Assembly (NCBI GenBank): GCA_949292175.1
Contig: CASEYJ010000003.1
Location: 62,001 to 126,000 of the forward strand
DNA from: an uncultured bacterium
Lineage (GTDB): Bacteria > Cyanobacteriota > Vampirovibrionia > Gastranaerophilales > Gastranaerophilaceae
Direction: 5' to 3'
Length of the DNA: 64,000 nucleotides
Of this stretch, positions 1 to 64,000 are shown piece by piece. The notes below the pieces were generated by a model. The model made no database searches and had not been told where the DNA came from. It saw only the letters and a program-made list of their open reading frames with translations. Within the stretch, counting starts at the first letter, position 1, and every line of letters begins with the position of its first letter. Made by a program: the position numbers and the translations under genes.

Positions 1-12
1 AAAGGAGAAAAT

Positions 13-315
13 ATGAGTATATTTGAAGCAGGAATGTTAGTTTGTTTTGGAGTAAGCTGGCCGCTTGCAGCTTATAAAACGTACAAATGCAAATGCGTAC
101 AGGGAAAAAGCATTTATTTTTCTATATTAATACTCGTAGGATATCTCTGCGGAATAACACACAAAATTTTATACAGCAGAGATATAGTAATTCTTCTATA
201 CCTACTGAACACACTCTTCCTGCTAATCGATATGGCGCTATGGTTCAAATACCGAAACGACCCTGCACCGGTCAGCATTTTGCAAGAAGAACACTCTATT
301 TCAAAGGACTCCTAA
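13..315 (+). CDS. Small three-helix membrane protein, PQ-loop/SemiSWEET-like
   Basis: A 100-residue protein with three predicted membrane segments (about residues 4-22, 33-50 and 58-78). A W-P pair in helix 1 is followed by a Lys-rich loop with K-x-x-K-C-K and a G-K-S motif. This three-helix size and the proline in helix 1 resemble half-transporters of the PQ-loop/SemiSWEET group, which move sugars or similar small solutes as dimers. The substrate cannot be told from sequence. An AAAGGAG ribosome site stands 6 bases before the ATG. The last 20 bases overlap the 3' end of convergent hydE. The fold call is by pattern only; it could be an unrelated small membrane protein. Confidence 0.6.
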   Translation: MSIFEAGMLVCFGVSWPLAAYKTYKCKCVQGKSIYFSILILVGYLCGITHKILYSRDIVILLYLLNTLFLLIDMALWFKYRNDPAPVSILQEEHSISKDS

Positions 316-1315
316 AACCCTTATTGCTAGAAACAAAACGCCCAATAGAGTTTATCTTTTCAACCAAAGATGCGACATAATCTTCTGCATCCTTTTCAGT
401 ACCACTTTTGTTAGGATAAATTTCATATTTTCTCTTACACTCACCGAGTGTAATATTTGGCATAACAACATTTGCACCACTAGTAAGAGCTAAAACTCTT
501 CCGTTAGGATTTATTGTTTCCATAGCAGTTGTCGCAGGGATATTGACATCTTTAAGCATCAATCTTGTAACAGCCATAACTTTTAGCGACATCCAAAAGT
601 TATCAGGATTTAACTCTCCTGCAAGCGGAGTTTCAGGATGAGGAATAAACGGTCCTATTCCAACCATGTCCGCATCAAGTTTTTTAAAAAACAAAATATC
701 ATCAGCCAAAGATTCTACCGTTTGTTCAGGAAGCCCGACTAAACACCCTGTTCCTGTTTCATATCCGAGTTCTTTGAGGTTATACAAACACTCCATTCTA
801 TTTTCAAAACTCATATTAGGGTGAAGTTTTTTATATAATTTGCTATCAGTAGTCTCAATTCTTAAAAGATACCTATCTGCACCACAATCTTTAAAAGCCT
901 TGTAATCTTCGTATGATCTTTCTCCAATACTTAGAGTTAGAGCAACATCAAGTTCCTTTATTCTCTCAATGATTCTGCACATAACATCTTTAGAGAAATA
1001 ATCATCCTCTCCGGATTGAAGAACAATAGTTTTATAGCCAAAATCTACACCTTTTTTAGCTAACTCCAAAATTTCATCTTCATTAAGTCGATACCTCTGA
1101 GCAAGCTTGTTAGAAGATTGAATTCCACAGTATGCACAATTTCGCTTACATATATTGGAAAACTCTATCAACCCTCTTAAATGAATACCATCACCAACAT
1201 AACGAGCTCGAACTTTATCAGCAAGTTCAAAAAGTTCTTTTCCATCACTCAATAATAATTCAATTACATCTTCTTTTGTGAAATTATATTCATTTGACAA
1301 CTCTAAATCTACCAT
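296..1315 (-). CDS. hydE: [FeFe]-hydrogenase maturation radical SAM protein HydE
   Basis: A 339-residue radical SAM enzyme. The C-x3-C-x2-C cluster motif is at Cys56/Cys60/Cys63 (CKRNCAYCGIQ), preceded by the family's HLRGLIEFSN stretch and followed by LQSGED and a G-P-F-I-P-H-P-E-T-P-L segment, all typical of HydE. HydE works with HydF and HydG to build the 2Fe subcluster (the dithiolate-bridged H-cluster) of [FeFe] hydrogenase, so the cell probably makes or uses H2. Neither partner nor the hydrogenase is in the window. No Shine-Dalgarno site is visible before the ATG. Biotin-synthase-like relatives such as PylB share the fold, but the motif set favours HydE. Confidence 0.9.
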   Translation of the reverse strand: MVDLELSNEYNFTKEDVIELLLSDGKELFELADKVRARYVGDGIHLRGLIEFSNICKRNCAYCGIQSSNKLAQRYRLNEDEILELAKKGVDFGYKTIVLQSGEDDYFSKDVMCRIIERIKELDVALTLSIGERSYEDYKAFKDCGADRYLLRIETTDSKLYKKLHPNMSFENRMECLYNLKELGYETGTGCLVGLPEQTVESLADDILFFKKLDADMVGIGPFIPHPETPLAGELNPDNFWMSLKVMAVTRLMLKDVNIPATTAMETINPNGRVLALTSGANVVMPNITLGECKRKYEIYPNKSGTEKDAEDYVASLVEKINSIGRFVSSNKGFRSPLK

Positions 1316-1403
1316 ATGCTAGAAATGTTAGCATAAAATACTATAAATTTATATCACATTTGGTGATAAAAATTTACTTAAAACATGTCACAATACCAAT
1401 GTT

Positions 1404-1793
1404 ATGATAAATATTGACTGGTATCACACACTAAATAAACCTTTTTTAAGCCCACCTGATTGGATTTTTGCACCTGTATGGACAATTCTCTATATAATGA
1501 TTGCACTATCCTTGGTGGTGCTAATTTTCAGCAAAGTTTGTAAAAATAAAACTAAACCTATTATTTTATATATAACACAATTCGCACTAAATCTTATGTG
1601 GACTCCTGCATTTTTTTACTTACAAAATGCTAAACTCGGATTTATTATAATATGCTTACTTTGGGTTGTTTTATTACTCACAATAAAAGAGTTTTACAAA
1701 TGCTCAAAAATTGCAAGTTTTTTACTCATCCCATACTTTTTATGGGTAACATTTGCCTTATACCTAAACGTGGAAATTGTGAGGTTAAACTAA
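1404..1793 (+). CDS. tspO: TspO/MBR family membrane protein
   Basis: A 129-residue, tryptophan-rich protein with about five membrane helices. Family hallmarks are in order: W-Y at the N-terminus, K-P-x4-P-P-D-W-I-F-A-P-V-W near residues 12-26, the L-N-L-M-W-T-P-x-F-F motif in helix 3, and a closing P-Y-x-x-W-V-x-F-A-x-x-L-N. TspO proteins bind porphyrins and sterol-like ligands in the membrane and are linked to stress or tetrapyrrole handling. It is shorter than the usual 150-160 residues, mainly because the first helix is truncated. No clear ribosome site precedes the ATG. It stands alone between divergent hydE and the PHP gene. Confidence 0.88.
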   Translation: MINIDWYHTLNKPFLSPPDWIFAPVWTILYIMIALSLVVLIFSKVCKNKTKPIILYITQFALNLMWTPAFFYLQNAKLGFIIICLLWVVLLLTIKEFYKCSKIASFLLIPYFLWVTFALYLNVEIVRLN

Positions 1794-1852
1794 TCAGCTA
1801 AAAAATATTTTATAGAATTTTCTTGTTATATAATATAGACAAGGAGATAAAA

Positions 1853-2638
1853 ATGCTAGCTGATTACCATATGCACACAAGTTTTAGTGATGACTCAAAC
1901 TATCCGATGAAAGATTGCATTGAGCGAGCAATTTCGCTTGGCTTTAACGAAATATGCTTTACTGAACATATCGATCACGGTTGCACAACTTCTTTTTGTT
2001 GCAATTGCGAAGATTACTACAAAACATTTTCGCAATACAAAAAGCAATATGAAGGCGAAATCACATTAAAGTTTGGTATAGAATTTGGTGTTCAAGCTCA
2101 CCATAAAGAACATTTTGACAATATTTTTGCACAATACCCTTTTGACTTTGCACTTTTATCATTTCACCAAGTCGAAGACAAAGAACTTTGGAATCAAGAC
2201 TTTCAAACAGGAAAAACTCAAGATGAATACAATCGTATTTATTTTCAAGAAATGTATAACACCGCAAAAGTTTTTGAACACTTTAGTGTTCTAGCACATA
2301 TGGATCTGATGAGAAGGTACGATAGATTCGGGGAATATCCTTTTGAAAAAGCAAAAGATATTATTGAAGCAATCTTAAAACTGATTATTGAAAAAGGAAA
2401 AGGAATCGAAGTTAACACTTCATCATTCAGATACAAACTAAATGACCTAACTCCATCAAGAGATATCCTAAGATTCTACAAAGAACTTGGCGGAGAGATA
2501 ATTACAATAGGTTCAGATTCTCATCGAGCAGAACAAGTTGGAGCAATGATTCCATTTGTTAGAGAAGAACTCAAAAATATGGGATACAAATATTTTTGTA
2601 CGTTTGATAAAATGAAACCGATTTTCAACAAATTATAA
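1853..2638 (+). CDS. hisK: PHP-family phosphatase, probable histidinol-phosphatase (HisK type)
   Basis: A 261-residue metal-dependent PHP-domain hydrolase. The N-terminus D-Y-H-M-H-T-S-F-S-D-D carries the first metal-binding H-x-H (His6, His8); F-T-E-H-I-D-H-G and a late G-S-D-S-H-R motif supply further ligands. Family members of this length dephosphorylate histidinol phosphate in histidine synthesis, but the PHP fold also serves other phosphoesters and no other his biosynthesis gene is nearby. The ATG at 1853 is chosen because an AAGGAG site stands 6 bases upstream; an in-frame TTG at 1823 has none. Its stop overlaps the 3' end of the convergent acetyltransferase by 6 bases. Confidence 0.8.
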   Translation: MLADYHMHTSFSDDSNYPMKDCIERAISLGFNEICFTEHIDHGCTTSFCCNCEDYYKTFSQYKKQYEGEITLKFGIEFGVQAHHKEHFDNIFAQYPFDFALLSFHQVEDKELWNQDFQTGKTQDEYNRIYFQEMYNTAKVFEHFSVLAHMDLMRRYDRFGEYPFEKAKDIIEAILKLIIEKGKGIEVNTSSFRYKLNDLTPSRDILRFYKELGGEIITIGSDSHRAEQVGAMIPFVREELKNMGYKYFCTFDKMKPIFNKL

Positions 2639-3175
2639 TTCATATTTGCTTAAAGCATCCCAATCTGAATTGTGAATAATCTTATGAACCTTTCTTATCA
2701 CAGCATTTGTATATTCTTTTTCTGGGGCCTTATCAGTATTTATACCAAGATATAATAAATCCATCTCAAGTTTTTTGTATTTATTTGGGAAAAAATACTT
2801 TATTCCCGTATTTTTACAACCGAGTTTTTCATAAAACTTTTGGCGCCTTATAGATTGTTCATCTATTGGTTTTTCAACCTCAAAAAAGCAATATTTTTTA
2901 TCGGAATATTCTTTAATAAAATCTCTCAAATATAAGCTTCCATAACCTCTTGAATGGAAATCTTTCAAAATAGCTATATAATCAAGCCATAAAAATTCCA
3001 TTTCATCATCAATAAACCAAACCGAATAACCGACAATTTCACCTTCAGGTTTATATACATGAAGTTTGCACTGCGGAAGTTTAAGATTCTTCTCAAATTC
3101 TTCAAAAGATTTTAACTCCTCTTTTGGAAATTGAGTAAGCATATCCGTATATATCGTTTTTAGATCATTTTCCAT
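2633..3175 (-). CDS. GNAT family N-acetyltransferase
   Basis: A 180-residue protein of the GCN5-related acetyltransferase fold. The acetyl-CoA pyrophosphate-binding motif is seen as SRGYGS (about residues 95-100) after an L-D-Y-I-A-I strand, and a later R-R-x-K-F-Y-E-K-L-G-C segment is the usual C-terminal signature. Small amines or protein N-termini are typical substrates; which one applies here cannot be told. No convincing ribosome site precedes the ATG; a TATGAT box lies 12 bases upstream, so the leader would be very short. The promoter region and first ~17 codons exist again as a decayed copy at 5752-5846. Confidence 0.85.
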   Translation of the reverse strand: MENDLKTIYTDMLTQFPKEELKSFEEFEKNLKLPQCKLHVYKPEGEIVGYSVWFIDDEMEFLWLDYIAILKDFHSRGYGSLYLRDFIKEYSDKKYCFFEVEKPIDEQSIRRQKFYEKLGCKNTGIKYFFPNKYKKLEMDLLYLGINTDKAPEKEYTNAVIRKVHKIIHNSDWDALSKYEL

Positions 3176-3247
3176 AGGAATTAATCTATCATAAATTTTG
3201 ATTAATAAAAAGACTTTTCAAAAGAATTTTTGTATAATTATATAGTT

Positions 3248-4690
3248 ATGGAACAATCAAAAAAAATTTTTATCACAAATATTATTATATTTCTACTATT
3301 TGCAATATTAACCTTTTTTATCGGCTTACATCACGAACCTTGGGCAGATGAAGCTCAGGCTTGGTTAATTGCAAGAGATTGTACTATTTCTAATATGATA
3401 TTACATGTCCTAAAATACGAGGGACATCCGATATTATGGTTCGGAATATTAAGAGCTCTAAATATACTTCATTTCCCATACAAATTACTATTCATAATTC
3501 CTTGGATAGCATCTTGTTTAGGTATTTACTTATTAATCTTTAAATCAAAATTACCGACCATAATAAAATATCTATTTCCATTTACATATTTTATTTTTTT
3601 CCAGTATACAGTTATTGCGAGAAATCACTCTCTAATTTTTCCTCTACTTGCAACAATTGCAGTATTTTATCCTAAAAGATTAAACAACCCGTACATTTAC
3701 ACAATCTTTCTAATTTTACTTGCTAATACAAGCGCACAAGGTTTCATATTAACATTTTTATTAACACTCTTCTTTGCCTTTGATATTATTAAAAGTAAAA
3801 ACTTTTTAAAAAATAACAGCAATCCAAAACATAATATCGTCTTACTCATTCCAATAATAATTAATTTATTTACTCTTTTGCTTACAGCAGTATTTATGAT
3901 AAAACCTGCGGATTGCACTTTTAATGCAAACCTTGATATTAGAAATCTCCGAAATATTTTTGATATACTCACAAGTGGGTATTTCAATATCTTTCAACCA
4001 ATTAAATACCTCCAATACTCTATCGTTTTGGCTCTTTACTTTTTTGCCTATAAAACATTTTGTAAAAACATATATCAATTAATGCTTTTTTCGGCTCTTA
4101 ACTTGTCAACCGTAACCATACTATCTACACTATATTGTAATAACTGGCACACAGGTTATATAATATTAACATTCATTTTTTCTTGTTGGCTTTTAACTAA
4201 TGAAAACAATATAGAACAATTATCATATAAAGAGAATAAAATATTTTATATTTTAGCATTATTATTATTTTCTCTGCAAATTTTCTGGAGCATTAAATGC
4301 TCAGTATTTGACGTTTATAACAATTACTCTGCCTCAAAAGAAGTTGCAGAATTTATTAAAGATAACAAACTTGAAAACAAAATCATTTACGGACTTGGAT
4401 TTAAAACAGTGGCAATACAACCATATTTTGATAAAAATTTATTTAGAAATTATAAAAATTCAGCATACTGGCAGTGGGAACAAAACGCTCAATTAAGTGA
4501 TAAAGAAGCTGTAATAGGTAATCCTGATGTTGTAATCTTTGATTTTTTAATGAATCTAGATTATCCCAAAATGCTGGCTAGAGTAAACAAAGATTATGAA
4601 GCTCATCTATTTGTGGCTCATATGCCACTCAAGGGTTTTATTACGGAAAACAATTCTTTCGTTGTCTTCGTAAAGACAAAAGCAAGGTAA
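3248..4690 (+). CDS. Polytopic GT-C fold glycosyltransferase (GT39-like)
   Basis: A 480-residue membrane protein with about ten hydrophobic helices. The first loop after helix 1 holds HEPWADEAQAWLIARD, where the acidic D-E pair is the expected catalytic site of lipid-phosphosugar-dependent GT-C enzymes, followed by Y-E-G-H-P-x-L-W. Such enzymes use polyprenyl-phosphate sugars on the outer face of the membrane; acceptor and sugar are unknown. The ATG at 3248 is preferred to the upstream TTG at 3230, because a TATAAT box at 3232-3237 would put the transcript start about 4 bases before the ATG. The frameshifted epimerase follows 18 bases downstream and may share its pathway. Confidence 0.75.
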   Translation: MEQSKKIFITNIIIFLLFAILTFFIGLHHEPWADEAQAWLIARDCTISNMILHVLKYEGHPILWFGILRALNILHFPYKLLFIIPWIASCLGIYLLIFKSKLPTIIKYLFPFTYFIFFQYTVIARNHSLIFPLLATIAVFYPKRLNNPYIYTIFLILLANTSAQGFILTFLLTLFFAFDIIKSKNFLKNNSNPKHNIVLLIPIIINLFTLLLTAVFMIKPADCTFNANLDIRNLRNIFDILTSGYFNIFQPIKYLQYSIVLALYFFAYKTFCKNIYQLMLFSALNLSTVTILSTLYCNNWHTGYIILTFIFSCWLLTNENNIEQLSYKENKIFYILALLLFSLQIFWSIKCSVFDVYNNYSASKEVAEFIKDNKLENKIIYGLGFKTVAIQPYFDKNLFRNYKNSAYWQWEQNAQLSDKEAVIGNPDVVIFDFLMNLDYPKMLARVNKDYEAHLFVAHMPLKGFITENNSFVVFVKTKAR

Positions 4691-4708
4691 TATAGGTAGA
4701 GGACTATT

Positions 4709-5745
4709 ATGAGTACATATTTGATTACTGGAGGTGCAGGTTTTTTTGGTTCGATTCTAAAAGAAAAATTACTTTTAGATGGTCATTTTTGTGTCTCGAT
4801 AGATTTAGAACCTGACAATTATGTTCATAACAATTTTATAGCTATCCAAGGAGATATAAGAGACACTAAACTTTTAAATGATATCTTTGAAAAATATAAC
4901 TTTGATGCAATATTTCATTGTGCAGCATTATTGGCACATGTAAAAAAAGATATGAAAAATCTTTGGACCTCTAATGTTGATGGAACTTTAAACATTGCAA
5001 AATATGCAAAAAATATAATATAAATAAAATCATTTTTACCTCCACCAATTGTCTTTTTGGTTCAGGTTTTGATTACCCAGTAACTGAAGAAGAAACCCCA
5101 AACCCAATAGAAATATACGGAAAATCTAAACTTGAGGGAGAAAAAATACTTTTATCATACAGCAATTGTATCAATAGTGTAATCTTTCGTTGTCCAACCA
5201 TTATGGACGAAGGATGTCTCGGGCTATTAGGAATCCTATTTGAGTTTATAGATGAAGGAAGAAAAATCTGGATGGTCGGAGATGGAGAAAATAGATATCA
5301 ATTCGTATATGCTCAAGACTTAGTTAATGCTTGTATAAAAGCTCTGCAATATAACAAAAGCGAAATATTTAATATAGGCTCAGATAATGTGGAATCTTTT
5401 AATAAAGTTTACAGATATGTCATTGAACAAACGAATTCTAAATCTAAACTTGTTCATATGCCAAAATGGCTTATGATATTAGGAATGAAAATATGTTTTG
5501 CACTGAGAATTTCTCCGCTTGGTCCATACCAGTACAAAATGATTTCTGCAAACTTCGTATTTGATACAACCAAAATCAAGCAAAAATTAGGATTCCAATC
5601 GACACTAAAAAACGAAGAAATGCTTTTAAAAGCATACAACTATTACCACACACACAAACAAGACATCCTTAACAGAACGAATGTATCAGCTCATAAATCT
5701 GTTGCAAAAATGGGAATAATAAAATTAATAAAACTAATTTCCTGA
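4709..5745 (+). pseudogene. NAD-dependent epimerase/dehydratase, broken by a -1 frameshift at an A6 run
   Basis: The reading frame starts at 4709 with the Rossmann motif G-G-A-G-F-F-G and stops at 5021-5023. Shifting by -1 at the A run 5008-5013 joins it smoothly to a second frame ending at 5745: the join reads A-K-Y-A-K-K-Y-N-I-N-K-I-I-F-T-S-T-N, exactly the strand with the catalytic Ser/Thr, followed by Y-G-K-S-K (the catalytic Tyr/Lys pair). Together this is a full extended-SDR nucleotide-sugar epimerase or dehydratase of about 345 residues. Either the gene is inactivated, or it is expressed by slippage on A-AAA-AAT, or the sequence has a one-base error. It follows the glycosyltransferase, so a sugar-nucleotide substrate is plausible. 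Confidence 0.85.
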
Positions 5746-5751
5746 ACCCCA

Positions 5752-5846
5752 TTGGAAATTGAGTAGGCATATCCACATATATCATTTTTAAATTCGTTTC
5801 CATAATAATTAATTTATCATAAATTATAATTGATAAAAAGATTTTT
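5752..5846 (-). pseudogene. Relic of the GNAT acetyltransferase 5' end and promoter
   Basis: These 95 bases align without gaps to 3124-3218, the upstream region and first codons of the acetyltransferase at 2633-3175, at roughly 80 percent identity. Read on the minus strand from an ATG at 5803, the relic encodes M-E-T-N-L-K-M-I-Y-V-D-M-P-T-Q-F-P, against M-E-N-D-L-K-T-I-Y-T-D-M-L-T-Q-F-P in the intact gene. The similarity then stops abruptly at the 3' end of the epimerase. It marks an old duplication that once flanked the glycosyltransferase-epimerase pair on both sides. Confidence 0.8.
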
Positions 5847-5888
5847 AGTAGATTTTCTACATTTTGCTACCAATTAAGCATAAAAAAA

Positions 5889-5906
5889 CCCCCTTATAAA
5901 AGGGGG
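5889..5906 (-). terminator. Rho-independent terminator of the Fe-alcohol dehydrogenase
   Basis: A CCCCCTT/AAGGGGG stem with a four-base loop is flanked by A-runs on the left and T-runs on the right, so it can work in both directions. It sits just past the stop codon of the minus-strand dehydrogenase. Confidence 0.85.
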
Positions 5907-5925
5907 CTTTTTATCTCAAAAAATG

Positions 5926-7137
5926 TTATGCCATAGGTTTCAAAGATTCTCTATAAATCTTCTCAACGATATCTCTTCCATTACCGGTTGGCGCAATAGC
6001 TAACAACCCGTCAAGGGATGGTGTTGTATAAACTAGATCTACAAGTTTTTCTACATCACTTTCTGCAAAACCTTCATCGAGAAGTTTTTCAGAAACTCCA
6101 ACTGATTGCAACCATTTTTCAACACCCTTTGCAGCTTTTTCAGCATCTTCAGCTTCACCATTTAATCCAGGAACAATTGGAGCTAAAATATCAGCCAAAA
6201 TATTAGCCTTTGAAGCATAAATTGTTTTAATTACTGCAGGTAGCAAAATTGCAAGACCTAAACCGTGTGATAATTCAGGTTTTACTGCACTTAACGGATG
6301 TTCTAAAGCGTGAGTGTAGTGTAACAATCCATTGTCAAAACATACACCACCCATCATAGCTGCATAAGCTAAGAAATATCTTGCTTCCAAATCTTCCGGG
6401 TTTTCCAGTGCTTTTGGCAAATATCTTGCAACAAGTGCGATAACTTCTCTTGCCAATGTAACACAATATGGTGACAAAACTTTAGAAGTAGCAGCTTCTA
6501 CAACGTGGTTAACTGCGTCAATTGAAACATATCTTGTCTGTTTTGGAGACAATTTTGTCATCAATTGAGGGTCATCAATTGCAAACATCGGATAGATACA
6601 ATCATATGCAATTGCAGGTTTAAAGTTCTTTTCCAAATTTGTTACAACTGCAAATCTGTTTGTTTCAGTACCTGTACCGTGAGTTAAGTTGATTGATACA
6701 ATAGGTGCAGCTTTTTCAGGTGCGAATTTGAATTCATAAATTTCTTCAGCGGTTTTATCAGGATATTCAAGCAATATTGCAACAGATTTTCCAGCATCAG
6801 TAGGTGATCCTCCACCAATTGCAATTACAGCTTTTGCTCCAAATTCTTTTGCTAATTTTGCTGCATCATTTACATGGTGAGTTGTAGGGTTTGGAGTAAC
6901 TTCTGCATAGTTTACATAACCAATACCGTTATCTTTCAAAGCCTTTTCTACGTAATCCCAAGCTCCGGTTGCCTTATAAGCATTTCTACCTGACATTACG
7001 ATAACTTTATCAATACCTTTATCTTTTAATGTTTTTGCTATTTCATCAATTTTCTTGATAGCACCAACGCCAAAAAATACAGAAGTACGAGTTCTAATCT
7101 CTTTTACTTCATTAATGTCTATGTCTTTTTCCCACAT
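5926..7137 (-). CDS. Iron-containing alcohol dehydrogenase
   Basis: A 403-residue group III alcohol dehydrogenase. The N-terminal domain has the NAD(P)-binding G-G-G-S-P-T-D-A-G-K motif (about 108-117). Expected Fe(II) ligands are in place: Asp207 and His211 (S-I-D-A-V-N-H), His276 and His291 (L-S-H-G-L-G). Family members reduce aldehydes such as acetaldehyde, butyraldehyde or lactaldehyde to alcohols, or oxidise diols. Here it would dispose of reducing power in fermentation, in line with hydE. A strong GAAAGGAG site precedes the ATG, and it is a single-gene unit with its own terminator. The exact substrate is open. Confidence 0.92.
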   Translation of the reverse strand: MWEKDIDINEVKEIRTRTSVFFGVGAIKKIDEIAKTLKDKGIDKVIVMSGRNAYKATGAWDYVEKALKDNGIGYVNYAEVTPNPTTHHVNDAAKLAKEFGAKAVIAIGGGSPTDAGKSVAILLEYPDKTAEEIYEFKFAPEKAAPIVSINLTHGTGTETNRFAVVTNLEKNFKPAIAYDCIYPMFAIDDPQLMTKLSPKQTRYVSIDAVNHVVEAATSKVLSPYCVTLAREVIALVARYLPKALENPEDLEARYFLAYAAMMGGVCFDNGLLHYTHALEHPLSAVKPELSHGLGLAILLPAVIKTIYASKANILADILAPIVPGLNGEAEDAEKAAKGVEKWLQSVGVSEKLLDEGFAESDVEKLVDLVYTTPSLDGLLAIAPTGNGRDIVEKIYRESLKPMA

Positions 7138-7269
7138 AATAAACTCTCCTTTCTTACTCCATAATTATAATTCAATGCTTAACATTTTGCAATATTTTGG
7201 AATAAAAAAGCAATTTTAACAATGTTTTTACTTTGTTTAAGTATCAAAGTGTGTAAAAGGAGAAAAGTT

Positions 7270-7626
7270 ATGTTAAATGCACCCATTCAACCATTAATGT
7301 ACAATAACCCTCAACCTGTACAAAACAACATTCCACCACAACCGGCACCACAGCCAATTGCTCCTCCACAGGACCAGAAAACAATTCTTAGAGAACAAAG
7401 TATGGCAATATCATCAGATATAGCCGCAGAATACGGTGCCACAACAAGACTAAATGATATTTTGGTAGATTTAGCTAAAGCTTTAAAAGAAGAAAAAGAC
7501 CCTGAACAGAAAAAAGTACTCGAAGCAAGAATAAACACAACAAACCAAATGATTTTGCAAAGAGAAATGAAAATAAATCAAATGGAAATGACAAAAGCAC
7601 AAATTGATGCTCAACTCAAACAATAA
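7270..7626 (+). CDS. Unknown small helical protein with a Pro-rich N-terminus
   Basis: A 118-residue protein with no recognised domain. Residues 1-40 are rich in Pro, Gln and Asn; residues 45-118 are charged and predicted as a long helical hairpin or coiled coil (K-A-L-K-E-E-K-D-P-E-Q-K-K-V-L-E-A-R). There is no signal peptide or membrane segment. The ATG at 7270 is chosen over an upstream in-frame start at 7222 because AAAGGAG lies 7 bases before it. It resembles the helical unknowns at 11588 and 17887 in style and may belong to the same lineage-specific set. Confidence 0.7.
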   Translation: MLNAPIQPLMYNNPQPVQNNIPPQPAPQPIAPPQDQKTILREQSMAISSDIAAEYGATTRLNDILVDLAKALKEEKDPEQKKVLEARINTTNQMILQREMKINQMEMTKAQIDAQLKQ

Positions 7627-7660
7627 CTTAAAAAACAATGAATTGAAATAATAAATAAAA

Positions 7661-7680
7661 AAGCCCTTATAAATGGGCTT
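7661..7680. terminator. Bidirectional terminator between convergent genes
   Basis: An AAGCCC/GGGCTT stem has A6 on the left and T6 on the right. It can serve both the plus-strand gene ending at 7626 and the minus-strand gene ending at 7696. Confidence 0.8.
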
Positions 7681-7695
7681 TTTTATTTTATTATA

Positions 7696-8121
7696 TTATT
7701 TATCAGACTTCTTAGATTTGCTGTAATCTATAATTTTATCGGCAACAGCTCCAACACCTAAACCTGCCAAAAGGCCAAGCGCAGCTAATACAAAAGGTAT
7801 GGCTTTAACATTTTTCGAAACCACTCTATACCTCTCTTTTCTAAAAGCTTTTCTTGATAAATCAACATCTTCCAAAACATCTGAAACCGACACATATTGT
7901 CCCATGCCTGTAAAACCGAAATTAAAATGACTGAGAAGGAACTTCTTTAAAGAAAATGATTTCTTTATATTTTTTACGGTACGAACCCCGCAAAATCCAC
8001 CAGCAACAGTTCCAACCCCCATTCCAACATAACTACCAAGATGGGAATTGTTTTTATTTTTTTTACTCGCCTGAGGTTTATTTCCAAGAAATTCAATTGA
8101 ACTTACAGCTTTTACCGACAT
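7696..8121 (-). CDS. Unknown Gly-rich membrane-associated protein, paralogue A, with N-terminal F-x-G tag
   Basis: A 141-residue protein of unknown function, paralogous to the gene just upstream (8147-8545). The two share an N-terminal tag (here S-S-I-E-F-L-G-N-K), a glycine-rich hydrophobic stretch G-M-G-V-G-x4-G (about 33-45), a basic middle, a second hydrophobic segment ending G-L-G-V-G-A-V-A-D-K-I-I, and a Lys/Ser tail ending in D-K. The two glycine-zipper-like segments suggest membrane insertion. AGGA lies upstream of the ATG, 26 bases after the paralogue's stop, so both are probably one transcript. Confidence 0.7.
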   Translation of the reverse strand: MSVKAVSSIEFLGNKPQASKKNKNNSHLGSYVGMGVGTVAGGFCGVRTVKNIKKSFSLKKFLLSHFNFGFTGMGQYVSVSDVLEDVDLSRKAFRKERYRVVSKNVKAIPFVLAALGLLAGLGVGAVADKIIDYSKSKKSDK

Positions 8122-8146
8122 ATTAAGAAAATCCTATCAACTAATT

Positions 8147-8545
8147 TTATTTATCAGCTTTTTTAGCTCTTGTATGATTTATAATTCCATCAACAATAGC
8201 ACCAAGTCCTAAACCTAACAATAAAGCCAGAGAACCGGTAATCACAGGGAACACTTTCATACCTTTTGAAAAAGTTTTTGCAGAAAGTTTGAGATTAGAT
8301 ACATCTAACCCAGCTTTAGCCAATTCTCTCTTGTAAGCAGTTCTAAATGTAACAAGCATTCTTTTCAAAAAAGGTTTATCTTTCTGTGCCTGATGTATAA
8401 AGTATAAAGGATATCCAGCTCCAACAGAAGCACCAACACCCATACCTATATATCTTCCGGCACGAGTTTTCTCATATTCATTACCATTTTTAGTATATGA
8501 CTTTTTACCTGAAAAACTAACCGTATTTACTGCATCAATTGACAT
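8147..8545 (-). CDS. Unknown Gly-rich membrane-associated protein, paralogue B, with N-terminal F-x-G tag
   Basis: A 132-residue relative of 7696-8121. The N-terminus carries the tag N-T-V-S-F-S-G-K-K; then come G-M-G-V-G-A-S-V-G (about 35-43), a basic helical middle and a C-terminal L-G-L-G-A-I-V-D-G-I-I segment with a Lys-rich end. There is no signal peptide of the normal kind, because the N-terminus is polar. It is the first gene of the two-gene unit; TAGGTG precedes the ATG. Glycine-zipper segments in tandem can form membrane channels or oligomers, but nothing in the sequence proves a function. Confidence 0.7.
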   Translation of the reverse strand: MSIDAVNTVSFSGKKSYTKNGNEYEKTRAGRYIGMGVGASVGAGYPLYFIHQAQKDKPFLKRMLVTFRTAYKRELAKAGLDVSNLKLSAKTFSKGMKVFPVITGSLALLLGLGLGAIVDGIINHTRAKKADK

Positions 8546-8641
8546 ATTACACCTACATTTTTACTACACTCAACTATATTAAAAACTAAAAAAGTTATCT
8601 TTTGCATTATTTTGGCTTATTATTAATTTATTGTTACAAAA

Positions 8642-8667
8642 AAGGACGGGATTAAGATCCCGTCCTT
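8642..8667 (-). terminator. Terminator of pgk
   Basis: A perfect 10-bp stem (AAGGACGGGA/TCCCGTCCTT) with a six-base loop, followed on the minus strand by a T-run. It lies 20 bases past the pgk stop. Confidence 0.93.
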
Positions 8668-8687
8668 CAAATTTATATTTTATCAGC

Positions 8688-9890
8688 CTATTTTTCATCT
8701 AGAGCTGCAACACCTGGAAGAACTTTTCCTTCGATGAATTCAAGAGAAGCTCCACCACCTGTTGAAACGTGAGTGAAATCTTCAGCTTTGCAGAATTTCT
8801 TAGCTGCAGAAACAGAATCACCACCGCCGATTACAGATACAGCGCCAGCTTTTGTTGCTTCAACAATTGCATTCAATACTTCTTTAGTACCTTCTGCAAA
8901 TTTAGGATTTTCAAAAGCACCAACAGGACCGTTCATCAAGATTGTTTTTGAAGATTTAATAACATCAGCAAAAGCTTTTCTTGAATCAGGACCAGCATCA
9001 ACGCCTTCAAATCCATCAGGAATTTCGTCAATTTTAACGAATTTGTTAGTTCCGTTGCCAGAGAAATCATCTGCTGCAAGAACATCTGTTGCCATAACAA
9101 GTTTAACACCCTTATCAGCAGCTTTCTTTTCGATAGCCTTAGCAACTTCAATTTGATCATCTTCACAAATTGAGTTACCGATTTTACCACCATTAGCTTT
9201 TACAAATGTATAAGCCATACCACCACCGATAATCATGTTATCAACTTTGTCTAGCAAGTTTTCTAAAACACCGATTTTAGAAGAAACTTTAGCACCACCA
9301 ACAACAGCTGTGAATGGTCTTGTAGGATTATCTAATGCTTGAGATAAGCATCTGATTTCTTTTTCCATCAACAAACCAGCTACTGCAGGTTTCAAAACCT
9401 TAGCCAATTTAGAAGTTGAAGTATGGTTTCTGTGAGCAGCACCGAAAGCATCGTTTACATAGAAATCACCCAACTTAGCTAATTCATTAGCAAAAGTCAT
9501 ATCATCATCTTTAGCTTCTTCAGCCTTGTAGAAACGAATATTTTCCAACAAAGCAATTTGTCCGTCTTTCATACCTTCCAATGCTTTTTCAGCACCTTCA
9601 CCTACAGGTTCAGATACAAATAAAACATCTTCACCAAAAACTTTAGACATATATTTAGCAACAGGAGCTAAAGAGAATTCCATATTCCATTCACCTTTTG
9701 GACGACCAAGGTGAGCCATCAAAATAATTTTAGCGCCTTTGTCTTTCAAAGCTTTTACAGTTGGAACGATAGCTTGAATTCTTGTATCGTCTGTAACATT
9801 TTTGTCTGCGTCAAGAGGAACGTTCACGTCAACTCTTACTAACGCTCTTTTACCCTTAACGTCTCCTAAATCGTTAATTGATTTTTTCAT
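8688..9890 (-). CDS. pgk: Phosphoglycerate kinase
   Basis: A 400-residue, full-length phosphoglycerate kinase, the ATP-forming step converting 1,3-bisphosphoglycerate to 3-phosphoglycerate in glycolysis. Visible signatures are R-V-D-V-N-V-P-L near the start, H-L-G-R-P-K-G, the N-D-A-F-G-A-A-H-R substrate-binding segment, V-G-G-A-K-V and the C-terminal M-N-G-P-V-G-A-F-E and G-G-G-D-S nucleotide-binding loops. The ATG at 9890 is chosen over one at 9914 because it has AAGGAG at ideal distance and matches the family N-terminus. It is a single-gene unit with a strong terminator. Codon use looks like that of a highly expressed gene. Confidence 0.97.
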
Positions 9891-9970
9891 AATTTTCTCC
9901 TTATTTAAAATCACAAAAATCTTTGCATGCCTATTCTACAAAAAACAAAATAGATTAGCAAATAGAAAAA

Positions 9971-9991
9971 AGAGCCATTTTTTATGGCTCT
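9971..9991 (-). terminator. Terminator of the AICAR transformylase-deaminase unit
   Basis: AGAGCCAT/ATGGCTCT stem with a five-T loop; on the minus strand it is followed by T6. It sits 12 bases past the deaminase stop. Confidence 0.85.
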
Positions 9992-10002
9992 TTTATTAAT
10001 AA

Positions 10003-10449
10003 CTAAGCTTCGTTCAATTCTCTACGAATATCTTCAACAGTCACGTGAAGAACCGGAGAATTTTCATCCTTCTTAAGATATACATCTTTAATACCGGATT
10101 GAACTATAAATCTCTTACACAAAATACAGATAAAATTATGTCCCCAAATATACATTGTAGAACCCTTACATCTGTCCTGTCCGGCTTGGATAATTGCATT
10201 TTGTTCAGCGTGAATTGAACGACAAGTTTCATAACAAGTTCCGGATTTAATACCGTGCTCAATTCGATAGCAACTTCCTCTTTCGTAACAAGACTCTACC
10301 TTAGAAGGTGTACCGTTATAGCCTGTTGCCTTAATCTTTTTATCATCACCAACAATAACAGCACCAACTTGTGCTCTTATACAATTTGAACGACTAGCAC
10401 AAGTCTTAGCCAAGTCCAAAAAATAATCTTCCCAGCTTTTTATTTCCAT
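10003..10449 (-). CDS. dCMP deaminase family (cytidine/deoxycytidylate deaminase)
   Basis: A 148-residue zinc-dependent deaminase. The S-I-H-A-E-Q-N-A-I motif supplies one zinc ligand and the catalytic Glu; the second zinc site is C-I-L-C-K, where the usual Pro before the first Cys is replaced by Ile. A Cys-rich insert near residues 54-77 is typical of ComEB-type dCMP deaminases. The likely reaction is dCMP to dUMP, feeding thymidylate synthesis. GAGGT precedes the ATG, and the AICAR transformylase ends only 17 bases upstream, so the two form a nucleotide-metabolism operon. Confidence 0.88.
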   Translation of the reverse strand: MEIKSWEDYFLDLAKTCASRSNCIRAQVGAVIVGDDKKIKATGYNGTPSKVESCYERGSCYRIEHGIKSGTCYETCRSIHAEQNAIIQAGQDRCKGSTMYIWGHNFICILCKRFIVQSGIKDVYLKKDENSPVLHVTVEDIRRELNEA

Positions 10450-10466
10450 ATATTTACCTCTACATA

Positions 10467-11462
10467 CTAGTGTTTATAATTTTTAATTCCTGTGAACACC
10501 ATAGAAATGTTATATCTATCAGCAAGCTCAATCATACTTGCGTCATTAGCAGATCCCCCAGGCTGAATAATCATCCCGATTCTTCCCTGAGCCGCAATTT
10601 GAATACAATCAACAGTAGGAAGAGTATTATCAGAAGCCAATACAGCATCTTTAGAGTTGTCACAAGCCCAATTTACAGCATCTTCAACAGCTGTAAGCGG
10701 AGAAACATGTCCTTGAGCAATTGCTGCGGTTTTAAAGTCCTTGGCAATTACAATAGAATTTGAACGTGCATACTTAGAAATTTTCCAAGCAAATACTGCA
10801 TCTTCAATCTGTTCCTTGGTAGGTTTTTTGTTTGTAACAATCTGGAACGAATTTTTGCCCAATCGACTCTTATTAAAATCTTGATATAAAGTTCCAAAAG
10901 GAGTCACATGAACATCTTTTTGAACAAGAGATTTATAATCTTTAAGAGGGGTATTTACTTTAACAACAGTAATCAAAGGATTATCTCTTAAAAGAGCCAA
11001 TGCTTCAGGATCAAAATCAGGAGCAACTACAAGCTTTACAGACATAGAATTAATATGTTTTGCAATTTCGAAATCAATTTTTTGTGAAGCACCAATAGCT
11101 CCAAAGAAAGAAGCAACAGGGTCACAATCAAAAGCCTTCGTATAAGCTTCATCTAATGTAGCTCCTAAAGCAACAGCACAAGGTGCAGCATGCTTGGTTA
11201 TTGCAACTGCGCAAACATCATAAAATTCACTTAACACATTTGCAATCTCAGTTACAGACATTATTTCATTGTATGATAAAACTTCTTTTCCAACAATTTC
11301 AAAATCTGCCATATTTTCAGATTTAAAAATCATTGCAGGTTGTTGCGGATTTTCACCGTAATTTAGGTGCCACATAGTTTCCAAAACAGTTTCTTTTTCC
11401 AGTTGAAATTCACCAGACTCATTTAGGTTGTCGTAAATTTTTAGTTCTACTCTTTTACTCAT
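10467..11462 (-). CDS. purH: Monofunctional AICAR transformylase (PurH C-terminal domain only)
   Basis: A 331-residue protein matching only the AICAR formyltransferase half of bifunctional PurH, the step using 10-formyl-THF to make FAICAR. Landmarks are N-Y-G-E-N-P-Q-Q, G-K-E-V-L-S-Y-N-E-I, the essential Lys-His pair in A-I-T-K-H-A-A-P-C, F-A-W-K-I-S-K-Y-A-R-S-N, I-I-Q-P-G-G-S and the closing F-T-G-I-K-N-Y-K-H. The IMP cyclohydrolase domain (about 190 residues) is absent, and the usual N-P-C-G becomes A-P-C-A. The ATG at 11462 has AGAGGT upstream; the ATG at 11495 does not. A separate cyclohydrolase would be needed elsewhere. It is followed by the deaminase gene. Confidence 0.88.
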   Translation of the reverse strand: MSKRVELKIYDNLNESGEFQLEKETVLETMWHLNYGENPQQPAMIFKSENMADFEIVGKEVLSYNEIMSVTEIANVLSEFYDVCAVAITKHAAPCAVALGATLDEAYTKAFDCDPVASFFGAIGASQKIDFEIAKHINSMSVKLVVAPDFDPEALALLRDNPLITVVKVNTPLKDYKSLVQKDVHVTPFGTLYQDFNKSRLGKNSFQIVTNKKPTKEQIEDAVFAWKISKYARSNSIVIAKDFKTAAIAQGHVSPLTAVEDAVNWACDNSKDAVLASDNTLPTVDCIQIAAQGRIGMIIQPGGSANDASMIELADRYNISMVFTGIKNYKH

Positions 11463-11587
11463 ATGTTTTACCTCTTTTGTAAACCAATTTAGCATAAAAA
11501 TTTAAACTTGTAAAATTCTTATAGTGTTGAAATAATTTTATGTTCTTTTTATAATGTTTTTGTTCAAATAACAAAGGATTTATAAAA

Positions 11588-12193
11588 ATGAGTAGCAATA
11601 AAATGACAGAAGGCGTAGGCAAAAAGATTGTTGAAGCCCTAAAGCAGCAATCCGATATCGAGATTGTACCGGTAAAAGAACCGGCACCAAACGCAGAACT
11701 TACAAATTTAAGTTCACTAGCACCTCAAAATAGTCTTATTGATGAAATGGTGCTACCGCAAGATGCACCAAAATCCGCATCAACATTTAATTTTACTCCT
11801 AAAAATGAAGATATTGATGCTGCATTATCAAACACTATGATGAATTTTCAAACTCCTGAATCTAATATTCCGGCAGTTGAGGAAATGGAATTACCTGCAA
11901 ACGTTGCAGTTTTGCGCCAATTAATCTCAAAACTTCCGGCTAATGTTTCAAAACAAACAGGAGCATTAATTATAAAGCAGACTATGGAAGCTCTTGGTAT
12001 TTCTATGACAAATGTTTTACAAGAAGCTCAACAAGTTCAAGAAAACTTAACTCAATCTGTAAGAGAATGCCAAACAAATGTTCTTGAACACAAAAAACAA
12101 ATTAATATTTTAGAAGTTCAAGCTCAAAAATATCAACGTCAATTTGCAGCTGTAAACGACATTATCAGCTTGTTCATACAAACAAATAACTAA
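11588..12193 (+). CDS. Unknown protein with a C-terminal coiled coil
   Basis: A 201-residue protein with no recognised domain. Residues 1-105 are acidic, Pro/Asn-rich and probably disordered. Residues 105-201 are helical: R-Q-L-I-S-K-L-P-A-N-V-S-K-Q-T-G-A followed by a Gln-rich coiled coil (Q-E-A-Q-Q-V-Q-E-N-L-T-Q-S-V) to the end. It lacks a signal peptide and membrane helices, so it is likely cytoplasmic, perhaps a scaffold or cell-division/cytoskeletal accessory protein, but this is a guess from shape. AAAGGA stands 8 bases before the ATG. It is transcribed divergently from the purine gene. Confidence 0.7.
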   Translation: MSSNKMTEGVGKKIVEALKQQSDIEIVPVKEPAPNAELTNLSSLAPQNSLIDEMVLPQDAPKSASTFNFTPKNEDIDAALSNTMMNFQTPESNIPAVEEMELPANVAVLRQLISKLPANVSKQTGALIIKQTMEALGISMTNVLQEAQQVQENLTQSVRECQTNVLEHKKQINILEVQAQKYQRQFAAVNDIISLFIQTNN

Positions 12194-12208
12194 AATATTT
12201 TAACCGAT

Positions 12209-12934
12209 TTATATTTTTAAGATTGCGCTATGACGATTAGTTGTAGCGTTTTCTTTTCTGTAAGAGAAAAACATATCATTATCGCAACAAGTACAATAAG
12301 GACAAACATCTATATTTTCAACCCCGCATTCAATTAGCTGTTGTCTATTTATACCTTTCAAATCAACAAATATTCGTCCATCTCTCACTTCACTTAAGCC
12401 ATCAAAATCTTTAACAGTTAGCTTTAATTTTTCAAAAACTTCCTCTCCAACATCATAACAACACATAGAAATAGCCGGTCCTATTAAAGCTGTCATATTT
12501 TCAGGTTTACAATTAAATTCAGAAACCATTTTTTCTACTGTTTTTACTGCGATTTGACCTGCTGTTCCGCGCCACCCTGCGTGAGATACTGCACCTATTT
12601 GTTTTTGTTCATCAAATATAATTACAGGTGTACAGTCCGCAAAATTCAAAAAAACAGCACAACCCTTATCTTTTAATATTAAACCATCAGTATCAGGATA
12701 GCTTTCTCTAGAGAAATCAACAATCTCAACATTTGTAGTATGAGTTTGACTTGGAGTTATGAGTTTATCAACCTTTAGATAATCGCAAAAATCTTTCTTA
12801 TTATCAGCGACAAGCTGCTCAAGCTCAGGCTCTTTCGTTTTTATAACACTCTCACGAGTAGTAAAAAAGTGCTCAGCTTTTAACAAATCAGATTTTAAAA
12901 CTTTTTTCCCGCAAATCTCATCAAAATAAAACAT
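12209..12934 (-). CDS. pgeF: Peptidoglycan editing factor/purine nucleosidase, laccase-domain family (PgeF/YfiH)
   Basis: A 241-residue member of the multicopper-oxidase-like family now known as PgeF. Signatures are P-S-Q-T-H, the N-F-A-D-C-T-P-V segment, the H-A-G-W-R-G-T motif and the C-terminal P-Y-C-T-C-C...F-F-S-Y-R. In other bacteria PgeF prevents mis-insertion of L-Ser in peptidoglycan; homologues also show adenosine deaminase/phosphorylase activity. There is no ribosome site: a TAATAT box ends 6 bases before the ATG with TAGACA 18 bases further up, so the mRNA is probably leaderless. Confidence 0.9.
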   Translation of the reverse strand: MFYFDEICGKKVLKSDLLKAEHFFTTRESVIKTKEPELEQLVADNKKDFCDYLKVDKLITPSQTHTTNVEIVDFSRESYPDTDGLILKDKGCAVFLNFADCTPVIIFDEQKQIGAVSHAGWRGTAGQIAVKTVEKMVSEFNCKPENMTALIGPAISMCCYDVGEEVFEKLKLTVKDFDGLSEVRDGRIFVDLKGINRQQLIECGVENIDVCPYCTCCDNDMFFSYRKENATTNRHSAILKI

Positions 12935-12970
12935 AGTTTTATATTAGAACAAAAATTGTCAATTTGTCTA
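12932..12970 (-). promoter_or_regulatory. Promoter of pgeF abutting the start codon (leaderless)
   Basis: Minus strand: TAGACA (12965-12970), 18-base spacer, TAATAT (12941-12946), six bases, then ATG (12932-12934). With the normal 6-7 bases from the -10 box to +1, transcription would begin at the A of the ATG. Confidence 0.55.
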
Positions 12971-13034
12971 ATATATTAAGTTGATAATTTATATAAGAAT
13001 CTTAAAATAACAAATTTAACAAAAAGGAGAATAT

Positions 13035-13676
13035 ATGTCTGAAAATTTTCACAAATACCTTGTAGAATTTATAGGTACATTTTTTTTAGTATTAGTTGTA
13101 GGCTGCAGTTTAACGATTGGAGAAACGAGCTTTATAAATGCACTTGCAATAGGCTTTACACTAATGGTTATGGTTTATGCAGGCGGACACATTTCAGGCG
13201 GGCACTATAACCCTGCAGTATCACTAGCTGCCACAATTCGTGGAGCATTACCCTGTAAACAATTTATGCCATATATGCTAACACAACTTCTAGGGGGTAT
13301 TGTTGCCGGATTTGTGGTTAATTTTATAGCTGATGGTCCTGCCGCACCTTCTCCTACCGGATACTATATTCCTTCTCTAATTATTGGAGAATTTTTATTC
13401 ACATATGCACTATGTTACGTTGTTCTACTTACCGCAACTGACGAAGATGTTGAAGGAAATTCCTACTATGGCCTTGCAATAGGTTCAACAGTAACTGCCG
13501 GAGCCTGTGCGGTTGGTGGAACAATATGTATGGGAGCTTTTAATCCAGCAATTGCCATTGCTGCGACAATTATGAGCGGATGTTGCATCAAAGTCGCACT
13601 TATAACACTTACAACAAATTTATTTGCAGGACTCTGTGCTGCTTGGACATTTTTAGCAATAAAAAAGCAGGCATAA
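13035..13676 (+). CDS. Aquaporin/MIP-family channel with an unorthodox selectivity filter
   Basis: A 213-residue, six-helix major intrinsic protein. Both half-helix loops keep NPA: G-G-H-Y-N-P-A-V in loop B and M-G-A-F-N-P-A-I in loop E. The N-terminal F-I-G-T-F-F-L-V is family typical. In water-selective AqpZ an Arg follows the second NPA and a His sits in helix 5; here the Arg is Ile and no His is seen at the matching place. The aromatic/Arg constriction is therefore wide and hydrophobic, pointing to small neutral solutes or gases rather than only water. AAAAGGAG precedes the ATG; a single-gene unit. Confidence 0.88.
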   Translation: MSENFHKYLVEFIGTFFLVLVVGCSLTIGETSFINALAIGFTLMVMVYAGGHISGGHYNPAVSLAATIRGALPCKQFMPYMLTQLLGGIVAGFVVNFIADGPAAPSPTGYYIPSLIIGEFLFTYALCYVVLLTATDEDVEGNSYYGLAIGSTVTAGACAVGGTICMGAFNPAIAIAATIMSGCCIKVALITLTTNLFAGLCAAWTFLAIKKQA

Positions 13677-13687
13677 GCCTGCTTTTT
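13662..13687. terminator. Terminator with the aquaporin stop codon in its loop
   Basis: An 11-bp perfect stem AAAAAGCAGGC/GCCTGCTTTTT has only ATAA as loop, and the TAA stop of the aquaporin gene is inside it. A- and T-runs at both ends let it also end the minus-strand transcript that comes from hisS. Confidence 0.9.
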
Positions 13688-13706
13688 AAATATCTCATCT
13701 ATTATT

Positions 13707-13892
13707 TTATTTTACATCATCTTTAATAACAATAAGATTATTCATAATCTTCATTGCACAAGTTGGAAGTACAACGTGCTCCAAACCATCAGCAATACTA
13801 ATGATTTTACCTGCACCAAGAACAACATCTTCACCTTTGTACATGAATTTGTAATCATCTTTTCTGTCTGAACGAATAGTAACTTTGTCCAT
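13707..13892 (-). CDS. Unknown 61-residue protein
   Basis: A short protein, M-D-K-V-T-I-R-S-D-R-K-D-D-Y-K-F at its start, with alternating beta-strand-like hydrophobic residues (K-I-I-S-I-A-D-G-L-E-H-V-V-L-P) and no recognised motif. A GGAAAGGGAAA ribosome site precedes the ATG, which supports a real gene. It lies 35 bases downstream of the nucleotidyltransferase gene and in the same direction, so it is probably the last gene of the hisS unit. Confidence 0.65.
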   Translation of the reverse strand: MDKVTIRSDRKDDYKFMYKGEDVVLGAGKIISIADGLEHVVLPTCAMKIMNNLIVIKDDVK

Positions 13893-13927
13893 TGTTTCCC
13901 TTTCCTTTTTCCGTAATATATACCAAT

Positions 13928-14263
13928 TTACATTCTTTTTGCAATACCTAACGGATTATAAAAAATCCCATCTTCCATAACTTCGCTATATAAATCTTCG
14001 TCCTTCTTGAATTCATCTTCAGAATAAGGATATAAATCTATACAAACCCCGAGTTCGGTCTCAACTTTTCCTACAATCGGCCAAATCTCTTCTCGCTTAG
14101 ATTTATCCTGCATATCAAAAAGTGCAACTAACTCAATATCCTCATCCTCATGTTCTTTACCATCAATATAAGCACCAAACAGGTAGAGACCCTTATAGTC
14201 ACTGTATTTTTTCCTAAATGCTGCCGACAGAAGTTTTATAACTTCTTGAACTTTTGCTGACAT
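13928..14263 (-). CDS. Nucleotidyltransferase-fold protein, altered metal site
   Basis: A 111-residue protein of the minimal nucleotidyltransferase (MNT/KNTase) type. The core motif appears as L-F-G-A-Y-I-D-G, with Ala where Ser is usual, followed by E-D-E-D-I-E-L-V, so the second metal-binding Asp is Glu; a third acidic residue follows in C-I-D-L-Y-P. Full-strength members transfer AMP or UMP, often as toxin-antitoxin modules with a HEPN partner, but no HEPN gene is adjacent. The substitutions leave activity uncertain. AAGGGG precedes the ATG, 13 bases after the hisS stop. Confidence 0.65.
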   Translation of the reverse strand: MSAKVQEVIKLLSAAFRKKYSDYKGLYLFGAYIDGKEHEDEDIELVALFDMQDKSKREEIWPIVGKVETELGVCIDLYPYSEDEFKKDEDLYSEVMEDGIFYNPLGIAKRM

Positions 14264-14276
14264 TTTTAACCCCTTA

Positions 14277-15512
14277 TTAAATTAATGCTAAGACTTTATC
14301 TCTTTGAACAGTAACTTGCTCTGATGTTTCCAAATTTTTTACTGACACTGTACCATTATTTATTTCATCTTCACCCAAAATGAGTGCGAATTTTGCAGAC
14401 TTAGATGCCTTTTCTAATTGTTTAGTAAACTTTTTATTTGAAAGGTCAAACTCAACAATCTTACCTGCGTTGCGCAACTCTTCCGCTAAAACAAAAGCCT
14501 GAGTCGAATCATTCGATACAATATAAGCATCAAGCTTAGCCATATCAATTGCAGGCAACAACGAATTCAATCTTTCCATACCCATAGCCCAACCTACGGC
14601 CGGAACATCGTCCCCACCAAGGTTTCTAACAAGACTATCGTAACGACCACCACCACATACAGCGTTTTGAGATCCTAAATTATTTGATTTAATTTCAAAA
14701 ACTGTTCTGTTATAGTAATCCAAACCTCTTACAAGGAGCTTATTTTCCTGATACTTAACTCCCATTTTATCAAGATATGACTTCAATTCACGGAAATGTT
14801 CAGCACACTCTTCGCAAACAAAATCAGATTGAATAACCTTCTTAATCTCAGGTTTTTCAAAAATCTCCTTACAAGACTCAACCTTACAATCCAAAAGTCT
14901 CAAAGGATTTTTCTCATATCTGTTCTGGCAATCCTCACACAAATTGTCAAATTCAGGCTTCAAAACTTCTTTTATTTTCTTTTTGTAAGCTTCACGACAA
15001 GTCGGACACCCGAGAGAATTAATTTCAACAAGTAAATCATTCAACCCGAGAGCCTTAAGATAATTAACCGCAAGCAAAATAACTTCAGCATCAGCAGTAG
15101 GCTGTTTTATTCCAAACATCTCAACGCCGACCTGATGGAATTGTCTTTGACGACCGGCTTGCGGACGTTCATATCTAAACATAGGGCCGTGATACCACAA
15201 CTTAACCGGAGCAGACAATCTTGCCATTCCATTTTCAATAAAGGAACGAACAACGCCGGCAGTATTTTCCGGACGTAACGTCAAAGAGCGATCACTCTTT
15301 TCAAAAGTATACATCTCTTTGTTTACAATATCGGTAGTATCACCAACACCTCTTGCAAACAACTCGGTTGCCTCAAAAATTGGGGTTCTTATTTCTTTAT
15401 AGCCATACTTTGTAAAAACTTCTAATGCAGTTTCTTCCAATCTGTGCCAAGCAGCAACATCCTGAGGTAGTATATCCTTTGTCCCTTTTATTACGTTAAT
15501 TATCTTACTCAT
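14277..15512 (-). CDS. hisS: Histidyl-tRNA synthetase
   Basis: A 411-residue class II synthetase that charges tRNA-His. Motif 1 follows R-G-T-K-D (here K-G-T-K-D-I-L-P); motif 2 is F-R-Y-E-R-P-Q-A-G-R-Q-R-Q-F-H-Q; the histidine-binding L-V-R-G-L-D-Y-Y-N-R-T-V-F-E and G-G-G-R-Y-D-S-L motifs and a C-terminal anticodon-binding domain are present. The C-x2-C pairs in the insertion domain are normal for this family. The ATG at 15512 is chosen because the protein aligns from there and a consensus promoter ends 6 bases before it; no ribosome site exists. Confidence 0.97.
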   Translation of the reverse strand: MSKIINVIKGTKDILPQDVAAWHRLEETALEVFTKYGYKEIRTPIFEATELFARGVGDTTDIVNKEMYTFEKSDRSLTLRPENTAGVVRSFIENGMARLSAPVKLWYHGPMFRYERPQAGRQRQFHQVGVEMFGIKQPTADAEVILLAVNYLKALGLNDLLVEINSLGCPTCREAYKKKIKEVLKPEFDNLCEDCQNRYEKNPLRLLDCKVESCKEIFEKPEIKKVIQSDFVCEECAEHFRELKSYLDKMGVKYQENKLLVRGLDYYNRTVFEIKSNNLGSQNAVCGGGRYDSLVRNLGGDDVPAVGWAMGMERLNSLLPAIDMAKLDAYIVSNDSTQAFVLAEELRNAGKIVEFDLSNKKFTKQLEKASKSAKFALILGEDEINNGTVSVKNLETSEQVTVQRDKVLALI

Positions 15513-15547
15513 ACAGCCATTATAGCCATTTAGGGCCAAATTGTCAA
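15510..15547 (-). promoter_or_regulatory. Perfect consensus sigma-70 promoter giving a leaderless hisS transcript
   Basis: Minus strand: TTGACA (15542-15547), exactly 17 bases, TATAAT (15519-15524), then GGCTGT and ATG (15510-15512). Both hexamers are 6/6. The standard start site, seven bases past the -10 box, is the A of the ATG. Confidence 0.85.
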
Positions 15548-15555
15548 ACGAAATT

Positions 15556-16458
15556 TTATTTTTCGGCTCTTAAAGCATCAAAATCACTCTGAATTTCTTT
15601 AGCCTTTTCATTCAACTTATTGTAAGTCTGAGAATTAATCTCTCCACCAATCAAAATCAAAATAGAAGTATAGTACAACCAAACCATAAGCACCGCAAAG
15701 GCACCAATCGTACCATAAACCATGTTATAAGTTTTCAAGTTGTTAACATAAATAGAGAAACCCCAAGATGCAACGAGCCAAAAGATTACAAAGAAAAATG
15801 ATCCCGGAATTGCACTCTTTCTTTTAAACCGTTCATTACCTCTTAAATCCGGCAAAATGTAATAACTCAAAAATGCCATAAGGAACAATGCCGCAAAAGC
15901 AATTGGCCAACGCAAGGTCAGCAATACAATTGCCACAACCTTGGAAATAAACATATGTTTTACAAGAAAACCTACAATAACTTTACCGAAAATAATCAAG
16001 TTTATTGATAAAAACAACACCATAACATCAACAAACACCATCAATAATGACAATACTCTGGTGTAAAGAAGATTTCTGGTCTCTTTTACTTTATAAGCCC
16101 TATTTAACCCCTTCAACACAACAGCCATACCATTCATAGACAAGAACAATGTTGCGATAAAACCACCAACAGCCATAATCCCGCCTTGAGAGAATATCAT
16201 AACCTCAGACAAAACTGTTATAATCAAATTCATAGCTTGATCCGGCATAAAGTTTGCGAGGAAAATAATTATAGGATCCATTAATGACTTATTACCCATC
16301 CAACCAAATACAGCCATCAAAAACAGCATGAATGGAAATATTCCGATAACAAGCATAAAACCCATCTCGGCTGCCATACCGAAGAAATCATTTTCAATTA
16401 TTGATAAAACCAGCCTCTTTAAAGGTTCTACAAACTTATGGTTTCCTTTTATCCTCAT
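15556..16458 (-). CDS. YihY/BrkB family inner-membrane protein
   Basis: A 300-residue protein with about six membrane helices and the family pattern: N-terminal A-A-E-M-G-F-M-L-V-I-G-I-F-P-F, the M-N-G-M-A-V-V-L-K-G-L-N-R-A-Y loop, and the C-terminal Y-G-T-I-G-A-F-A-V-L-M-V-W-L-Y-Y-T-S-x-I-L-x-G-G-E motif. The family's molecular role is not settled; early links to tRNA maturation and virulence are weak. Its start overlaps the nrnA stop by four bases (ATGA), so translation is coupled. Confidence 0.9.
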   Translation of the reverse strand: MRIKGNHKFVEPLKRLVLSIIENDFFGMAAEMGFMLVIGIFPFMLFLMAVFGWMGNKSLMDPIIIFLANFMPDQAMNLIITVLSEVMIFSQGGIMAVGGFIATLFLSMNGMAVVLKGLNRAYKVKETRNLLYTRVLSLLMVFVDVMVLFLSINLIIFGKVIVGFLVKHMFISKVVAIVLLTLRWPIAFAALFLMAFLSYYILPDLRGNERFKRKSAIPGSFFFVIFWLVASWGFSIYVNNLKTYNMVYGTIGAFAVLMVWLYYTSILILIGGEINSQTYNKLNEKAKEIQSDFDALRAEK

Positions 16459-17420
16459 AATTTTAAATTCTTAACTTCATCCAAAATCTTTTTCGTAGCA
16501 TCAGGGACAGCAGCTTTAATAAGGCAACCGGCAGCAAGCTTGTGTCCACCACCGCCAAATTTCTGACACACAGCTGAAATATCAACATTTTCACTTCTCA
16601 TTGAAACTTTAGAAGCTGTGCTGGAAATTTGTTTTACTATAAAAGCAACCTCCACAGATTTTATTGCACGTAACTTTTCGGCTAAACCTTCTGTGCAATC
16701 TTCGGCAGCATTAAATTTTTCCATATCCTTTTTGAATACGGTAATATAAGCAATTTTATCATTCTCTAGAAATTCAGCATTATTTAAGCAATAAGCTTGG
16801 AACAATACATGCTCTTTTGTATTAGATTCATAGCAATATCTGTATATATCAGAAGGAACAACTCCAATATCAACAAGCGCACCCGCAACTTTTAAAGCAT
16901 TACTATTAGTATTATTATATTTAAAAGCTCCGGTATCTGTTAATATTGCAGTATATAAACATTCCGCAGTCTTACTTGAAATCTTCCAATTCATTTTTGT
17001 CATAAGAGAATATAAAACTTCTCCGGTAGAGCTTGCATTTGGTGAAACAAAATTCAACTCACCATAATTCTCATTTGTAACATGGTGATCGATATTAACA
17101 GTATGTTTAGCTTTCTGGAAAAGAACTGCAGACTCAAACATTCTATCTTCAGAAGCCACGTCAACATTAATAACCAAATCATACTCACGAGATTTATCAA
17201 ACTCACTGACATGTTTTGCCTCATCTACATAAGGAATAAATTTAAAAATTTCAGGACATTTCGACATAAGAAGCATATTCGACTTCTTACGAAAATTATC
17301 TCTTATCGCAGAATATAATCCGCACATACTTCCTAAAGTATCGCCATCAGGGTTTATATGCGAAACTATAAGTATATTTTTAGAAGCTTTTATGATATCA
17401 TTTAATTGTATCCAGTCCAT
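16455..17420 (-). CDS. nrnA: DHH/DHHA1 phosphoesterase, nanoRNase/pAp phosphatase (NrnA type)
   Basis: A 321-residue two-domain enzyme. The DHH domain has S-H-I-N-P-D-G-D-T-L-G-S (residues about 20-31), V-D-V-A-S-E-D-R and N-I-D-H-H-V-T-N; the C-terminal DHHA1 domain ends with G-G-G-H-K-L-A-A-G-C. Family members degrade 2-5-mer RNA and remove the 3' phosphate of pAp. First gene of the nrnA-yihY pair. No ribosome site is seen; TAAAAT ends 6 bases before the ATG, so the message is probably leaderless. Confidence 0.93.
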   Translation of the reverse strand: MDWIQLNDIIKASKNILIVSHINPDGDTLGSMCGLYSAIRDNFRKKSNMLLMSKCPEIFKFIPYVDEAKHVSEFDKSREYDLVINVDVASEDRMFESAVLFQKAKHTVNIDHHVTNENYGELNFVSPNASSTGEVLYSLMTKMNWKISSKTAECLYTAILTDTGAFKYNNTNSNALKVAGALVDIGVVPSDIYRYCYESNTKEHVLFQAYCLNNAEFLENDKIAYITVFKKDMEKFNAAEDCTEGLAEKLRAIKSVEVAFIVKQISSTASKVSMRSENVDISAVCQKFGGGGHKLAAGCLIKAAVPDATKKILDEVKNLKL

Positions 17421-17454
17421 TTCTATATTTTAACACAAAATTACGGGGAAGCAA
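17418..17454 (-). promoter_or_regulatory. Promoter of nrnA abutting the start codon (leaderless)
   Basis: Minus strand: TTGCTT (17449-17454), 16-base spacer, TAAAAT (17427-17432), six bases, ATG (17418-17420). The -35 box overlaps the ribosome site of the divergent dciA-like gene. Confidence 0.5.
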
Positions 17455-17456
17455 AT

Positions 17457-17783
17457 TTGAAAAAAATACTATACACAGATTTTGTATCCACAGAAGAATT
17501 AATGGCCGAACTTTTAGAACAAAAGGATTTTAAGAAAGCTATGACGCGTTCTAACCTGTATAAATTCTGGGGAAAAGTTGCTGGTGCAAAATTTGCAGGA
17601 AAATCCAGACCATATTCAATGCTAGGTGGCGGAATTATGGTAATAGCGTGTGAAAATCCAGTTGTAGCTCAAGAGCTTATGCTCAAAAAAACTCAACTAC
17701 TTATTAAATTTAAACCTTACCTCGAATCCCTTAAAATAAAGGTAAAAGACCTGCGTTTTGATACAAAAAAATGGGAAGCTTAA
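17457..17783 (+). CDS. DciA-like (DUF721) protein
   Basis: A 108-residue protein matching DUF721: L-Y-K-F-W-G-K-V-A-G, then K-S-R-P-Y-S-M-L-G-G-G-I-M-V-I-A-C-E-N-P-V-V in mid-protein (the W-x-x-V-V-G and S-x-x-G-x-L-x-V motifs of the family). DciA is the ancestral loader/regulator of replicative helicase DnaB in bacteria lacking DnaC, so this may act at replication initiation. The start is a TTG at 17457, chosen because GGGGA precedes it and the alternative at 17406 has none and lies in the nrnA coding region. Confidence 0.75.
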   Translation: MKKILYTDFVSTEELMAELLEQKDFKKAMTRSNLYKFWGKVAGAKFAGKSRPYSMLGGGIMVIACENPVVAQELMLKKTQLLIKFKPYLESLKIKVKDLRFDTKKWEA

Positions 17784-17886
17784 CTTTTAACATTAACTTT
17801 TGTAACAAAAAATATGACTTGTGAAATTCGCTTTTTCTCAAATACTTTATATAAACAAGAAGAGTATAATTTAAGGAGAGAGCAAA

Positions 17887-18231
17887 ATGACATTCTTAGC
17901 AATTGATGCCCAAAAGAGCTTGTTCACGTTACAAAAGAGTCAAACTGAATTTGAACAAATGCTTATATTAAACCAAATCAACTGGTGTACTAAACAGATG
18001 AACTACGTTACACAACAATACAATGAACTATATGGTGACGACGCTGAAGCTCCAGATCTTGAAGAGGATCCATATTTCGTCATGTTACAACAAACCGAAG
18101 AACAGCTTCAGACTCGTAAATCCAATCTAGATTCACAGATTTCACTTTTAAACGAAGAAATCAACTCTAGTAAGACAATGATTAACAACAACATCAAACA
18201 ATCTTGTGGTTTGAACTTACTCGGAGGCTAA
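17887..18231 (+). CDS. Unknown coiled-coil protein
   Basis: A 114-residue, almost wholly helical protein: Gln-rich N-terminal helix (K-S-Q-T-E-F-E-Q-M-L), an acidic break (D-D-A-E-A-P-D-L-E-E-D), and a second helix (E-E-Q-L-Q-T-R-K-S-N-L-D-S-Q-I). It ends C-G-L-N-L-L-G-G. No signal peptide and no recognised family. AAGGAGAGAG precedes the ATG and TATAAT lies a little further up (17866-17871). The two-helix hairpin shape resembles small structural or chaperone-like proteins, but no function can be assigned. Confidence 0.7.
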   Translation: MTFLAIDAQKSLFTLQKSQTEFEQMLILNQINWCTKQMNYVTQQYNELYGDDAEAPDLEEDPYFVMLQQTEEQLQTRKSNLDSQISLLNEEINSSKTMINNNIKQSCGLNLLGG

Positions 18232-18258
18232 TAAGTAAACAAAAAGAATTAAAAAATA

Positions 18259-18322
18259 AAAAGAAGTTTGTAGTGATGTGCTCAGGATTTAATTTCCCAA
18301 GAGCAACCTACAAACTTCTTTT
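18259..18322. terminator. Long bidirectional terminator sharing the folD stop codon
   Basis: A perfect 15-bp stem (18259-18273 with 18308-18322) closes a 34-base loop that has its own short stem (TGCTC/GAGCA). The right arm is the last four codons and stop of minus-strand folD; T-rich tails occur on both sides. It ends both folD and the convergent gene at 17887. Confidence 0.8.
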
Positions 18323-19156
18323 ATTTTGTTTCTTATATAACTTTACAGTATTCAACATCAAAGAAGCAATAGTCATAGGCCCAACACCACCTGGAACAGG
18401 GGTAATATATGAAACCTTCTTTGATACAGCATCAAAATTTACATCCCCACGAACCTTACCGGAATCATCTTTAAAAATTCCGACATCAATGACTACACAT
18501 TCATCTTTCATCATATCATCTTCTATTAATACTTCCCCTACTGCAGAAATTAAAACATCTGCAGTTTTTGTTATATCTTTGAGATTTTTTGTATGACTAT
18601 GACAAATAGTAACTGTGGCATTTCTCTTTAATGTCATCAAAGCCATCGGTTTACCGACAAGGTTAGAACGCCCAACAACAACGACGTGCTTTCCATCCAA
18701 ATCTATATTATACTCATCTAACAGAAACAGTATCCCCTGAGGAGTACAAGGATAAACGGCTGGCTCTAAACCCGTAAATAGCCTTCCACAATTCTCCAAA
18801 GTAAAACAATCAACATCTTTTTCAGGAGATATTGCATCAATTACATTTTGTTTGTTTATATGCTTTGGCAAAGGAAGCTGAACCAATATAGCATTAACAG
18901 AGCTATCCCTATTTAATTCATTAATCTTTGCAAGCAAAACATCTTCACTAACATCCTGTGGATAAGTTATCACAGTAGAAACGATCCCTAGACTTTCAGC
19001 AGTTTTTCTTTTGTTATTAACATAAATTTTACTCGCAGGATCTTCACCAACCAAAATTACCGCAAGAGAAGGCTTAACCTCAAACTCATCAATTTCTTTC
19101 TTGAGATTCTCTAACAGCTTATTTCTTAAACTTTTTCCATCTAAAATCACTGCCAT
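18308..19156 (-). CDS. folD: Methylene-THF dehydrogenase/methenyl-THF cyclohydrolase
   Basis: A 282-residue bifunctional FolD that interconverts 5,10-methylene- and 10-formyl-THF. Signatures: Y-V-N-N-K-R-K-T-A with the catalytic Lys, V-Q-L-P-L-P-K-H, D-V-D-C-F, V-V-V-G-R-S-N-L-V-G-K-P for NADP, and the closing P-V-P-G-G-V-G-P-M-T. The ATG at 19156 is one base after the CooC-like stop and has AAGGTGG inside that gene, so it is co-translated with the C1-related genes upstream. Its product, 10-formyl-THF, is the co-substrate of the transformylase at 10467. Confidence 0.96.
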   Translation of the reverse strand: MAVILDGKSLRNKLLENLKKEIDEFEVKPSLAVILVGEDPASKIYVNNKRKTAESLGIVSTVITYPQDVSEDVLLAKINELNRDSSVNAILVQLPLPKHINKQNVIDAISPEKDVDCFTLENCGRLFTGLEPAVYPCTPQGILFLLDEYNIDLDGKHVVVVGRSNLVGKPMALMTLKRNATVTICHSHTKNLKDITKTADVLISAVGEVLIEDDMMKDECVVIDVGIFKDDSGKVRGDVNFDAVSKKVSYITPVPGGVGPMTIASLMLNTVKLYKKQNKRSL

Positions 19157-19157
19157 A

Positions 19158-19910
19158 CTACTCACCACCTTGAGGCAAATTCAATCTGAAATAAAATTGT
19201 TTTATCGCATCCTGAACGACTTTAGAATCCCTTTGGATTGAATGTTTAAGTAATTCATTATCAAAAGGAATTACTCCAAGAACATCCAAATCATATTTTT
19301 TCAACAAATCGTAAACAGAAGTCAAATCATTGTTATCAACCTTATTAATTACAACTCCGATCTGATTTCCTGCTGCATATTTTGCACTGAACTCTTCAAT
19401 ACGCTTAGCCAAATGAGCAGATTCTTCAATTGGATTAGCAACAATAATCGTCGTATCAATTTCCGTATCAACAAGCTGGTTTAAGTACTTCAAATCAAAT
19501 TCGCAATCAAAAATGACAATATCATATCTATCAATAAGTTTTTGAACCGCACAGTTAATCTGACCAGTAATAGGACATCTGCAATCTTTTGATCCAACGA
19601 ACCAAGAAACAATCAAATCAACATTTTCGTCAATTGAAACAAGAATATCTTCCATCGCCCACTCAATAAACTCCTGCTTTGACATGTTTTCAGGAATCCC
19701 AGTCTTATATTCGTGTTTCCCGCTGCGGATACCATAAATAGTATTTCTTACATCTAAACCAAAACTGTGACCCAGTTCACTTGAAAGGTCATTATCAAAA
19801 AGTAATATAGACTTTTCAGGAAACAGTTCCTGAAATAATCTTAAAAACGCTTTAGTAATAGTTGTCTTACCACTCCCACTCTTACCGGTTACTGCAAGTT
19901 TAAATGTCAT
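19158..19910 (-). CDS. CooC-like nickel/cofactor-insertion ATPase (MinD superfamily)
   Basis: A 250-residue deviant-Walker ATPase. Residues 9-17 are G-K-S-G-S-G-K-T-T, with the signature Lys10; D-N-D-L-S follows. A C-x-C pair at Cys110/Cys112 matches the metal-binding C-x-C of CooC proteins, which place nickel into CO dehydrogenase or acetyl-CoA synthase. No CODH or ACS gene is in the window, so the client is unknown; activation of a corrinoid protein is another option. It starts 10 bases after the MetE-like gene with GAGGT, and folD follows by one base. Confidence 0.8.
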   Translation of the reverse strand: MTFKLAVTGKSGSGKTTITKAFLRLFQELFPEKSILLFDNDLSSELGHSFGLDVRNTIYGIRSGKHEYKTGIPENMSKQEFIEWAMEDILVSIDENVDLIVSWFVGSKDCRCPITGQINCAVQKLIDRYDIVIFDCEFDLKYLNQLVDTEIDTTIIVANPIEESAHLAKRIEEFSAKYAAGNQIGVVINKVDNNDLTSVYDLLKKYDLDVLGVIPFDNELLKHSIQRDSKVVQDAIKQFYFRLNLPQGGE

Positions 19911-19920
19911 AATACCTCAT

Positions 19921-20994
19921 TTATCTATACATTTTCTTTAATTCTTCAGACAGTTCTTTGGTTAATTTAAAAGCCTTACCTGCAAGCTCAATTGATAAAC
20001 TACCTGCACCGCAAGATGTTGAAACAAGTGAACCATCTAAAATTAGTTTCTCATTAATACCCTTGTTAGTCAAATATTTTACAGCCTCTACAAATTTATC
20101 AACCATAACAGCTAAATCAGCCTTGACTAAAGCATCCTTATCGAGAGTTGGAACAACTCCCCAAACAATTTTTCCACCAGCCAAAAGAAATTTTTCAACT
20201 TCATCAGCATAAACACTCAAATTCTGAGAAAAACTATATGCATCCAAGTTAATTAAGTTAACTCCACATTTTACAGGAAGGCTCCAATCACATTTCCCGC
20301 AACAGTGAATTGCACTTAATCCACCTGCCCCCTTAATCACATCAGAAAGTTCTTTAAGCATACCAACGACATCTTCATCAGATATAGTGACGTAAGCAGA
20401 TGTTCCTAATTGCGATATAGAAGGCTCGTCTATGAATATAATAGGAGTTGTCTCAGGCGAAACTTCGTTTATTTTTTTTATCTGCCACAAAGCCTTTAAG
20501 GAAAGTACCTTAATTATAATTTCTCTCAAAGTTTCATCATAATAAGCGCATTTTCCATCCTTATCGACCAAAGTTGTAGATAGAGTGAAAGGGCCAACCA
20601 GCTGACCTTTCGCAAAAGCCGGCTTCTTTGATTGAACAAAATTTAAAAAGCTTGGAATGGAACTTGCAAAACTTTCCGAAATAGAATATTTCTCAAGAAG
20701 TTCATCACCTTCCCCAGCCACAACGGTCTCATAATCTAAAAACAATTGTTCTAAATCATCATAAAAGCCATCATACTCTATATCTAAATAGGACCTATCA
20801 ATAAAAAATGAAGGCATACCCTCCAAAAACTGGAGAATCATGTCTTCATTTTTACTAACCTTTACCATCTGAGGCCAAAAAGGCACTCCAAAAAAATATT
20901 TTTCGATTAACGTAAAAGCGTCCTTGACAGAGGTGTGAGGCATTGAACCTATCGCTAAGCACTCAAGATTTAATTTACTTAAATCAGCCCCCAT
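19921..20994 (-). CDS. UROD/MetE superfamily protein resembling folate-independent core methionine synthases
   Basis: A 357-residue single TIM-barrel of the UroD/MetE superfamily. The C-terminal half carries metal-site motifs: I-H-C-C-G-K-C-D-W, where H-x-C fits the zinc ligands of MetE, and T-S-C-G-A-G-S-L-S, where Cys fits the last ligand. The N-terminal domain of full MetE is absent. Core-MetE proteins of anaerobes move a methyl group from a corrinoid protein to homocysteine; corrinoid methyltransferases (MtaA/CmuA type) are relatives, so the substrate is open. The ATG at 20994 follows AGAGGG; a TTG one codon upstream is less likely. It follows rplI by 16 bases. Confidence 0.75.
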   Translation of the reverse strand: MGADLSKLNLECLAIGSMPHTSVKDAFTLIEKYFFGVPFWPQMVKVSKNEDMILQFLEGMPSFFIDRSYLDIEYDGFYDDLEQLFLDYETVVAGEGDELLEKYSISESFASSIPSFLNFVQSKKPAFAKGQLVGPFTLSTTLVDKDGKCAYYDETLREIIIKVLSLKALWQIKKINEVSPETTPIIFIDEPSISQLGTSAYVTISDEDVVGMLKELSDVIKGAGGLSAIHCCGKCDWSLPVKCGVNLINLDAYSFSQNLSVYADEVEKFLLAGGKIVWGVVPTLDKDALVKADLAVMVDKFVEAVKYLTNKGINEKLILDGSLVSTSCGAGSLSIELAGKAFKLTKELSEELKKMYR

Positions 20995-21010
20995 CAAACC
21001 CTCTTTAAAA

Positions 21011-21502
21011 CTACGCTTCTTCAGATACTTCTTCTACTGATTCTTTCAAGATTTCAGAAGCTGTAACTGAAATTGCTAATTCGCATTTAACTTTAGAAGT
21101 TAATTTGATAAGCATAGTGTAAGAACCAACTTTGTTGATAGGAGCGTTAAGAGATACGTTCTTTCTATCAACTTCGATACCAGATTGAGCCAACAATTCT
21201 TCAGCCAATTTCTTAGTAGTGATTGTACCGAACAATTTACCAGATTCACCAGCTTTTGCACTCAATTTCAATTCGCCGAATTTTTCAATTTTTTCAGCAG
21301 TAGCAAGAGCTTCTTGGTGAAGTTTTTCTTGTTTAGCTTTAATTCTAGCGATATTCTTTTCACGGTTTTTAACAGCACCTTCAGTTGCTACTTCAGCTAC
21401 GTTTTGAGGAAGTAAGAAATTTCTAGCGTAACCGTCTTTAACGTTTACCATATCACCAGCTTCGCCCAAATTCTGAACATCTTTCTTTAATATAACTTGC
21501 AT
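21011..21502 (-). CDS. rplI: 50S ribosomal protein L9
   Basis: A 163-residue L9. N-terminal domain: K-K-D-V-Q-N-L-G-E-A-G-D-M-V-N-V-K-D-G-Y-A-R-N-F-L-L-P in sense, with the invariant G-Y-A-R-N-x-L motif; then the long connecting helix (charged Lys/Glu stretch) and the 23S-binding C-terminal domain with K-L-F-G-T-I-T-T-K. It is slightly long because of an acidic C-terminal tail. AAGGAG precedes the ATG. It appears to lead the transcript containing the MetE-like, CooC-like and folD genes. Confidence 0.97.
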   Translation of the reverse strand: MQVILKKDVQNLGEAGDMVNVKDGYARNFLLPQNVAEVATEGAVKNREKNIARIKAKQEKLHQEALATAEKIEKFGELKLSAKAGESGKLFGTITTKKLAEELLAQSGIEVDRKNVSLNAPINKVGSYTMLIKLTSKVKCELAISVTASEILKESVEEVSEEA

Positions 21503-21594
21503 AATAAGTCTCCTTTTTCTATTTATATTTCTATCGTAAAAAAATACTACAACAAAGATAAATGTTTGTCGATAGTTTTTTTCTGAATGTTAAG

Positions 21595-22413
21595 CTATTT
21601 AAGCCCCTTCTTCTTCATACCATAGTCAATTATCATATTAATAAGGCTTTGAGGCAATTTTGCCGCAATTTCAGCAGCCAAAGCATCGACTCCAATTGTG
21701 TATGAAGGCTTAGGATTTTTATTCGCATCAATTTTTCTTATTAATTCAACAACTTTCCCGACAGGAAGACCTCGCTTTTCATTCTTGGCAGCATTTCTTG
21801 CAAGAAATTTCATTTGACGTTCATAAGACTTATCTCCCTCAATGCTATCCTGATTTATCTGAATAGATTTACCCCAAAGAGGAGTAGCTATTACACCGGG
21901 TTTTACAGAAACTACTTTTATCTTATGTAAAGACTCAAGTTCAAACGCATTAAATAAAATATCTAACGCTCTTTTAGAAGCACAATAAGGGGCAATAAAT
22001 GGGAAAATTCCCAAGCTTGCCATAGAACTTATATTAATTACACGTCCGCCTTCCAAAACAGGCATCAATTTCTGTGTAAATCTTAGGTGAGAAAAAGTAT
22101 TAATCTCAAACTGTTTCCTCAACTTACTCATCGGCATATTTTCCATTGGACCGGCCATAACACAACCGGCACCATTGATAAGCAAATCAACTTTCTCAAC
22201 TTGACGTTTTATAAATACAGCTGCACCATCAATAATAGATGTTTTTTCCATATCTATAAAAAACGGAATGATATTAGATGATATTTTTTTTAACGGAATT
22301 TCGTAATCCGGATTTCTATATCCGGCAAAAACGATACAATCTTCAGCAAAACTCTCAGCAAGCGCCCTGCCAATACCGGATGTAGCACCTGTAATAACAA
22401 CAACTCTCTTCAT
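21595..22413 (-). CDS. Short-chain dehydrogenase/reductase
   Basis: A 272-residue classical SDR. T-G-A-T-S-G-I-G-R-A (9-18) binds NAD(P); N-G-A-G, the catalytic Ser in I-N-I-S-S-M, and Y-C-A-S-K supply the active site. Membrane-associated lipid or retinol-type SDRs have similar C-termini. Its ATG overlaps the PilC stop by one base (TAATG), so it is translated from the pilus-assembly transcript, yet nothing in the fold links it to pili. Substrate unknown. Confidence 0.9.
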   Translation of the reverse strand: MKRVVVITGATSGIGRALAESFAEDCIVFAGYRNPDYEIPLKKISSNIIPFFIDMEKTSIIDGAAVFIKRQVEKVDLLINGAGCVMAGPMENMPMSKLRKQFEINTFSHLRFTQKLMPVLEGGRVINISSMASLGIFPFIAPYCASKRALDILFNAFELESLHKIKVVSVKPGVIATPLWGKSIQINQDSIEGDKSYERQMKFLARNAAKNEKRGLPVGKVVELIRKIDANKNPKPSYTIGVDALAAEIAAKLPQSLINMIIDYGMKKKGLK

Positions 22414-23636
22414 TATTCTACGTATGATCCAAATAGTGGTAAGTACAGAGCTAACGCCAAAGTCAATACGATACTACCAATAACGATTAACATTAAAGGC
22501 TCAATCATCTTTGTCATAGTATCAACAATTGCATCAAGTTTTTTATCAATATACTTAGTAGCCTGCTCAAGCATATCACCCAAACGACCTGATTGTTCAC
22601 CAGTTGCAATCATAAACAAAATCATTTTTGGAACAGATTCAGTCGTTCTCAAAGCAACTGACAAGTGCTGACCTTGTTGAACTAAACCGGTAGCAACCTC
22701 AATCTTTTGACGCAAAGTATAGTTAGTCAAAGTCAAGTTAGCAAGGTACAAACATTCAACGATAGGAACACCTGCGTCATAAGCAACCTGCATAACTGCA
22801 ATAAAGTTCGCAAAATTTGAATACTGAATCAAATCTTTTAATAAAGGAATATCCAAAGAAATTTTATCAATTTGTCTACGGCTAGTTGGCCATTTAAATA
22901 ACCATATAACAGAAAATACCACAGCACATAACATAAATGGAACAAATATCCAATACTGTCTTAAGAACAAACCGGCATCCATCAATGTTTGAGTAATCCA
23001 AGGCAATGCCTTACCCATGTTGTCGAACATATCCTTGAAAACAGGGAATACGAACATCAACATAACTAATACAATAATAACAGCCAAACATATTACGAAG
23101 ATCGGATACATCAATGTACCAATAACCTTACTTCTAATATTAGCTTGTTTAGTCAAAATTTCTAACAAACGGTCAAGTGTTTTTTCCAATTCACCGGAAT
23201 CTTCACCGGCTTTACAAAGACCGATATAAACTTGTCCAAATTGTTCAGGATATTTAGCCAATGTATCAGCGAAAGTCGCACCAGCCATAATCTGACGTCT
23301 TAACTCTTTCGCAACCAATCTGATTTTTAACTTAGCAGCATCATTCTCAATGAACATCAAAGATTCAATCATTGGAATACCTGAAGAAGCCAATATTTGT
23401 AAGGTTGACGTAAACTCCATCTTATCTGTTAAGCCCAAAGTTTTCATCTGACCAGGCTTAACACTTGAAGCAGAATCAGACTTAGCGTCCTTACCTACTT
23501 TTTCCTCATAGACTTTAGTCGCCAAAAACCCAAGCTTACGGATATTATCACGCGCCTCACGTATATCCTCAGCTTCAACTTTACCTTTTACAACTTCTTT
23601 TCCGTTTTTTAATGCTTCATAGTTATATATCGCCAT
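22413..23636 (-). CDS. pilC: Type IV pilus/type II secretion inner-membrane platform protein (PilC/GspF)
   Basis: A 407-residue polytopic protein with two copies of the T2SSF domain (about 75-195 and 275-400). It shows the N-terminal Y-x-Y-E-A-L start, the G-E-x-S-G-x-L motif (here A-G-E-D-S-G-E-L and T-G-E-Q-S-G-R-L, one per repeat) and three or more membrane helices near 175-250 and 378-400. It is the membrane platform that couples the ATPase to pilus or pseudopilus growth. It follows the ATPase gene by 11 bases. Confidence 0.94.
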   Translation of the reverse strand: MAIYNYEALKNGKEVVKGKVEAEDIREARDNIRKLGFLATKVYEEKVGKDAKSDSASSVKPGQMKTLGLTDKMEFTSTLQILASSGIPMIESLMFIENDAAKLKIRLVAKELRRQIMAGATFADTLAKYPEQFGQVYIGLCKAGEDSGELEKTLDRLLEILTKQANIRSKVIGTLMYPIFVICLAVIIVLVMLMFVFPVFKDMFDNMGKALPWITQTLMDAGLFLRQYWIFVPFMLCAVVFSVIWLFKWPTSRRQIDKISLDIPLLKDLIQYSNFANFIAVMQVAYDAGVPIVECLYLANLTLTNYTLRQKIEVATGLVQQGQHLSVALRTTESVPKMILFMIATGEQSGRLGDMLEQATKYIDKKLDAIVDTMTKMIEPLMLIVIGSIVLTLALALYLPLFGSYVE

Positions 23637-23647
23637 ACTAATAAATC

Positions 23648-25675
23648 CTATTCATTTACAATTCCAAGTACACGAACAAATTCTTCAATTGTTGTCTGAC
23701 CATTCAAAATATGACCAATACAAGACTGGTTAAGAGTTCTCATACCGTTTTTAACAGCTAACTCTTCTATTTCAATATCATGCGCACCTGTCGCAATTAA
23801 CTTTCTAATACCCTTGTTAATTGTCATAATTTCATAAACACCAAGACGGCCCTTATATCCTGCGAAACCGCACTTATTACAACCTTTAGGTCTATACAAA
23901 GGAGTCTTCATGATACGTTCGATCTCAGCCTCATCAACAGTAATTTGAGAAACTTCTTCTCTGGTTGGGAAGTATTGTTCTTTACAATCATCGCACAACT
24001 TTCTTACAAGACGTTGAGCAATTACGCCAGCCAATGTTGAAGCAACCAAGTAATCCTTCGCACCCATTTCAACCATACGAGTAACAGTAGCTGCTGCTGA
24101 GTTGGTGTGAACTGTACTTAAAACAAGGTGACCTGTCAAAGCTGCTGAAATCGCAATTTCAAGAGTTTCATAGTCACGAATTTCACCAACGAGGATAATA
24201 TCAGGGTCTTGACGCAATATAGCACGCATACAAGACGCAAACGTAATACCTGCTTTGGCGTTAATTTGTGATTGGTTAATACCTTCAAGTTTAATTTCTA
24301 TCGGGTCTTCAATTGTAGTAATGTTAACATCTTCATTGTTCAAGCTTTTCAAAACCGAATACAATGTAGTTGTTTTACCTGAACCGGTAGGACCAGAAGT
24401 TAAGATAATACCGTTCGGGCTACAAGTCATAACTTTGATTTTTTCAATATCTTCCGGAGTACCACCAACAAGATTAATATTCTTATCAGCAGCATTCAAT
24501 GAAACAGCCGGCGCCAATACACGGATACAAACCTTTTCTTTACCAGCAACAGGCAATGTGTTAATACGGAAGTCATATGATTGGTTTTTATATTTTATAG
24601 AGAACGTACCATCCTGAGGACGTCTGTGCTCTGCGATATTCATTCTTGATAAAACTTTGAAACGTGAAATTACAGAAGTTTCAACTTTAGAAGGAATATC
24701 CAAAACCTTTGATAACATACCATCTTTTCTGTAACGAACAATGTACCCTTGAAGCCTTGGTTCTATGTGGATATCGGAAACGTGAGTATCAATAGCTGTC
24801 GTAATAATTTGGTTTACAAATTTAGCAATAGAACCGCTTGAATCCTGCAATTCATTATCTACTTGTTCCCACAAAGAACTTTCAACCTGAAGCGTTGCAG
24901 TTTCATCCTCGATTTGCTTGATAATGCTTTGGGTTTCTTTTTTCTGTTCTGAGAAAAAGGTCTCCATACAATTTGTGAACTCATAGTGAGTCATCAATAA
25001 TTGTTTAGGATTTTGACCAGTAAGATAAATAATTTCTTTTAATACGTCAGGCTTTACCGGTGCAACTACACCTAAAACCAACGTCTTACCATCTGAAGAT
25101 ACAGGAACAACCTTATTATTTTTAATAAAATCTTCAGGTAATATGTTTATAAACGCACTTTGTTTTGCAAGCTGGTCTGCAGTAACCATATCGAAACCAG
25201 TCTGACCATGCAAAACCTCTTTCAACTGCTCTAAAGTAATGAACCCTAACTTAAACAGCATTGATCCAACAGGCACTTTTTGGCGCTTACTTTCTGCCAA
25301 AGCCTGCAAGAGTTGAACATCAGTAATATATCCTTTTTCAATAAAAAGTTCACCTAACTTAGACTGAGGTTGAGGCACAACATTCGGAATAACCTTTTCT
25401 TCTTTCTGAACCGGTGCCATCTTCGCTGTCAAATCAGCAATTAACTCATCTAAATCCTTATCTGAAACTTGTATAAATTTAATGGGATAATTTAAAAACT
25501 GTTTTAATTTTTCATTAACAGCATCTTTATCTGATGTAGATTTTATAGCAACAAACAAGTACTTGTCTTTGACACTGATAGGAACAAATTTATATTGTTC
25601 CATCAGTGCACTATCGACTTTATTAAGTATCTGTTTATTTATACTATTTTTTAATCTGTTTTGTAATTCGTTCAT
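23648..25675 (-). CDS. pilB: Pilus/type II secretion assembly ATPase (PilB/GspE)
   Basis: A 675-residue hexameric ATPase powering pilus or pseudopilus assembly. It has N-terminal MshEN-type repeats (about 100-240), the Walker A G-P-T-G-S-G-K-T-T-T near residue 428, the Asp box, Walker B with D-P-D-I-I-L-V-G-E-I-R-D, the His box T-G-H-L-V-L-S-T-V-H-T-N, and a Cys4 zinc site (C-D-D-C and C-N-K-C). PilT is excluded by the long N-terminus and the Cys4 zinc site. A weak AAGAAAAAGAA site precedes the ATG. It lies between the secretin and PilC. Confidence 0.95.
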   Translation of the reverse strand: MNELQNRLKNSINKQILNKVDSALMEQYKFVPISVKDKYLFVAIKSTSDKDAVNEKLKQFLNYPIKFIQVSDKDLDELIADLTAKMAPVQKEEKVIPNVVPQPQSKLGELFIEKGYITDVQLLQALAESKRQKVPVGSMLFKLGFITLEQLKEVLHGQTGFDMVTADQLAKQSAFINILPEDFIKNNKVVPVSSDGKTLVLGVVAPVKPDVLKEIIYLTGQNPKQLLMTHYEFTNCMETFFSEQKKETQSIIKQIEDETATLQVESSLWEQVDNELQDSSGSIAKFVNQIITTAIDTHVSDIHIEPRLQGYIVRYRKDGMLSKVLDIPSKVETSVISRFKVLSRMNIAEHRRPQDGTFSIKYKNQSYDFRINTLPVAGKEKVCIRVLAPAVSLNAADKNINLVGGTPEDIEKIKVMTCSPNGIILTSGPTGSGKTTTLYSVLKSLNNEDVNITTIEDPIEIKLEGINQSQINAKAGITFASCMRAILRQDPDIILVGEIRDYETLEIAISAALTGHLVLSTVHTNSAAATVTRMVEMGAKDYLVASTLAGVIAQRLVRKLCDDCKEQYFPTREEVSQITVDEAEIERIMKTPLYRPKGCNKCGFAGYKGRLGVYEIMTINKGIRKLIATGAHDIEIEELAVKNGMRTLNQSCIGHILNGQTTIEEFVRVLGIVNE

Positions 25676-25704
25676 TTCTTTTTCTTATGTATACCGAGTA
25701 TAAA

Positions 25705-27483
25705 CTACAGAGAATCACCTGTTGATGCTGCGTCAGAATCTACGATAATCTTAGGTGTAATCAAGATAACTAACTCAGATTTTTCTTTCTCAACACTTGA
25801 ACTTCTGAAGAATACTCCTAATCCAGGAATATCACCTAAGAATGGGATCTTGTTAACAGTTTTAGTTTCGTGATCTCTCATCATACCACCTAAAACTAAA
25901 GTGTCACCATCTTTAATTCTTACATTCTTCAATTCAAGGTTTCTCTTTTGAAGCAATGTAGCCTGCAAATCACGTTTACCTGCTGCTGCTGCTTCTTCAT
26001 CAGCTGCTGCTGCATAAATTTGTTCTTTAATTGTTGTATAATCAGGTTTTACGTTCAAATATACATACCCATCCGGAGAGATGAAAGGAGTAACTGTAAT
26101 TTTAAGACCCTCATCGTCACCAATTTCATATGTTCTTTGAGTTGTAGGGTTTTCAGAATAAGTACCTTGTACAACCTGAGATGTTACAGTTTTAACGTAG
26201 TCACCTGTCATATCAATTGTTGATTCTTGACCGTTTGTCGCAATAATTCTTGGATTAGAAATTGTACGACCCTTACCGTTTTGAATCATCATATTAAGTG
26301 TATATACAAGCGAAGCTGAACCTGTTCCATATGTAGGTTTGTTATCACCGAAAATACCGATACCTTTATCACCGAATGAAGTGTGACCATCGTTATCTGA
26401 GTTTACAGAGAAGTGCTTACTTGTGTAGCTCCAAGAATTGTTGAATTCTCTAGAACCAGTTTCATTTAACTCAATAATTGAAAATTCAATGTAAGCTTGA
26501 GGTTGACGTTTATCGTTTGATGCGATAAAATCTCTAACCATTTCGATCTGCTGTGGAGAACCACCAATTAAGTTAACAGTACCAAGTTGAGTGTAATAAG
26601 CTACTGATAAACTTTTTAGATTCAAAGGTGAAGTAGTTTTACCACCAGCATCACCAGCAGAACCTGAACAAGCAACAACACCTTCGCCCAAAGTAATATC
26701 ACCAGCAGCTGCACCTGTTAATATACCGGCAGCTGCACCGGTAGAAGCTCCGGCACTAGGCAATAATACTTTACAAATCATATCTGCCATCTGAGCAGGA
26801 GTTGTGTGGTTAACTTTGAATGAAGTAACCACTGGTTTTTTATCAAACTGACTAATAACTTTTCTTGCAATAGCAACGTCATTGTTGCTACCGAAAATCA
26901 ATACTTCGTTAGTAGCTGGGTTTGTAGTTGCAATTTCAGAACCTGATAGACCAGGTTTCTTCATACCATAAATATTTGCATTCAAGAATTTAGCAAGCGC
27001 AGTAGCATCAACATATTTTACCGGAATTACCGCCATTTCCTGCTTTCCAACACTTGACTTATCACTGGTTTTTGTGATTATCAAAGTGTTATCTTGAAGA
27101 GTGTATGCTAAATCAGATGTTGTTAACACCATATTGAAAGCAGAATTCAAAGGAATATTTACTAAATCCATAGTAACTTTGCTTTGAATATCACCCTTGA
27201 AAATGATATTTAAACCTGCTTTATCAGCAAACATTCTTAATACCTGCTGAACATCAGAATCTCTCAAACTCAAGTTAATCATGATGTTTTTCTTAGTGAT
27301 TCCGCTATCACCTTCTAATTTAACGATTGAAGGCTCGCTTCCTCTGATTGAAGGCATGTAATCTGCACTATATGCCAACAAGTTATCATTTGCTTCCATT
27401 GCCAATGATGATGAAAACGGAGTTGAAAGCGCAAACGCCAACAACATCGTACATACTGTAAATTTTTTAATCGTATCTTTCAT
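25705..27483 (-). CDS. pilQ: Secretin (PilQ/GspD family outer-membrane channel)
   Basis: A 592-residue protein with a signal peptide (about 1-29). An N-terminal STN/secretin N0-like domain (I-N-L-S-L-R-D-S-D-V-Q-Q-V-L-R, about 48-115) and an N1-type domain (I-P-V-K-Y-V-D-A) precede a Gly/Ala-rich insert near 240-275 and the C-terminal secretin domain with V-P-x-L-G-D-I-P-G-L-G-x-L-F variants (here P-F-L-G-D-I-P-G-L-G-V-F-F). It would form the outer-membrane pore, implying a diderm envelope. GCAGGAG precedes the ATG. Confidence 0.94.
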   Translation of the reverse strand: MKDTIKKFTVCTMLLAFALSTPFSSSLAMEANDNLLAYSADYMPSIRGSEPSIVKLEGDSGITKKNIMINLSLRDSDVQQVLRMFADKAGLNIIFKGDIQSKVTMDLVNIPLNSAFNMVLTTSDLAYTLQDNTLIITKTSDKSSVGKQEMAVIPVKYVDATALAKFLNANIYGMKKPGLSGSEIATTNPATNEVLIFGSNNDVAIARKVISQFDKKPVVTSFKVNHTTPAQMADMICKVLLPSAGASTGAAAGILTGAAAGDITLGEGVVACSGSAGDAGGKTTSPLNLKSLSVAYYTQLGTVNLIGGSPQQIEMVRDFIASNDKRQPQAYIEFSIIELNETGSREFNNSWSYTSKHFSVNSDNDGHTSFGDKGIGIFGDNKPTYGTGSASLVYTLNMMIQNGKGRTISNPRIIATNGQESTIDMTGDYVKTVTSQVVQGTYSENPTTQRTYEIGDDEGLKITVTPFISPDGYVYLNVKPDYTTIKEQIYAAAADEEAAAAGKRDLQATLLQKRNLELKNVRIKDGDTLVLGGMMRDHETKTVNKIPFLGDIPGLGVFFRSSSVEKEKSELVILITPKIIVDSDAASTGDSL

Positions 27484-27518
27484 CGCTGCTCCTGCTTATC
27501 TTCTTTTAAATTATCACT

Positions 27519-28151
27519 CTATCTTCTAGCTCCGCCAAATTTTTTACTCAAATTAGCGACTTTATTATAATTAACATCGACCTGTCCATCTGTCACAAGC
27601 TGACCAACGCCCGCTTTATAAACATTTGATCCCATCTGAACAGTAACACTGTTCTTGCTGATGGATAAAACTTTATATCCGTTAATCACATCTCCTGATC
27701 TAACAAGATAATCAGAACCTTCTATATTCAATATTGCAGAAGGACTGCTCTTATCATACATTATACCAGATACTTTTGTTGTAACAACTTTTTGTGCCAT
27801 AGGATCTGCACTAGGTACATCCAAAGGTTCCAACAAATCATACTTCAAATTTCCAGCCGGTACTGATGTTGCAATATTTGCTTCGTTAGGTGGCAAAAAT
27901 GGATTTGGCCTACCCAAATTTTCAACCGGTACTGAAACCATCTTGTCAGTATCTTCCTCTTGAGGAATTTCTACTGCATCCATCCCAACATCACTGCTTT
28001 GAGCCTCACCCGCAGGTATCTCAACCTCTTGTTGTGGTAACACAACATCAGCATTTTCATCAACATCTGATTTCGAAGCACAACCTGAAAGGTTTAACGC
28101 CAACGCACAAGCAAACACCAAGGTGAACAATATTTTAACTCTTTTTTTCAT
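27519..28151 (-). CDS. Lipoprotein, PilP/GspC-like pilus assembly protein
   Basis: A 210-residue lipoprotein: Lys/Arg start, hydrophobic helix and the lipobox L-N-L-S-G-C near residue 24. An acidic, Pro/Val-rich linker follows, then G-R-P-N-P-F-L-P, typical of PilP, and a C-terminal beta domain (V-S-G-I-M-Y-D..., V-R-S-G-D-V-I-N-G-Y-K-V-L) like the HR/PilP fold that binds the secretin. The ATG at 28151 is preferred because CAGGG stands 7 bases upstream; in-frame ATGs at 28157 and 28175 are worse placed. It is the first gene of the pilus unit. Confidence 0.82.
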   Translation of the reverse strand: MKKRVKILFTLVFACALALNLSGCASKSDVDENADVVLPQQEVEIPAGEAQSSDVGMDAVEIPQEEDTDKMVSVPVENLGRPNPFLPPNEANIATSVPAGNLKYDLLEPLDVPSADPMAQKVVTTKVSGIMYDKSSPSAILNIEGSDYLVRSGDVINGYKVLSISKNSVTVQMGSNVYKAGVGQLVTDGQVDVNYNKVANLSKKFGGARR

Positions 28152-28373
28152 AGGCATCCCTGTTATATTTTTCATACCAAATCAATCCAAATTCTCTCTC
28201 ATCACTTAAAGTTATTCTTTTGACATGTTGATTATATAAAAACATTCAACATGATGTATCAACCTTTTGGTGTATTTATTTTAAATATATCAAAAAGTTT
28301 ATTGTAACATAGTAATTAAGATAATAGCATATATTTTTAAATTTGGCAAAAATACGGCAAATATTAAGTTATG
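28152..28373. other. AT-rich intergenic region upstream of the pilus operon
   Basis: About 220 bases, very AT-rich, between the PilP-like gene and the 3' end of the kinase gene. It must hold the promoter of the pilus transcript, but no single hexamer pair stands out. No open frame with a ribosome site was seen. Confidence 0.4.
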
Positions 28374-29249
28374 TTAAATTTCCACAGGGATTTGCTCAAA
28401 ATTATTAGTAATTGCGTGGATATATTTTAATATTTCCGCAAAGTACTCTAAGTCAGCGTTACCATCGAGAATCAAGTCTGCCAAACCTCTAAAAGGTTTA
28501 ACATACTTTTCACCGGCATTTGCGATATAATCCCAGTGCTTAAGAGCATTTTCTTCGCTTTGGTTACGCTCATTTATAGCACGAGTCATAAATCTTTCTT
28601 TTCTCAAATTATTATCTGCTTCGACATATATCTTAATATCGAATATATCTTGAATGTCCTGATACATTGTTGCGATACCTTCAACAACAATAACCTTACG
28701 AGACAAAACCTCCTGAGCGTGAGGAACTGAAATTCCTGTTCCATTAGGAAGGTACATAGGAGCCATAATATCTTGACCATTAGCTAAAGAAATTAAATCT
28801 TCTTTCAATGTTTCCAACTGAAAACTAGTAGGAGCATCAACGTCATAACCATTATCTCTTAAGTTATCAAAACTACCATATTTTGCGATGAGCTTTGATA
28901 TATCATTAAAGTAATTATCAGTACTTAATATAGAAACAGGCATCGAAAGCTGTTCAATATTACGCTTGATCTCTGTACAAATAGTAGATTTTCCAGATGC
29001 AGATTCTCCGGTAATTCCAATCAACAAGCGCTTTGACGGGTTATTTATCAACCTTTTGGAAAATCTATTTATAAATGCGGGGTTAACGTTTAAAAATATC
29101 GGGGACGGACAACGCTTATCATAAGCCAAAACTTGTCGAAACTTAGTTTGAAGATAAAAAACCAACAGCTCACGACCCGTTTTTGAGTTAAAATCCGGTT
29201 TCAGAATTTTGTCCGTAGAGTTTAATTCTTTTTCTATTAATAATTTCAT
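28374..29249 (-). CDS. Uridine kinase/phosphoribulokinase-family P-loop kinase with N-terminal extension
   Basis: A 291-residue protein. The first ~78 residues are an unrecognised extension; the kinase domain follows with G-I-T-G-E-S-A-S-G-K-S-T (about 83-94), S-T-D-N-Y-F, D-A-P-T-S-F and V-E-G-I-A-T-M-Y. These are the P-loop, the D-x-x-Y-x substrate box and the lid region of the uridine kinase/PRK family. Uridine or another nucleoside is the expected substrate, but phosphoribulose or pantothenate kinases share the fold. The ATG at 29249 has GGAAAG upstream; a GTG at 29267 has nothing. Confidence 0.8.
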   Translation of the reverse strand: MKLLIEKELNSTDKILKPDFNSKTGRELLVFYLQTKFRQVLAYDKRCPSPIFLNVNPAFINRFSKRLINNPSKRLLIGITGESASGKSTICTEIKRNIEQLSMPVSILSTDNYFNDISKLIAKYGSFDNLRDNGYDVDAPTSFQLETLKEDLISLANGQDIMAPMYLPNGTGISVPHAQEVLSRKVIVVEGIATMYQDIQDIFDIKIYVEADNNLRKERFMTRAINERNQSEENALKHWDYIANAGEKYVKPFRGLADLILDGNADLEYFAEILKYIHAITNNFEQIPVEI

Positions 29250-29362
29250 ATTTTCACTTTCCGTCACATTATTTATTTAAAATAAGTGATGTTTAGAATA
29301 ATACATCAGAAAAAAAAAAATTGCTATCGAACAAACAATTTATTAAAATTTATTAACACAAA

Positions 29363-29390
29363 AAAATGCCCGAAGTAAATCGGGCATTTT
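29363..29390 (-). terminator. Terminator of fba
   Basis: An 11-bp perfect stem AAAATGCCCGA/TCGGGCATTTT with a six-base loop, followed by T-run on the minus strand, 22 bases past the fba stop. Confidence 0.93.
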
Positions 29391-29412
29391 CTCAATTATA
29401 ACGAACTTACAA

Positions 29413-30372
29413 TTAGTCTTTAGCGTGACCAGCTGTACCAAGAACGTCTCTCATTTTGTGCATAACCATTTCTTTAACAGCAGTTCTACCAGGACCCATA
29501 TATTCTCTTGGGTCGAATTTTTCAGGATGTTCAATAAAGAACTCTCTGATAGTAGAAGTCATAGCAAGTCTCAAGTCTGTATCAATGTTGATTTTAGCAA
29601 CACCGTGTTTAGAAGCGTAGTTAAGCATATCTTCTGGAACACCTTGAGCATCAGGCAAGTTACCACCATACTTGTTACATTTAGCAACAAATTCAGCAGG
29701 AACTGAAGATGAACCGTGAAGAACTAGCGGATAGTTAGGGAATCCAGCATCAGCTAATGCTTTCTTAATTTCTTCTAATCTTTCAAAGTCTAATTTAGCT
29801 TCGCCTTTGAACTTGTAAGCACCGTGAGAAGTACCGATAGCAACAGCCAAAGAGTCACAACCTGTTTCCTTAACGAATCTAGCAGCTTCTTGAGGATCAG
29901 TATATGTTGAATCCTTAGCGTGAACTTTAACGTCATCTTCTACACCAGCCAATTTACCAAGTTCAGCTTCAACTGAAACGCCATGAGCATGAGCGTATTC
30001 AACAACTTTTTTAGTTAATGCAATATTTTCTTCCAATGGGAATCTTGAACCGTCGATCATAACAGAAGAGAAACCACCATCAATACAAGCCTTACAAATT
30101 TCGAAGTCTGCACCGTGATCTAAGTGAAGTGCAATAGGCACAGTAGTTGTAGCCAAAGCTGCTTCAACCAATTTAATCAAATATGTTTGATTAGCATATT
30201 TTCTAGCACCTGCAGAAACTTGCAAAATAATAGGTGATTGAGTTTCTTCAGCAGCTTCTGCAATACCTTGCAAAATTTCCATGTTGTTAACATTGTAAGC
30301 ACCGATAGCATAACCGCCAGCTAGTGCCTTCTTGAACATTTCTCCTGTTCCAACTAATTTTCTTTCACTCAT
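29413..30372 (-). CDS. fba: Class II fructose-1,6-bisphosphate aldolase
   Basis: A 319-residue zinc aldolase that splits fructose-1,6-bisphosphate. Signatures: G-A-Y-N-V-N-N-M-E, the H-L-D-H-G zinc site, the E-A-E-L-G-K-L-A-G motif, G-T-S-H-G, L-V-L-H-G-S-S-S-V-P and K-I-N-I-D-T-D. The length and sequence fit the bacterial Fba type also found in Cyanobacteria. The ATG at 30372 has GAAGGAG; the upstream ATG at 30399 is rejected. With pgk it gives two lower-glycolysis genes here, though in separate units. Confidence 0.97.
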   Translation of the reverse strand: MSERKLVGTGEMFKKALAGGYAIGAYNVNNMEILQGIAEAAEETQSPIILQVSAGARKYANQTYLIKLVEAALATTTVPIALHLDHGADFEICKACIDGGFSSVMIDGSRFPLEENIALTKKVVEYAHAHGVSVEAELGKLAGVEDDVKVHAKDSTYTDPQEAARFVKETGCDSLAVAIGTSHGAYKFKGEAKLDFERLEEIKKALADAGFPNYPLVLHGSSSVPAEFVAKCNKYGGNLPDAQGVPEDMLNYASKHGVAKINIDTDLRLAMTSTIREFFIEHPEKFDPREYMGPGRTAVKEMVMHKMRDVLGTAGHAKD

Positions 30373-30497
30373 AAGAGTTCTCCTTCTTTTTGTAAACATA
30401 TATTACACAATATGAAAATATAACAAATAAAAAAATATTACAAGTAAAACAGAATCAAATATCAATTGTAAATATTTATTAAATTAGTATATACCTT

Positions 30498-30527
30498 TTT
30501 ACACCAAGGTTTTTGGTTTGCTATAAT
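30498..30527 (+). promoter_or_regulatory. Promoter of the unknown gene at 30616
   Basis: TTTACA (30498-30503), 18-base spacer, TATAAT (30522-30527) with an extended -10 TGC in front. It predicts an 80-base 5' leader before the ATG at 30616, so it differs from the leaderless promoters in this window. Confidence 0.65.
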
Positions 30528-30615
30528 ACCAGAAAAGGGGAAATGAAAAAAACATATGGCAAAATTTTTTTGTCCAAGTTTTGTTATATCATAAAAAAAA
30601 GGAGTATGAAAAGTT

Positions 30616-31323
30616 ATGGCATTGCAACCTGTATCCGGTGTGACGCCGCTTCGCACCACAAATTTGACATTCAGCGGCAGACGTTCAAATGATGAGGTTA
30701 ATGATTCAATTTACTCAAGAATTCCGGCTCAAGTAAAAGCTGTTCCGGTAATTGTATTGATGGCGATGAGCCCGCTTAACAAAATCAATGCGACAGAGTC
30801 TGTATATGATGTTCCTGAAACTAACGACATTGAGTATGTTAAACTCGTTGAAAACAATAAACCAACAACATTAAATACATATGATGTTATTGAAAATGGT
30901 AATAAATATTACACAGTAAAAACTTTAAGCTTTGATGACAACAAAAACACTTATGAAGGTATTGAAGTTATAAAATATTTTGATAGTAAAGGTAATATCG
31001 TTAGTAGAATGATGCTTACGTTTTTTGCTCCAATGAAAGGAAGTTCAGGAGCACCTTTGTTATACATTCACGGCTTCAAATTACCGGTAGACGACTTAGA
31101 CGACTACACTCCTGACAGGGGATTTCACATGGAAACCAAGTCTCAATCAAATAATAGTGCAGCACGCGAACCTCTTACAAAATTATTGTTAAAGCTATGC
31201 AATGATACTGAAAGAAATAACGGGGCTATAAGCATGGGAACAAGACCAAATGATCCTAATAAGGCAAGGACCGGCACTTCAGTAAGACGCAACCTAACGA
31301 ATTTGATTGGTAATAACGACTAA
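30616..31323 (+). CDS. Unknown protein with N-terminal F-x-G tag
   Basis: A 235-residue protein of unknown function. The N-terminus has the tag T-N-L-T-F-S-G-R-R at about residues 15-23, like other small proteins here. One moderately hydrophobic stretch follows (V-P-V-I-V-L-M-A-M, about 43-51); then beta-rich sequence with N-K-Y-Y-T-V-K-T-L-S-F and L-L-Y-I-H-G-F-K-L-P. Its C-terminus is polar with T-G-T-S-V-R-R. The I-H-G-F bit recalls alpha/beta hydrolases but no nucleophile elbow is visible. AAAAGGAG precedes the ATG. Its own promoter and terminator make it a single-gene unit. Confidence 0.7.
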   Translation: MALQPVSGVTPLRTTNLTFSGRRSNDEVNDSIYSRIPAQVKAVPVIVLMAMSPLNKINATESVYDVPETNDIEYVKLVENNKPTTLNTYDVIENGNKYYTVKTLSFDDNKNTYEGIEVIKYFDSKGNIVSRMMLTFFAPMKGSSGAPLLYIHGFKLPVDDLDDYTPDRGFHMETKSQSNNSAAREPLTKLLLKLCNDTERNNGAISMGTRPNDPNKARTGTSVRRNLTNLIGNND

Positions 31324-31348
31324 AAGTAAAGTTTTGTAACAATTAAGT

Positions 31349-31382
31349 AAACATGCTGCATTCCTAAAATACAGCATGTTTT
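31349..31382 (+). terminator. Terminator after the gene at 30616
   Basis: AACATGCTG...CAGCATGTT stem with a short AT inner extension and a T5 tail, 26 bases past the stop codon. Confidence 0.85.
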
Positions 31383-31418
31383 TACATGTATATAACGAGA
31401 GTATAATCAGAGGATAGA

Positions 31419-34412
31419 ATGACTATGTCAATTGATGGAGATGTAACTAAAAAGGTTTACGTGAATGACGGGACATCAGTTCAGACGACTTCTGCAAACT
31501 CATCAGCCACACAAGCAACTTCTAGTTCAACATTAAATACAGTATTTGATAGAAGCAATGCTGACGAGAACGCAAAAAGGTTAGGACTGACAAAAGAAGA
31601 GTATATGGAACTTCTGTCAAAACCGGAGTTTCTAGCTCTAAAAACACCCGAAGAGCAGATTAATTATATAAAAGAATATAAAGCTGCAAAACAAAGTGAA
31701 GCGAGTGTGACACAAAATGTACAACCTCAAACAGAACAAACAGAGCAACCAGATACATCTAGTGCAACTTCAACACAAGCTCCAACAACAGAAGCGACAG
31801 CAACAGAAACCTCTTCTCAAACTGCTGAAACAGAAGTAGTTGTAACTGCGAATAATACTGCTGCAAAAACTACCGCCCCAGAAGCGGAGGCGGCTGAAAC
31901 CGTTGCAGCTACGCAAACTCAAGCAACAGAACAAGCTGAAGAAACACAACAAACTCAACAAACAACCCAGCCAGCTGCAACTGAAACTGCTGAGCCAGAA
32001 GAAACTGCTCAAGCAGCCAAAACTGAGGCAGCTGAAAAAAATGATGCAAAAACTAAACAAACATTAGCTGACAAATTATCGGAATCATTTGTATTTGATT
32101 CAGCTACATATACAACAAAATTAACTCCAAAAGAAATGTTAGAAGTATTCGTAGAGGAGTATGCGAAAAACAAATTCTTATATAAAGATGGAGATGAAAA
32201 TAGTAATAAAGATGTAAACGCTTGGCGAAATTTAAGCGATAAAGAGCGCCAAGACCTAATAAAAGAAGCTAAAAGAGAAGTTCGCCAAAAATTTCATTTT
32301 AATGAAGCAAATGCAAGCAAAAACGAGTTGTTACTTTCACATGAAATGACAAAGTTGCAAACCGCAAACGGATTTCTCATTAGTTACGATGAATTTGCTT
32401 CCTACCCAACACACCGTCAATTTGAAATGATAGGTGAAAACTTAGATTCAGCAACACAGATTGACGCAACGAAGCTAAGTGAATATGAGAAAAGAAAACT
32501 GGCAGAAGCCAATAGTACATTAAATGCCTTAAAAAATGAATTAAAAAAACGAGGTGTTGAAACTTATGAAAATATAAGTTTTGGTGATATTTCATATTCA
32601 GTTAAAGAACATAACATAAAACTTGGCGTTGCCATTCGTGATTATTTAACAGAAAAAGAAGCATCCGGTGAAATCACCGAAACAGAACAAAAACAGTTAA
32701 ATATATTAAGAGAAAAAGTTGAACCGGAAGTCCTTGAAAAATATGGTACTCGCTTTGGTGATACAACCGAAATCGAAAAAGCAATAGCAAATTCTGACTA
32801 TGCAGCAGCTTATGCTGATGCATCTACTCCGATAGAAAAAGCTAGAATTCTTAAACTCTATACCAAGGAATTACACCAAAAAGAACCGGAAAAAATTGTA
32901 GATTTAATTAATGATGCAATTGAATGCGGAAATGTTGAACTTGCTTTCACACTAAGAAGTCTTTCTAAAAACGACAAAAAACTCGCCAAACTATTGTCTG
33001 AGGATATAGACCAAACAGCATTCAACGTTAATGATGGCAACATCATGAACAATTACGGTGAAGCCGTTGGTACAAACATTACAAAAATCTCAAAAACGAA
33101 CAAAAAAGGTGCAGCCGCAGCCAATAAAAGAGCGTGCCAAGTAATAGCTGATGGAGCTGTAGCAAGCTATATTAAAGGCTTAGGAAAAGTTGAAAACAAT
33201 CAAGCTATAGATGAAGCAATTGTAGATAGAACATACGCAATCAAGGATGATCAAGAGCAATTAAATGTCATTAAAACGATTAATCAGCACAGCAATGAAG
33301 GCACCAAAGATTTAACTGCAATTAACATTGATCGAGCTCACGAAACAATTCAAAATGAAGGGTTACACATTTTGGTTGACGACAATGGCGAAAGAGCTGA
33401 CCTTATTGTTAAAAATGGAACCCTTTCCAGAATGGCCGTTAGTGCTCAAACAGAAGGCTTCAAAACTTTACAACAAAGTTTAGAAAACAACCTTCCGGAA
33501 AGCAATGCCATAGAATCATTAAAAGCATTAGCCGATCAAATTGCGGATTGTGACGCTTCAAACCAACTTGAAATGCACAAATCTATCACTGGCAGCAAGT
33601 ATGAAGAGGTTCAAACTCACGCAGCATCTAACATTCACAATTATGACAAATCAGTTCAAGCAGAAGCACTTAAAGCTACATACAACTCAGGGAATACCGA
33701 TGCAATAGATGCAGCAAATCAACAGCTAGACAAGTGTGATCCTGCTGCCATTCAATCTATTCGAGCAGAAGTAGAAGCCCAAGTCAAGGCAATGGAAGAA
33801 CGCCAAACCCCTGTTACAGCGAACACAATTGCAGAAAAGCTGGTACAAATGGATGCTGCAAAAGATCCTGCGGCATCAGATGAATGGTCAAAAGACCTAA
33901 AAACTGCAAAAATAAATGAATACAGAGAACTATTCATGAAAGCTAACCCTGCAACGAAGTTTAGAATGATAAGCAAATTACAGGGTATCTGGCAAAAAGA
34001 AATTATTTCCCACATTGCAAGATATTGTCCGGAAATGTTAACATCTTTGATAACATCTATGGGTTCAGATTTGTTCCAATTACAATTAACACCTGAAATC
34101 AGAAACAAGATTATGCAAGAGATGTTACGAGTGCCAGATCTACAAGCTGATGCTTTAGAATACTTCAAAGATAACCCTAACAACTTTAGCAGCAGCATCA
34201 AGGACGCCTGCGCTGAACTTCTTGTAGAAAGAAAAGATACTGACATCGAATCAACAAAATTAAGAGAAGCTATGCATATGGATGGACTATTTATGTCAGC
34301 TCCAGAAACCTTAGGTTTTGGCGGTAAGGTATCAAACCGCGAATATTATAACAAAGTAAAAGGCGATATAACATTCTGGAAAAGAGATAAATACGGAAAC
34401 TTCATAGGCTAA
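31419..34412 (+). CDS. Unknown 997-residue helical protein with a Thr/Glu/Ala/Gln-rich region
   Basis: The largest gene of the window. Residues 1-85 are polar with a helical piece (L-T-K-E-E-Y-M-E-L-L-S-K). Residues 85-220 are almost only T, E, A, Q and S, a low-complexity linker. Residues 220-997 are helical, charged, with possible HEAT- or TPR-like repeats (for example I-E-K-A-R-I-L-K-L-Y, L-S-K-N-D-K-K-L-A-K-L-L). No signal peptide, membrane helix or enzymatic motif was found. AGAGGA precedes the ATG at 31419; a second ATG at 31425 is possible. TATAAT lies at 31402-31407. The 423-residue gene at 53116 is similar in style. Function unknown. Confidence 0.75.
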   Translation: MTMSIDGDVTKKVYVNDGTSVQTTSANSSATQATSSSTLNTVFDRSNADENAKRLGLTKEEYMELLSKPEFLALKTPEEQINYIKEYKAAKQSEASVTQNVQPQTEQTEQPDTSSATSTQAPTTEATATETSSQTAETEVVVTANNTAAKTTAPEAEAAETVAATQTQATEQAEETQQTQQTTQPAATETAEPEETAQAAKTEAAEKNDAKTKQTLADKLSESFVFDSATYTTKLTPKEMLEVFVEEYAKNKFLYKDGDENSNKDVNAWRNLSDKERQDLIKEAKREVRQKFHFNEANASKNELLLSHEMTKLQTANGFLISYDEFASYPTHRQFEMIGENLDSATQIDATKLSEYEKRKLAEANSTLNALKNELKKRGVETYENISFGDISYSVKEHNIKLGVAIRDYLTEKEASGEITETEQKQLNILREKVEPEVLEKYGTRFGDTTEIEKAIANSDYAAAYADASTPIEKARILKLYTKELHQKEPEKIVDLINDAIECGNVELAFTLRSLSKNDKKLAKLLSEDIDQTAFNVNDGNIMNNYGEAVGTNITKISKTNKKGAAAANKRACQVIADGAVASYIKGLGKVENNQAIDEAIVDRTYAIKDDQEQLNVIKTINQHSNEGTKDLTAINIDRAHETIQNEGLHILVDDNGERADLIVKNGTLSRMAVSAQTEGFKTLQQSLENNLPESNAIESLKALADQIADCDASNQLEMHKSITGSKYEEVQTHAASNIHNYDKSVQAEALKATYNSGNTDAIDAANQQLDKCDPAAIQSIRAEVEAQVKAMEERQTPVTANTIAEKLVQMDAAKDPAASDEWSKDLKTAKINEYRELFMKANPATKFRMISKLQGIWQKEIISHIARYCPEMLTSLITSMGSDLFQLQLTPEIRNKIMQEMLRVPDLQADALEYFKDNPNNFSSSIKDACAELLVERKDTDIESTKLREAMHMDGLFMSAPETLGFGGKVSNREYYNKVKGDITFWKRDKYGNFIG

Positions 34413-34440
34413 CAAAACAGGTGCAAAATTTGTAATAATA

Positions 34441-34470
34441 AAGGCGGGTACAACACCAAGTATCCGCCTT
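34441..34470 (+). terminator. Terminator of the 997-residue protein gene
   Basis: AAGGCGGGTA/TATCCGCCTT, a 10-bp stem with one G-T pair and a ten-base loop, followed by ATTTTG. Confidence 0.82.
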
Positions 34471-34563
34471 ATTTTGTACTTGATTTTAGAATATATTTAT
34501 GGTCAAATATAGTTACAGTAAAGATTTTTCTTTACGAGTTCAATAGAAAGAAGACAATATTAA

Positions 34564-35430
34564 TTGCCTAAAGATATAAAATTAGCAAAGTTTGCAGGGT
34601 TCTGCTACGGAGTAAAAAGAGCCGTTGAAACCGCAAAAAAATTAAAAGCCGAAAACCCTGATAAAAATGTATTTGTGCTAGGAGAGCTTATTCATAATAC
34701 AGACGTTATAAATGAGCTTGAAACTCTTGGTATTCAAACTATAACAGAAATTCCGGAACACGGAGAAGGAATTTGCGTTGTCAGAAGTCATGGAGAAAGT
34801 CCTGAAGTAATTGAAAAAATTCAAAAGGCAGGCTTTACTCTCGTAGACTTAACCTGCCCTGACGTTAAAAAGGTACAGCAAAAAGCAATTGAACTTGCAA
34901 AAGAAGGTTATTACCTTGTAATCGTGGGCAAATCAGAACATCCGGAAGTTATCGGTATCAAAGCTAATGCAAAACTTTGGAGCGACAACGTTTTAGTCGC
35001 AAGCTCCGTTGAACAATTAAAAGCACATGAAAAAGAAATTAAAAGCCACAAAAATATTGGAGTCGTAGTACAAACAACTCAAATGCTTGCAACTCTCAAT
35101 ACTATTGTGGAATATCTAACTTCAATTTCCAAAGAGCTTCACATTGCAAACACTATTTGTCAAAGTACTGCAATGCGTCAATCTGAAGCTAAAGAATTGG
35201 CAAAAGAAAGTGACTTAATGATAGTTGTGGGCTCTAAAAAAAGCGCAAACACAACTCACCTGGCAGAAATTTTAAAAACAATTACAAAAACAATACACAT
35301 TGAAAATGACGCTGAACTGGATGAATTTAAAGAGCTGATAACAGATGCCGAAAAGATTTCAGTCACAGCAGGAGCTTCAACTCCGCAAAACATAATAGAA
35401 AAAGTTGTACAAAAAATAAATAATATTTAA
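34564..35430 (+). CDS. ispH: 4-hydroxy-3-methylbut-2-enyl diphosphate reductase
   Basis: A 288-residue IspH, the last enzyme of the MEP isoprenoid pathway, using a [4Fe-4S] cluster. Three cluster Cys are seen in F-C-Y-G-V-K-R-A-V, L-T-C-P-D-V-K-K-V and T-I-C-Q-S-T-A-M-R-Q; V-R-S-H-G-E and the H-P-E-V motif give substrate contacts. The start is a TTG directly after an in-frame TAA, because no other start fits the family N-terminus. No clear ribosome site is present. rpsA follows after 18 bases, a pairing also reported in other phyla. Confidence 0.95.
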   Translation: MPKDIKLAKFAGFCYGVKRAVETAKKLKAENPDKNVFVLGELIHNTDVINELETLGIQTITEIPEHGEGICVVRSHGESPEVIEKIQKAGFTLVDLTCPDVKKVQQKAIELAKEGYYLVIVGKSEHPEVIGIKANAKLWSDNVLVASSVEQLKAHEKEIKSHKNIGVVVQTTQMLATLNTIVEYLTSISKELHIANTICQSTAMRQSEAKELAKESDLMIVVGSKKSANTTHLAEILKTITKTIHIENDAELDEFKELITDAEKISVTAGASTPQNIIEKVVQKINNI

Positions 35431-35448
35431 AAAGGAGAAATACAAAAA

Positions 35449-36522
35449 ATGACAACTACATTAGAAAAATCAAATTTAGATGAATTTGAAAGATTATTGG
35501 AAGAATCTTTCTCAAAAACTTCATCTGTTGCAGACATCGTAGAAGGTACTATCGTAAAAAAAGATAACGATGGATATTTAGTAAGCGTTCGCGGTGCAAA
35601 AACAGAAGCTTTTCTTCCTAACAAAGAATTATCTTCATTAGAAGTTGAAGAAGAATTGCAACTAGGCGAAGAAAAAGAATTTTACGTTTTAAAAGAAGAA
35701 AATGACGACGAAGGAATGCTATTGTCACTTAAAAGACTTGCATTTGCTCAAGCTTGGGCTCAACTTAACGATGCTAAAGTTCAAGGCGACACAATCCTTG
35801 CTAAAGTTGTTTCAGTTGTTAAAGGCGGAGTTCTTGTTGATGTTGCTGACCTTAAAGGTTTCATTCCTTCAAGCCAATTGAGAACTGGAACACCTTTTGA
35901 CGGACTTCTTAACACAAAAATCGAAGTTAAAGTTCTTGAAGCTGATCCTAAGAAAAACAAACTTATCTTGTCTCAAAGATTAGCTGTTGCTGAACAAAGA
36001 GATCAAGTTGTTGACAACATTCTTTCAACTCTAGAAGAAGGTATGGTTGTAAAAGGTGAAGTTGTTAGAATCGCTGACTTTGGTGCATTCATTGACATCA
36101 ACGGAATCGACGGACTACTTCCTATCTCTGAAATTTCTTGGCAGAGAATTAAACACCCATCTGACGTAATTTCTTTGGGTGACACTGTAGAAGTTAAAAT
36201 CATCAAGATTGATAACGAATTGAAGAGAATTTCACTTTCACTAAAAAGAATGGGTGAAGATCCATGGCAACAAATCGAAGGTCAATTCGAAGAAGGTCAA
36301 ATCATTACAGGAACAGTAAACAAGGTTACAGGTTTTGGTGCATTCATCAACATCTTCCCTGGAGTTGAAGCTTTACTTCCTGTATCAGAAATGAGCAGTG
36401 AAAACATCAATCCGTTCAATGAATTCAAAGTTGGTGACAGTGTTGAAGTTCTAATCAAGAAATTCACACCTCAAGAACACAGAATTGCATTGAGCATCAA
36501 AGATATCAACAAAGATGCTTAA
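35449..36522 (+). CDS. rpsA: 30S ribosomal protein S1, four S1 domains
   Basis: A 357-residue S1 with four OB-fold S1 domains at about 26-94, 110-176, 192-262 and 279-346; typical motifs are G-x-V-x3-x-D-F-G-A-F-I-D (here I-A-D-F-G-A-F-I-D-I and V-T-G-F-G-A-F-I-N-I) in the last two, followed by L-L-P-I-S-E-I-S. Six domains are usual in Proteobacteria, and three to four in Cyanobacteria and Firmicutes, which fits the lineage idea. It brings mRNAs with weak ribosome sites to the 30S subunit. AAAGGAG precedes the ATG; it is co-transcribed with ispH. Confidence 0.95.
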   Translation: MTTTLEKSNLDEFERLLEESFSKTSSVADIVEGTIVKKDNDGYLVSVRGAKTEAFLPNKELSSLEVEEELQLGEEKEFYVLKEENDDEGMLLSLKRLAFAQAWAQLNDAKVQGDTILAKVVSVVKGGVLVDVADLKGFIPSSQLRTGTPFDGLLNTKIEVKVLEADPKKNKLILSQRLAVAEQRDQVVDNILSTLEEGMVVKGEVVRIADFGAFIDINGIDGLLPISEISWQRIKHPSDVISLGDTVEVKIIKIDNELKRISLSLKRMGEDPWQQIEGQFEEGQIITGTVNKVTGFGAFINIFPGVEALLPVSEMSSENINPFNEFKVGDSVEVLIKKFTPQEHRIALSIKDINKDA

Positions 36523-36543
36523 TCTCCTGTAATAACTATAATC

Positions 36544-36577
36544 AAAAAAGCTGTCCATCTTAATGGGCAGCTTTTTT
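36544..36577 (+). terminator. Terminator of ispH-rpsA
   Basis: A 15-bp stem (one G-T pair) starts with A6-GCTG and ends CAGC-T6, with a four-base loop, 21 bases past the rpsA stop. Confidence 0.93.
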
Positions 36578-36690
36578 ATTGATGTTATACAAATATAATT
36601 TGTGGTTTATACTTACGAATTTTCAAATCTCAGAACAACTCTTACAGAGAAACGAATAAAATCCATCAAGAATTAAAAAATAATGCAACA

Positions 36691-36721
36691 AAAAATCCCG
36701 CCTCTTAAAGACGGGATTTTT
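36691..36721 (-). terminator. Terminator of ftsZ
   Basis: AAAAATCCCG/CGGGATTTTT, a 10-bp stem with an 11-base loop, minus strand T-run, 17 bases past the ftsZ stop. Confidence 0.9.
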
Positions 36722-36738
36722 AAATATTTCTAAAGTAA

Positions 36739-37926
36739 TTATTTCTTCAAGAAATCAGGAATTTCAATATTAGAGAATCCTGAAGAAACTTCCGGCATTG
36801 AACTTCTTCTAGGAGAAGCAATAGTGCTGCTAGAAGATGCAGGTGAAGAGAAAGTACCTGCGAAGAAATCAGATGCGCTCAACTGTTTTACATCAGTTTT
36901 TGGAACTTCAACATTTTTCTTAATTTCAAAACCTGTTGCAATAACAGTTACATTAATTTCGTTTTGAATATTTTCATTTACAGCAGTACCGATAATAACA
37001 GTAGCGTCATCAGTAACAGCATCGTGAATAATATTTGCAGCATCAGAAATTTCGTGCAATGTCATATCAGGGCCACCTGTAATGTTAACGATAACACCGG
37101 TTGCACCGTTAATTGAAGATTCAAGAAGTTGAGAGTTAATAGCGATTTCAGCAGCCTTAACAGCTCTACCTTCACCTTGAGCTCTACCAATACCCATCAA
37201 CGCAGAACCAGAAGCCTGCATTACACTCTTAACATCGGCGAAGTCAACGTTAATCATACCAGGGATAGTGATGATATCAGAAATACCCTGAACACCTCTC
37301 AATAGAACTTCATCAACAATTAAGAAAGATTCAGTTAAAGAAACTTGTCTATCAACAACTTGAAGCAATTTATCGTTAGGAACAACGATAACAGCATCAA
37401 CAGATTCTCTCAATTTTTCTAAACCTTGATTAGCTTGGTTTTGTCTTTTACGACCTTCCCAAGAGAAAGGCTTAGTAACAACAGCGATAGTCAAGATTCC
37501 AAGTTCTTTAGCAATTTTAGCAACAACCGGAGCAGCACCAGTACCAGTACCACCGCCCATACCGGCTGTAATAAATACCATATCAGCACCGTCTAAAGCT
37601 TCAGTAATTTCTTGTTGAGCTTCTTCAGCAGCCTTTTCACCAACAGAAGGATCTCCGCCGGCACCAAGACCTTCAGTAGACTTAGCACCAAGCTGAATCT
37701 TGTTCTTAGTCTGACCGTATTCAAGAACCTGTAAATCTGTATTCATTAACCAGAACTCTACACCAGAAAGTCCTGACTTAATCATTCTGTTAACAGCGTT
37801 TCCGCCTCCTCCACCGACACCAACAACTTTAATATTAGTCGGGTTAATATTTGATCTTGCGGCAGGTGCTTGACCTGTTGCGGTTTCATCTTTTTTCGCA
37901 AAGATATCTGATACGAAATTTTCCAC
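36739..37926 (-). CDS. ftsZ: Cell division protein FtsZ
   Basis: A 395-residue tubulin-like GTPase that forms the division ring. [14 protein letters not shown] (34-47) and the tubulin signature [10 protein letters not shown] are seen, plus the T7 loop N-V-D-F-A-D-V. A short Ser-rich linker leads to the C-terminal peptide [11 protein letters not shown], the anchor for SepF/FtsA-type partners. The start is GTG with AAAGAGGT 9 bases upstream. ftsA and ftsQ are absent nearby; sepF two genes upstream is the likely membrane tether. Confidence 0.97.
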
Positions 37927-38083
37927 TAGTTTTACCTCTTTATATTATATATTACTTGATTTTTCATACATCAACCCTAATATACATTAGAATTCATCAA
38001 TAATATAATAACATACTATTTTAAATAAAAAAAATGTACAATAATTTCGCTTCAATTATGAACAAAAGTTAAGAGAGAGATTT

Positions 38084-38887
38084 CTATCCGCAAAAAGCCG
38101 GAGATTCACCCCAGTGCAATTTATCACGCAAAATAGTATAGAAATCAGAATTATTCAACAAAGCCAATTTTGCACTATACGTGGACTTTTCAATTTCGAT
38201 AACATTAGGAGCTTCACAAAACTCCTGACCATCAGCAGAGATAACATATTTTTTATTTAATTCGGAAGTACATACCGTAATCTTTTCACTATCAGGAACA
38301 ACAAGCGGACGTGCAGTAAGCGTATGCGGGCAAATCGGAACAATAACGAAAGCATTAAGAGCTGGAGTCAAAACTGGCCCCCCAGCAGAAAGTCCGTAAG
38401 CCGTAGAACCTGTCGGAGTTGCAATAATTACACCATCAGCGAGATAATCACACACAGGCATTCCATTTATTTTAAGAGAAAATCTTGAAGTTCTACCGGT
38501 AGAAGAACCTTTAATAACAATATCATTCAACGCAACAGAACTTCCTGTCTGAAGCATAACTCTATCTTCAACCACAAAATTCCCTGACATTATTGTGGAA
38601 ATTGCACTATCAATCATAGAAACAGAAGCTTGAGATAGAAAACCAAGCCTGCCAAGGTTAACCCCAAATATAGGAGTTTGAGAACGAGCATAAAACCTTG
38701 CTGCTTTAAGAATAGTACCATCACCACCGATTACGAACACAAAATCAAGTGAAGGTTTTAATTCATCAATACTAAAAATCTCAACAGAAACCCCATACGC
38801 CAAAAGTTTCTGACTTAAAGCCGTCATAACAGGATTCGCATCTCTTATTTGAGGATTATAACAAATTCCAAACTTCTTATTTTTCAT
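38084..38887 (-). CDS. nadK: NAD kinase
   Basis: A 267-residue ATP-NAD kinase making NADP. The conserved G-G-D-G-T-I-L-K-A, N-L-G-R-L-G-F-L-S, the T-P-T-G-S-T-A-Y-G-L-S-A-G-G-P loop and P-H-T-L-T-A-R-P-L are present. The ATG at 38887 aligns with family N-termini; an upstream in-frame start at 38926 would begin inside the sepF terminator. No ribosome site: TATTTT ends 7 bases before the ATG, with TTGCAT 17 further. So the message is probably leaderless, and the gene is separate from sepF. Confidence 0.95.
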   Translation of the reverse strand: MKNKKFGICYNPQIRDANPVMTALSQKLLAYGVSVEIFSIDELKPSLDFVFVIGGDGTILKAARFYARSQTPIFGVNLGRLGFLSQASVSMIDSAISTIMSGNFVVEDRVMLQTGSSVALNDIVIKGSSTGRTSRFSLKINGMPVCDYLADGVIIATPTGSTAYGLSAGGPVLTPALNAFVIVPICPHTLTARPLVVPDSEKITVCTSELNKKYVISADGQEFCEAPNVIEIEKSTYSAKLALLNNSDFYTILRDKLHWGESPAFCG

Positions 38888-38923
38888 ACAATGTAAAATA
38901 CCACGACAAACAACTTTATGCAA
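38885..38923 (-). promoter_or_regulatory. Promoter of nadK abutting the start codon (probably leaderless)
   Basis: Minus strand: TTGCAT (38918-38923), 17-base spacer, TATTTT (38895-38900), seven bases, ATG (38885-38887). It lies just past the sepF terminator. The hexamers are weak, 3/6 and 4/6. Confidence 0.4.
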
Positions 38924-38931
38924 CAAAATAA

Positions 38932-38957
38932 AAAGCCGGCGTAAAACGCACGGCTTT
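38932..38957 (-). terminator. Terminator of yggS-sepF
   Basis: AAAGCCG/CGGCTTT with an inner GCG/CGC stem, a one-base bulge and TAAAA loop, minus-strand T-run, 37 bases past the sepF stop. It separates sepF from nadK. Confidence 0.85.
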
Positions 38958-38994
38958 ATAAATTAAACTATCCTCTCTTCTTACTCTCAAGTGA

Positions 38995-39498
38995 TTACTG
39001 TAAAGGAGCTCTCCACAACGAATCACTAAATTTATTTTGAGTTTGGTTCATATCTACAGACAAAGTAACGTTGCTTGGAGTAAATACAAATACCAAATCA
39101 CCAACTTTTTGAGGTTTTCCGTTTAATGCGTGAGCAGCACCGCATACGAAATCAATTGTTCTTTGAGATTGTTCTTTATCTAATAAGTGAAGATTAAGAA
39201 CAACAGTTTTTCTATCTTTTAAGTGTTGAACGATTTGAGCAGCATCATCGAAAGAACGAGGTTCCATAACCAAAACTTCATAACCTCTGTAATTAGGATG
39301 ATTAACAACCTTTAGTTCACTAGGTTTTTCTTGTTTTGGTTGATAAGAATATGCAGGATCCAATGCTAAATTATCTTCAACTTCATATTCATCATCAATA
39401 ATTTCTTCACCCATTTCATCAAAAATAGTTTCTTTAGGTTCAAAACCTTTAACTAAGAAATCTACAACTGATTTGATTTTGTCTGTAACTGCTGCCAC
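38995..39498 (-). CDS. sepF: Cell division protein SepF
   Basis: A 167-residue SepF (YlmF). An amphipathic N-terminal helix (K-I-K-S-V-V-D-F-L-V-K-G) can bind the membrane; an acidic linker follows; the C-terminal core has the family motif V-L-V-M-E-P-R-S-F-D-D-A, L-K-D-R-K-T-V-V-L-N-L and the G-G-A-x-x-A-L-N-G type turn. SepF tethers FtsZ to the membrane in Firmicutes, Actinobacteria, Cyanobacteria and Archaea; its presence beside yggS with no ftsA in view is a Cyanobacteria/Firmicutes trait. A GGAGGAAAAA-like site precedes the ATG. Confidence 0.93.
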   Translation of the reverse strand: MAAVTDKIKSVVDFLVKGFEPKETIFDEMGEEIIDDEYEVEDNLALDPAYSYQPKQEKPSELKVVNHPNYRGYEVLVMEPRSFDDAAQIVQHLKDRKTVVLNLHLLDKEQSQRTIDFVCGAAHALNGKPQKVGDLVFVFTPSNVTLSVDMNQTQNKFSDSLWRAPLQ

Positions 39499-39537
39499 CG
39501 TTTTTCCTCCGTTTTATTTTTATCTTTAACTCTCTTA

Positions 39538-40200
39538 CTAACTAAACAACTTTCTGCCAATTCTGAGCATTGTTGCGCCCTCTCTTGCAGCGACAACGTA
39601 ATCTTGACTCATTCCCATAGAAAGCTCATTCAAATTACAATCAAACTTATGTTCAAGCTCTTCTTTTGTTTTTCTCACATCTCCAAACAGAAACTCAAGC
39701 TCATTAACACTTGCACCGAGAGGAGCCATATTCATTAACCCAAGAACTTTAATATTTGGAAGCTTCTGAATGTCAGCGAAAGCTTCAAATAATTCATCCT
39801 TCGAGAATCCAGATTTTTGAACTTCTCCGGCATTATTTAACTGTAACAAGATATTTTGAACTTTTCCAACCTCAACAGAGACCTCAGAAATTTTGGAAGC
39901 AAGCTTTAATGAATCTACCGAATGAATAACATCGAAACGTTCAACAGCCCGCCTAACCTTATTTGTCTGCAAATGCCCTATAAAGTGGAACTTAGAGTTA
40001 TCTCTCACCTCAGCAGGCAATCTACCTATTTTTTCGCTTGCCTCGACAACACGGGACTCACCGAAATCTCTTATACCTGCTGTGAAAGCCTCTATAATAG
40101 CATTTTCGTCAAAATACTTTGTAACTGCGATAATATTTGGTTTATAAGGTGCGATTTCTTCCTGTATTTGTAAAAGATTTTCTTGAATTTTGTACTGCAT
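39538..40200 (-). CDS. Pyridoxal-phosphate homeostasis protein (YggS/PLPBP family)
   Basis: A 220-residue fold-type III PLP protein, an alanine-racemase N-terminal-like barrel. I-I-A-V-T-K-Y-F-D holds the PLP Lys (about residue 27); F-G-E-S-R-V, F-H-F-I-G-H-L-Q-T-N-K and S-M-G-M-S-Q-D-Y are standard motifs. It is a non-enzymatic regulator of vitamin B6 balance. It leads the yggS-sepF unit, which is conserved next to division genes in many bacteria. AGGGG precedes the ATG. Confidence 0.95.
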   Translation of the reverse strand: MQYKIQENLLQIQEEIAPYKPNIIAVTKYFDENAIIEAFTAGIRDFGESRVVEASEKIGRLPAEVRDNSKFHFIGHLQTNKVRRAVERFDVIHSVDSLKLASKISEVSVEVGKVQNILLQLNNAGEVQKSGFSKDELFEAFADIQKLPNIKVLGLMNMAPLGASVNELEFLFGDVRKTKEELEHKFDCNLNELSMGMSQDYVVAAREGATMLRIGRKLFS

Positions 40201-40532
40201 AAATAATCTTACCCCTACAAGAAAGCACTCAAGAATTTGAGCATATTTTAATTTTATCCTATCTCTCTAATATGGACAACTATTTTATTTTTTACACTTA
40301 TTCGAACTCTCCCCTCCCCCCGAAACCATGGTTACTACATGCTTTCGCCGATTTTAATATTTCTTAAACTTTAGTAATATTTATTAATACTATGTTAATA
40401 GGGCATGCCTTTTGGCTCTCAGATAGTTAATGTGCAAAAAATTTTACAACTCCAAATTAACCGATATCGCACAAAAAATACTCCTCTAAATAGAGGAGAT
40501 TTCACAAAAATTTTTAAGTGTAAATTTAGCAA
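40201..40532. other. Intergenic region with a C-rich tract, an imperfect hairpin and a terminator
   Basis: No gene is seen in these 332 bases. A run of C (about 40312-40321) abuts a 10-bp hairpin with one mismatch (CGAAA and TTTCG ends, 40321-40347), and a GGCATGCC-like palindrome lies near 40404. A terminator for the gene at 40533 is at 40481-40498. The C-rich/hairpin part would be G-rich in a minus-strand RNA and could belong to an unnamed small RNA. Confidence 0.4.
40481..40498 (-). terminator. Terminator of the gene at 40533
   Basis: CTCCTCT/AGAGGAG stem, followed on the minus strand by TATTTTTT. It lies 35 bases past the stop. Confidence 0.75.
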
Positions 40533-40865
40533 TTAAGCAAAATAATCAAGCATCACTGAATGGATAAAATAATTAACAGCCATAGCTCCTGCAGCAGCAG
40601 TTTCCGGAGCATGAGCGTGTGCCATCAAACTATCGTAACTATTTCCGCATTGTTCTTTCAAGTCCATATCGAGTAACATACCATATCTCAAATCATCACT
40701 GGATAAATAGTCTTGATTTAAAATAAATTTATCAAAAGGAGTTGATGCAACCTTTCTGGTTATTTTAGCAATGTTACTAAAAATTGGAAGGTTTTTATCA
40801 CAAACCTCCAACTCATTATTATTTAGGTAAACAGCATTTTTAAAACCTGTGAAACTTACATTCAT
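40533..40865 (-). CDS. Unknown small protein beginning with an F-x-G tag
   Basis: A 110-residue protein with no known domain. It starts M-N-V-S-F-T-G-F-K, so the F-x-G tag is at the very N-terminus. The rest is helical and acidic; the C-terminal part has a Gly/Ala-rich hydrophobic piece (E-T-A-A-A-G-A-M-A-V-N-Y-F) that might touch the membrane. The ATG at 40865 is chosen over an upstream one at 40889 because of TAGGAG 7 bases upstream. It is a single-gene unit with a terminator. Function unknown. Confidence 0.7.
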   Translation of the reverse strand: MNVSFTGFKNAVYLNNNELEVCDKNLPIFSNIAKITRKVASTPFDKFILNQDYLSSDDLRYGMLLDMDLKEQCGNSYDSLMAHAHAPETAAAGAMAVNYFIHSVMLDYFA

Positions 40866-40934
40866 TTTCAATTCTCCTACACAAAACATAAAACAATAAA
40901 ATTTATTTTTTTGCTAGCAGTATCTCAAAAAAAA

Positions 40935-40963
40935 GACCTCTTTATTTTGATTATCAAGAGGTC
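40935..40963 (-). terminator. Terminator of the YkgJ-fusion gene
   Basis: GACCTCTT/AAGAGGTC stem with a 13-base loop and T8 on the minus strand. It lies about 150 bases past the gene end at 41114; a second CCCTGA/TCAGGG hairpin without T-run lies between (about 41054-41081). Confidence 0.8.
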
Positions 40964-41113
40964 AAGGTTGGTTATTTTGGTTATGTTATAGTATTGTTAT
41001 GGTTATATGTGATTATATTTAGTGTATTTCGACATTTTCACTAGTACTAATACCCCTGAAAACAAATATTTGCGCCTCAGGGTTTTAATATTTACAAAAC
41101 GTTACAATCTAAA

Positions 41114-41974
41114 TTAATTCCAAGGTAAATACTGCGGCGGAACAGGAGACCCACCACCTTGCAAAACTTGCTTTTGAGTCATCACACACACATCCGGATT
41201 ATTAACGTAAGTATTCCAAAGGTTTTCCGCTGTCGGATCGTATATATGTTTTCTGTTAAAAACTGCCATCGTATTATATAAATTAAAAACTTGTTGTTCA
41301 TCAAACTTACAGTTAACCTTCAATGAACCGTATGAAGTCGTAACAATCTGCGTATAACTGCATTTGCCATCATAATCTTTAAAAATAAACTTTAAATCAT
41401 GAAAAACTGTTCCCTGATTATTCAAATCGTTTGTCTCGGCATAAATAGAACAGGTTCTAAATTTGTTAATAAACTTATCAGAAAAACCATTTTCCGCAAA
41501 AACAGCTTGACCGAACAAAACAATCAGAATAATAAAAAAGAATTTTTTCTTTTTGGAATTTTTCTTTGAAGTTTTCTTCAAAACTTCATCAAAAGAAACT
41601 ATCGGGAGCATTTTATAACCGCAATCTTCAGAAAGCGCACCTCCCATTGAAAAAAGCTCCTCCTGAGGATAGCGTCTGCAAATTCCCGGGCGAGATTTAT
41701 GAATTTTACACTTATGAGTAACAGGATCAAGGTTTTGGCACTCAAACACCAATCCGGTCTCATCCTTATCAATAACCTTCAAATATGTATAAAACCGATG
41801 AAGATACTGTAACTTTTTAAACTCCTCTTCATCCTGTATTACGTGTTTATAGTGCTTGACGTAAATTTTAGTACAACACTTGCCGCAAGCTTTGCACTTG
41901 CCCGTCCTATAATATTTCCGCCCTAGGATTTTTGACAGTATAAATTTTCGAATATTAAGCAAAAAATTTTCCAT
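41114..41974 (-). CDS. Fusion of a YkgJ-type Fe-S/zinc cluster domain with a secreted C-terminal domain
   Basis: A 286-residue protein of two unlike halves. Residues 20-125 form a YkgJ-type cluster domain: C-x2-C-x2-C-C (Cys27, 30, 33, 34), then C-Q-N-L, C-K-I-H-K-S-R-P-G-I-C-R-R-Y-P and a later Cys118. Residues 132-160 look exactly like a signal peptide: Lys-rich (K-K-T-S-K-K-N-S-K-K-K-K), hydrophobic, and Q-A-V-F-A ending in an A-x-A site. The remaining ~125 residues are an unknown extracytoplasmic domain. The signal-like segment would act as an internal anchor, or be cut. The start codon lies in the terminator stem of the upstream gene. Confidence 0.78.
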   Translation of the reverse strand: MENFLLNIRKFILSKILGRKYYRTGKCKACGKCCTKIYVKHYKHVIQDEEEFKKLQYLHRFYTYLKVIDKDETGLVFECQNLDPVTHKCKIHKSRPGICRRYPQEELFSMGGALSEDCGYKMLPIVSFDEVLKKTSKKNSKKKKFFFIILIVLFGQAVFAENGFSDKFINKFRTCSIYAETNDLNNQGTVFHDLKFIFKDYDGKCSYTQIVTTSYGSLKVNCKFDEQQVFNLYNTMAVFNRKHIYDPTAENLWNTYVNNPDVCVMTQKQVLQGGGSPVPPQYLPWN

Positions 41975-42002
41975 GCCACAAACATCATAGCATGGAAAAT
42001 TT
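41964..42002 (-). terminator. Terminator hairpin containing the start codon of the next gene
   Basis: A perfect 13-bp inverted repeat (41964-41976 with 41990-42002) with a 13-base loop, followed on the minus strand by T6. It terminates the 54-residue gene that ends at 42025. The ATG of the YkgJ-fusion gene (41972-41974) lies inside the second arm, so readthrough RNA would hide it. Confidence 0.8.
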
Positions 42003-42024
42003 CACAAAATAAATAAAATTGAAA

Positions 42025-42189
42025 TTACATTGAAGATACGTTAAAATCACGCTCTGCAAGAGAACTTGAACATTCACAAATGTATTTTAGGCATTTATCA
42101 ACAAAAGCCTCTACTGCATTAAGTTCGTTTTGCAAATTCTCAAAATTTACTTCTTTTTTGTTTTCGGCAATTAGTTCGTTGTAGTTCAT
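42025..42189 (-). CDS. Unknown 54-residue protein
   Basis: A short gene with an AAGGAG site 6 bases before the ATG. The protein starts M-N-Y-N-E-L-I-A-E-N-K-K-E-V and is helical and acidic. It has three Cys in its second half (K-C-L-K-Y-I-C-E-C), which could bind a metal or pair oxidatively, and ends N-V-S-S-M. No family recognised. The terminator after it overlaps the start of the YkgJ-fusion gene. Good ribosome site, good terminator and reasonable codon use support it as real. Confidence 0.65.
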   Translation of the reverse strand: MNYNELIAENKKEVNFENLQNELNAVEAFVDKCLKYICECSSSLAERDFNVSSM

Positions 42190-42275
42190 AAATATCTCCT
42201 TAGTAAAACCTTCACAAGGTTATATACGGATAATATACCCACAAACTTTGAAAATTTAACAACATTGTTACAAAA

Positions 42276-42467
42276 TTAAATAAACCAAACCAGAACAGCT
42301 GCACTAACGCACATCCAAAAAATAACCCAAGAGAGTGTTTCTTTCTTATTCACAGTCTTCGGAGCACTCTTTGCTTGCTGAACAATAACTTCAAAATCAT
42401 CACTCCCGCAATCGCAGTACTGAACTCTATTTGGGTAAATCTTTTTACAAACTCTACATTTATACAT
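42276..42467 (-). CDS. Zinc-ribbon single-pass membrane protein
   Basis: A 63-residue protein: N-terminal zinc ribbon C-R-V-C-K...Y-C-D-C-G (Cys4, Cys7, Cys18, Cys20), a polar linker, and one C-terminal membrane helix (W-V-I-F-W-M-C-V-S-A-A-V-L-V-W). The tail-anchor layout suggests a small adaptor facing the cytoplasm. There is no ribosome site; a TTGAAA-N17-TAAAAT promoter ends 6 bases before the ATG, so the mRNA is probably leaderless. Function unknown. Confidence 0.75.
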   Translation of the reverse strand: MYKCRVCKKIYPNRVQYCDCGSDDFEVIVQQAKSAPKTVNKKETLSWVIFWMCVSAAVLVWFI

Positions 42468-42502
42468 AAGCTTATTTTAATATATTTTTAACATTTTTTC
42501 AA
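42465..42502 (-). promoter_or_regulatory. Promoter of the zinc-ribbon gene abutting its start codon (leaderless)
   Basis: Minus strand: TTGAAA (42497-42502), 17-base spacer, TAAAAT (42474-42479), AAGCTT, ATG (42465-42467). Both hexamers match consensus in 5/6 positions. Confidence 0.7.
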
Positions 42503-42733
42503 GATTAATTTATGTAAAAAAACATCCCCAAGGGGTTAAAATAAAAACGAAAATATATTATACTACTATTGTAGTAGATTATTTTTTTATATGTGACTAA
42601 TTTTTGCCATCTAAATGGCGGATTGTAAATTGTCAGTAAACAGGTAAAATATTTTAAGTAATGTTAAAATTGCGATTTATTTTGACAATTTAAAGAGTTC
42701 ACAGTTTTTAAAAAAGTGTCAGGTAGGTAGAAT
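42503..42733. other. Leader region of the GGDEF/HD-GYP gene with several small inverted repeats
   Basis: No gene. Three small hairpins are seen: CCCC-AAGGGG (about 42525), TACTAC-TATT-GTAGTA (about 42560-42577) followed by T7, and GCCAT-CTAA-ATGGC (about 42607-42621). No known riboswitch, including the c-di-GMP types, could be matched. They may be an attenuator-like leader of the downstream signalling gene. Confidence 0.35.
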
Positions 42734-44731
42734 TTGGAAAATAATTTAGATATAGATAACATTCAAGCTACAGGAAGCAAACCTAAGAAGACCCGTAAAA
42801 CAAGCACGGTCACAAATCCTGTTGCAAAAAATACTCCGCCTGCTAACACAAAACTTAAGAAAACCACAAGAAAAACGACAAAATCTAATACAGCAAGTTT
42901 ACCAAAGATAAATGCACCGGCGCAAAATACGACCCCTGTTGATAATGCGCTTAGCAAAAACAGAGAAATTGTAGCAAGACTTAATCAAATTAACACAGTA
43001 AAATCTTCCAACAAAATGTATGGAGGATACCTGACAAATTCTCTGTCTGCTTCAAAAAAATTCATCGACTATACAGAAGTCATAAGGGATCTAAACCTTT
43101 TACTTCAAAACAAAAAAACATTAAACGAACTTTTCAACGCAATACATACAGTATTCAAAGAAAAGTTAAACTGCAGCTTTACAGCATTTGGAATATACCA
43201 CGAGAAGTCAAAGTGCATAAACCTGAAACTCACCAATATGATGGGTAGCACATATTCTTCAAAAATATTCTTATCAGAAACAGAAAACCCTGTTATAGAA
43301 TGTTTCACAAGCTCATCTGCGGTAATGCAAAAAGATAATAAATTTTTAAACATTCCATACATGCAAAATGCACCAACATTGTTACTTCCACTCGTATCAC
43401 TTGGGCAAACTATTGGTGTTATCGTTTTGGGCAAAGAAAGCGAAGATTACAATATAGGTATTCTGTCTTTTATTGCAAACTATGCAGCAATGTTTATGCA
43501 AAATTTAGACTTGCAAGAAAAAACAAACAAATATGCAAACACCGACACCCTTACTACGCTTTATAATCACAGAGGTTTCCAAGAGGCTCTGGCTAATGAA
43601 CTTGCAAAATGTGAAGATAACTCAACCCCACTTTCAATAGTAATGTTTGATATTAATAATATTTCTAAAATCAACAGAGAACTAGGTCACGCAAAAGGGG
43701 ACGAAGTTATCAAACTTCTTGCGGAAAAAATTAAACAAAACATAAGATCTAATGACAAAGCAGGAAGATACGGAGGAGACGAGCTTGCAGTAATCCTACC
43801 TAACACAACAACTGCAGACGCAAAATATCTTGCAGAATACATTACATACTGTCTATCTTGCTGTTTTGTTGACGACGTAGGACCTGTAAAGGTTTCTGTC
43901 GGAATTTCAACCTACCCTGAAAACACAAAAGATCAGGAAAAATTACTTATTCTTGCAGAACAGGCAATGTATATTTCTCGTGCTAGAGGATACAAAGAAG
44001 GAATGTCAGCTATCGTAAGCTCTTCAGACTTCAACTTCTGGGACGATGCTGCACTTAACTCATTTGCTGATGTCATTGCAAAACGTCACGCTCAATTAGG
44101 CATAAACTTTGAAGAAGAACTTGTACACAAATTCAATAACGAAGAAATCATTTCACAAAATCACTTAATAGAAATGGTAACATCTCTTGCCGGAGCAATT
44201 GATGCAAAAGACCCATACACTAAAGGTCACTCAACAAGCGTATCAAGATACGCAGAAGCTCTTGCACGTGCAATTAACCTACCGGAAGAAGAAGTTCAAA
44301 AAATCACATTAGGCGGACTTTTACACGACGTAGGAAAAATTGGAATCCCGGAGAATGTTTTGAGAAAACCTGGTAAACTTGAAGCAGACGAGTGGGAAAT
44401 AATGAAACAACACCCTGTTATAGGTGCAGAAAAAGTACTTGCGCCAAATGAGGCTCTGAGCCACTTGATTCCAATCGTAAAATATCACCACGAACATATG
44501 GATGGAAGCGGTTATCCTGAACACTTAAAAGGAGACGAAATTCCTTTATCAGCAAGAATTGTAGCAGTTGCAGACACATACCACGCATTGATAAGTGACA
44601 GACCATACAGAAAAGGAATGTCTGTCGAAAAAGCTTGTGAAATTCTACAAGAAGGAGCAGGCAAACTTTGGGATGCTGACCTTGTAAGACATTTTATTGC
44701 AATTGCACCTTCTTTATCTACAATAATTTAA
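42734..44731 (+). CDS. GAF-GGDEF-HD-GYP cyclic-di-GMP signalling protein
   Basis: A 665-residue multidomain protein. Residues 1-90 are Lys/Thr-rich and probably disordered, about 120-262 form a GAF-like sensor, 263-430 a GGDEF domain with R-Y-G-G-D-E-L (347-351) and an R-S-N-D inhibitory site at 338-341, and about 480-660 an HD-GYP phosphodiesterase with H-D-V-G-K-I-G-I-P and H-H-E-H-M-D-G-S-G-Y-P. It could both make and break c-di-GMP. GGDEL departs from GGDEF at the last residue, which some active cyclases tolerate. The start is a TTG with AGGTAGG upstream. Single gene, cytoplasmic. Confidence 0.92.
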   Translation: MENNLDIDNIQATGSKPKKTRKTSTVTNPVAKNTPPANTKLKKTTRKTTKSNTASLPKINAPAQNTTPVDNALSKNREIVARLNQINTVKSSNKMYGGYLTNSLSASKKFIDYTEVIRDLNLLLQNKKTLNELFNAIHTVFKEKLNCSFTAFGIYHEKSKCINLKLTNMMGSTYSSKIFLSETENPVIECFTSSSAVMQKDNKFLNIPYMQNAPTLLLPLVSLGQTIGVIVLGKESEDYNIGILSFIANYAAMFMQNLDLQEKTNKYANTDTLTTLYNHRGFQEALANELAKCEDNSTPLSIVMFDINNISKINRELGHAKGDEVIKLLAEKIKQNIRSNDKAGRYGGDELAVILPNTTTADAKYLAEYITYCLSCCFVDDVGPVKVSVGISTYPENTKDQEKLLILAEQAMYISRARGYKEGMSAIVSSSDFNFWDDAALNSFADVIAKRHAQLGINFEEELVHKFNNEEIISQNHLIEMVTSLAGAIDAKDPYTKGHSTSVSRYAEALARAINLPEEEVQKITLGGLLHDVGKIGIPENVLRKPGKLEADEWEIMKQHPVIGAEKVLAPNEALSHLIPIVKYHHEHMDGSGYPEHLKGDEIPLSARIVAVADTYHALISDRPYRKGMSVEKACEILQEGAGKLWDADLVRHFIAIAPSLSTII

Positions 44732-44762
44732 CCTTATATCAGATGACCTGATAATATATATA

Positions 44763-45278
44763 TTAATCGTCACCTTCATTATTTGGTAAAGATATTTTTT
44801 CACTGTGCTCAGTTATAATTCTATCGATTTCATCTCGAGCCTCAAGCTTCGATCGAAGTTCTTTTTTCTCTATATTATATTTTTTACAAAGTCTATCATA
44901 ATAATAAAGCTGTTTTTTTGTAGGAGGTTCTTTCCCCATTTTTAACTCTTGCAGAAATTTTCTCTTCTTCTTGGCAAATTCTTTATTTGCCTGAATAATA
45001 GGTTCCTGCTTCTTTTTATAATCATAATATTTTCTACATTCTTTCAAATAAAGCATGGTATCAGAAAGAAACTGTTCATCATCCATAATATCTGCAAGAA
45101 ACTCAAAGCGAGAAGCATTAATTTCAAGGTAATACCGCTCATCCTCAAGAAATTTTTCTAATATTTCATCCACACCGAGCTCAGGTGTTTTTTTTACCAA
45201 TGCTCTCAAAAAATTACACAATGCGGATTTTTGGTTTTTAGTCAAATCAAGATATATCTGTTTTTTCACTTCGTACAT
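44763..45278 (-). CDS. Unknown charged helical protein
   Basis: A 171-residue, Lys/Glu-rich helical protein. The N-terminal part has E-V-K-K-Q-I-Y-L-D-L-T-K-N-Q-K-S-A-L; the mid part is Lys-rich (A-K-K-K-R-K-F-L-Q-E-L); a late P-P-T-K-K-Q-L-Y-Y-Y-D-R-L segment looks like a small helix-turn module found in nucleic-acid-binding proteins. Function unknown. There is no ribosome site; TAAAAT ends 6 bases before the ATG, so the message is probably leaderless. It faces the GGDEF gene tail to tail. Confidence 0.68.
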   Translation of the reverse strand: MYEVKKQIYLDLTKNQKSALCNFLRALVKKTPELGVDEILEKFLEDERYYLEINASRFEFLADIMDDEQFLSDTMLYLKECRKYYDYKKKQEPIIQANKEFAKKKRKFLQELKMGKEPPTKKQLYYYDRLCKKYNIEKKELRSKLEARDEIDRIITEHSEKISLPNNEGDD

Positions 45279-45315
45279 AAAGCCATTTTACCACAAATTT
45301 AATTTCAGAACTCAA
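45276..45315 (-). promoter_or_regulatory. Promoter of the gene at 44763 abutting its start codon (leaderless)
   Basis: Minus strand: TTGAGT (45310-45315), 19-base spacer, TAAAAT (45285-45290), six bases, ATG (45276-45278). The -35 match and its spacing are weak. Confidence 0.45.
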
Positions 45316-45456
45316 ATTTGTATATAATCAAAATATGCATAGCAAAATCAAACAATATCAACAGAAAAAGTATCTTTACAAAATGTAAATAAACACTTTC
45401 AAAACAATATACTTTTTTGTATGATAACGGTGTGTATATATATAGGAGAATAAGAA

Positions 45457-46098
45457 ATGCCAAAATTTAACTTGATGTCATATATAATGCCTCCTGAAGA
45501 CAAAATGTTCTTTCAACTGTTTCAGGATAGCGCAGATATTTGTGTAAAATCAGCAAAGTTATATGATGAAGTTATGCATACTCAGCTGACGGAAGAACAG
45601 AAAGAAAAAGCTATAAAATACAGAAAAAAAGGAAAATTATCTTATAAGCTTGTTTTAAAACAATTAAACAAAAGTTTTATCACACCGATAGAAAGAGAAG
45701 ACATCCAATATATAGCATCACAATTGAATAAAATTAATAAAAAAATCATAAAAGCCTGTCTAAATTTAGATGTGTACCACTTAACAGCATACACAGATGA
45801 AATGAAAGAACAGGCTTTAACTTTGGTTCAGGCAACAGAACAAATGAACGAAATTATTAAAAAGTTCAAGAAAGTTTCTGATGTAGAAGACATAACAAAA
45901 ACTAACATTGCAATGAAAGAACTTGAAACTCACGGAGATGAAATTCACCACAGAGCAATGTATGAGTTATTCTCAGGCAAATACGAAGCGTTAGATGTAA
46001 TAAAACTTCGTGATATGTATAAAGAAATTGAAAATGCACTTGATGCTTGCTTCAACGTATCAGACACAATTCTAAACGTAGTATTAAAACAAAGTTAA
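45457..46098 (+). CDS. DUF47 (PhoU-like) phosphate transport regulator
   Basis: A 213-residue helical-bundle protein of DUF47, related to PhoU. Signature pieces: M-P-P-E-D-K-M-F-F-Q-L-F-Q-D-S-A near the N-terminus, and the acidic E-L-E-T-H-G-D-E-I-H-H-R-A motif (about 155-167) that holds metal ions. DUF47 proteins sit next to PiT transporters and probably control them. A TAGGAG site precedes the ATG and TATGAT lies at 45420-45425. The pit gene follows after 51 bases, making a phosphate-uptake pair. Confidence 0.92.
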   Translation: MPKFNLMSYIMPPEDKMFFQLFQDSADICVKSAKLYDEVMHTQLTEEQKEKAIKYRKKGKLSYKLVLKQLNKSFITPIEREDIQYIASQLNKINKKIIKACLNLDVYHLTAYTDEMKEQALTLVQATEQMNEIIKKFKKVSDVEDITKTNIAMKELETHGDEIHHRAMYELFSGKYEALDVIKLRDMYKEIENALDACFNVSDTILNVVLKQS

Positions 46099-46149
46099 TA
46101 AAAGACTGGACTGCCTAAAATCAATAGCAGGTATGAAAAAGGGAATATT

Positions 46150-47160
46150 ATGTCATTAACATTAGTAATATTAATATCAGTAATTATAGTTGCTTTAGCA
46201 TTTGAATTTATAAACGGGTTTCACGATTGCGCAAACGCAATTGCGACAGTAGTTTCAACAAAAGTATTATCACCGAAACAAGCTGTACTATATGGTGCAA
46301 CCCTTGAGTTTATCGGAGCTCTCACTGGTACACACGTTGCAAAAACAATAGGTGCCGGAATTGTAAACGCAGACATGGTTACACTAACAGTTATTTTTAG
46401 TGCATTACTAGGTGCTGTAATTTGGAACTTGTTTACTTGGTACTTAGGATTACCGTCAAGCTCATCTCACGCATTGATTGGTGGATTGCTGGGTGCTGCA
46501 ATAGTAAAAGCCGGAGTAAGTTGTGTGCATATAGCAACATTAATCGATAAAGTTATCATCCCAATGTTTGCATCACCGATTTTAGGTTTTTGTATGGGTT
46601 TCACCGTAATGCTTATTATGATAAGAATATTATGGAGAACAAACCCTCAAGTTGTAAACAAAAGATTTAGAAAATTACAATTATTTTCATCAGGTTTAAT
46701 TGCACTCAGCCACGGTTCAAATGATGCTCAAAAAACAATGGGTATTATTACTCTTGCATTATTGGCTTGCGGCTACCTTCACAAAAGCCCAACAGGCGAT
46801 TTTGACATTCCTGTCTTTGTAATCATCATTTGTGCGATGACAATGGCTGCAGGAACAATGAATGGTGGATATAAAATTATCAAAACAATGGGACACAAAA
46901 TCATAAAACTTAAACCTGTCCATGGATTTGCAGCAGAAACATCCGCAGCATCTCTAATCTTAATGGCTTCCCACTTTGGTATTCCACTAAGTACAACACA
47001 TATCGTATCAACTGCGATTATGGGTGTAGGTTCAACTTTACACGCACATGCAGTAAAATGGAGAATGGTAGGAAATATCGTAACAGCTTGGGTTGTAACA
47101 ATCCCTGCATGTATGATTTTGTCAGCAACTATATATTACATATTAGAAAGCTTTAAATAA
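46150..47160 (+). CDS. pit: PiT-family inorganic phosphate transporter
   Basis: A 336-residue membrane transporter with about ten helices. The two inverted-repeat PiT signatures are present: F-I-N-G-F-H-D-C-A-N-A-I-A-T-V-V-S-T-K near the N-terminus and S-H-G-S-N-D-A-Q-K-T-M-G-I-I in the second half; a third P-L-S-T-T-H-I-V-S-T piece closes the binding site. It imports phosphate with Na+ or H+. The weak GGAATATT site and close DUF47 gene suggest coupled expression. The following unknown gene starts 28 bases later. Confidence 0.95.
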   Translation: MSLTLVILISVIIVALAFEFINGFHDCANAIATVVSTKVLSPKQAVLYGATLEFIGALTGTHVAKTIGAGIVNADMVTLTVIFSALLGAVIWNLFTWYLGLPSSSSHALIGGLLGAAIVKAGVSCVHIATLIDKVIIPMFASPILGFCMGFTVMLIMIRILWRTNPQVVNKRFRKLQLFSSGLIALSHGSNDAQKTMGIITLALLACGYLHKSPTGDFDIPVFVIIICAMTMAAGTMNGGYKIIKTMGHKIIKLKPVHGFAAETSAASLILMASHFGIPLSTTHIVSTAIMGVGSTLHAHAVKWRMVGNIVTAWVVTIPACMILSATIYYILESFK

Positions 47161-47188
47161 TAAACACAAAACACAGTCAGGAGCAATT

Positions 47189-47593
47189 ATGTCAGAAATA
47201 ATAGAAGGCGGTTTTAGATATGAAAGTGTACGTAGCAGAGCATTCTGGAATAATGCGCATTTGGATACACGTTTTCATATAAACCATGATACAGTACAAG
47301 ATGGGGTAGCACATTTAGAAGATTGCAAACAAAACCCAACAGTTGGACTTCTTGCAAGAAAAAAATTTCACACAGACAATTATCCGCACTATTACAAGCG
47401 AAATTTAGCAGAATTACGTGGATCAAGATATTTTTCAGAAGCTGAAAAAAGCTTTAAGGATACATTCACATCAATGTACCCAAGAACAGGAAAAGCACGC
47501 AAATTTTTAATTAATAGCGAAAGCATCGTATTAAATTACGTAAAACCAATCAAAAAAACTCTAGGCCGCATGCTTTTTAAACTTTTCCACTAA
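47189..47593 (+). CDS. Unknown 134-residue protein of the phosphate operon
   Basis: A basic, His-rich and Arg-rich protein (R-Y-E-S-V-R-S-R-A-F-W, R-F-H-I-N-H-D-T, D-N-Y-P-H-Y-Y-K-R-N) with no signal peptide or membrane helix and no recognised family. CAGGAG precedes the ATG. Its position right after pit and before the shared terminator makes it part of the phosphate-uptake transcript, but a role there is only inferred. Confidence 0.7.
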   Translation: MSEIIEGGFRYESVRSRAFWNNAHLDTRFHINHDTVQDGVAHLEDCKQNPTVGLLARKKFHTDNYPHYYKRNLAELRGSRYFSEAEKSFKDTFTSMYPRTGKARKFLINSESIVLNYVKPIKKTLGRMLFKLFH

Positions 47594-47617
47594 CCCGTAA
47601 TACAAATAAAATATGCA

Positions 47618-47645
47618 TAAAAAGACACCTTCGGGTGCCTTTTTA
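47618..47645 (+). terminator. Terminator of the phosphate unit with a cTTCGg tetraloop
   Basis: A stem ending ACC-TTCG-GGT is flanked by A5 and T5, with one mismatch in the lower stem. The TTCG loop is a very stable tetraloop. Confidence 0.88.
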
Positions 47646-48056
47646 TTTTGTATTCAAAATAACTTATATCAAATATATCTACAATAACCTATAAAGAACC
47701 TTAGAAAGACTCTCAGACTCCTCTCAAGCAATTAGAAAAACCGACTATACACTTCATCCCCATTTACCAAAAACAAAATAAATAACAAAAACTTTACCAC
47801 TTGGTAAAATTAGATATTCAATTTACTAATTATTCATAACTATATTGCCCTGCATACAGTACGCATTATCAACCGAGATTTTGTGGCAATGCAAATATTA
47901 ACGTTTGTAAACTCAAATTTTATTAACCTGAAATTCAATTAGAATACCTAATAGAATAGAATAGGATAGAATAAGATAGGATAGCTAAGAGCAATTTTCT
48001 TTTCTGCAAAAACTTTATAAAAGTATACACGAGTTTTAGAAAAAAAGGGGAAAAAT
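47646..48056. other. AT-rich gap with a pentanucleotide tandem repeat
   Basis: A 411-base, AT-rich stretch without a supported gene. It holds an ATTGCC/GGCAAT inverted repeat (47844-47890) and the tandem repeat described separately. A GGGG ribosome site for the next gene lies at its end. Confidence 0.5.
47950..47984. repeat. Seven tandem 5-bp units, consensus (A/G)ATAG
   Basis: Units in order: AATAG, AATAG, AATAG, GATAG, AATAA, GATAG, GATAG. They lie about 72 bases before the ATG at 48057, in the likely promoter region of that gene. Confidence 0.85.
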
Positions 48057-48617
48057 ATGAGTACTTCTGAATGGATATCAACAAGAATGACACAAATTGC
48101 ATCATTAACAGAATTTAGTGGTGGCGGAAAAGACAAAACTAAAATTGATTCAAATGCGGAGTTTGCAGCTCTATCAAGACTTCTAGCAAATTGTACAGAA
48201 AAAAATGATAAGAAGCTTGTTAGTGAAAAAATGTATGATTATTTAAACAGTTCTAATAAAGAACATTTTGAATGGGAAGATGGCACGTCTTATGATGAAA
48301 TTACTGATAGTACCGGAAATAGAATGTATATTAGCTATGATACAAAAGGAGATATTCGCAATATAGGCACAACTTATAAAGATAAAAACGGTGTAGAACA
48401 TTCAACTAAAGAACTTTTAGCAATACCAGAAAAACCTGTTTCAGAAAAAGAAGTAGAAAAAACTCAAAATGTTGAAAAAGAATCTATGAAAAATGAAAAA
48501 GGATTTATTGGAAAATATTTTGATAATGTTAAACAATTCTATTCAGACCTACATAACAAAGGAATGAAGGAAGCCTACACTAACTATTGGGGTAAGTTAA
48601 TAGATAAATATATGTAA
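48057..48617 (+). CDS. Unknown protein with an N-terminal E-F-S-G-G-G-K segment
   Basis: A 186-residue soluble protein of unknown function. The early S-L-T-E-F-S-G-G-G-K-D-K (about 17-28) resembles the F-x-G tag of other small proteins here. A beta-rich middle (D-S-T-G-N-R-M-Y-I-S-Y-D-T-K-G-D) precedes a Lys/Glu-rich helical linker and a C-terminal Tyr/Trp-rich helix (A-Y-T-N-Y-W-G-K-L-I-D-K-Y). A strong AAAAGGGG site precedes the ATG. It stands alone behind a simple-sequence repeat, so it may be phase variable. Confidence 0.68.
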   Translation: MSTSEWISTRMTQIASLTEFSGGGKDKTKIDSNAEFAALSRLLANCTEKNDKKLVSEKMYDYLNSSNKEHFEWEDGTSYDEITDSTGNRMYISYDTKGDIRNIGTTYKDKNGVEHSTKELLAIPEKPVSEKEVEKTQNVEKESMKNEKGFIGKYFDNVKQFYSDLHNKGMKEAYTNYWGKLIDKYM

Positions 48618-48643
48618 TTTTGTACGAATTATTTCGTTAAATG

Positions 48644-48668
48644 AAAAGAGTCCATAATGGACTCTTTT
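48644..48668 (+). terminator. Terminator of the gene at 48057
   Basis: An 11-bp stem AAAAGAGTCCA/TGGACTCTTTT with a three-base loop, followed by TTA. Confidence 0.9.
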
Positions 48669-48841
48669 TAAATGACGGGAACGACGAGGCTGTCTTGCTC
48701 ACTCGCGTATAACGGGTCTGCGGATTTTCTTTTCACAAACTTTGTTTGCTCCAAAGAAAAATCCTTCGCCCTCAGCTCGTTCACGCCGAACTTTATAAAA
48801 TGCTTCGCATTTGGAGTTCTCACCTTCTGGCATTCAGCCAT
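48668..48841 (-). other. Possible 57-codon ORF whose 3' end repeats the tRNA-Asp 3' end
   Basis: An ATG at 48841 follows the tRNA terminator T-run directly and opens a 57-codon frame (start M-A-E-C-Q-K-V-R-T-P-N-A-K-H-F) that ends inside a tRNA 3'-end copy, reading S-L-V-V-P-V-I. There is no ribosome site. The stretch is clearly richer in G+C than its neighbours. It is better seen as a dispersed repeat or integration scar than as a gene. Confidence 0.35.
48673..48691 (-). repeat. Partial copy of the tRNA-Asp 3' end
   Basis: Nineteen bases match 48874-48892, the 3' end of tRNA-Asp including the CCA region, with one mismatch (the CCA becomes TCA). Past the T-loop, where the copy has six extra bases, ACTCGCG recurs, so the T-stem and acceptor 3' strand are kept but the loop is enlarged. 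Confidence 0.75.
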
Positions 48842-48847
48842 AAAAAA

Positions 48848-48866
48848 AAGCCACACAAGGTGGCTT
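48848..48866 (-). terminator. Terminator of tRNA-Asp
   Basis: AAGCCAC/GTGGCTT with a five-base loop and T8 on the minus strand, 8 bases past the tRNA. Confidence 0.9.
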
Positions 48867-48873
48867 ATTTTAA

Positions 48874-48951
48874 TGGCGGGAACGACGAGGCTCGAACTCG
48901 CGACCTCATGCGTGACAGGCATGCGCTCTAACCAAACTGAGCTACGCTCCC
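48874..48951 (-). tRNA. tRNA-Asp (anticodon GTC), CCA encoded
   Basis: A 78-base gene on the minus strand. The acceptor GGGAGCG pairs with CGTTCCC (one G-T), the discriminator is G and CCA is encoded. The anticodon arm is CATGC-CTGTCAC-GCATG, giving anticodon GTC. The T-arm is GCGAG-TTCGAGC-CTCGT. D-arm TAGCTCAGTTTGGTTAGAG is canonical. It is a single tRNA gene with its own terminator. Confidence 0.97.
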
Positions 48952-49060
48952 ATGTCTTTGGTCTTTCGACAATTATTATTATAAAACGCTGAAAAAAAAA
49001 TTGCAATACCTTAATTCAAATTTTTTATGATTTTTTCTTTTACTTTTATTCCACAAAAAA

Positions 49061-49084
49061 AGACCCCGTATCTCTACGGAGTCT
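49061..49084 (-). terminator. Terminator of the GH57 gene
   Basis: An AGACTCCGTA-type stem with one mismatch and a GAGA loop, minus-strand T-run, 16 bases past the stop. Confidence 0.88.
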
Positions 49085-49099
49085 TTTTAGTTTATCAAA

Positions 49100-50824
49100 T
49101 TAGTCTGTATAAAGTGGAGCTAATTTCTTTGACTGTTGAGGAATTACACCTTCCTCAATTGATTGATATACTCTGTAATCTATTACAGGGAAGCAATTAT
49201 CAATACTTTCTATTTCTTGAAGTTTTGCTTCATCAATATTACCGCTTTCGATCATATCGCAAATAGTTTCAAATCTGTCAACGTGTTCTCTGAATCTATC
49301 TGTTGCATAATCTTTAGCCTGCCATGTTGTGATTAAGAACGGCCAATCTGAACTTTGAAGCAACAAGTTTTCTCTTGCCATTTGATTCAACGCTCTGTGC
49401 AACAACTTATCTTCAGGAATTTCCGGATATTGATCCGCAATTTTATTGATACGTTTTTCACAAGAGTGAATTATTGGCCACATCCATTCTGTCAAGTGGT
49501 TTTGCCATACATAGAAGTGTCCGCCTTGTCCCCAAGAACTTTCTGGGATTTGAATTGCTTCTGTTGGCGGATGAGCTTGGATATACTCACCTGCTGTCAT
49601 TCTTTCTACTTCAGGAAGGTATGTATTGAATTTCTTGATAACTTGTTTAATAAATTCAACACCTTCAAACCACCAGTGTCCGAACAACTCTGTATCAAAT
49701 GATACCATTACCAAACCTTCTTTACCGTTGTGAGACTTCTTATAATCATTCAACAAGTGGTAAATCAAAGTTGTATAGTGATCTGAGTTTTCGTTAACTT
49801 TATTCAATGCCAATACCGGATCATAAAGCATCTTGTCACCTAAATCAGTCTTAGGAGATGTTATTCTCCAGTAGTGCATACCTGAATTAGCATCTTTTCT
49901 GTGGAATTCACGGAAACAACCATCTCCAGGATATCCGTCAGCTGCTGACCATACTTGATAACCAGCTCTGTCATTTCTACCCATAACCGCAACTTGTGCA
50001 TCTGGTAGCCAGTAAGCTGAATAAGTATCATATCCGGTAGCAGGTCTTTCTGGAAGCGGAATATATTCAATGTTTCCATAAACACCTATTACACGTCTGT
50101 TACCGATTGAATTACCACCCTCAATTACGTGAGATTCAGTAAAGAAGTATTCAATATCGTTGTTTTGAAGTGTAACTTCAATAGCCGGTCTCCAATGTTT
50201 CTTACCATCTTTACCAACATACTCGTAACCTTGTCTGTAAGCACATTCAGGAAGCCAGCATCCACGAGCCTTTTTCCCAAACAATCTTTTTGTAGTATCG
50301 GAACCAACCTTAAACTGAGCATTCAAGTTACTATCAGTAGCAAGCAATGGAGAAAATCCGTGAGTTGCACCTGATGTTGTAATTTCAATACAACCAAGGT
50401 CTTGATACTTTTTAAATGCGGAAATCAAATCCATTCCGTATTTATCAACGAAGGAACTCTTTATATAATTGAACCAATCGAAATAATATTTAGCCAAGTA
50501 TTTTAAGTGTTGAGAATGAGGGACCTTTGGGTCAGGGTATCTGTCCAAATCTTTGGAAACTTTCGCAATTCTAGAATCCAAATATTTAACAAAGCCATGC
50601 TTCAAATGTTCATCATTTAACTGCTCTGCAAGAATAGGGGTAATACCCACTGTCAGTTTTGCCTTAATACCTTCATCGTACAACTCAGAAATTGCGTTCA
50701 ACAAAGGAACGTAAGTTTCTGCCATACATTCATAAAGGTTTTCTTCCCCGAAAGGCCACATACCGGCTTTTCTATAATAAGGAAGGTGGCTGTGTAACAT
50801 AAATACAAATTGACCTACTGACAT
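49100..50824 (-). CDS. GH57 1,4-alpha-glucan branching enzyme (DUF1957 type)
   Basis: A 574-residue GH57 enzyme with C-terminal DUF1957-like helices. H-S-H-L-P-Y-Y near residue 11 is the first conserved region; the catalytic nucleophile is Glu193 in W-L-P-E-C-A-Y and the acid/base is Asp377 in S-F-D-T-E-L-F-G-H-W-W. These are the marks of glycogen branching enzymes of Thermotoga/Thermus/cyanobacterial type, which form alpha-1,6 branches. The start at 50824 is chosen because GGAGG stands 6 bases upstream; the ATG at 50836 lacks a site. It is divergent from the GH38 gene. Confidence 0.9.
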   Translation of the reverse strand: MSVGQFVFMLHSHLPYYRKAGMWPFGEENLYECMAETYVPLLNAISELYDEGIKAKLTVGITPILAEQLNDEHLKHGFVKYLDSRIAKVSKDLDRYPDPKVPHSQHLKYLAKYYFDWFNYIKSSFVDKYGMDLISAFKKYQDLGCIEITTSGATHGFSPLLATDSNLNAQFKVGSDTTKRLFGKKARGCWLPECAYRQGYEYVGKDGKKHWRPAIEVTLQNNDIEYFFTESHVIEGGNSIGNRRVIGVYGNIEYIPLPERPATGYDTYSAYWLPDAQVAVMGRNDRAGYQVWSAADGYPGDGCFREFHRKDANSGMHYWRITSPKTDLGDKMLYDPVLALNKVNENSDHYTTLIYHLLNDYKKSHNGKEGLVMVSFDTELFGHWWFEGVEFIKQVIKKFNTYLPEVERMTAGEYIQAHPPTEAIQIPESSWGQGGHFYVWQNHLTEWMWPIIHSCEKRINKIADQYPEIPEDKLLHRALNQMARENLLLQSSDWPFLITTWQAKDYATDRFREHVDRFETICDMIESGNIDEAKLQEIESIDNCFPVIDYRVYQSIEEGVIPQQSKKLAPLYTD

Positions 50825-51060
50825 TAATGCCTCCATATCTCTCTTTTTACTTAAATTATTTTTTACAATATAACCAAGTTTCTACACTAAAATATATAAC
50901 ACAAATGGATAAAAAATATAATCCTATAGAACTAATTCTAGTGAATAAATTTACAAAAGTTAAAATATAAAAAGTATATATTTTATAAAGATTCAAGTAT
51001 AGATTGAAACATGCCAAAACTTTTGTGCGAGAATAGTTTTCGTCAAAATCGCTTAACAAA

Positions 51061-51099
51061 TTGATAACATTAGTTTAAACGGTTATACTAGAGATTATG
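51061..51099 (+). promoter_or_regulatory. Promoter of the GH38 gene abutting the start codon (leaderless)
   Basis: TTGATA (51061-51066), exactly 17 bases, TATACT (51084-51089), seven bases, ATG (51097-51099). Both hexamers are 5/6. The expected start site is the base before the ATG. Confidence 0.7.
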
Positions 51100-53124
51100 A
51101 GTAAGAAAAAAGTCATTGCATACTTGCACACACATTGGGACAGAGAATGGTATAGAGAATATGAAATTTTCAGACTGAGATTGCTGAGAGTTTTCGACAA
51201 TATACTGGAACTTTTAGAGAATAATAAAATTCCCGCATTTTATTTCGACGGGCAAGTTTCAGCCCTTTTAGATTATCTTGAAATAAGACCTGAAAAAGAA
51301 AATTTAGTAAGGAAATTTATTGCAGAAAAGAAACTGTTCATCGGTCCAAGTTACACTCTTGTTGACGAATTTTTAACCGACAAAAATAGCTTTGAAAAAA
51401 ACTTAGAAACAGGATTAAAAATATCTCGAGACTTTGGCTGTGAGGACTTTATAGGATACCTTGCAGATACATTTGGACACAGCAAAAATATTCCACCTAT
51501 ATTCAAAAAATACGGAATTGACAAGTGTGTTGTATGGAGAGGCTGCAAAGATTTACCATCGGAATTTATTTTCAACGGAATTAAGACTGTTAACCTCGTC
51601 CGTGGCTATTTTATGGACATTTTTTCCGCAAAAATTTCAATTGAAGAAAAAGCAAAATGGCTTGAGGGAAATTTAGACAAAATTGCACAGAATTCAAAAG
51701 ATACCTTACTGCTTCCAATAGGTGCTGATCACCTCGGAGTTGAACCCGATATAGCTGATCAAATAACTCAAGTAAATGCACTTCTTAATAACTACGAGAT
51801 AAAATTATCCACACCTTTTGAATATTTTGAACTTGTAAAGGATAACTTTAATACAACATGGAATGAAGAACTACGAGATAACAGTAAAACTTTTATCCTG
51901 CAAGGATGTTACTCCGCAAGGACCAAGATAAAACAATATAATGCAGAAGCAACATTCAAATTAAATCTTGCTGACACATTTCAACTTCAACTCGGCGCAA
52001 AGTATTGTAAGACAATAGATTACGCATATAAACTTCTATTTCAAAATCAAGCTCATGACGGGATTTGCGGATGTTCAACGGATGAAGTCCATCAAGAAAA
52101 CATAATGCGCTACAAAAAGATTATTCAAATTGCTGAAACAATACTAAAAGAATTAAAGTTCCTATACCCTGAAAAGTTTGATGAACTCTGGATTTCACAC
52201 AACCAAAAGTATCGTTCAACAGTAATAAAAGAGGGCACAAATGTTCCAAATAATTGTCAGGTAATATCGAAACACAGAGGATTTCCTGAGGAAATTCTAT
52301 ATGATACTCAACGAATACCGATAACTGAAGATTACACAAACATATACACTTATGCAGAAGAAATAAACCCATCTAATGATAAGCTAAAAATTTCTGACAC
52401 AGAAATTTCTAATTCTAATATAAAACTAAGTGTGAATAATGAAGAAATAAAAATTTCTAACGGAATTAGCATAGATTTTATCAGATACAAAGACAAAGGG
52501 GACACTTACAATTTCGGGGCAGTCAAAAATGATAAGCCTGAAATTGCAAAAATAATTTCATCTTCTATCCTTATGGATGGAGATTTGCGAGTAGGCCTAA
52601 AAATAAAAACCAGCTTCTTTGACGTAAATATTTATCTTGATAAAAATTCCGAACTTTTACGCTTCAACATAAAGTGGAATAACAGATTAAAGAATCGCTT
52701 ATGGCAAGTCAGATTCAAATTAAAAGATCCGGTTACGAAAACTTACTCTGAGGATATGAATAGCATTCTTATCAGAGAGTTTGACCCTAACTATAACATT
52801 CGGGAACACTTGCCAAAAACACGAGGGATAGAAGCCTGGACAAACACTGCGCCAATGCAGAGATTTGTTGGTACACAAGGTTTTGGAGTTGTAACCAAAG
52901 GGCTTACTGAATATGAAGTTTACAAAAACGCATTATCTTTAACAATATTGCGTTCGACAGGAATAATTTCAAACCCGAAAAATCCTTCACGTTCAACTCC
53001 TGCAGGGCCGCCATTGGAAGTTCCGGAAGCTCAACAATTTGGAGAAAATACAGCAGAATTTGCAATAGGCTTCATCAAGCCGGAAGATTACGAAAAATAC
53101 GTAAATGAATTCTATCTAAGCTAA
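51097..53124 (+). CDS. GH38 alpha-mannosidase-like glycoside hydrolase
   Basis: A 675-residue enzyme of family GH38. The N-terminus H-T-H-W-D-R-E-W (11-18) gives zinc ligands; the nucleophile is Asp124 in L-A-D-T-F-G-H-S; Q-A-H-D-G-I-C-G-C-S is a later ligand motif, and the C-terminal beta domain has R-S-T-G-I-I-S. The family cleaves alpha-mannosides; related archaeal and bacterial members also act on glycerol-mannoside or other small glycans. No signal peptide, so it is cytoplasmic. It lacks a ribosome site, and its promoter is directly at the ATG. The 3' end overlaps the unknown gene at 53116 by 9 bases. Confidence 0.88.
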   Translation: MSKKKVIAYLHTHWDREWYREYEIFRLRLLRVFDNILELLENNKIPAFYFDGQVSALLDYLEIRPEKENLVRKFIAEKKLFIGPSYTLVDEFLTDKNSFEKNLETGLKISRDFGCEDFIGYLADTFGHSKNIPPIFKKYGIDKCVVWRGCKDLPSEFIFNGIKTVNLVRGYFMDIFSAKISIEEKAKWLEGNLDKIAQNSKDTLLLPIGADHLGVEPDIADQITQVNALLNNYEIKLSTPFEYFELVKDNFNTTWNEELRDNSKTFILQGCYSARTKIKQYNAEATFKLNLADTFQLQLGAKYCKTIDYAYKLLFQNQAHDGICGCSTDEVHQENIMRYKKIIQIAETILKELKFLYPEKFDELWISHNQKYRSTVIKEGTNVPNNCQVISKHRGFPEEILYDTQRIPITEDYTNIYTYAEEINPSNDKLKISDTEISNSNIKLSVNNEEIKISNGISIDFIRYKDKGDTYNFGAVKNDKPEIAKIISSSILMDGDLRVGLKIKTSFFDVNIYLDKNSELLRFNIKWNNRLKNRLWQVRFKLKDPVTKTYSEDMNSILIREFDPNYNIREHLPKTRGIEAWTNTAPMQRFVGTQGFGVVTKGLTEYEVYKNALSLTILRSTGIISNPKNPSRSTPAGPPLEVPEAQQFGENTAEFAIGFIKPEDYEKYVNEFYLS

Positions 53125-54387
53125 GCCTTTTTCAGCTCTGCGCTTTTTCAACTCATCCGTATCAACAACCAATGTAGAGTCTTTTACGTCAGTTTCACCT
53201 GTCTTAGATGAAGCGGTTTTAACCTCTTCACTCTTCTTGTTTTCATCTTCGGTATTCGCTAAATCATTATTATTAGTAGTATCACCGGACTCATCAGTTT
53301 GACCATTCGGCTGTTCAGCTGCTGCCCTTGGAACTTGAATACCTTCAACTCCGGTATTGCCTTCCACTCGGGATTGAGCATCACCTAAATGTGTAAACTT
53401 CTCATCAAGCTCGGACTTTGCGTAATCCAGCGCTGCAACTCCGTTAGCCCCTGCCTCCATAGCATGTCCGCCGTCTTTAATAGAATTAATTCCCATTCTA
53501 TAATTTCTATTAAATAACATTGAGAACAATTTGAGTTTTGTAGCGTTCATAGCAACTTTTGCGGTATTTATACCATTAGAATTATTTGCAGCTTCTGTAA
53601 TCTTCGCCTGCTGATTTGCATCATCGGTAACAAGCTCTGCACCAATAGCAACTGTTTCCGTACCAAAATCTGTCGCAGTAGCAGGAATTGCCTCAAACTG
53701 CTGCATTTCAACATCTAATTCAGCCAACTGGGTTCCAATCTGAGCAAGATCTGCCTGCGCTTCAGTTCCAATTGAAGTCAAAATTCCACCAAGTTCTGCA
53801 ATTCTATTCAAATCTGCAGGTGATAAACTTTGATCATTACTTTGAGCTTTTGCAAGAAGATTATCAAGTTCCTGCTTCATTGAAGAAGTTTTCTTTTCAG
53901 TAGCCCTTGCCTTAACTTCAATAACCATATTAGTAGCTTCGCTCATTTGAGTAATTTGATCAAGACGAGTCTCCATCGCCTCTTCAGATTTTGTTGCACT
54001 CTTACTTTGATTAGATAATGCCTTTGCCTGCTCATACTTGCTCTCACCACTAAGTTCCATACTCTGTCTGAACTGTTGGGCTTGTGTCATCGTAACCTTT
54101 GATGCAGCATCCTCAGCATCAGGTTCATCAGACTGTGAATTTTCATCATTAATCTCATCAGTAGTAGAAGCTCCGTTTACAGACGCATACGTCACATCAT
54201 CCGGAATATCCTGAAGCTTATTAACTTCCTCAGCCCAACGTTTAATCTCCTCAGGGACATCTTCGCCCTGATTCATATATTGAAGAATTTGACTTGGAGT
54301 AAGCTTTTCCCAAGCTATATCCTCATTTTTCTTCTTTTGCATATACGTTTTTGTAGCCAAATTTATAGAACTTACAGCTTCAACCAT
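53116..54387 (-). CDS. Unknown 423-residue helical, acidic protein
   Basis: A soluble protein with no signal peptide and no known domain. It opens M-V-E-A-V-S-S-I-N-L, like other small proteins of this lineage, then has a piece T-P-S-Q-I-L-Q-Y-M-N-Q-G, an acidic spacer (E-N-S-Q-S-D-E-P-D-A-E-D), and helical coiled-coil regions (E-T-R-L-D-Q-I-T-Q-M, A-Q-I-G-T-Q-L-A-E-L-D). The last 80 residues are Asn/Thr/Glu-rich and end in D-E-L-K-K-R-R-A-E-K. It recalls the 997-residue protein at 31419 in composition. AAGGAG precedes the ATG. The 3' ends of this gene and the GH38 gene overlap. Confidence 0.7.
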   Translation of the reverse strand: MVEAVSSINLATKTYMQKKKNEDIAWEKLTPSQILQYMNQGEDVPEEIKRWAEEVNKLQDIPDDVTYASVNGASTTDEINDENSQSDEPDAEDAASKVTMTQAQQFRQSMELSGESKYEQAKALSNQSKSATKSEEAMETRLDQITQMSEATNMVIEVKARATEKKTSSMKQELDNLLAKAQSNDQSLSPADLNRIAELGGILTSIGTEAQADLAQIGTQLAELDVEMQQFEAIPATATDFGTETVAIGAELVTDDANQQAKITEAANNSNGINTAKVAMNATKLKLFSMLFNRNYRMGINSIKDGGHAMEAGANGVAALDYAKSELDEKFTHLGDAQSRVEGNTGVEGIQVPRAAAEQPNGQTDESGDTTNNNDLANTEDENKKSEEVKTASSKTGETDVKDSTLVVDTDELKKRRAEKGLA

Positions 54388-54564
54388 CTGTTCTAACTCC
54401 TTAAGTAGTCATTTTGTTATACTAACGGCACTTATTTAGAAAAACTTTAACACTTATGTTAACTTATGTAACAAAAGTTAGATAAACAATATATAAAAAG
54501 TCAATATTTTTCAGAAAAAATTTTTTATATAAGTACGAGAGATATAAAGAGAAGAGAGGTCAAA

Positions 54565-54741
54565 ATGGCTAAGACAATTTTATTACCAAACACTGTAACT
54601 GATATGTATAAAAACACTTCAAAAGCTATTAGTGAAGTTGATTTGTCAGGCAAACACATTATAAGAAAGTCTTTGGTCGAAATAATGAAACAATCTTTCT
54701 TCCACGGAGCAAATTTATACGGAAATAACTTTATAGCTTAG
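54565..54741 (+). CDS. Unknown 58-residue protein
   Basis: A small gene with GAGAGGT 6 bases before the ATG. The protein starts M-A-K-T-I-L-L-P-N-T-V-T-D-M-Y-K and is mixed polar/hydrophobic, with a late F-F-H-G-A-N-L-Y-G-N-N-F. No family recognised. A good terminator (54790-54811) follows. It and the next unknown gene are small plus-strand units between unrelated genes. Confidence 0.6.
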   Translation: MAKTILLPNTVTDMYKNTSKAISEVDLSGKHIIRKSLVEIMKQSFFHGANLYGNNFIA

Positions 54742-54789
54742 TTAATCGTTGGAAAATAGGAATTATAGGAAAATTTTTAAAAGGATAAA

Positions 54790-54811
54790 CTGCCGGCCAA
54801 TACAAGCCGGC
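54790..54811 (+). terminator. Terminator of the 58-residue protein gene
   Basis: TGCCGGC/GCCGGCA with an 8-base loop and T5 tail. Confidence 0.9.
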
Positions 54812-54899
54812 ATTTTTATTACAAATTGTAACAGGAACGTTTAAAATTTTATATACTTGGGTATATATATAGTATATATTAATTGGAGGAGTAAGAGCA

Positions 54900-55235
54900 A
54901 TGTCAATGAACGTATCTGCAATGAGCGGAATAGCATCAGGAATGATGATTGATAGTGAGCACCAGAGAATTATGCGTGAACTTCGTGCTATGGGGATTGA
55001 ACCTACCGGAGATAAAAGCACAGACAAAGCAAAACTTGAAGCTGCAAAACAAACAAAACAAGCTCAATATAACCAAATACAATTTGTTAGCGAAACAGAA
55101 AAAACAGATAAAGCACCTGCTCAATCATCACAAGACAACATTAAAAATGATACCTCTATACAAGCTCAAAATATGACCGGTGCAACTCAAATTGCAGAAT
55201 TAAACAAATACAAAATTCTTGGTCTGTTTTCTTAA
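54900..55235 (+). CDS. Unknown 111-residue protein
   Basis: A soluble protein starting M-S-M-N-V-S-A-M-S-G-I-A-S-G-M-M. The first 60 residues are helical (H-Q-R-I-M-R-E-L-R-A-M-G-I-E-P-T-G-D), the rest Gln/Lys/Ala-rich with Gln repeats. The R-E-L-R-A-M-G-I-x-P-T-G-D piece resembles small helix-hairpin modules. No known function. A strong GGAGGAG site lies before the ATG. It converges with the TonB-like gene, overlapping by 4 bases. Confidence 0.65.
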   Translation: MSMNVSAMSGIASGMMIDSEHQRIMRELRAMGIEPTGDKSTDKAKLEAAKQTKQAQYNQIQFVSETEKTDKAPAQSSQDNIKNDTSIQAQNMTGATQIAELNKYKILGLFS

Positions 55236-56104
55236 AATGATTGAACGTACTCAAAATCCTTAAAATCATCAGGTGATGAAAATTGTTCATAATCACTCAT
55301 CAAGAAACCACCTGAAAAATTAACAGACTTTCTGCGCGTTCCTTGTGGAAATGTTAGTATATCATTACCATTCAACGTTATAATTGTTGAACGGATAGAA
55401 TTAATCTCAGTATCCATATCAGGTCTTGTTGATATAACCTTCACTTTAGAGATACGCTTATCACTATCAACCTTAAACGAGAAGAAGAAAAACGTACCAT
55501 AAGGTGCATCAACTGTGGACTGCTCCATTATTGTATTTTGAAGATCACTTCTCCATTTATTCCAAGCAATTAACTCAGCACGTAATTTAGGATTCTTAAG
55601 TTGATCACAAATTGAACAAGTTGAAGGATCTTCTTCAGCTTCAGAACTATTTGCATCTGATGTCGGTTTATCCTTAACCTTCTTAACCTCTTGCTGAGAT
55701 TCCGTTTTTGGAAGGAAATCTGTATTCAACATCTTTTCAACTTGTTCCAAAACCTTGTCACTATTATTCACATTCTGCGCAGGTTGAGTACTGTGATTTT
55801 GAGTACCGGCAACAGGCACCTGTTGAATAAAATCAGATGGAATAATTTTAACATCCGAAGGAATTATCGGAGTCTCAGCACTAACCGGAATAGGAGGCTT
55901 TGGAGCTTCTGAAATTTGGACTGGAGCTTCCCCAAGCCTAAACAAAGGAACACTTTGCAAATCTGCAGGTCTCTGACTCAAATTACTTATCTTAAAATCA
56001 GGATTTGTAAGTATAAACTGTTTATGCACATCAGGTTTTACCGTGGCAAAAATCACAGTCAAAACCAAAATTGTTATTGCTACAAATACAGTTAAAATTC
56101 TCAT
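55232..56104 (-). CDS. TonB/TolA-like periplasmic protein
   Basis: A 290-residue protein. Residues 4-22 form a membrane anchor, followed by a Pro/Ser/Lys-rich periplasm-spanning linker (about 60-150), a C-S-I-C pair at ~163, and a C-terminal domain (about 180-290) with W-N-K-W-R-S-D-L and P-Y-G-T-F-F-F-F-S-F-K-V-D-S-D-K-R-I-S-K. The layout fits TonB/TolA energy or envelope-bridging proteins. TonB family members need ExbB/ExbD, which are not here; a partner in the same operon may replace them. It begins 2 bases after the FHA-like gene, without a clear ribosome site, so translation is likely coupled. Confidence 0.72.
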   Translation of the reverse strand: MRILTVFVAITILVLTVIFATVKPDVHKQFILTNPDFKISNLSQRPADLQSVPLFRLGEAPVQISEAPKPPIPVSAETPIIPSDVKIIPSDFIQQVPVAGTQNHSTQPAQNVNNSDKVLEQVEKMLNTDFLPKTESQQEVKKVKDKPTSDANSSEAEEDPSTCSICDQLKNPKLRAELIAWNKWRSDLQNTIMEQSTVDAPYGTFFFFSFKVDSDKRISKVKVISTRPDMDTEINSIRSTIITLNGNDILTFPQGTRRKSVNFSGGFLMSDYEQFSSPDDFKDFEYVQSF

Positions 56105-56106
56105 AA

Positions 56107-57714
56107 TTAATCTTTATCAATCTTCGCAATTAACTCATCACAAGCCCAAACCTCAAAACGAGTCTGAGAAAGCATCAAAGTCTCGGCAATCAATAGTGCT
56201 GTTGGAACGAGTGCTGCAATAACACTTAGCATTACACCTTTAAAGTCTCCGCCTGTTTCACTCATAAAGTATGATACGTTCATCATAAACTCGATGAAAA
56301 TAATAACGCATGCAATACTAAAGAACAATCTTCTGTCTGACTCAAGTTTTCTTGTTCCTTCAAGCCCATAGATAGAAACACCGTGTTGACGATAATCAGT
56401 AAATCCATCCTGCTTGATGACTTGAGAACCTTGAATTTTCTTACTTGTTAAAAACGCACTAACAAAAGAAAAGAATGCAAAAATAATCAAAAATGTTGCA
56501 AGTCCTAAGAACACAGGACTAAATCTCAACCCGGAAATTCTTACCCAACCTGCAGCCTCAGGGAAACACATTGCAAGAGTATTAGAAACACCATAAGCCA
56601 ACAAAGGTGCTGTTAAAATACCAATTACAATTTCTCCAAAAGACTTCAATTGAAGCATAAACATTCTATCTTTTATATTATTGATTTTTGAATTGCTTAA
56701 AGAATTTACGAACCTGTCAATCCATACACGATAAGACTTCAATACAGTTTCAAAATCTTCTCTAAATTCATACTTATTAAGCACTGCGCTATATTCTGTA
56801 CTATTATTTTTAAAATAACCGCATCCTATTGCCAAAGCCGTCATTATACCAACGAAGAAAAATGTTATAAAAATAGAAAACGCTACAAAATTACTCAATG
56901 ACATAAAGTAAATTTGGTTGACAACATAAATCCCGATTATAAAAATAATTGAGCCCCACAACATAAAATTCTGGGCCAAAGTTGCAGTCATAGATTGTTT
57001 AACAGTTTTACTCTGTAAATAAAGAAATACACCCTGCTTCAACATAAGGCATATAGAAAATACGACAAAAGAATACGCAATCCATGCCTGAATATTAGTA
57101 GCAAGATATACATGCTTTGAAGCTTCTTGAGTAGAAAGTCCCATCAAATAATTTGCAACCGCAAATGAACTTAATATGGATGTTATGTAAAGCGCAATAT
57201 GCAAAAACAAACTTGCTCTTGTTGCAGACATAATCTTACTTTTTAGCTCTGATATAGGATAAGCAATCTGTTTTACAATAGCTATTCTAGCTTTTTCAAG
57301 TGGAGCTCGTGATTTTTCGAGCTTAACCTTTGCAATAACTCCGGGGTCATCTCCATATAAATCTTTTAACTGAGCATCCGAAAGATTTACGATATCGACA
57401 GAACCCATATCAATAATCCCGCTTGAATCTACATGGATTTCAATAAAATCATTACTATTGTTCAAAGCCAATCGACAAACTTTATCAACCTTCATTCTGG
57501 TCAAAACCTGACCTTTAAATAACACATTCTGATTTTTAAAGTTATTTGAAACAAAACACTCACCGGTGTCTTTATTCGTCTGGACAGTAATAATTACATC
57601 AAAACCAGGCTGTAAGACATAATCACACTTAGGATTTGTTCCAATATTTATCAAACTTTTATTTTTAAATTGTTTTTCACCAGATAATGATTTTATCGTA
57701 ATAGTAGCCGTCAT
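56107..57714 (-). CDS. FHA-like domain fused to a polytopic membrane protein
   Basis: A 535-residue protein. Residues 1-95 look FHA-like (L-I-N-I-G-T-N-P-K-C-D-Y-V-L...L-F-K-G-Q-V-L-T), but the phosphothreonine-binding G-R, S-R-x-H and N-G residues are missing or changed. From about 165 on there are about eight membrane helices with a cytoplasmic or periplasmic 80-residue loop around 305-350. Middle protein of a three-gene unit: it starts 11 bases before the end of the vWA gene region (AAAGGA site) and the TonB-like gene follows by 2 bases. No match to a named transporter was seen. Confidence 0.65.
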   Translation of the reverse strand: MTATITIKSLSGEKQFKNKSLINIGTNPKCDYVLQPGFDVIITVQTNKDTGECFVSNNFKNQNVLFKGQVLTRMKVDKVCRLALNNSNDFIEIHVDSSGIIDMGSVDIVNLSDAQLKDLYGDDPGVIAKVKLEKSRAPLEKARIAIVKQIAYPISELKSKIMSATRASLFLHIALYITSILSSFAVANYLMGLSTQEASKHVYLATNIQAWIAYSFVVFSICLMLKQGVFLYLQSKTVKQSMTATLAQNFMLWGSIIFIIGIYVVNQIYFMSLSNFVAFSIFITFFFVGIMTALAIGCGYFKNNSTEYSAVLNKYEFREDFETVLKSYRVWIDRFVNSLSNSKINNIKDRMFMLQLKSFGEIVIGILTAPLLAYGVSNTLAMCFPEAAGWVRISGLRFSPVFLGLATFLIIFAFFSFVSAFLTSKKIQGSQVIKQDGFTDYRQHGVSIYGLEGTRKLESDRRLFFSIACVIIFIEFMMNVSYFMSETGGDFKGVMLSVIAALVPTALLIAETLMLSQTRFEVWACDELIAKIDKD

Positions 57715-57724
57715 ATAAAGTTCC

Positions 57725-58393
57725 TTATCTTTCTAGCGCATGTATAAACTGTCTGATTGCTTTATCGCAATTTTGTTTTGGAGAAACAATAAGTTTCATC
57801 TCACCCAAAACCGGAGTCAAAGTTTCTTTAACCAAATCTAACTTTTCCGGATGTGCATACAAAAACATCATAGCAAGATCTGGAGCCTTACTCTTAACCC
57901 TTCTAACGTCAGAAGGCAGAGTATTCCAGTTAATCTGCTTATCAGATTCACCTTCATTTTCAAGATCTCCGATTACAACAACGGCAGGCATATAACCTAA
58001 CTTTTTCATTTCTAATGAATAGTTAAGCGCCTTTCGCATTCCAACCCCATAAGCAGTTCCATAATCTTTTTCGTCATATGCTGTAAACGCATTCATAACT
58101 TTGTTTATATTTGACCCGTTAAAAGGTGCACCCTCATATATTAGGTAAGCATCCTCTGAAACTCTGATAATTTTAATTTTATCTTCCGGATCAAGCAGGT
58201 TACAAATCTGTTTCAAAAGTTTCTTCTGTTCAGGCAAATCTTTCTGGTTAGATGCCGAAGAATCTACCACAAACATAACCGCAGCGGGTCTAAAATTATC
58301 AACCTTTATCTTTGTTACCCCGCTCCATACCAATTTCAATATAATAGAAACTGCAAGTATAACTATACCAAGTATTATAAGTCTTTTATTCAT
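57725..58393 (-). CDS. Membrane-anchored von Willebrand factor A domain protein
   Basis: A 222-residue protein with one N-terminal membrane helix (about 5-25) and a vWA domain. The MIDAS motif D-S-S-A-S (Asp44, Ser46, Ser48) is intact, and V-V-I-G-D-L-E-N-E-G-E gives the third acidic site; so a metal-dependent ligand-binding function is plausible. It is the first gene of the operon with the FHA-like and TonB-like genes. Similar vWA proteins pair with MoxR ATPases (absent here). A promoter TTGCGA-N17-TATTAT precedes it. Outer/periplasmic topology is inferred. Confidence 0.78.
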   Translation of the reverse strand: MNKRLIILGIVILAVSIILKLVWSGVTKIKVDNFRPAAVMFVVDSSASNQKDLPEQKKLLKQICNLLDPEDKIKIIRVSEDAYLIYEGAPFNGSNINKVMNAFTAYDEKDYGTAYGVGMRKALNYSLEMKKLGYMPAVVVIGDLENEGESDKQINWNTLPSDVRRVKSKAPDLAMMFLYAHPEKLDLVKETLTPVLGEMKLIVSPKQNCDKAIRQFIHALER

Positions 58394-58411
58394 AAGCCAA
58401 CTTTCTACTGC

Positions 58412-58440
58412 ATAATACCATATTTTACAAACTTTCGCAA
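58412..58440 (-). promoter_or_regulatory. Promoter of the vWA operon
   Basis: Minus strand: TTGCGA (58435-58440), 17 bases, TATTAT (58412-58417). It gives a leader of about 12 bases. It lies back to back with the plsY promoter. Confidence 0.55.
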
Positions 58441-58442
58441 TA

Positions 58443-58472
58443 TTGCTATTATAAAAGAGATTATGTTATAAT
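58443..58472 (+). promoter_or_regulatory. Promoter of plsY (extended -10)
   Basis: TTGCTA (58443-58448), 18-base spacer, TGT-TATAAT (TATAAT at 58467-58472). The leader before plsY is about 30 bases. Confidence 0.65.
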
Positions 58473-58507
58473 ACCATACGTCATTAAAATTAGATTAGGG
58501 AGAAATC

Positions 58508-59110
58508 ATGGAATTATTGGAAGTTATTTTAACAATAGTTGTTGCATATTTAATAGGTTCAATTCCAACAGGATACATTATAGTAAAAACAGCCACCGGC
58601 CAAGATATTAGAGAAATTGGCTCAGGCTCTACCGGAGCTACTAATGTAAAAAGAGTAATGGGGAAAAAATGGTTTTTCATAACTCTTTTATTAGATGCTC
58701 TTAAAGGCGCAACTCCGGTAATTTTGGCAAAAGTATTTGCAAGTGCATTCGCAACAATCGGCTTGCTCCCTGTACTTGCAGCAGTTGCAGTTATTTTAGG
58801 CCACTCAAAATCAATTTTCCTAAAATTTACAGGAGGAAAATCCGTTGCGTCAGGAGTTGGAACAATCCTTGCACTAAACTGGCAGGTTGGATTAATCATA
58901 GCAGTTATATGGTCTATCATAACTTACACTTCAAAGTATGTTTCTCTTGGATCAATAATAGCACTTGCGATTGCTCCATTTGTAATGTACTTTTTAGACA
59001 GCCACATTGCATACACAGGTTATTGTGCTTTAGGTGCAATTTATATCATATGGTTGCACAGATCTAACATCCAAAGACTTCTAAAGGGAGAAGAAAATAA
59101 AGTAAGATAG
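58508..59110 (+). CDS. plsY: Glycerol-3-phosphate acyltransferase PlsY
   Basis: A 200-residue, five-helix membrane enzyme transferring acyl from acyl-phosphate to glycerol-3-phosphate, the first step of phospholipid synthesis. Motifs: S-I-P-T-G-Y-I near residue 18, the G-S-G-S-T-G-A-T-N loop (about 38-46), L-G-H-S-K-S-I-F-L-K-F-T-G-G-K-S-V-A-S-G-V-G. It has AGGGAGA before the ATG and is divergent from the vWA operon. Confidence 0.95.
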   Translation: MELLEVILTIVVAYLIGSIPTGYIIVKTATGQDIREIGSGSTGATNVKRVMGKKWFFITLLLDALKGATPVILAKVFASAFATIGLLPVLAAVAVILGHSKSIFLKFTGGKSVASGVGTILALNWQVGLIIAVIWSIITYTSKYVSLGSIIALAIAPFVMYFLDSHIAYTGYCALGAIYIIWLHRSNIQRLLKGEENKVR

Positions 59111-59192
59111 ATTATTAAAAAATAATAAATTTTATTCAAATATTGTTTTTATTATTCTATAATTACTCATGTGATAATAAGAGGTAAATATA

Positions 59193-59765
59193 ATGACACA
59201 TAAACATAGACACAATCCGTTTAAGAATGAAGAAATTACAGATGAAATAAACGAAACTTCTGCTGAAGAAAAAACTGAAGAACCTTCAGAGGAAACTTCA
59301 AAAGAAGGAAACGCAGAATTAGACAAATTAAAAGAAGATTTTGATAACTTAAATAATCAGTATTTAAGACTTGCGGCAGACTTTGACAATTACAGAAAGA
59401 GACAAGAAGCTGAACGTGAAAGTCTATTGAAATTTGGAACTGAAAATGCCTTAAAGAAGATGTTAGAAGTTTTAGACAATTTTGAAAGAGGCAAAAAATC
59501 ATTTGAAAATGTTGAAGATTGTCAAAAAGTAAAAGACGGTTTTGACTTGGTACACAAGCAAACAATTGAAGCACTTTGCAAGCTTGGAATGGAAGAAATA
59601 AAAGCGGTAGGCGAAAAATTTGATCCTAACTTCCACGAAGCAGTAATGCGTACACCGACAAGTGAATACCCTGAAAACACTATAATTGCTGAATTACAAA
59701 AGGGTTATAAAATGGGAGACAAAGTATTGCGCCCAACACTTGTTAACGTAGCGGCTGCTGAGTAA
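59193..59765 (+). CDS. grpE: Nucleotide exchange factor GrpE
   Basis: A 190-residue GrpE: an acidic, disordered N-terminus (E-E-K-T-E-E-P-S-E-E), a long coiled coil (L-D-K-L-K-E-D-F-D-N-L-N-N-Q-Y-L-R), the D-F-D-N-Y-R-K-R motif, and the C-terminal beta domain with F-D-P-N-F-H-E-A-V. It exchanges ADP for ATP on DnaK. dnaK is not in the window; dnaJ follows with its own promoter. AGAGGT precedes the ATG. Confidence 0.95.
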   Translation: MTHKHRHNPFKNEEITDEINETSAEEKTEEPSEETSKEGNAELDKLKEDFDNLNNQYLRLAADFDNYRKRQEAERESLLKFGTENALKKMLEVLDNFERGKKSFENVEDCQKVKDGFDLVHKQTIEALCKLGMEEIKAVGEKFDPNFHEAVMRTPTSEYPENTIIAELQKGYKMGDKVLRPTLVNVAAAE

Positions 59766-59768
59766 AAT

Positions 59769-59798
59769 TGGACACAAAAAATAAATTAACGCTATAAT
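59769..59798 (+). promoter_or_regulatory. Promoter of dnaJ
   Basis: TGGACA (59769-59774), 18-base spacer, TATAAT (59793-59798). It overlaps the 3' side of grpE by no coding base. No CIRCE inverted repeat is seen near it. Confidence 0.65.
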
Positions 59799-59845
59799 AC
59801 AAATAAAGAAAAAGAAATAAAATTATATCAGAAGAATAGGGAAAA

Positions 59846-60976
59846 ATGGCAGATTACTATGAAATATTAGGTGTCGCAAAAGACGCCTCTAAGGATGAAA
59901 TAAAGTCAGCGTTCAGAAAGAAAGCAAGAACACTGCACCCCGACGTTAATAAAGCCCCAGATGCGGAAGTTCAATTTAAAGAACTCGGAAAAGCTTATGA
60001 AACATTAATGGATGATAATAAACGTGCTACATATGACCGATATGGTGAAGACGGCTTAAAGAATGCAGGCTTCAACACAAGCGGCCCGTTTGATGGCGGT
60101 TTTGGCGATTTGAATGACATATTCAACACATTTTTTGGCGGTTTTGGCGGAGGCTTTGGTTTTGGCGGAGGCAGACCTGATCCGAATGCACCTCAACCCG
60201 GTGACGACTTAAGATATGATGTTGAAATTACATTTGAAGAAGCTGCTTTTGGAACAACAAAAGAAATAAAATTTGATCATCTTGAAACTTGTCCGGAATG
60301 TAACGGAAGCGGAGCAGAAAAAGGTTCAAAACCAATTACATGTCCAACCTGTCACGGAACAGGACAAGTACAAACCGTTGCAAGAACTCCGCTTGGAGCA
60401 TTTACACAGATAAGCGCATGCCCTGATTGCCACGGAACAGGAGTGAAGATTTCAAATCCTTGTAAAAATTGTAATGGTTATGGAAAAATCGAAAAAGAAA
60501 AGAAGATTGAAATCAAAATTCCGGCAGGCGTTGATAACCATTCCAAGATGAGAGTTTCAGGAGAAGGCGATGCCGGTACAAACGGAGGAAGAGCAGGAGA
60601 TCTGTTCGTTGTTATTCATGTCAAACCTTCCGAATACTTTACAAGGGACGGTGCCGATGTATATACAAAACTTCAAATAACACCTGAACAAGCAGTTCTT
60701 GGCGATGAAGTTACAATAAAAACATTGGACGGAGAACAAAAAGTTCAAATTCATGCCGGCATTCAACACGGCAATTCTATTAGAATAAAAAATGCAGGGA
60801 TACCAATACTTTCAAGACCTTCTCAAAGAGGAGATCATATTATAGTAGTTGCGGTAAAAATTCCTACACAACTAAGCGAACAAGAAAAAGAATTATACAG
60901 AAAAATTTATGAGATTAAGAGTGGTAAAAAACCTCAAGAATCATTGTTAGCAAAAGTTAAGGGAGTATTTCAATAA
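59846..60976 (+). CDS. dnaJ: Chaperone DnaJ (type I)
   Basis: A 376-residue Hsp40. The J domain has H-P-D (about 32-34) and Y-D-R-Y-G; then a Gly/Phe-rich stretch, the zinc domain with four C-x2-C-x-G-x-G repeats ([32 protein letters not shown]), and two C-terminal beta domains. It delivers clients to DnaK. The next gene overlaps by one base (TAATG), so a chaperone-propeller-methyltransferase unit is formed. Confidence 0.97.
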
Positions 60977-62409
60977 TGCGAAAATTACTAATCGGGATAG
61001 GATTATTGATGAGCTTATCAATCGGAACTGCAATTGCAGCACCGCTTCCTGATAATGTTCAAAATTTTGTTAAATCTACATTTCCCGATACGAATTTTCG
61101 CTTTGATGGAGTCGTAATTTTACCTGATAATACGGTATATCTTCCGTTGATACCATCAAAATTCAATGATGACAGCGACCTTAAAATAAAGAGTACAATT
61201 CCTTCAGGTCAAAGTCTTGCACAAAAACCTGACGCCATTATATTAAGTAATGACTACGTTCTTTTAAAAATGCTAACAAATAGCAAAGGAAAAAATACAG
61301 TGGTTAATCTTCCAATACCTCCACTGGAATTAAGAACAGGGTTATTACCACAAGATATGCTTGTTCCAAAGAATTTTATTGTCCCTGCAAACTTAAAGAG
61401 CATTATTGGAAACTTAAATATAACAACAACACAAGAAACCGGATTAATAATTCCAGTTTCGCAGCCAAAAGGTGGAGCAGCTGTTGTGAACTCACTTGCA
61501 GAGACTCCTCAGTTAAAAGACAAAGTATATTACGTAACAACAAATCTTACAAAAAATATTCAAGTTGTAAGTCCTGAAAAAAAAGTTGCAAGCTACGCAC
61601 TTTATCAAGAAAATACACCAATAACGATAAAGGGCTATCAAGATTTCTTGCTGGTAACATCTTATGGAAAAAAATCCGTAGATGTAATATCACTTGCAGA
61701 TGAGAAAGTTATTAAAGAAATTTCATTCAAAACACAACCTGACGAAATCGTGATTGATGAAAAGAATAAAATTGCCTACATTTCAAGCGGTGAAGATGCA
61801 AGTATGTATGTAGTCGATCTTGATACAATGACAATAAAGAAACAATTACGTCTGAATGGAATGTGTGAAAAAATTACACTTAGTGAAGATGGAACAAAGT
61901 TATTCTACAACGACAAACAAACAAGAGAAATTTGGGCAGTAGAACTTGATAATAACTATTTGCTCAAAGAAATAGGCCGTTTCCCAAATGTTTCTAAAAT
62001 AGCCTACGCAAACGGTAAAGTATACGTTACAAGCAGAACTAAAAATCGTCTTGCTATCATAGACTACGAAACAATGGGTCTAATGTCAGAAAATGAAATT
62101 TCTGAAAAACCTGTTGATATGTTTATTTATAAAAATGACTTATTCATCCTTGGCGCAGGTAACAAAACAATTGATGTTATAGACACAACAATAGATACAA
62201 GAACAAACACTATTGAACTTACTTCAAACATTTTTCCTACAAAAATAACACAAGTTGGGAAAACAAATATTGCACTTGTAACAGATGCAAGAGCAAATTG
62301 TTACAGCATTATAAATCTCGATAAGAAAACCGTTATTAAAACAAATCAATTGGAAACTCCTGTAAATTCAATACTTGTTACAAATAAAATTAAGAAGATA
62401 GGCAAATGA
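60976..62409 (+). CDS. Secreted beta-propeller (YVTN-like) protein
   Basis: A 477-residue protein with a signal peptide (1-22; A-I-A-A-P site). The first ~180 residues are an unknown, repeat-poor domain (S-T-F-P-D-T-N-F-R-F-D-G-V-V-I-L-P-D); from ~190 on there are repeated blades such as S-Y-G-K-K-S-V-D-V-I-S-L-A-D and V-Y-V-T-S-R-T-K-N-R-L-A-I-I-D-Y, the pattern of YVTN/lactonase-like propellers. Such proteins lie in the periplasm or on the surface and bind partners. Its ATG overlaps the dnaJ stop, and the following gene starts 4 bases before its own stop. Confidence 0.72.
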   Translation: MRKLLIGIGLLMSLSIGTAIAAPLPDNVQNFVKSTFPDTNFRFDGVVILPDNTVYLPLIPSKFNDDSDLKIKSTIPSGQSLAQKPDAIILSNDYVLLKMLTNSKGKNTVVNLPIPPLELRTGLLPQDMLVPKNFIVPANLKSIIGNLNITTTQETGLIIPVSQPKGGAAVVNSLAETPQLKDKVYYVTTNLTKNIQVVSPEKKVASYALYQENTPITIKGYQDFLLVTSYGKKSVDVISLADEKVIKEISFKTQPDEIVIDEKNKIAYISSGEDASMYVVDLDTMTIKKQLRLNGMCEKITLSEDGTKLFYNDKQTREIWAVELDNNYLLKEIGRFPNVSKIAYANGKVYVTSRTKNRLAIIDYETMGLMSENEISEKPVDMFIYKNDLFILGAGNKTIDVIDTTIDTRTNTIELTSNIFPTKITQVGKTNIALVTDARANCYSIINLDKKTVIKTNQLETPVNSILVTNKIKKIGK

Positions 62410-62975
62410 TACAAGAATTCGACATAACAACTCAGGAAGTTCTAAAAGAATTAGAAAAAACACAAAGAGATTTTTGGAATATATCACGTCCAACAGCGTT
62501 GTTTTTGCATGAGCTGATAAAAAATGAGGGATTCGTTTCTGGGATTGAAGTTGGAACGTCAAACGGTTATAGCGGAATATGGCTTGGAAAAGCTTTCAAG
62601 GCTAATGGCGGACACCTTACGACCATAGAATTCTATGAAAAAAGATACTCAATAGCACAATCAAACTTTGAAAAATGTAATGTAGCTGACGTTATAACTA
62701 TTCGCCCCGGAGAAGCCTTAAAGGTTTTAGAATATCTTCCGGAAGATTTCAAAGTTGATTTTGCATTTGTAGATGCTAATAAGAGAGAATCTGTAGATTA
62801 TTTTAGGCTGATACACCCACACTTAAAAGTTGGTGGCATCTATACTTGCGATAATGTACTTTCTCACAAAGAAAAAGTACAAACATATATCGATGCAATC
62901 AACGCTCACCCTGATTACAGACACACTGTTCTGGATTTACCTGCAGGCTTATCGTTTGCAAGAAAAATTCGCTAA
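62406..62975 (+). CDS. O-methyltransferase, SAM-dependent (YrrM/CCoAOMT-like)
   Basis: A 189-residue class I methyltransferase. SAM-binding motif G-I-E-V-G-T-S-N-G-Y-S-G-I-W-L-G (residues about 40-55), the acidic E-F-Y-E loop, D-F-A-F-V-D-A-N-K (metal-binding Asp and catalytic region), and Y-T-C-D-N-V-L. This layout fits metal-dependent O-methyltransferases acting on small catechol-like or lipid substrates. Overlap ATGA with the propeller gene means coupled translation; a common function with it is not evident. Confidence 0.9.
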   Translation: MIQEFDITTQEVLKELEKTQRDFWNISRPTALFLHELIKNEGFVSGIEVGTSNGYSGIWLGKAFKANGGHLTTIEFYEKRYSIAQSNFEKCNVADVITIRPGEALKVLEYLPEDFKVDFAFVDANKRESVDYFRLIHPHLKVGGIYTCDNVLSHKEKVQTYIDAINAHPDYRHTVLDLPAGLSFARKIR

Positions 62976-62984
62976 CAAGCGAAT
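62965..62984 (-). terminator. Terminator of the dacB-like gene
   Basis: ATTCGC/GCGAAT stem, which holds the methyltransferase stop codon in its loop; on the minus strand it is followed by T5. It lies about 20 bases past the carboxypeptidase stop. Confidence 0.65.
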
Positions 62985-63002
62985 ATTTCTTAAAACTTAA
63001 GA

Positions 63003-64000
63003 TTAATAGCTTGTAAACACTGCACGAAGAATATATTCTTCTAACATTCTCTTATCAGCAGGTTTTGACTTTGGATCATTTATCATAATATCAAATGCAA
63101 TATCCCTACCATTTCGAGTCTTTAGATATCCCGCAATTGCACTCACATCTGTCAGAGTCCCTGTCTTAGCATTTAGGTTATCTTTAAAATATAACATTCT
63201 ATCCTTTAGTGTACCAATTCCAGGATATGCCATTGACGCTTTATAAAGCTCAAAATTACCAGCCTTAGACTCTGCAACTAGGAAATCAGTCATAAAATCA
63301 GCGGTCATCAAATTATTTTTTGAAACGCCACTACCATCAACAATTTTTATCTCTTCAGCTTTTAAACCGTTTTTATCACAGAATGCATTAAACATTTTTA
63401 ACGCAGCATCAATGGAACCGGTATTTTTAACATAATTTCCGCCTGCCAACTTAAAGACAGTTTCTGCAACCATGTTATTGCTATTTTGCAAAATATCTCT
63501 TAAAGCATAATCCAAATTATGTTCAACAGATTGTACAAGATAAATGTTTTTGTCAGGAAGTTTCTTTTCGTAAATATTTCCGTAATACTCTATTTTTGAA
63601 TCAGAAACCGCATCCTCTAATCTTAATCTAAAATAACGCTTCATATTGTTAACAGGAATTGTTTTCTTAGTTAACTTCTGAACACTACCTTCCACCTGAA
63701 GCATATCAGGAGAAATACTTACATTACGAGAAAGACGAATATCGTTAATTTTACCTGTGGTTACTAAGTTCATAAATGCCATCGGATAAAAAACTTCTGT
63801 ATAAACATTGGCAGGAGCGCCAAAACTTGTAGGAGCAATCACTATATTTAACAAATTTCTATCCAAATTATAAGGTCCAAACTTTGGCATAAGCGGATTC
63901 AAATCATCATCCCATTGCCAACCTTCACCCCAATTTACAGAATCCAAAATATAATCATCAATGTAGATCATCTTAGGTTCATTGATATTCTTAGCCTTTG
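63003..64000 (-). CDS. dacB: D-Ala-D-Ala carboxypeptidase/endopeptidase (PBP4, S13), 5' end cut by the window
   Basis: The reading frame remains open to the end of the window (codons before 63971 continue A-K-N-I-N-E-P-K-M), so at least 332 residues are seen and the N-terminal part, including the S-x-x-K catalytic motif, lies outside. Present motifs: D-D-x3-D-S-V-N-W-G-E-G-W (PBP4 entry), S-N-N in L-Q-N-S-N-N-M, G-S-G-V-S-K, and K-T-G-T-L-T. PBP4 trims peptidoglycan cross-links in the periplasm. Convergent with the methyltransferase gene. Confidence 0.9.
   Translation of the reverse strand, partial: KAKNINEPKMIYIDDYILDSVNWGEGWQWDDDLNPLMPKFGPYNLDRNLLNIVIAPTSFGAPANVYTEVFYPMAFMNLVTTGKINDIRLSRNVSISPDMLQVEGSVQKLTKKTIPVNNMKRYFRLRLEDAVSDSKIEYYGNIYEKKLPDKNIYLVQSVEHNLDYALRDILQNSNNMVAETVFKLAGGNYVKNTGSIDAALKMFNAFCDKNGLKAEEIKIVDGSGVSKNNLMTADFMTDFLVAESKAGNFELYKASMAYPGIGTLKDRMLYFKDNLNAKTGTLTDVSAIAGYLKTRNGRDIAFDIMINDPKSKPADKRMLEEYILRAVFTSY

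Follow-up and report, generated by a model that had tools for sequence, protein, structure and literature searches.

A conserved vWA, FHA-headed, and TonB-like gene set of Gastranaerophilales with homology to the Ton operon

We analyzed a 64,000-nucleotide stretch of DNA (here, the window) from a metagenome-assembled genome (MAG) of Gastranaerophilales, the 1.63-Mb assembly of which comprises 17 contigs and is ca. 90% complete. Gastranaerophilales, or gut Melainabacteria, are gut bacteria and non-photosynthetic relatives of the cyanobacteria. For Melainabacteria, a Gram-negative envelope that includes an outer membrane has been inferred in the literature (PMC3787301). At positions 55232-58393 of the window, on the minus strand, there is an operon that encodes, in this order, a vWA protein, a polytopic membrane protein headed by an FHA domain (FHA-polytopic protein), and a TonB/TolA-like protein (TON). 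Table 1 lists the features of the locus. As the initial annotation had described, the three genes are tightly packed, with gaps of 10 bases (vWA/FHA-polytopic) and 2 bases (FHA-polytopic/TON). The promoter of the operon probably lies in the 114-base region shared with a divergent plsY-like gene, where promoter consensus matches were at the chance level and not above it. This plsY-like gene is a conserved neighbor within the lineage of the operon to which the window copy belongs and is probably not part of the system.

Table 1. Features of the operon and its surroundings in the window
Feature	Coordinates	Strand	Description or basis
vWA protein, 222 aa	57725..58393	-	N-terminal signal-anchor helix and one vWA domain; VWA_2, 7e-08
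FHA-headed polytopic membrane protein, 535 aa	56107..57714	-	FHA fold and about eight membrane helices
TON (TonB/TolA-like protein), 290 aa	55232..56104	-	Predicted fold of the C-terminal domain
Divergent intergenic region, 114-base, operon/plsY	58394..58507	.	Consensus promoter match only
plsY-like gene	58508..59110	+	Acyl-phosphate:glycerol-3-phosphate acyltransferase, name from sequence
63-aa orphan resembling the N-terminal half of f3	42276..42467	-	Zinc ribbon CxxC...CxC and membrane helix

The surroundings of the operon also agreed with the initial annotation, which had seen no ExbBD, MoxR, or secretion ATPase nearby. No ExbB or ExbD gene was found near the operon, the only ExbB match of the genome (PF01618) being on another contig, C12. 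Similarly, there was no adjacent MoxR gene and no MoxR match above the cut-off in the whole assembly (ca. 90% complete), in which the best AAA_3 match was below the cut-off and on a different contig from the operon.

The vWA protein exceeds the curated cut-off of Pfam VWA_2, and its MIDAS (DxSxS...T...D) is intact at D44-x-S46-x-S48, T113, and D143, each of these positions being kept in 33 to 34 of the 34 vWA homologues. The charges flanking its membrane helix (ca. 2.2 K/R before and ca. 2.9 after) leave the orientation ambiguous by this measure.

The AlphaFold2 model of the 535-aa FHA-polytopic protein (36 sequences) had a mean pLDDT of 82.4. Residues 1-98 form the beta-sandwich fold of FHA domains, with the FHA-1 domain of Rv1747 as the best solved match (6ccd; Z score of 13.1, rmsd of 2.2, 94 residues aligned), and they are followed in the model by a long helix (residues 124-191) and about eight membrane helices. 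In canonical FHA domains, the arginine that binds phosphothreonine comes directly after a conserved glycine; in the FHA-polytopic proteins, this residue was Ser, Thr, or Asn in 36/36 sequences and never Arg. Given this loss, the head can be regarded as FHA by fold and probably does not bind phosphopeptides, in line with the degenerate FHA-like domain first annotated. Along similar lines, the lack of any Ser/Thr kinase (Pkinase) match in the assembly (ca. 90% complete) argues against a phospho-signaling role for the head. No credible family was found for the protein among Pfam, NCBIfam, or PDB sequences, and a phage origin was discarded (no match in 50,697 phage records). A fold search with the whole model gave no clear match for the membrane part, and because its list was dominated by the FHA domain, this part was barely probed. 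The protein has an invariant loop, CFPEAAGWVRISGLRFSP, on the periplasmic side, and three conserved glutamates. E361, at the cytosolic end of a predicted membrane helix, and E475, in the strongest part of predicted helix 7 (VIIFIEFMMN), are identical in the 36 sequences, and E511 is kept in nearly all of them. With E361 and E475 invariant at or in predicted membrane helices, a role as an ion-driven motor is possible, at most.

TON consists of an N-terminal membrane helix followed by PxxHK, a Pro-rich disordered linker, a CxxCD motif (C163-C166), and a C-terminal domain (residues 172-270) predicted with a pLDDT of >90. Sequence profiles did not detect this domain in any case. Its model matched TolA domain III best (1lr0; Z score of 8.8), and the PDB matches with Z scores from 8.8 to 5.0 were TolA-III or TonB-CTD almost throughout, which bears out the TonB/TolA-like protein with a long linker proposed at the outset. 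Within the window's genus, all but one of the reduced TON proteins have a new CxxCD just before the C-terminal domain.

A profile of the 535-aa protein was positive in 138 of the 289 genomes of the class, all from the window's own taxonomic family (f1), a count that includes at least 4 genomes, of genus g39, with only solitary 99-aa FHA domains. These g39 matches (ca. 1e-22), which adjoin an efflux-pump cluster, were rejected as instances of the operon. The protein was also present in one incomplete genome placed in another taxonomic family (f6), and a weak match in taxonomic family f3 (genome G041; 9.9e-4) disappeared with the profile. We then compared the neighborhoods of 37 loci from relatives, with protein identities of ca. 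40 to 90%. The vWA gene was directly upstream of the FHA-polytopic gene in 35/37 and a TonB-like gene (TON or the second TonB-like protein, f3) directly downstream in 36/37, with typical gaps of 9 to 14 bases on the vWA side and -1 to 6 bases on the TonB-like side. This linkage, found for the set in 34 to 36 of the 37 loci, is far beyond chance. Neither placement of the genes in known unrelated families nor a lack of conserved linkage, the two outcomes named beforehand as fatal to the initial reading, was found.

In most relatives, the operon is longer, with the order f4-vWA-FHA-TON-f3 and often a small gene, f8, in first place. The f8 protein has about 90 aa and one membrane helix and is similar to the N-terminal segment of TON (2e-09); AsmA-like neighbors of f8, suspected by eye in two relatives, had no Pfam match. 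The f4 protein is secreted (230 to 440 aa) and resembles TrbI/VirB10 weakly, with matches at E values of up to 0.1 in 8/20 members (best, 7.6e-06); one member scored 20.8 bits against TrbI, for which the Pfam cut-off is 35. The f3 protein has an N-terminal zinc ribbon, a membrane helix, a linker, and a TonB-like domain. The window copy, with neither f4 nor f3 beside it, is a reduced form of this five- to six-gene operon. In a tree of the 535-aa protein, it falls within a plsY-linked group in which the earlier branches have retained either both f4 and f3 or only f3; both genes were lost at this locus in the window's genus. The 63-aa orphan in Table 1 is the sole f3-like N-terminus in the window's genome and may be a displaced partner of the operon. 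D423 (window 53116-54387) was discarded as a displaced f3, as the two formed separate sequence families in clustering, without common features.

Two loci without the vWA gene had one and four genes for secreted vWA proteins (f7) alongside, and in two loci without TON, f3 came directly after the FHA-polytopic gene. Such natural variants fit a single module. Given that a vWA gene or TON can be missing, with f7 or f3 instead, the constant core consists of the FHA-polytopic protein and, after it, a TonB-like protein. Since f7 genes often adjoin the full operon and the MIDAS is so widely intact, we considered adhesion or surface display, with the vWA domain acting as a ligand-binding adhesin. However, the vWA protein of the operon is small and anchored by its N-terminal helix, a conserved module that also has a TonB-like arm encloses its MIDAS face, and the operon encodes neither a surface anchor nor an export path, all of which makes this explanation very unlikely.

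The window's genome has, on contig C12, a Ton operon with the order f4-like gene, TonB (403 aa, PF13103), ExbB, ExbD, and ExbD. Its f4-like protein is homologous to f4 of the relatives' operon (hhalign, 1.1e-35 over 185 columns), and f4 followed by TonB is an arrangement seen again in taxonomic families f1 to f7 across this bacterial order; ExbB comes next in every case in which the examined DNA extends that far. The C-terminal domain of f3 is homologous to the genome's TonB (2.6e-06) and matches PF13103 at 0.0012; TON is in turn homologous to f3 (5.6e-06). Judging from these homologies of f4, f3, and TON, the operon has its outer and shaft components in common with a Ton operon driven by ExbBD, and the difference lies in the inner-membrane part. 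Given the tie through f4 to the genome's TonB-ExbB-ExbD, it is better called a Ton-derived variant than a wholly unrelated complex. TonB is coupled to ExbB through an SxxxH motif within its membrane helix. This motif is present in the genome's own TonB, as SVAVH, and was found in 0/34 TON and 0/20 f3 sequences; therefore, if ExbBD-type energization is the defining trait, "Ton-like" is not demonstrated. There was also no match to the plug domain of TonB-dependent receptors (PF07715) in the assembly (ca. 90% complete), which argues against classical import. Outer partners other than TonB-dependent receptors are compatible with this missing match.

In order to put the operon into perspective, we compared it with known systems, none of which fits it; as the initial annotation had supposed, we found no gene set with this vWA/FHA-polytopic/TonB-like layout described in open papers. 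Like TonB-ExbB-ExbD, it has a protein that spans the periplasm, with a single membrane helix at the N-terminus and a TonB-type C-terminal domain; both operons have a gene of the f4 family directly upstream, and f3 is homologous to TonB. Unlike that system, it has vWA and FHA-polytopic proteins instead of ExbB and ExbD, no SxxxH in the TON and f3 membrane helices, and an assembly without the receptor plug domain. It resembles Tol-Pal in the TolA-III match of TON and the long periplasmic linker but lacks tolQ, tolR, tolB, and pal, and no TolQ, TolR, TolB, or Pal was among the identified neighbors of the 37 loci; Tol, for its part, has no vWA or FHA components. Rv1747 (FHA-FHA-ABC transporter), the top structural match, and SctD/YscD, ring proteins in type III secretion, are also membrane proteins with a cytosolic FHA fold at the N-terminus, whereas the FHA-polytopic protein has several membrane helices and no ABC ATPase, periplasmic ring domains, or phosphothreonine-binding Arg. 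MoxR-vWA/TerY-P systems share a membrane-associated (BatA-like) vWA, but here there is no linked MoxR ATPase, kinase, or phosphatase, and the vWA is anchored in the membrane and tied to a TonB-like protein. Finally, ArnA/ArnB of Sulfolobus is a partnership of an FHA protein and a vWA protein (PMC6509490), a pairing like the one seen here, but it has no membrane or TonB parts.

An envelope-spanning force or signal device is the most economical reading. More specifically, we give about an even chance to a Ton/Tol-type trans-envelope device in which the vWA and FHA-polytopic genes stand in the genomic place of ExbB/ExbD. In the arrangement that we infer, including its topology, energy source, and cargo or signal, the proteins would form one complex. 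The FHA-polytopic protein would be an inner-membrane protein whose FHA head lies in the cytosol, and TON (in relatives also f3) would be anchored beside it, with the linker and C-terminal domain reaching across the periplasm. The outer partner of TON would most likely be the secreted TrbI-like f4 or, in the window's genome, its Ton-operon homologue. The vWA protein, membrane anchored and probably periplasmic, may bind a ligand or the complex at its MIDAS metal site and thereby gate or organize the complex. Together with the FHA-polytopic protein, it would hold the position that ExbB/ExbD occupy in the genome's own, homologous Ton operon. Counting against this device are the absence of f4 and f3 beside the window copy, the lack of ExbB similarity in the FHA-polytopic protein, the weak f4-TrbI match, the missing SxxxH in TON and f3, and the ambiguous vWA orientation.

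Two other explanations differ from this device in how the arm would be powered. The FHA-polytopic protein could be a new ion-driven motor, functionally analogous to ExbB/ExbD, by which TON and f3 are energized: its gene lies where ExbB/ExbD stand in the related Ton operon, its glutamates are conserved, and the ExbB-coupling motif is missing in TON and f3. However, the sequence similarity expected of a diverged ExbB is absent, acids in the membrane can be structural, and the membrane part found no fold match in a search dominated by the FHA domain, so that we regard such a motor as unlikely. Alternatively, the TonB/TolA-like arm could be a passive tether or sensor that links both membranes or senses the state of the envelope without energy input, the FHA head and the vWA acting as scaffolds that pass a signal to cytosolic partners. 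A head without the phosphothreonine Arg in an assembly without a Pkinase match suggests a scaffold, f3 brings a cytosolic zinc ribbon, and the assembly, having no plug domain, offers no obvious cargo for import. On the other hand, the membrane helices and polar residues are conserved beyond the needs of a tether, and kinship with an operon linked to ExbBD speaks for work and not for scaffolding; we find this explanation doubtful. A fourth type of energy transducer across the envelope, in addition to Ton, Tol, and Mot, with a TonB/TolA-type shaft, an unrelated FHA-headed motor in the inner membrane with conserved membrane glutamates, a MIDAS vWA gate, and an outer partner that resembles TrbI/VirB10 and replaces the TonB-dependent receptor, seems improbable, and a categorically new transducer has a smaller chance than a variant of a Ton-type system. 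Thus, the conserved operon and the domain assignments of the initial annotation stood, and what it had missed was the reduced form of the window copy, the partners f4 and f3, and the tie through f4 to TonB-ExbB-ExbD.

To our knowledge, ExbB/ExbD or TolQ/TolR are assumed to drive all known arms of the TonB or TolA type. The vWA/FHA-polytopic/TON set is conserved in Gastranaerophilales and, as far as open papers go, previously undescribed, and this widespread lineage of the animal gut appears to keep the arm and the secreted protein with the motor genes exchanged for a vWA and an FHA-headed protein. If this is true, either another motor can power such an arm or the arm can work without any, and the operon offers a concrete gene set, with natural deletions, for asking how the arm is driven. 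Moreover, f4 proteins, TrbI-like and linked throughout the order to TonB-ExbB, may be an outer partner that has been overlooked for Ton systems of bacteria lacking TonB-dependent receptors.

In the genus of the window, the place beside the vWA-FHA-TonB-like operon where f3, the second TonB-like protein with a zinc ribbon, would stand is occupied by conserved genes of 423, 111 and 58 aa. We searched for the families of the three proteins and detected none, and no signal peptide was evident in any of them. Characteristic repeated termini mark two of the three, which may be secreted or structural proteins. A terminator-like stem with perfect symmetry lies between f11/D423 (the 423-aa gene) and E111. 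Elsewhere in the window, a 63-aa orphan corresponds to the N-terminal half of f3, and contig C4 of the genome carries the matching TonB_2 half as a gene of its own, 160 aa long.

Features around the operon and at related loci
Feature	Location	Strand
423-aa gene (D423)	window 53116-54387	-
58-aa ORF	window ~54565-54741	+
Terminator-like stem, TGCCGGC...GCCGGCA	window 54791-54812	scores on both strands
111-aa gene	window 54900-55235	+
63-aa orphan, f3 N-terminal half (zinc ribbon + membrane helix)	window 42276-42467	-
f4-like + TonB-ExbB-ExbD-ExbD operon	L082 (own genome C12:66000-82000), 7424-11695	-
Secreted vWA genes (family f7)	L045:2900-7439 and other loci	divergent from operon
MlaA domain fused to alpha/beta hydrolase-like domain	L056:13764-15932; L057:2309-4507; also L059, L060	

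The same genome carries a Ton operon in which TonB-ExbB-ExbD-ExbD is directly preceded by a gene for a secreted, Gly-zipper, weakly TrbI-like protein (f4-like), an order-wide arrangement, and which is followed by a gene for a 993-aa secreted repetitive protein. No TonB-dependent receptor plug domain was detectable in this genome (assembly about 90% complete).

Among relatives, secreted vWA genes stand in tandem in numbers of up to four, and they occur where the operon lacks its own vWA gene. The FHA head of the polytopic protein has a solitary homologue in genus g39 (L089 to L092), a lone FHA domain of 99 aa that adjoins an MFS/EmrA-like/OprM-like efflux cluster. In four relatives with the operon beside plsY, the MlaA-hydrolase-like fusion gene is found ca. 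5 kb from the operon (PF04333 match, ~1e-42, in a Pfam search of only the L056 and L057 proteins), and it may point to outer-membrane lipid homeostasis.
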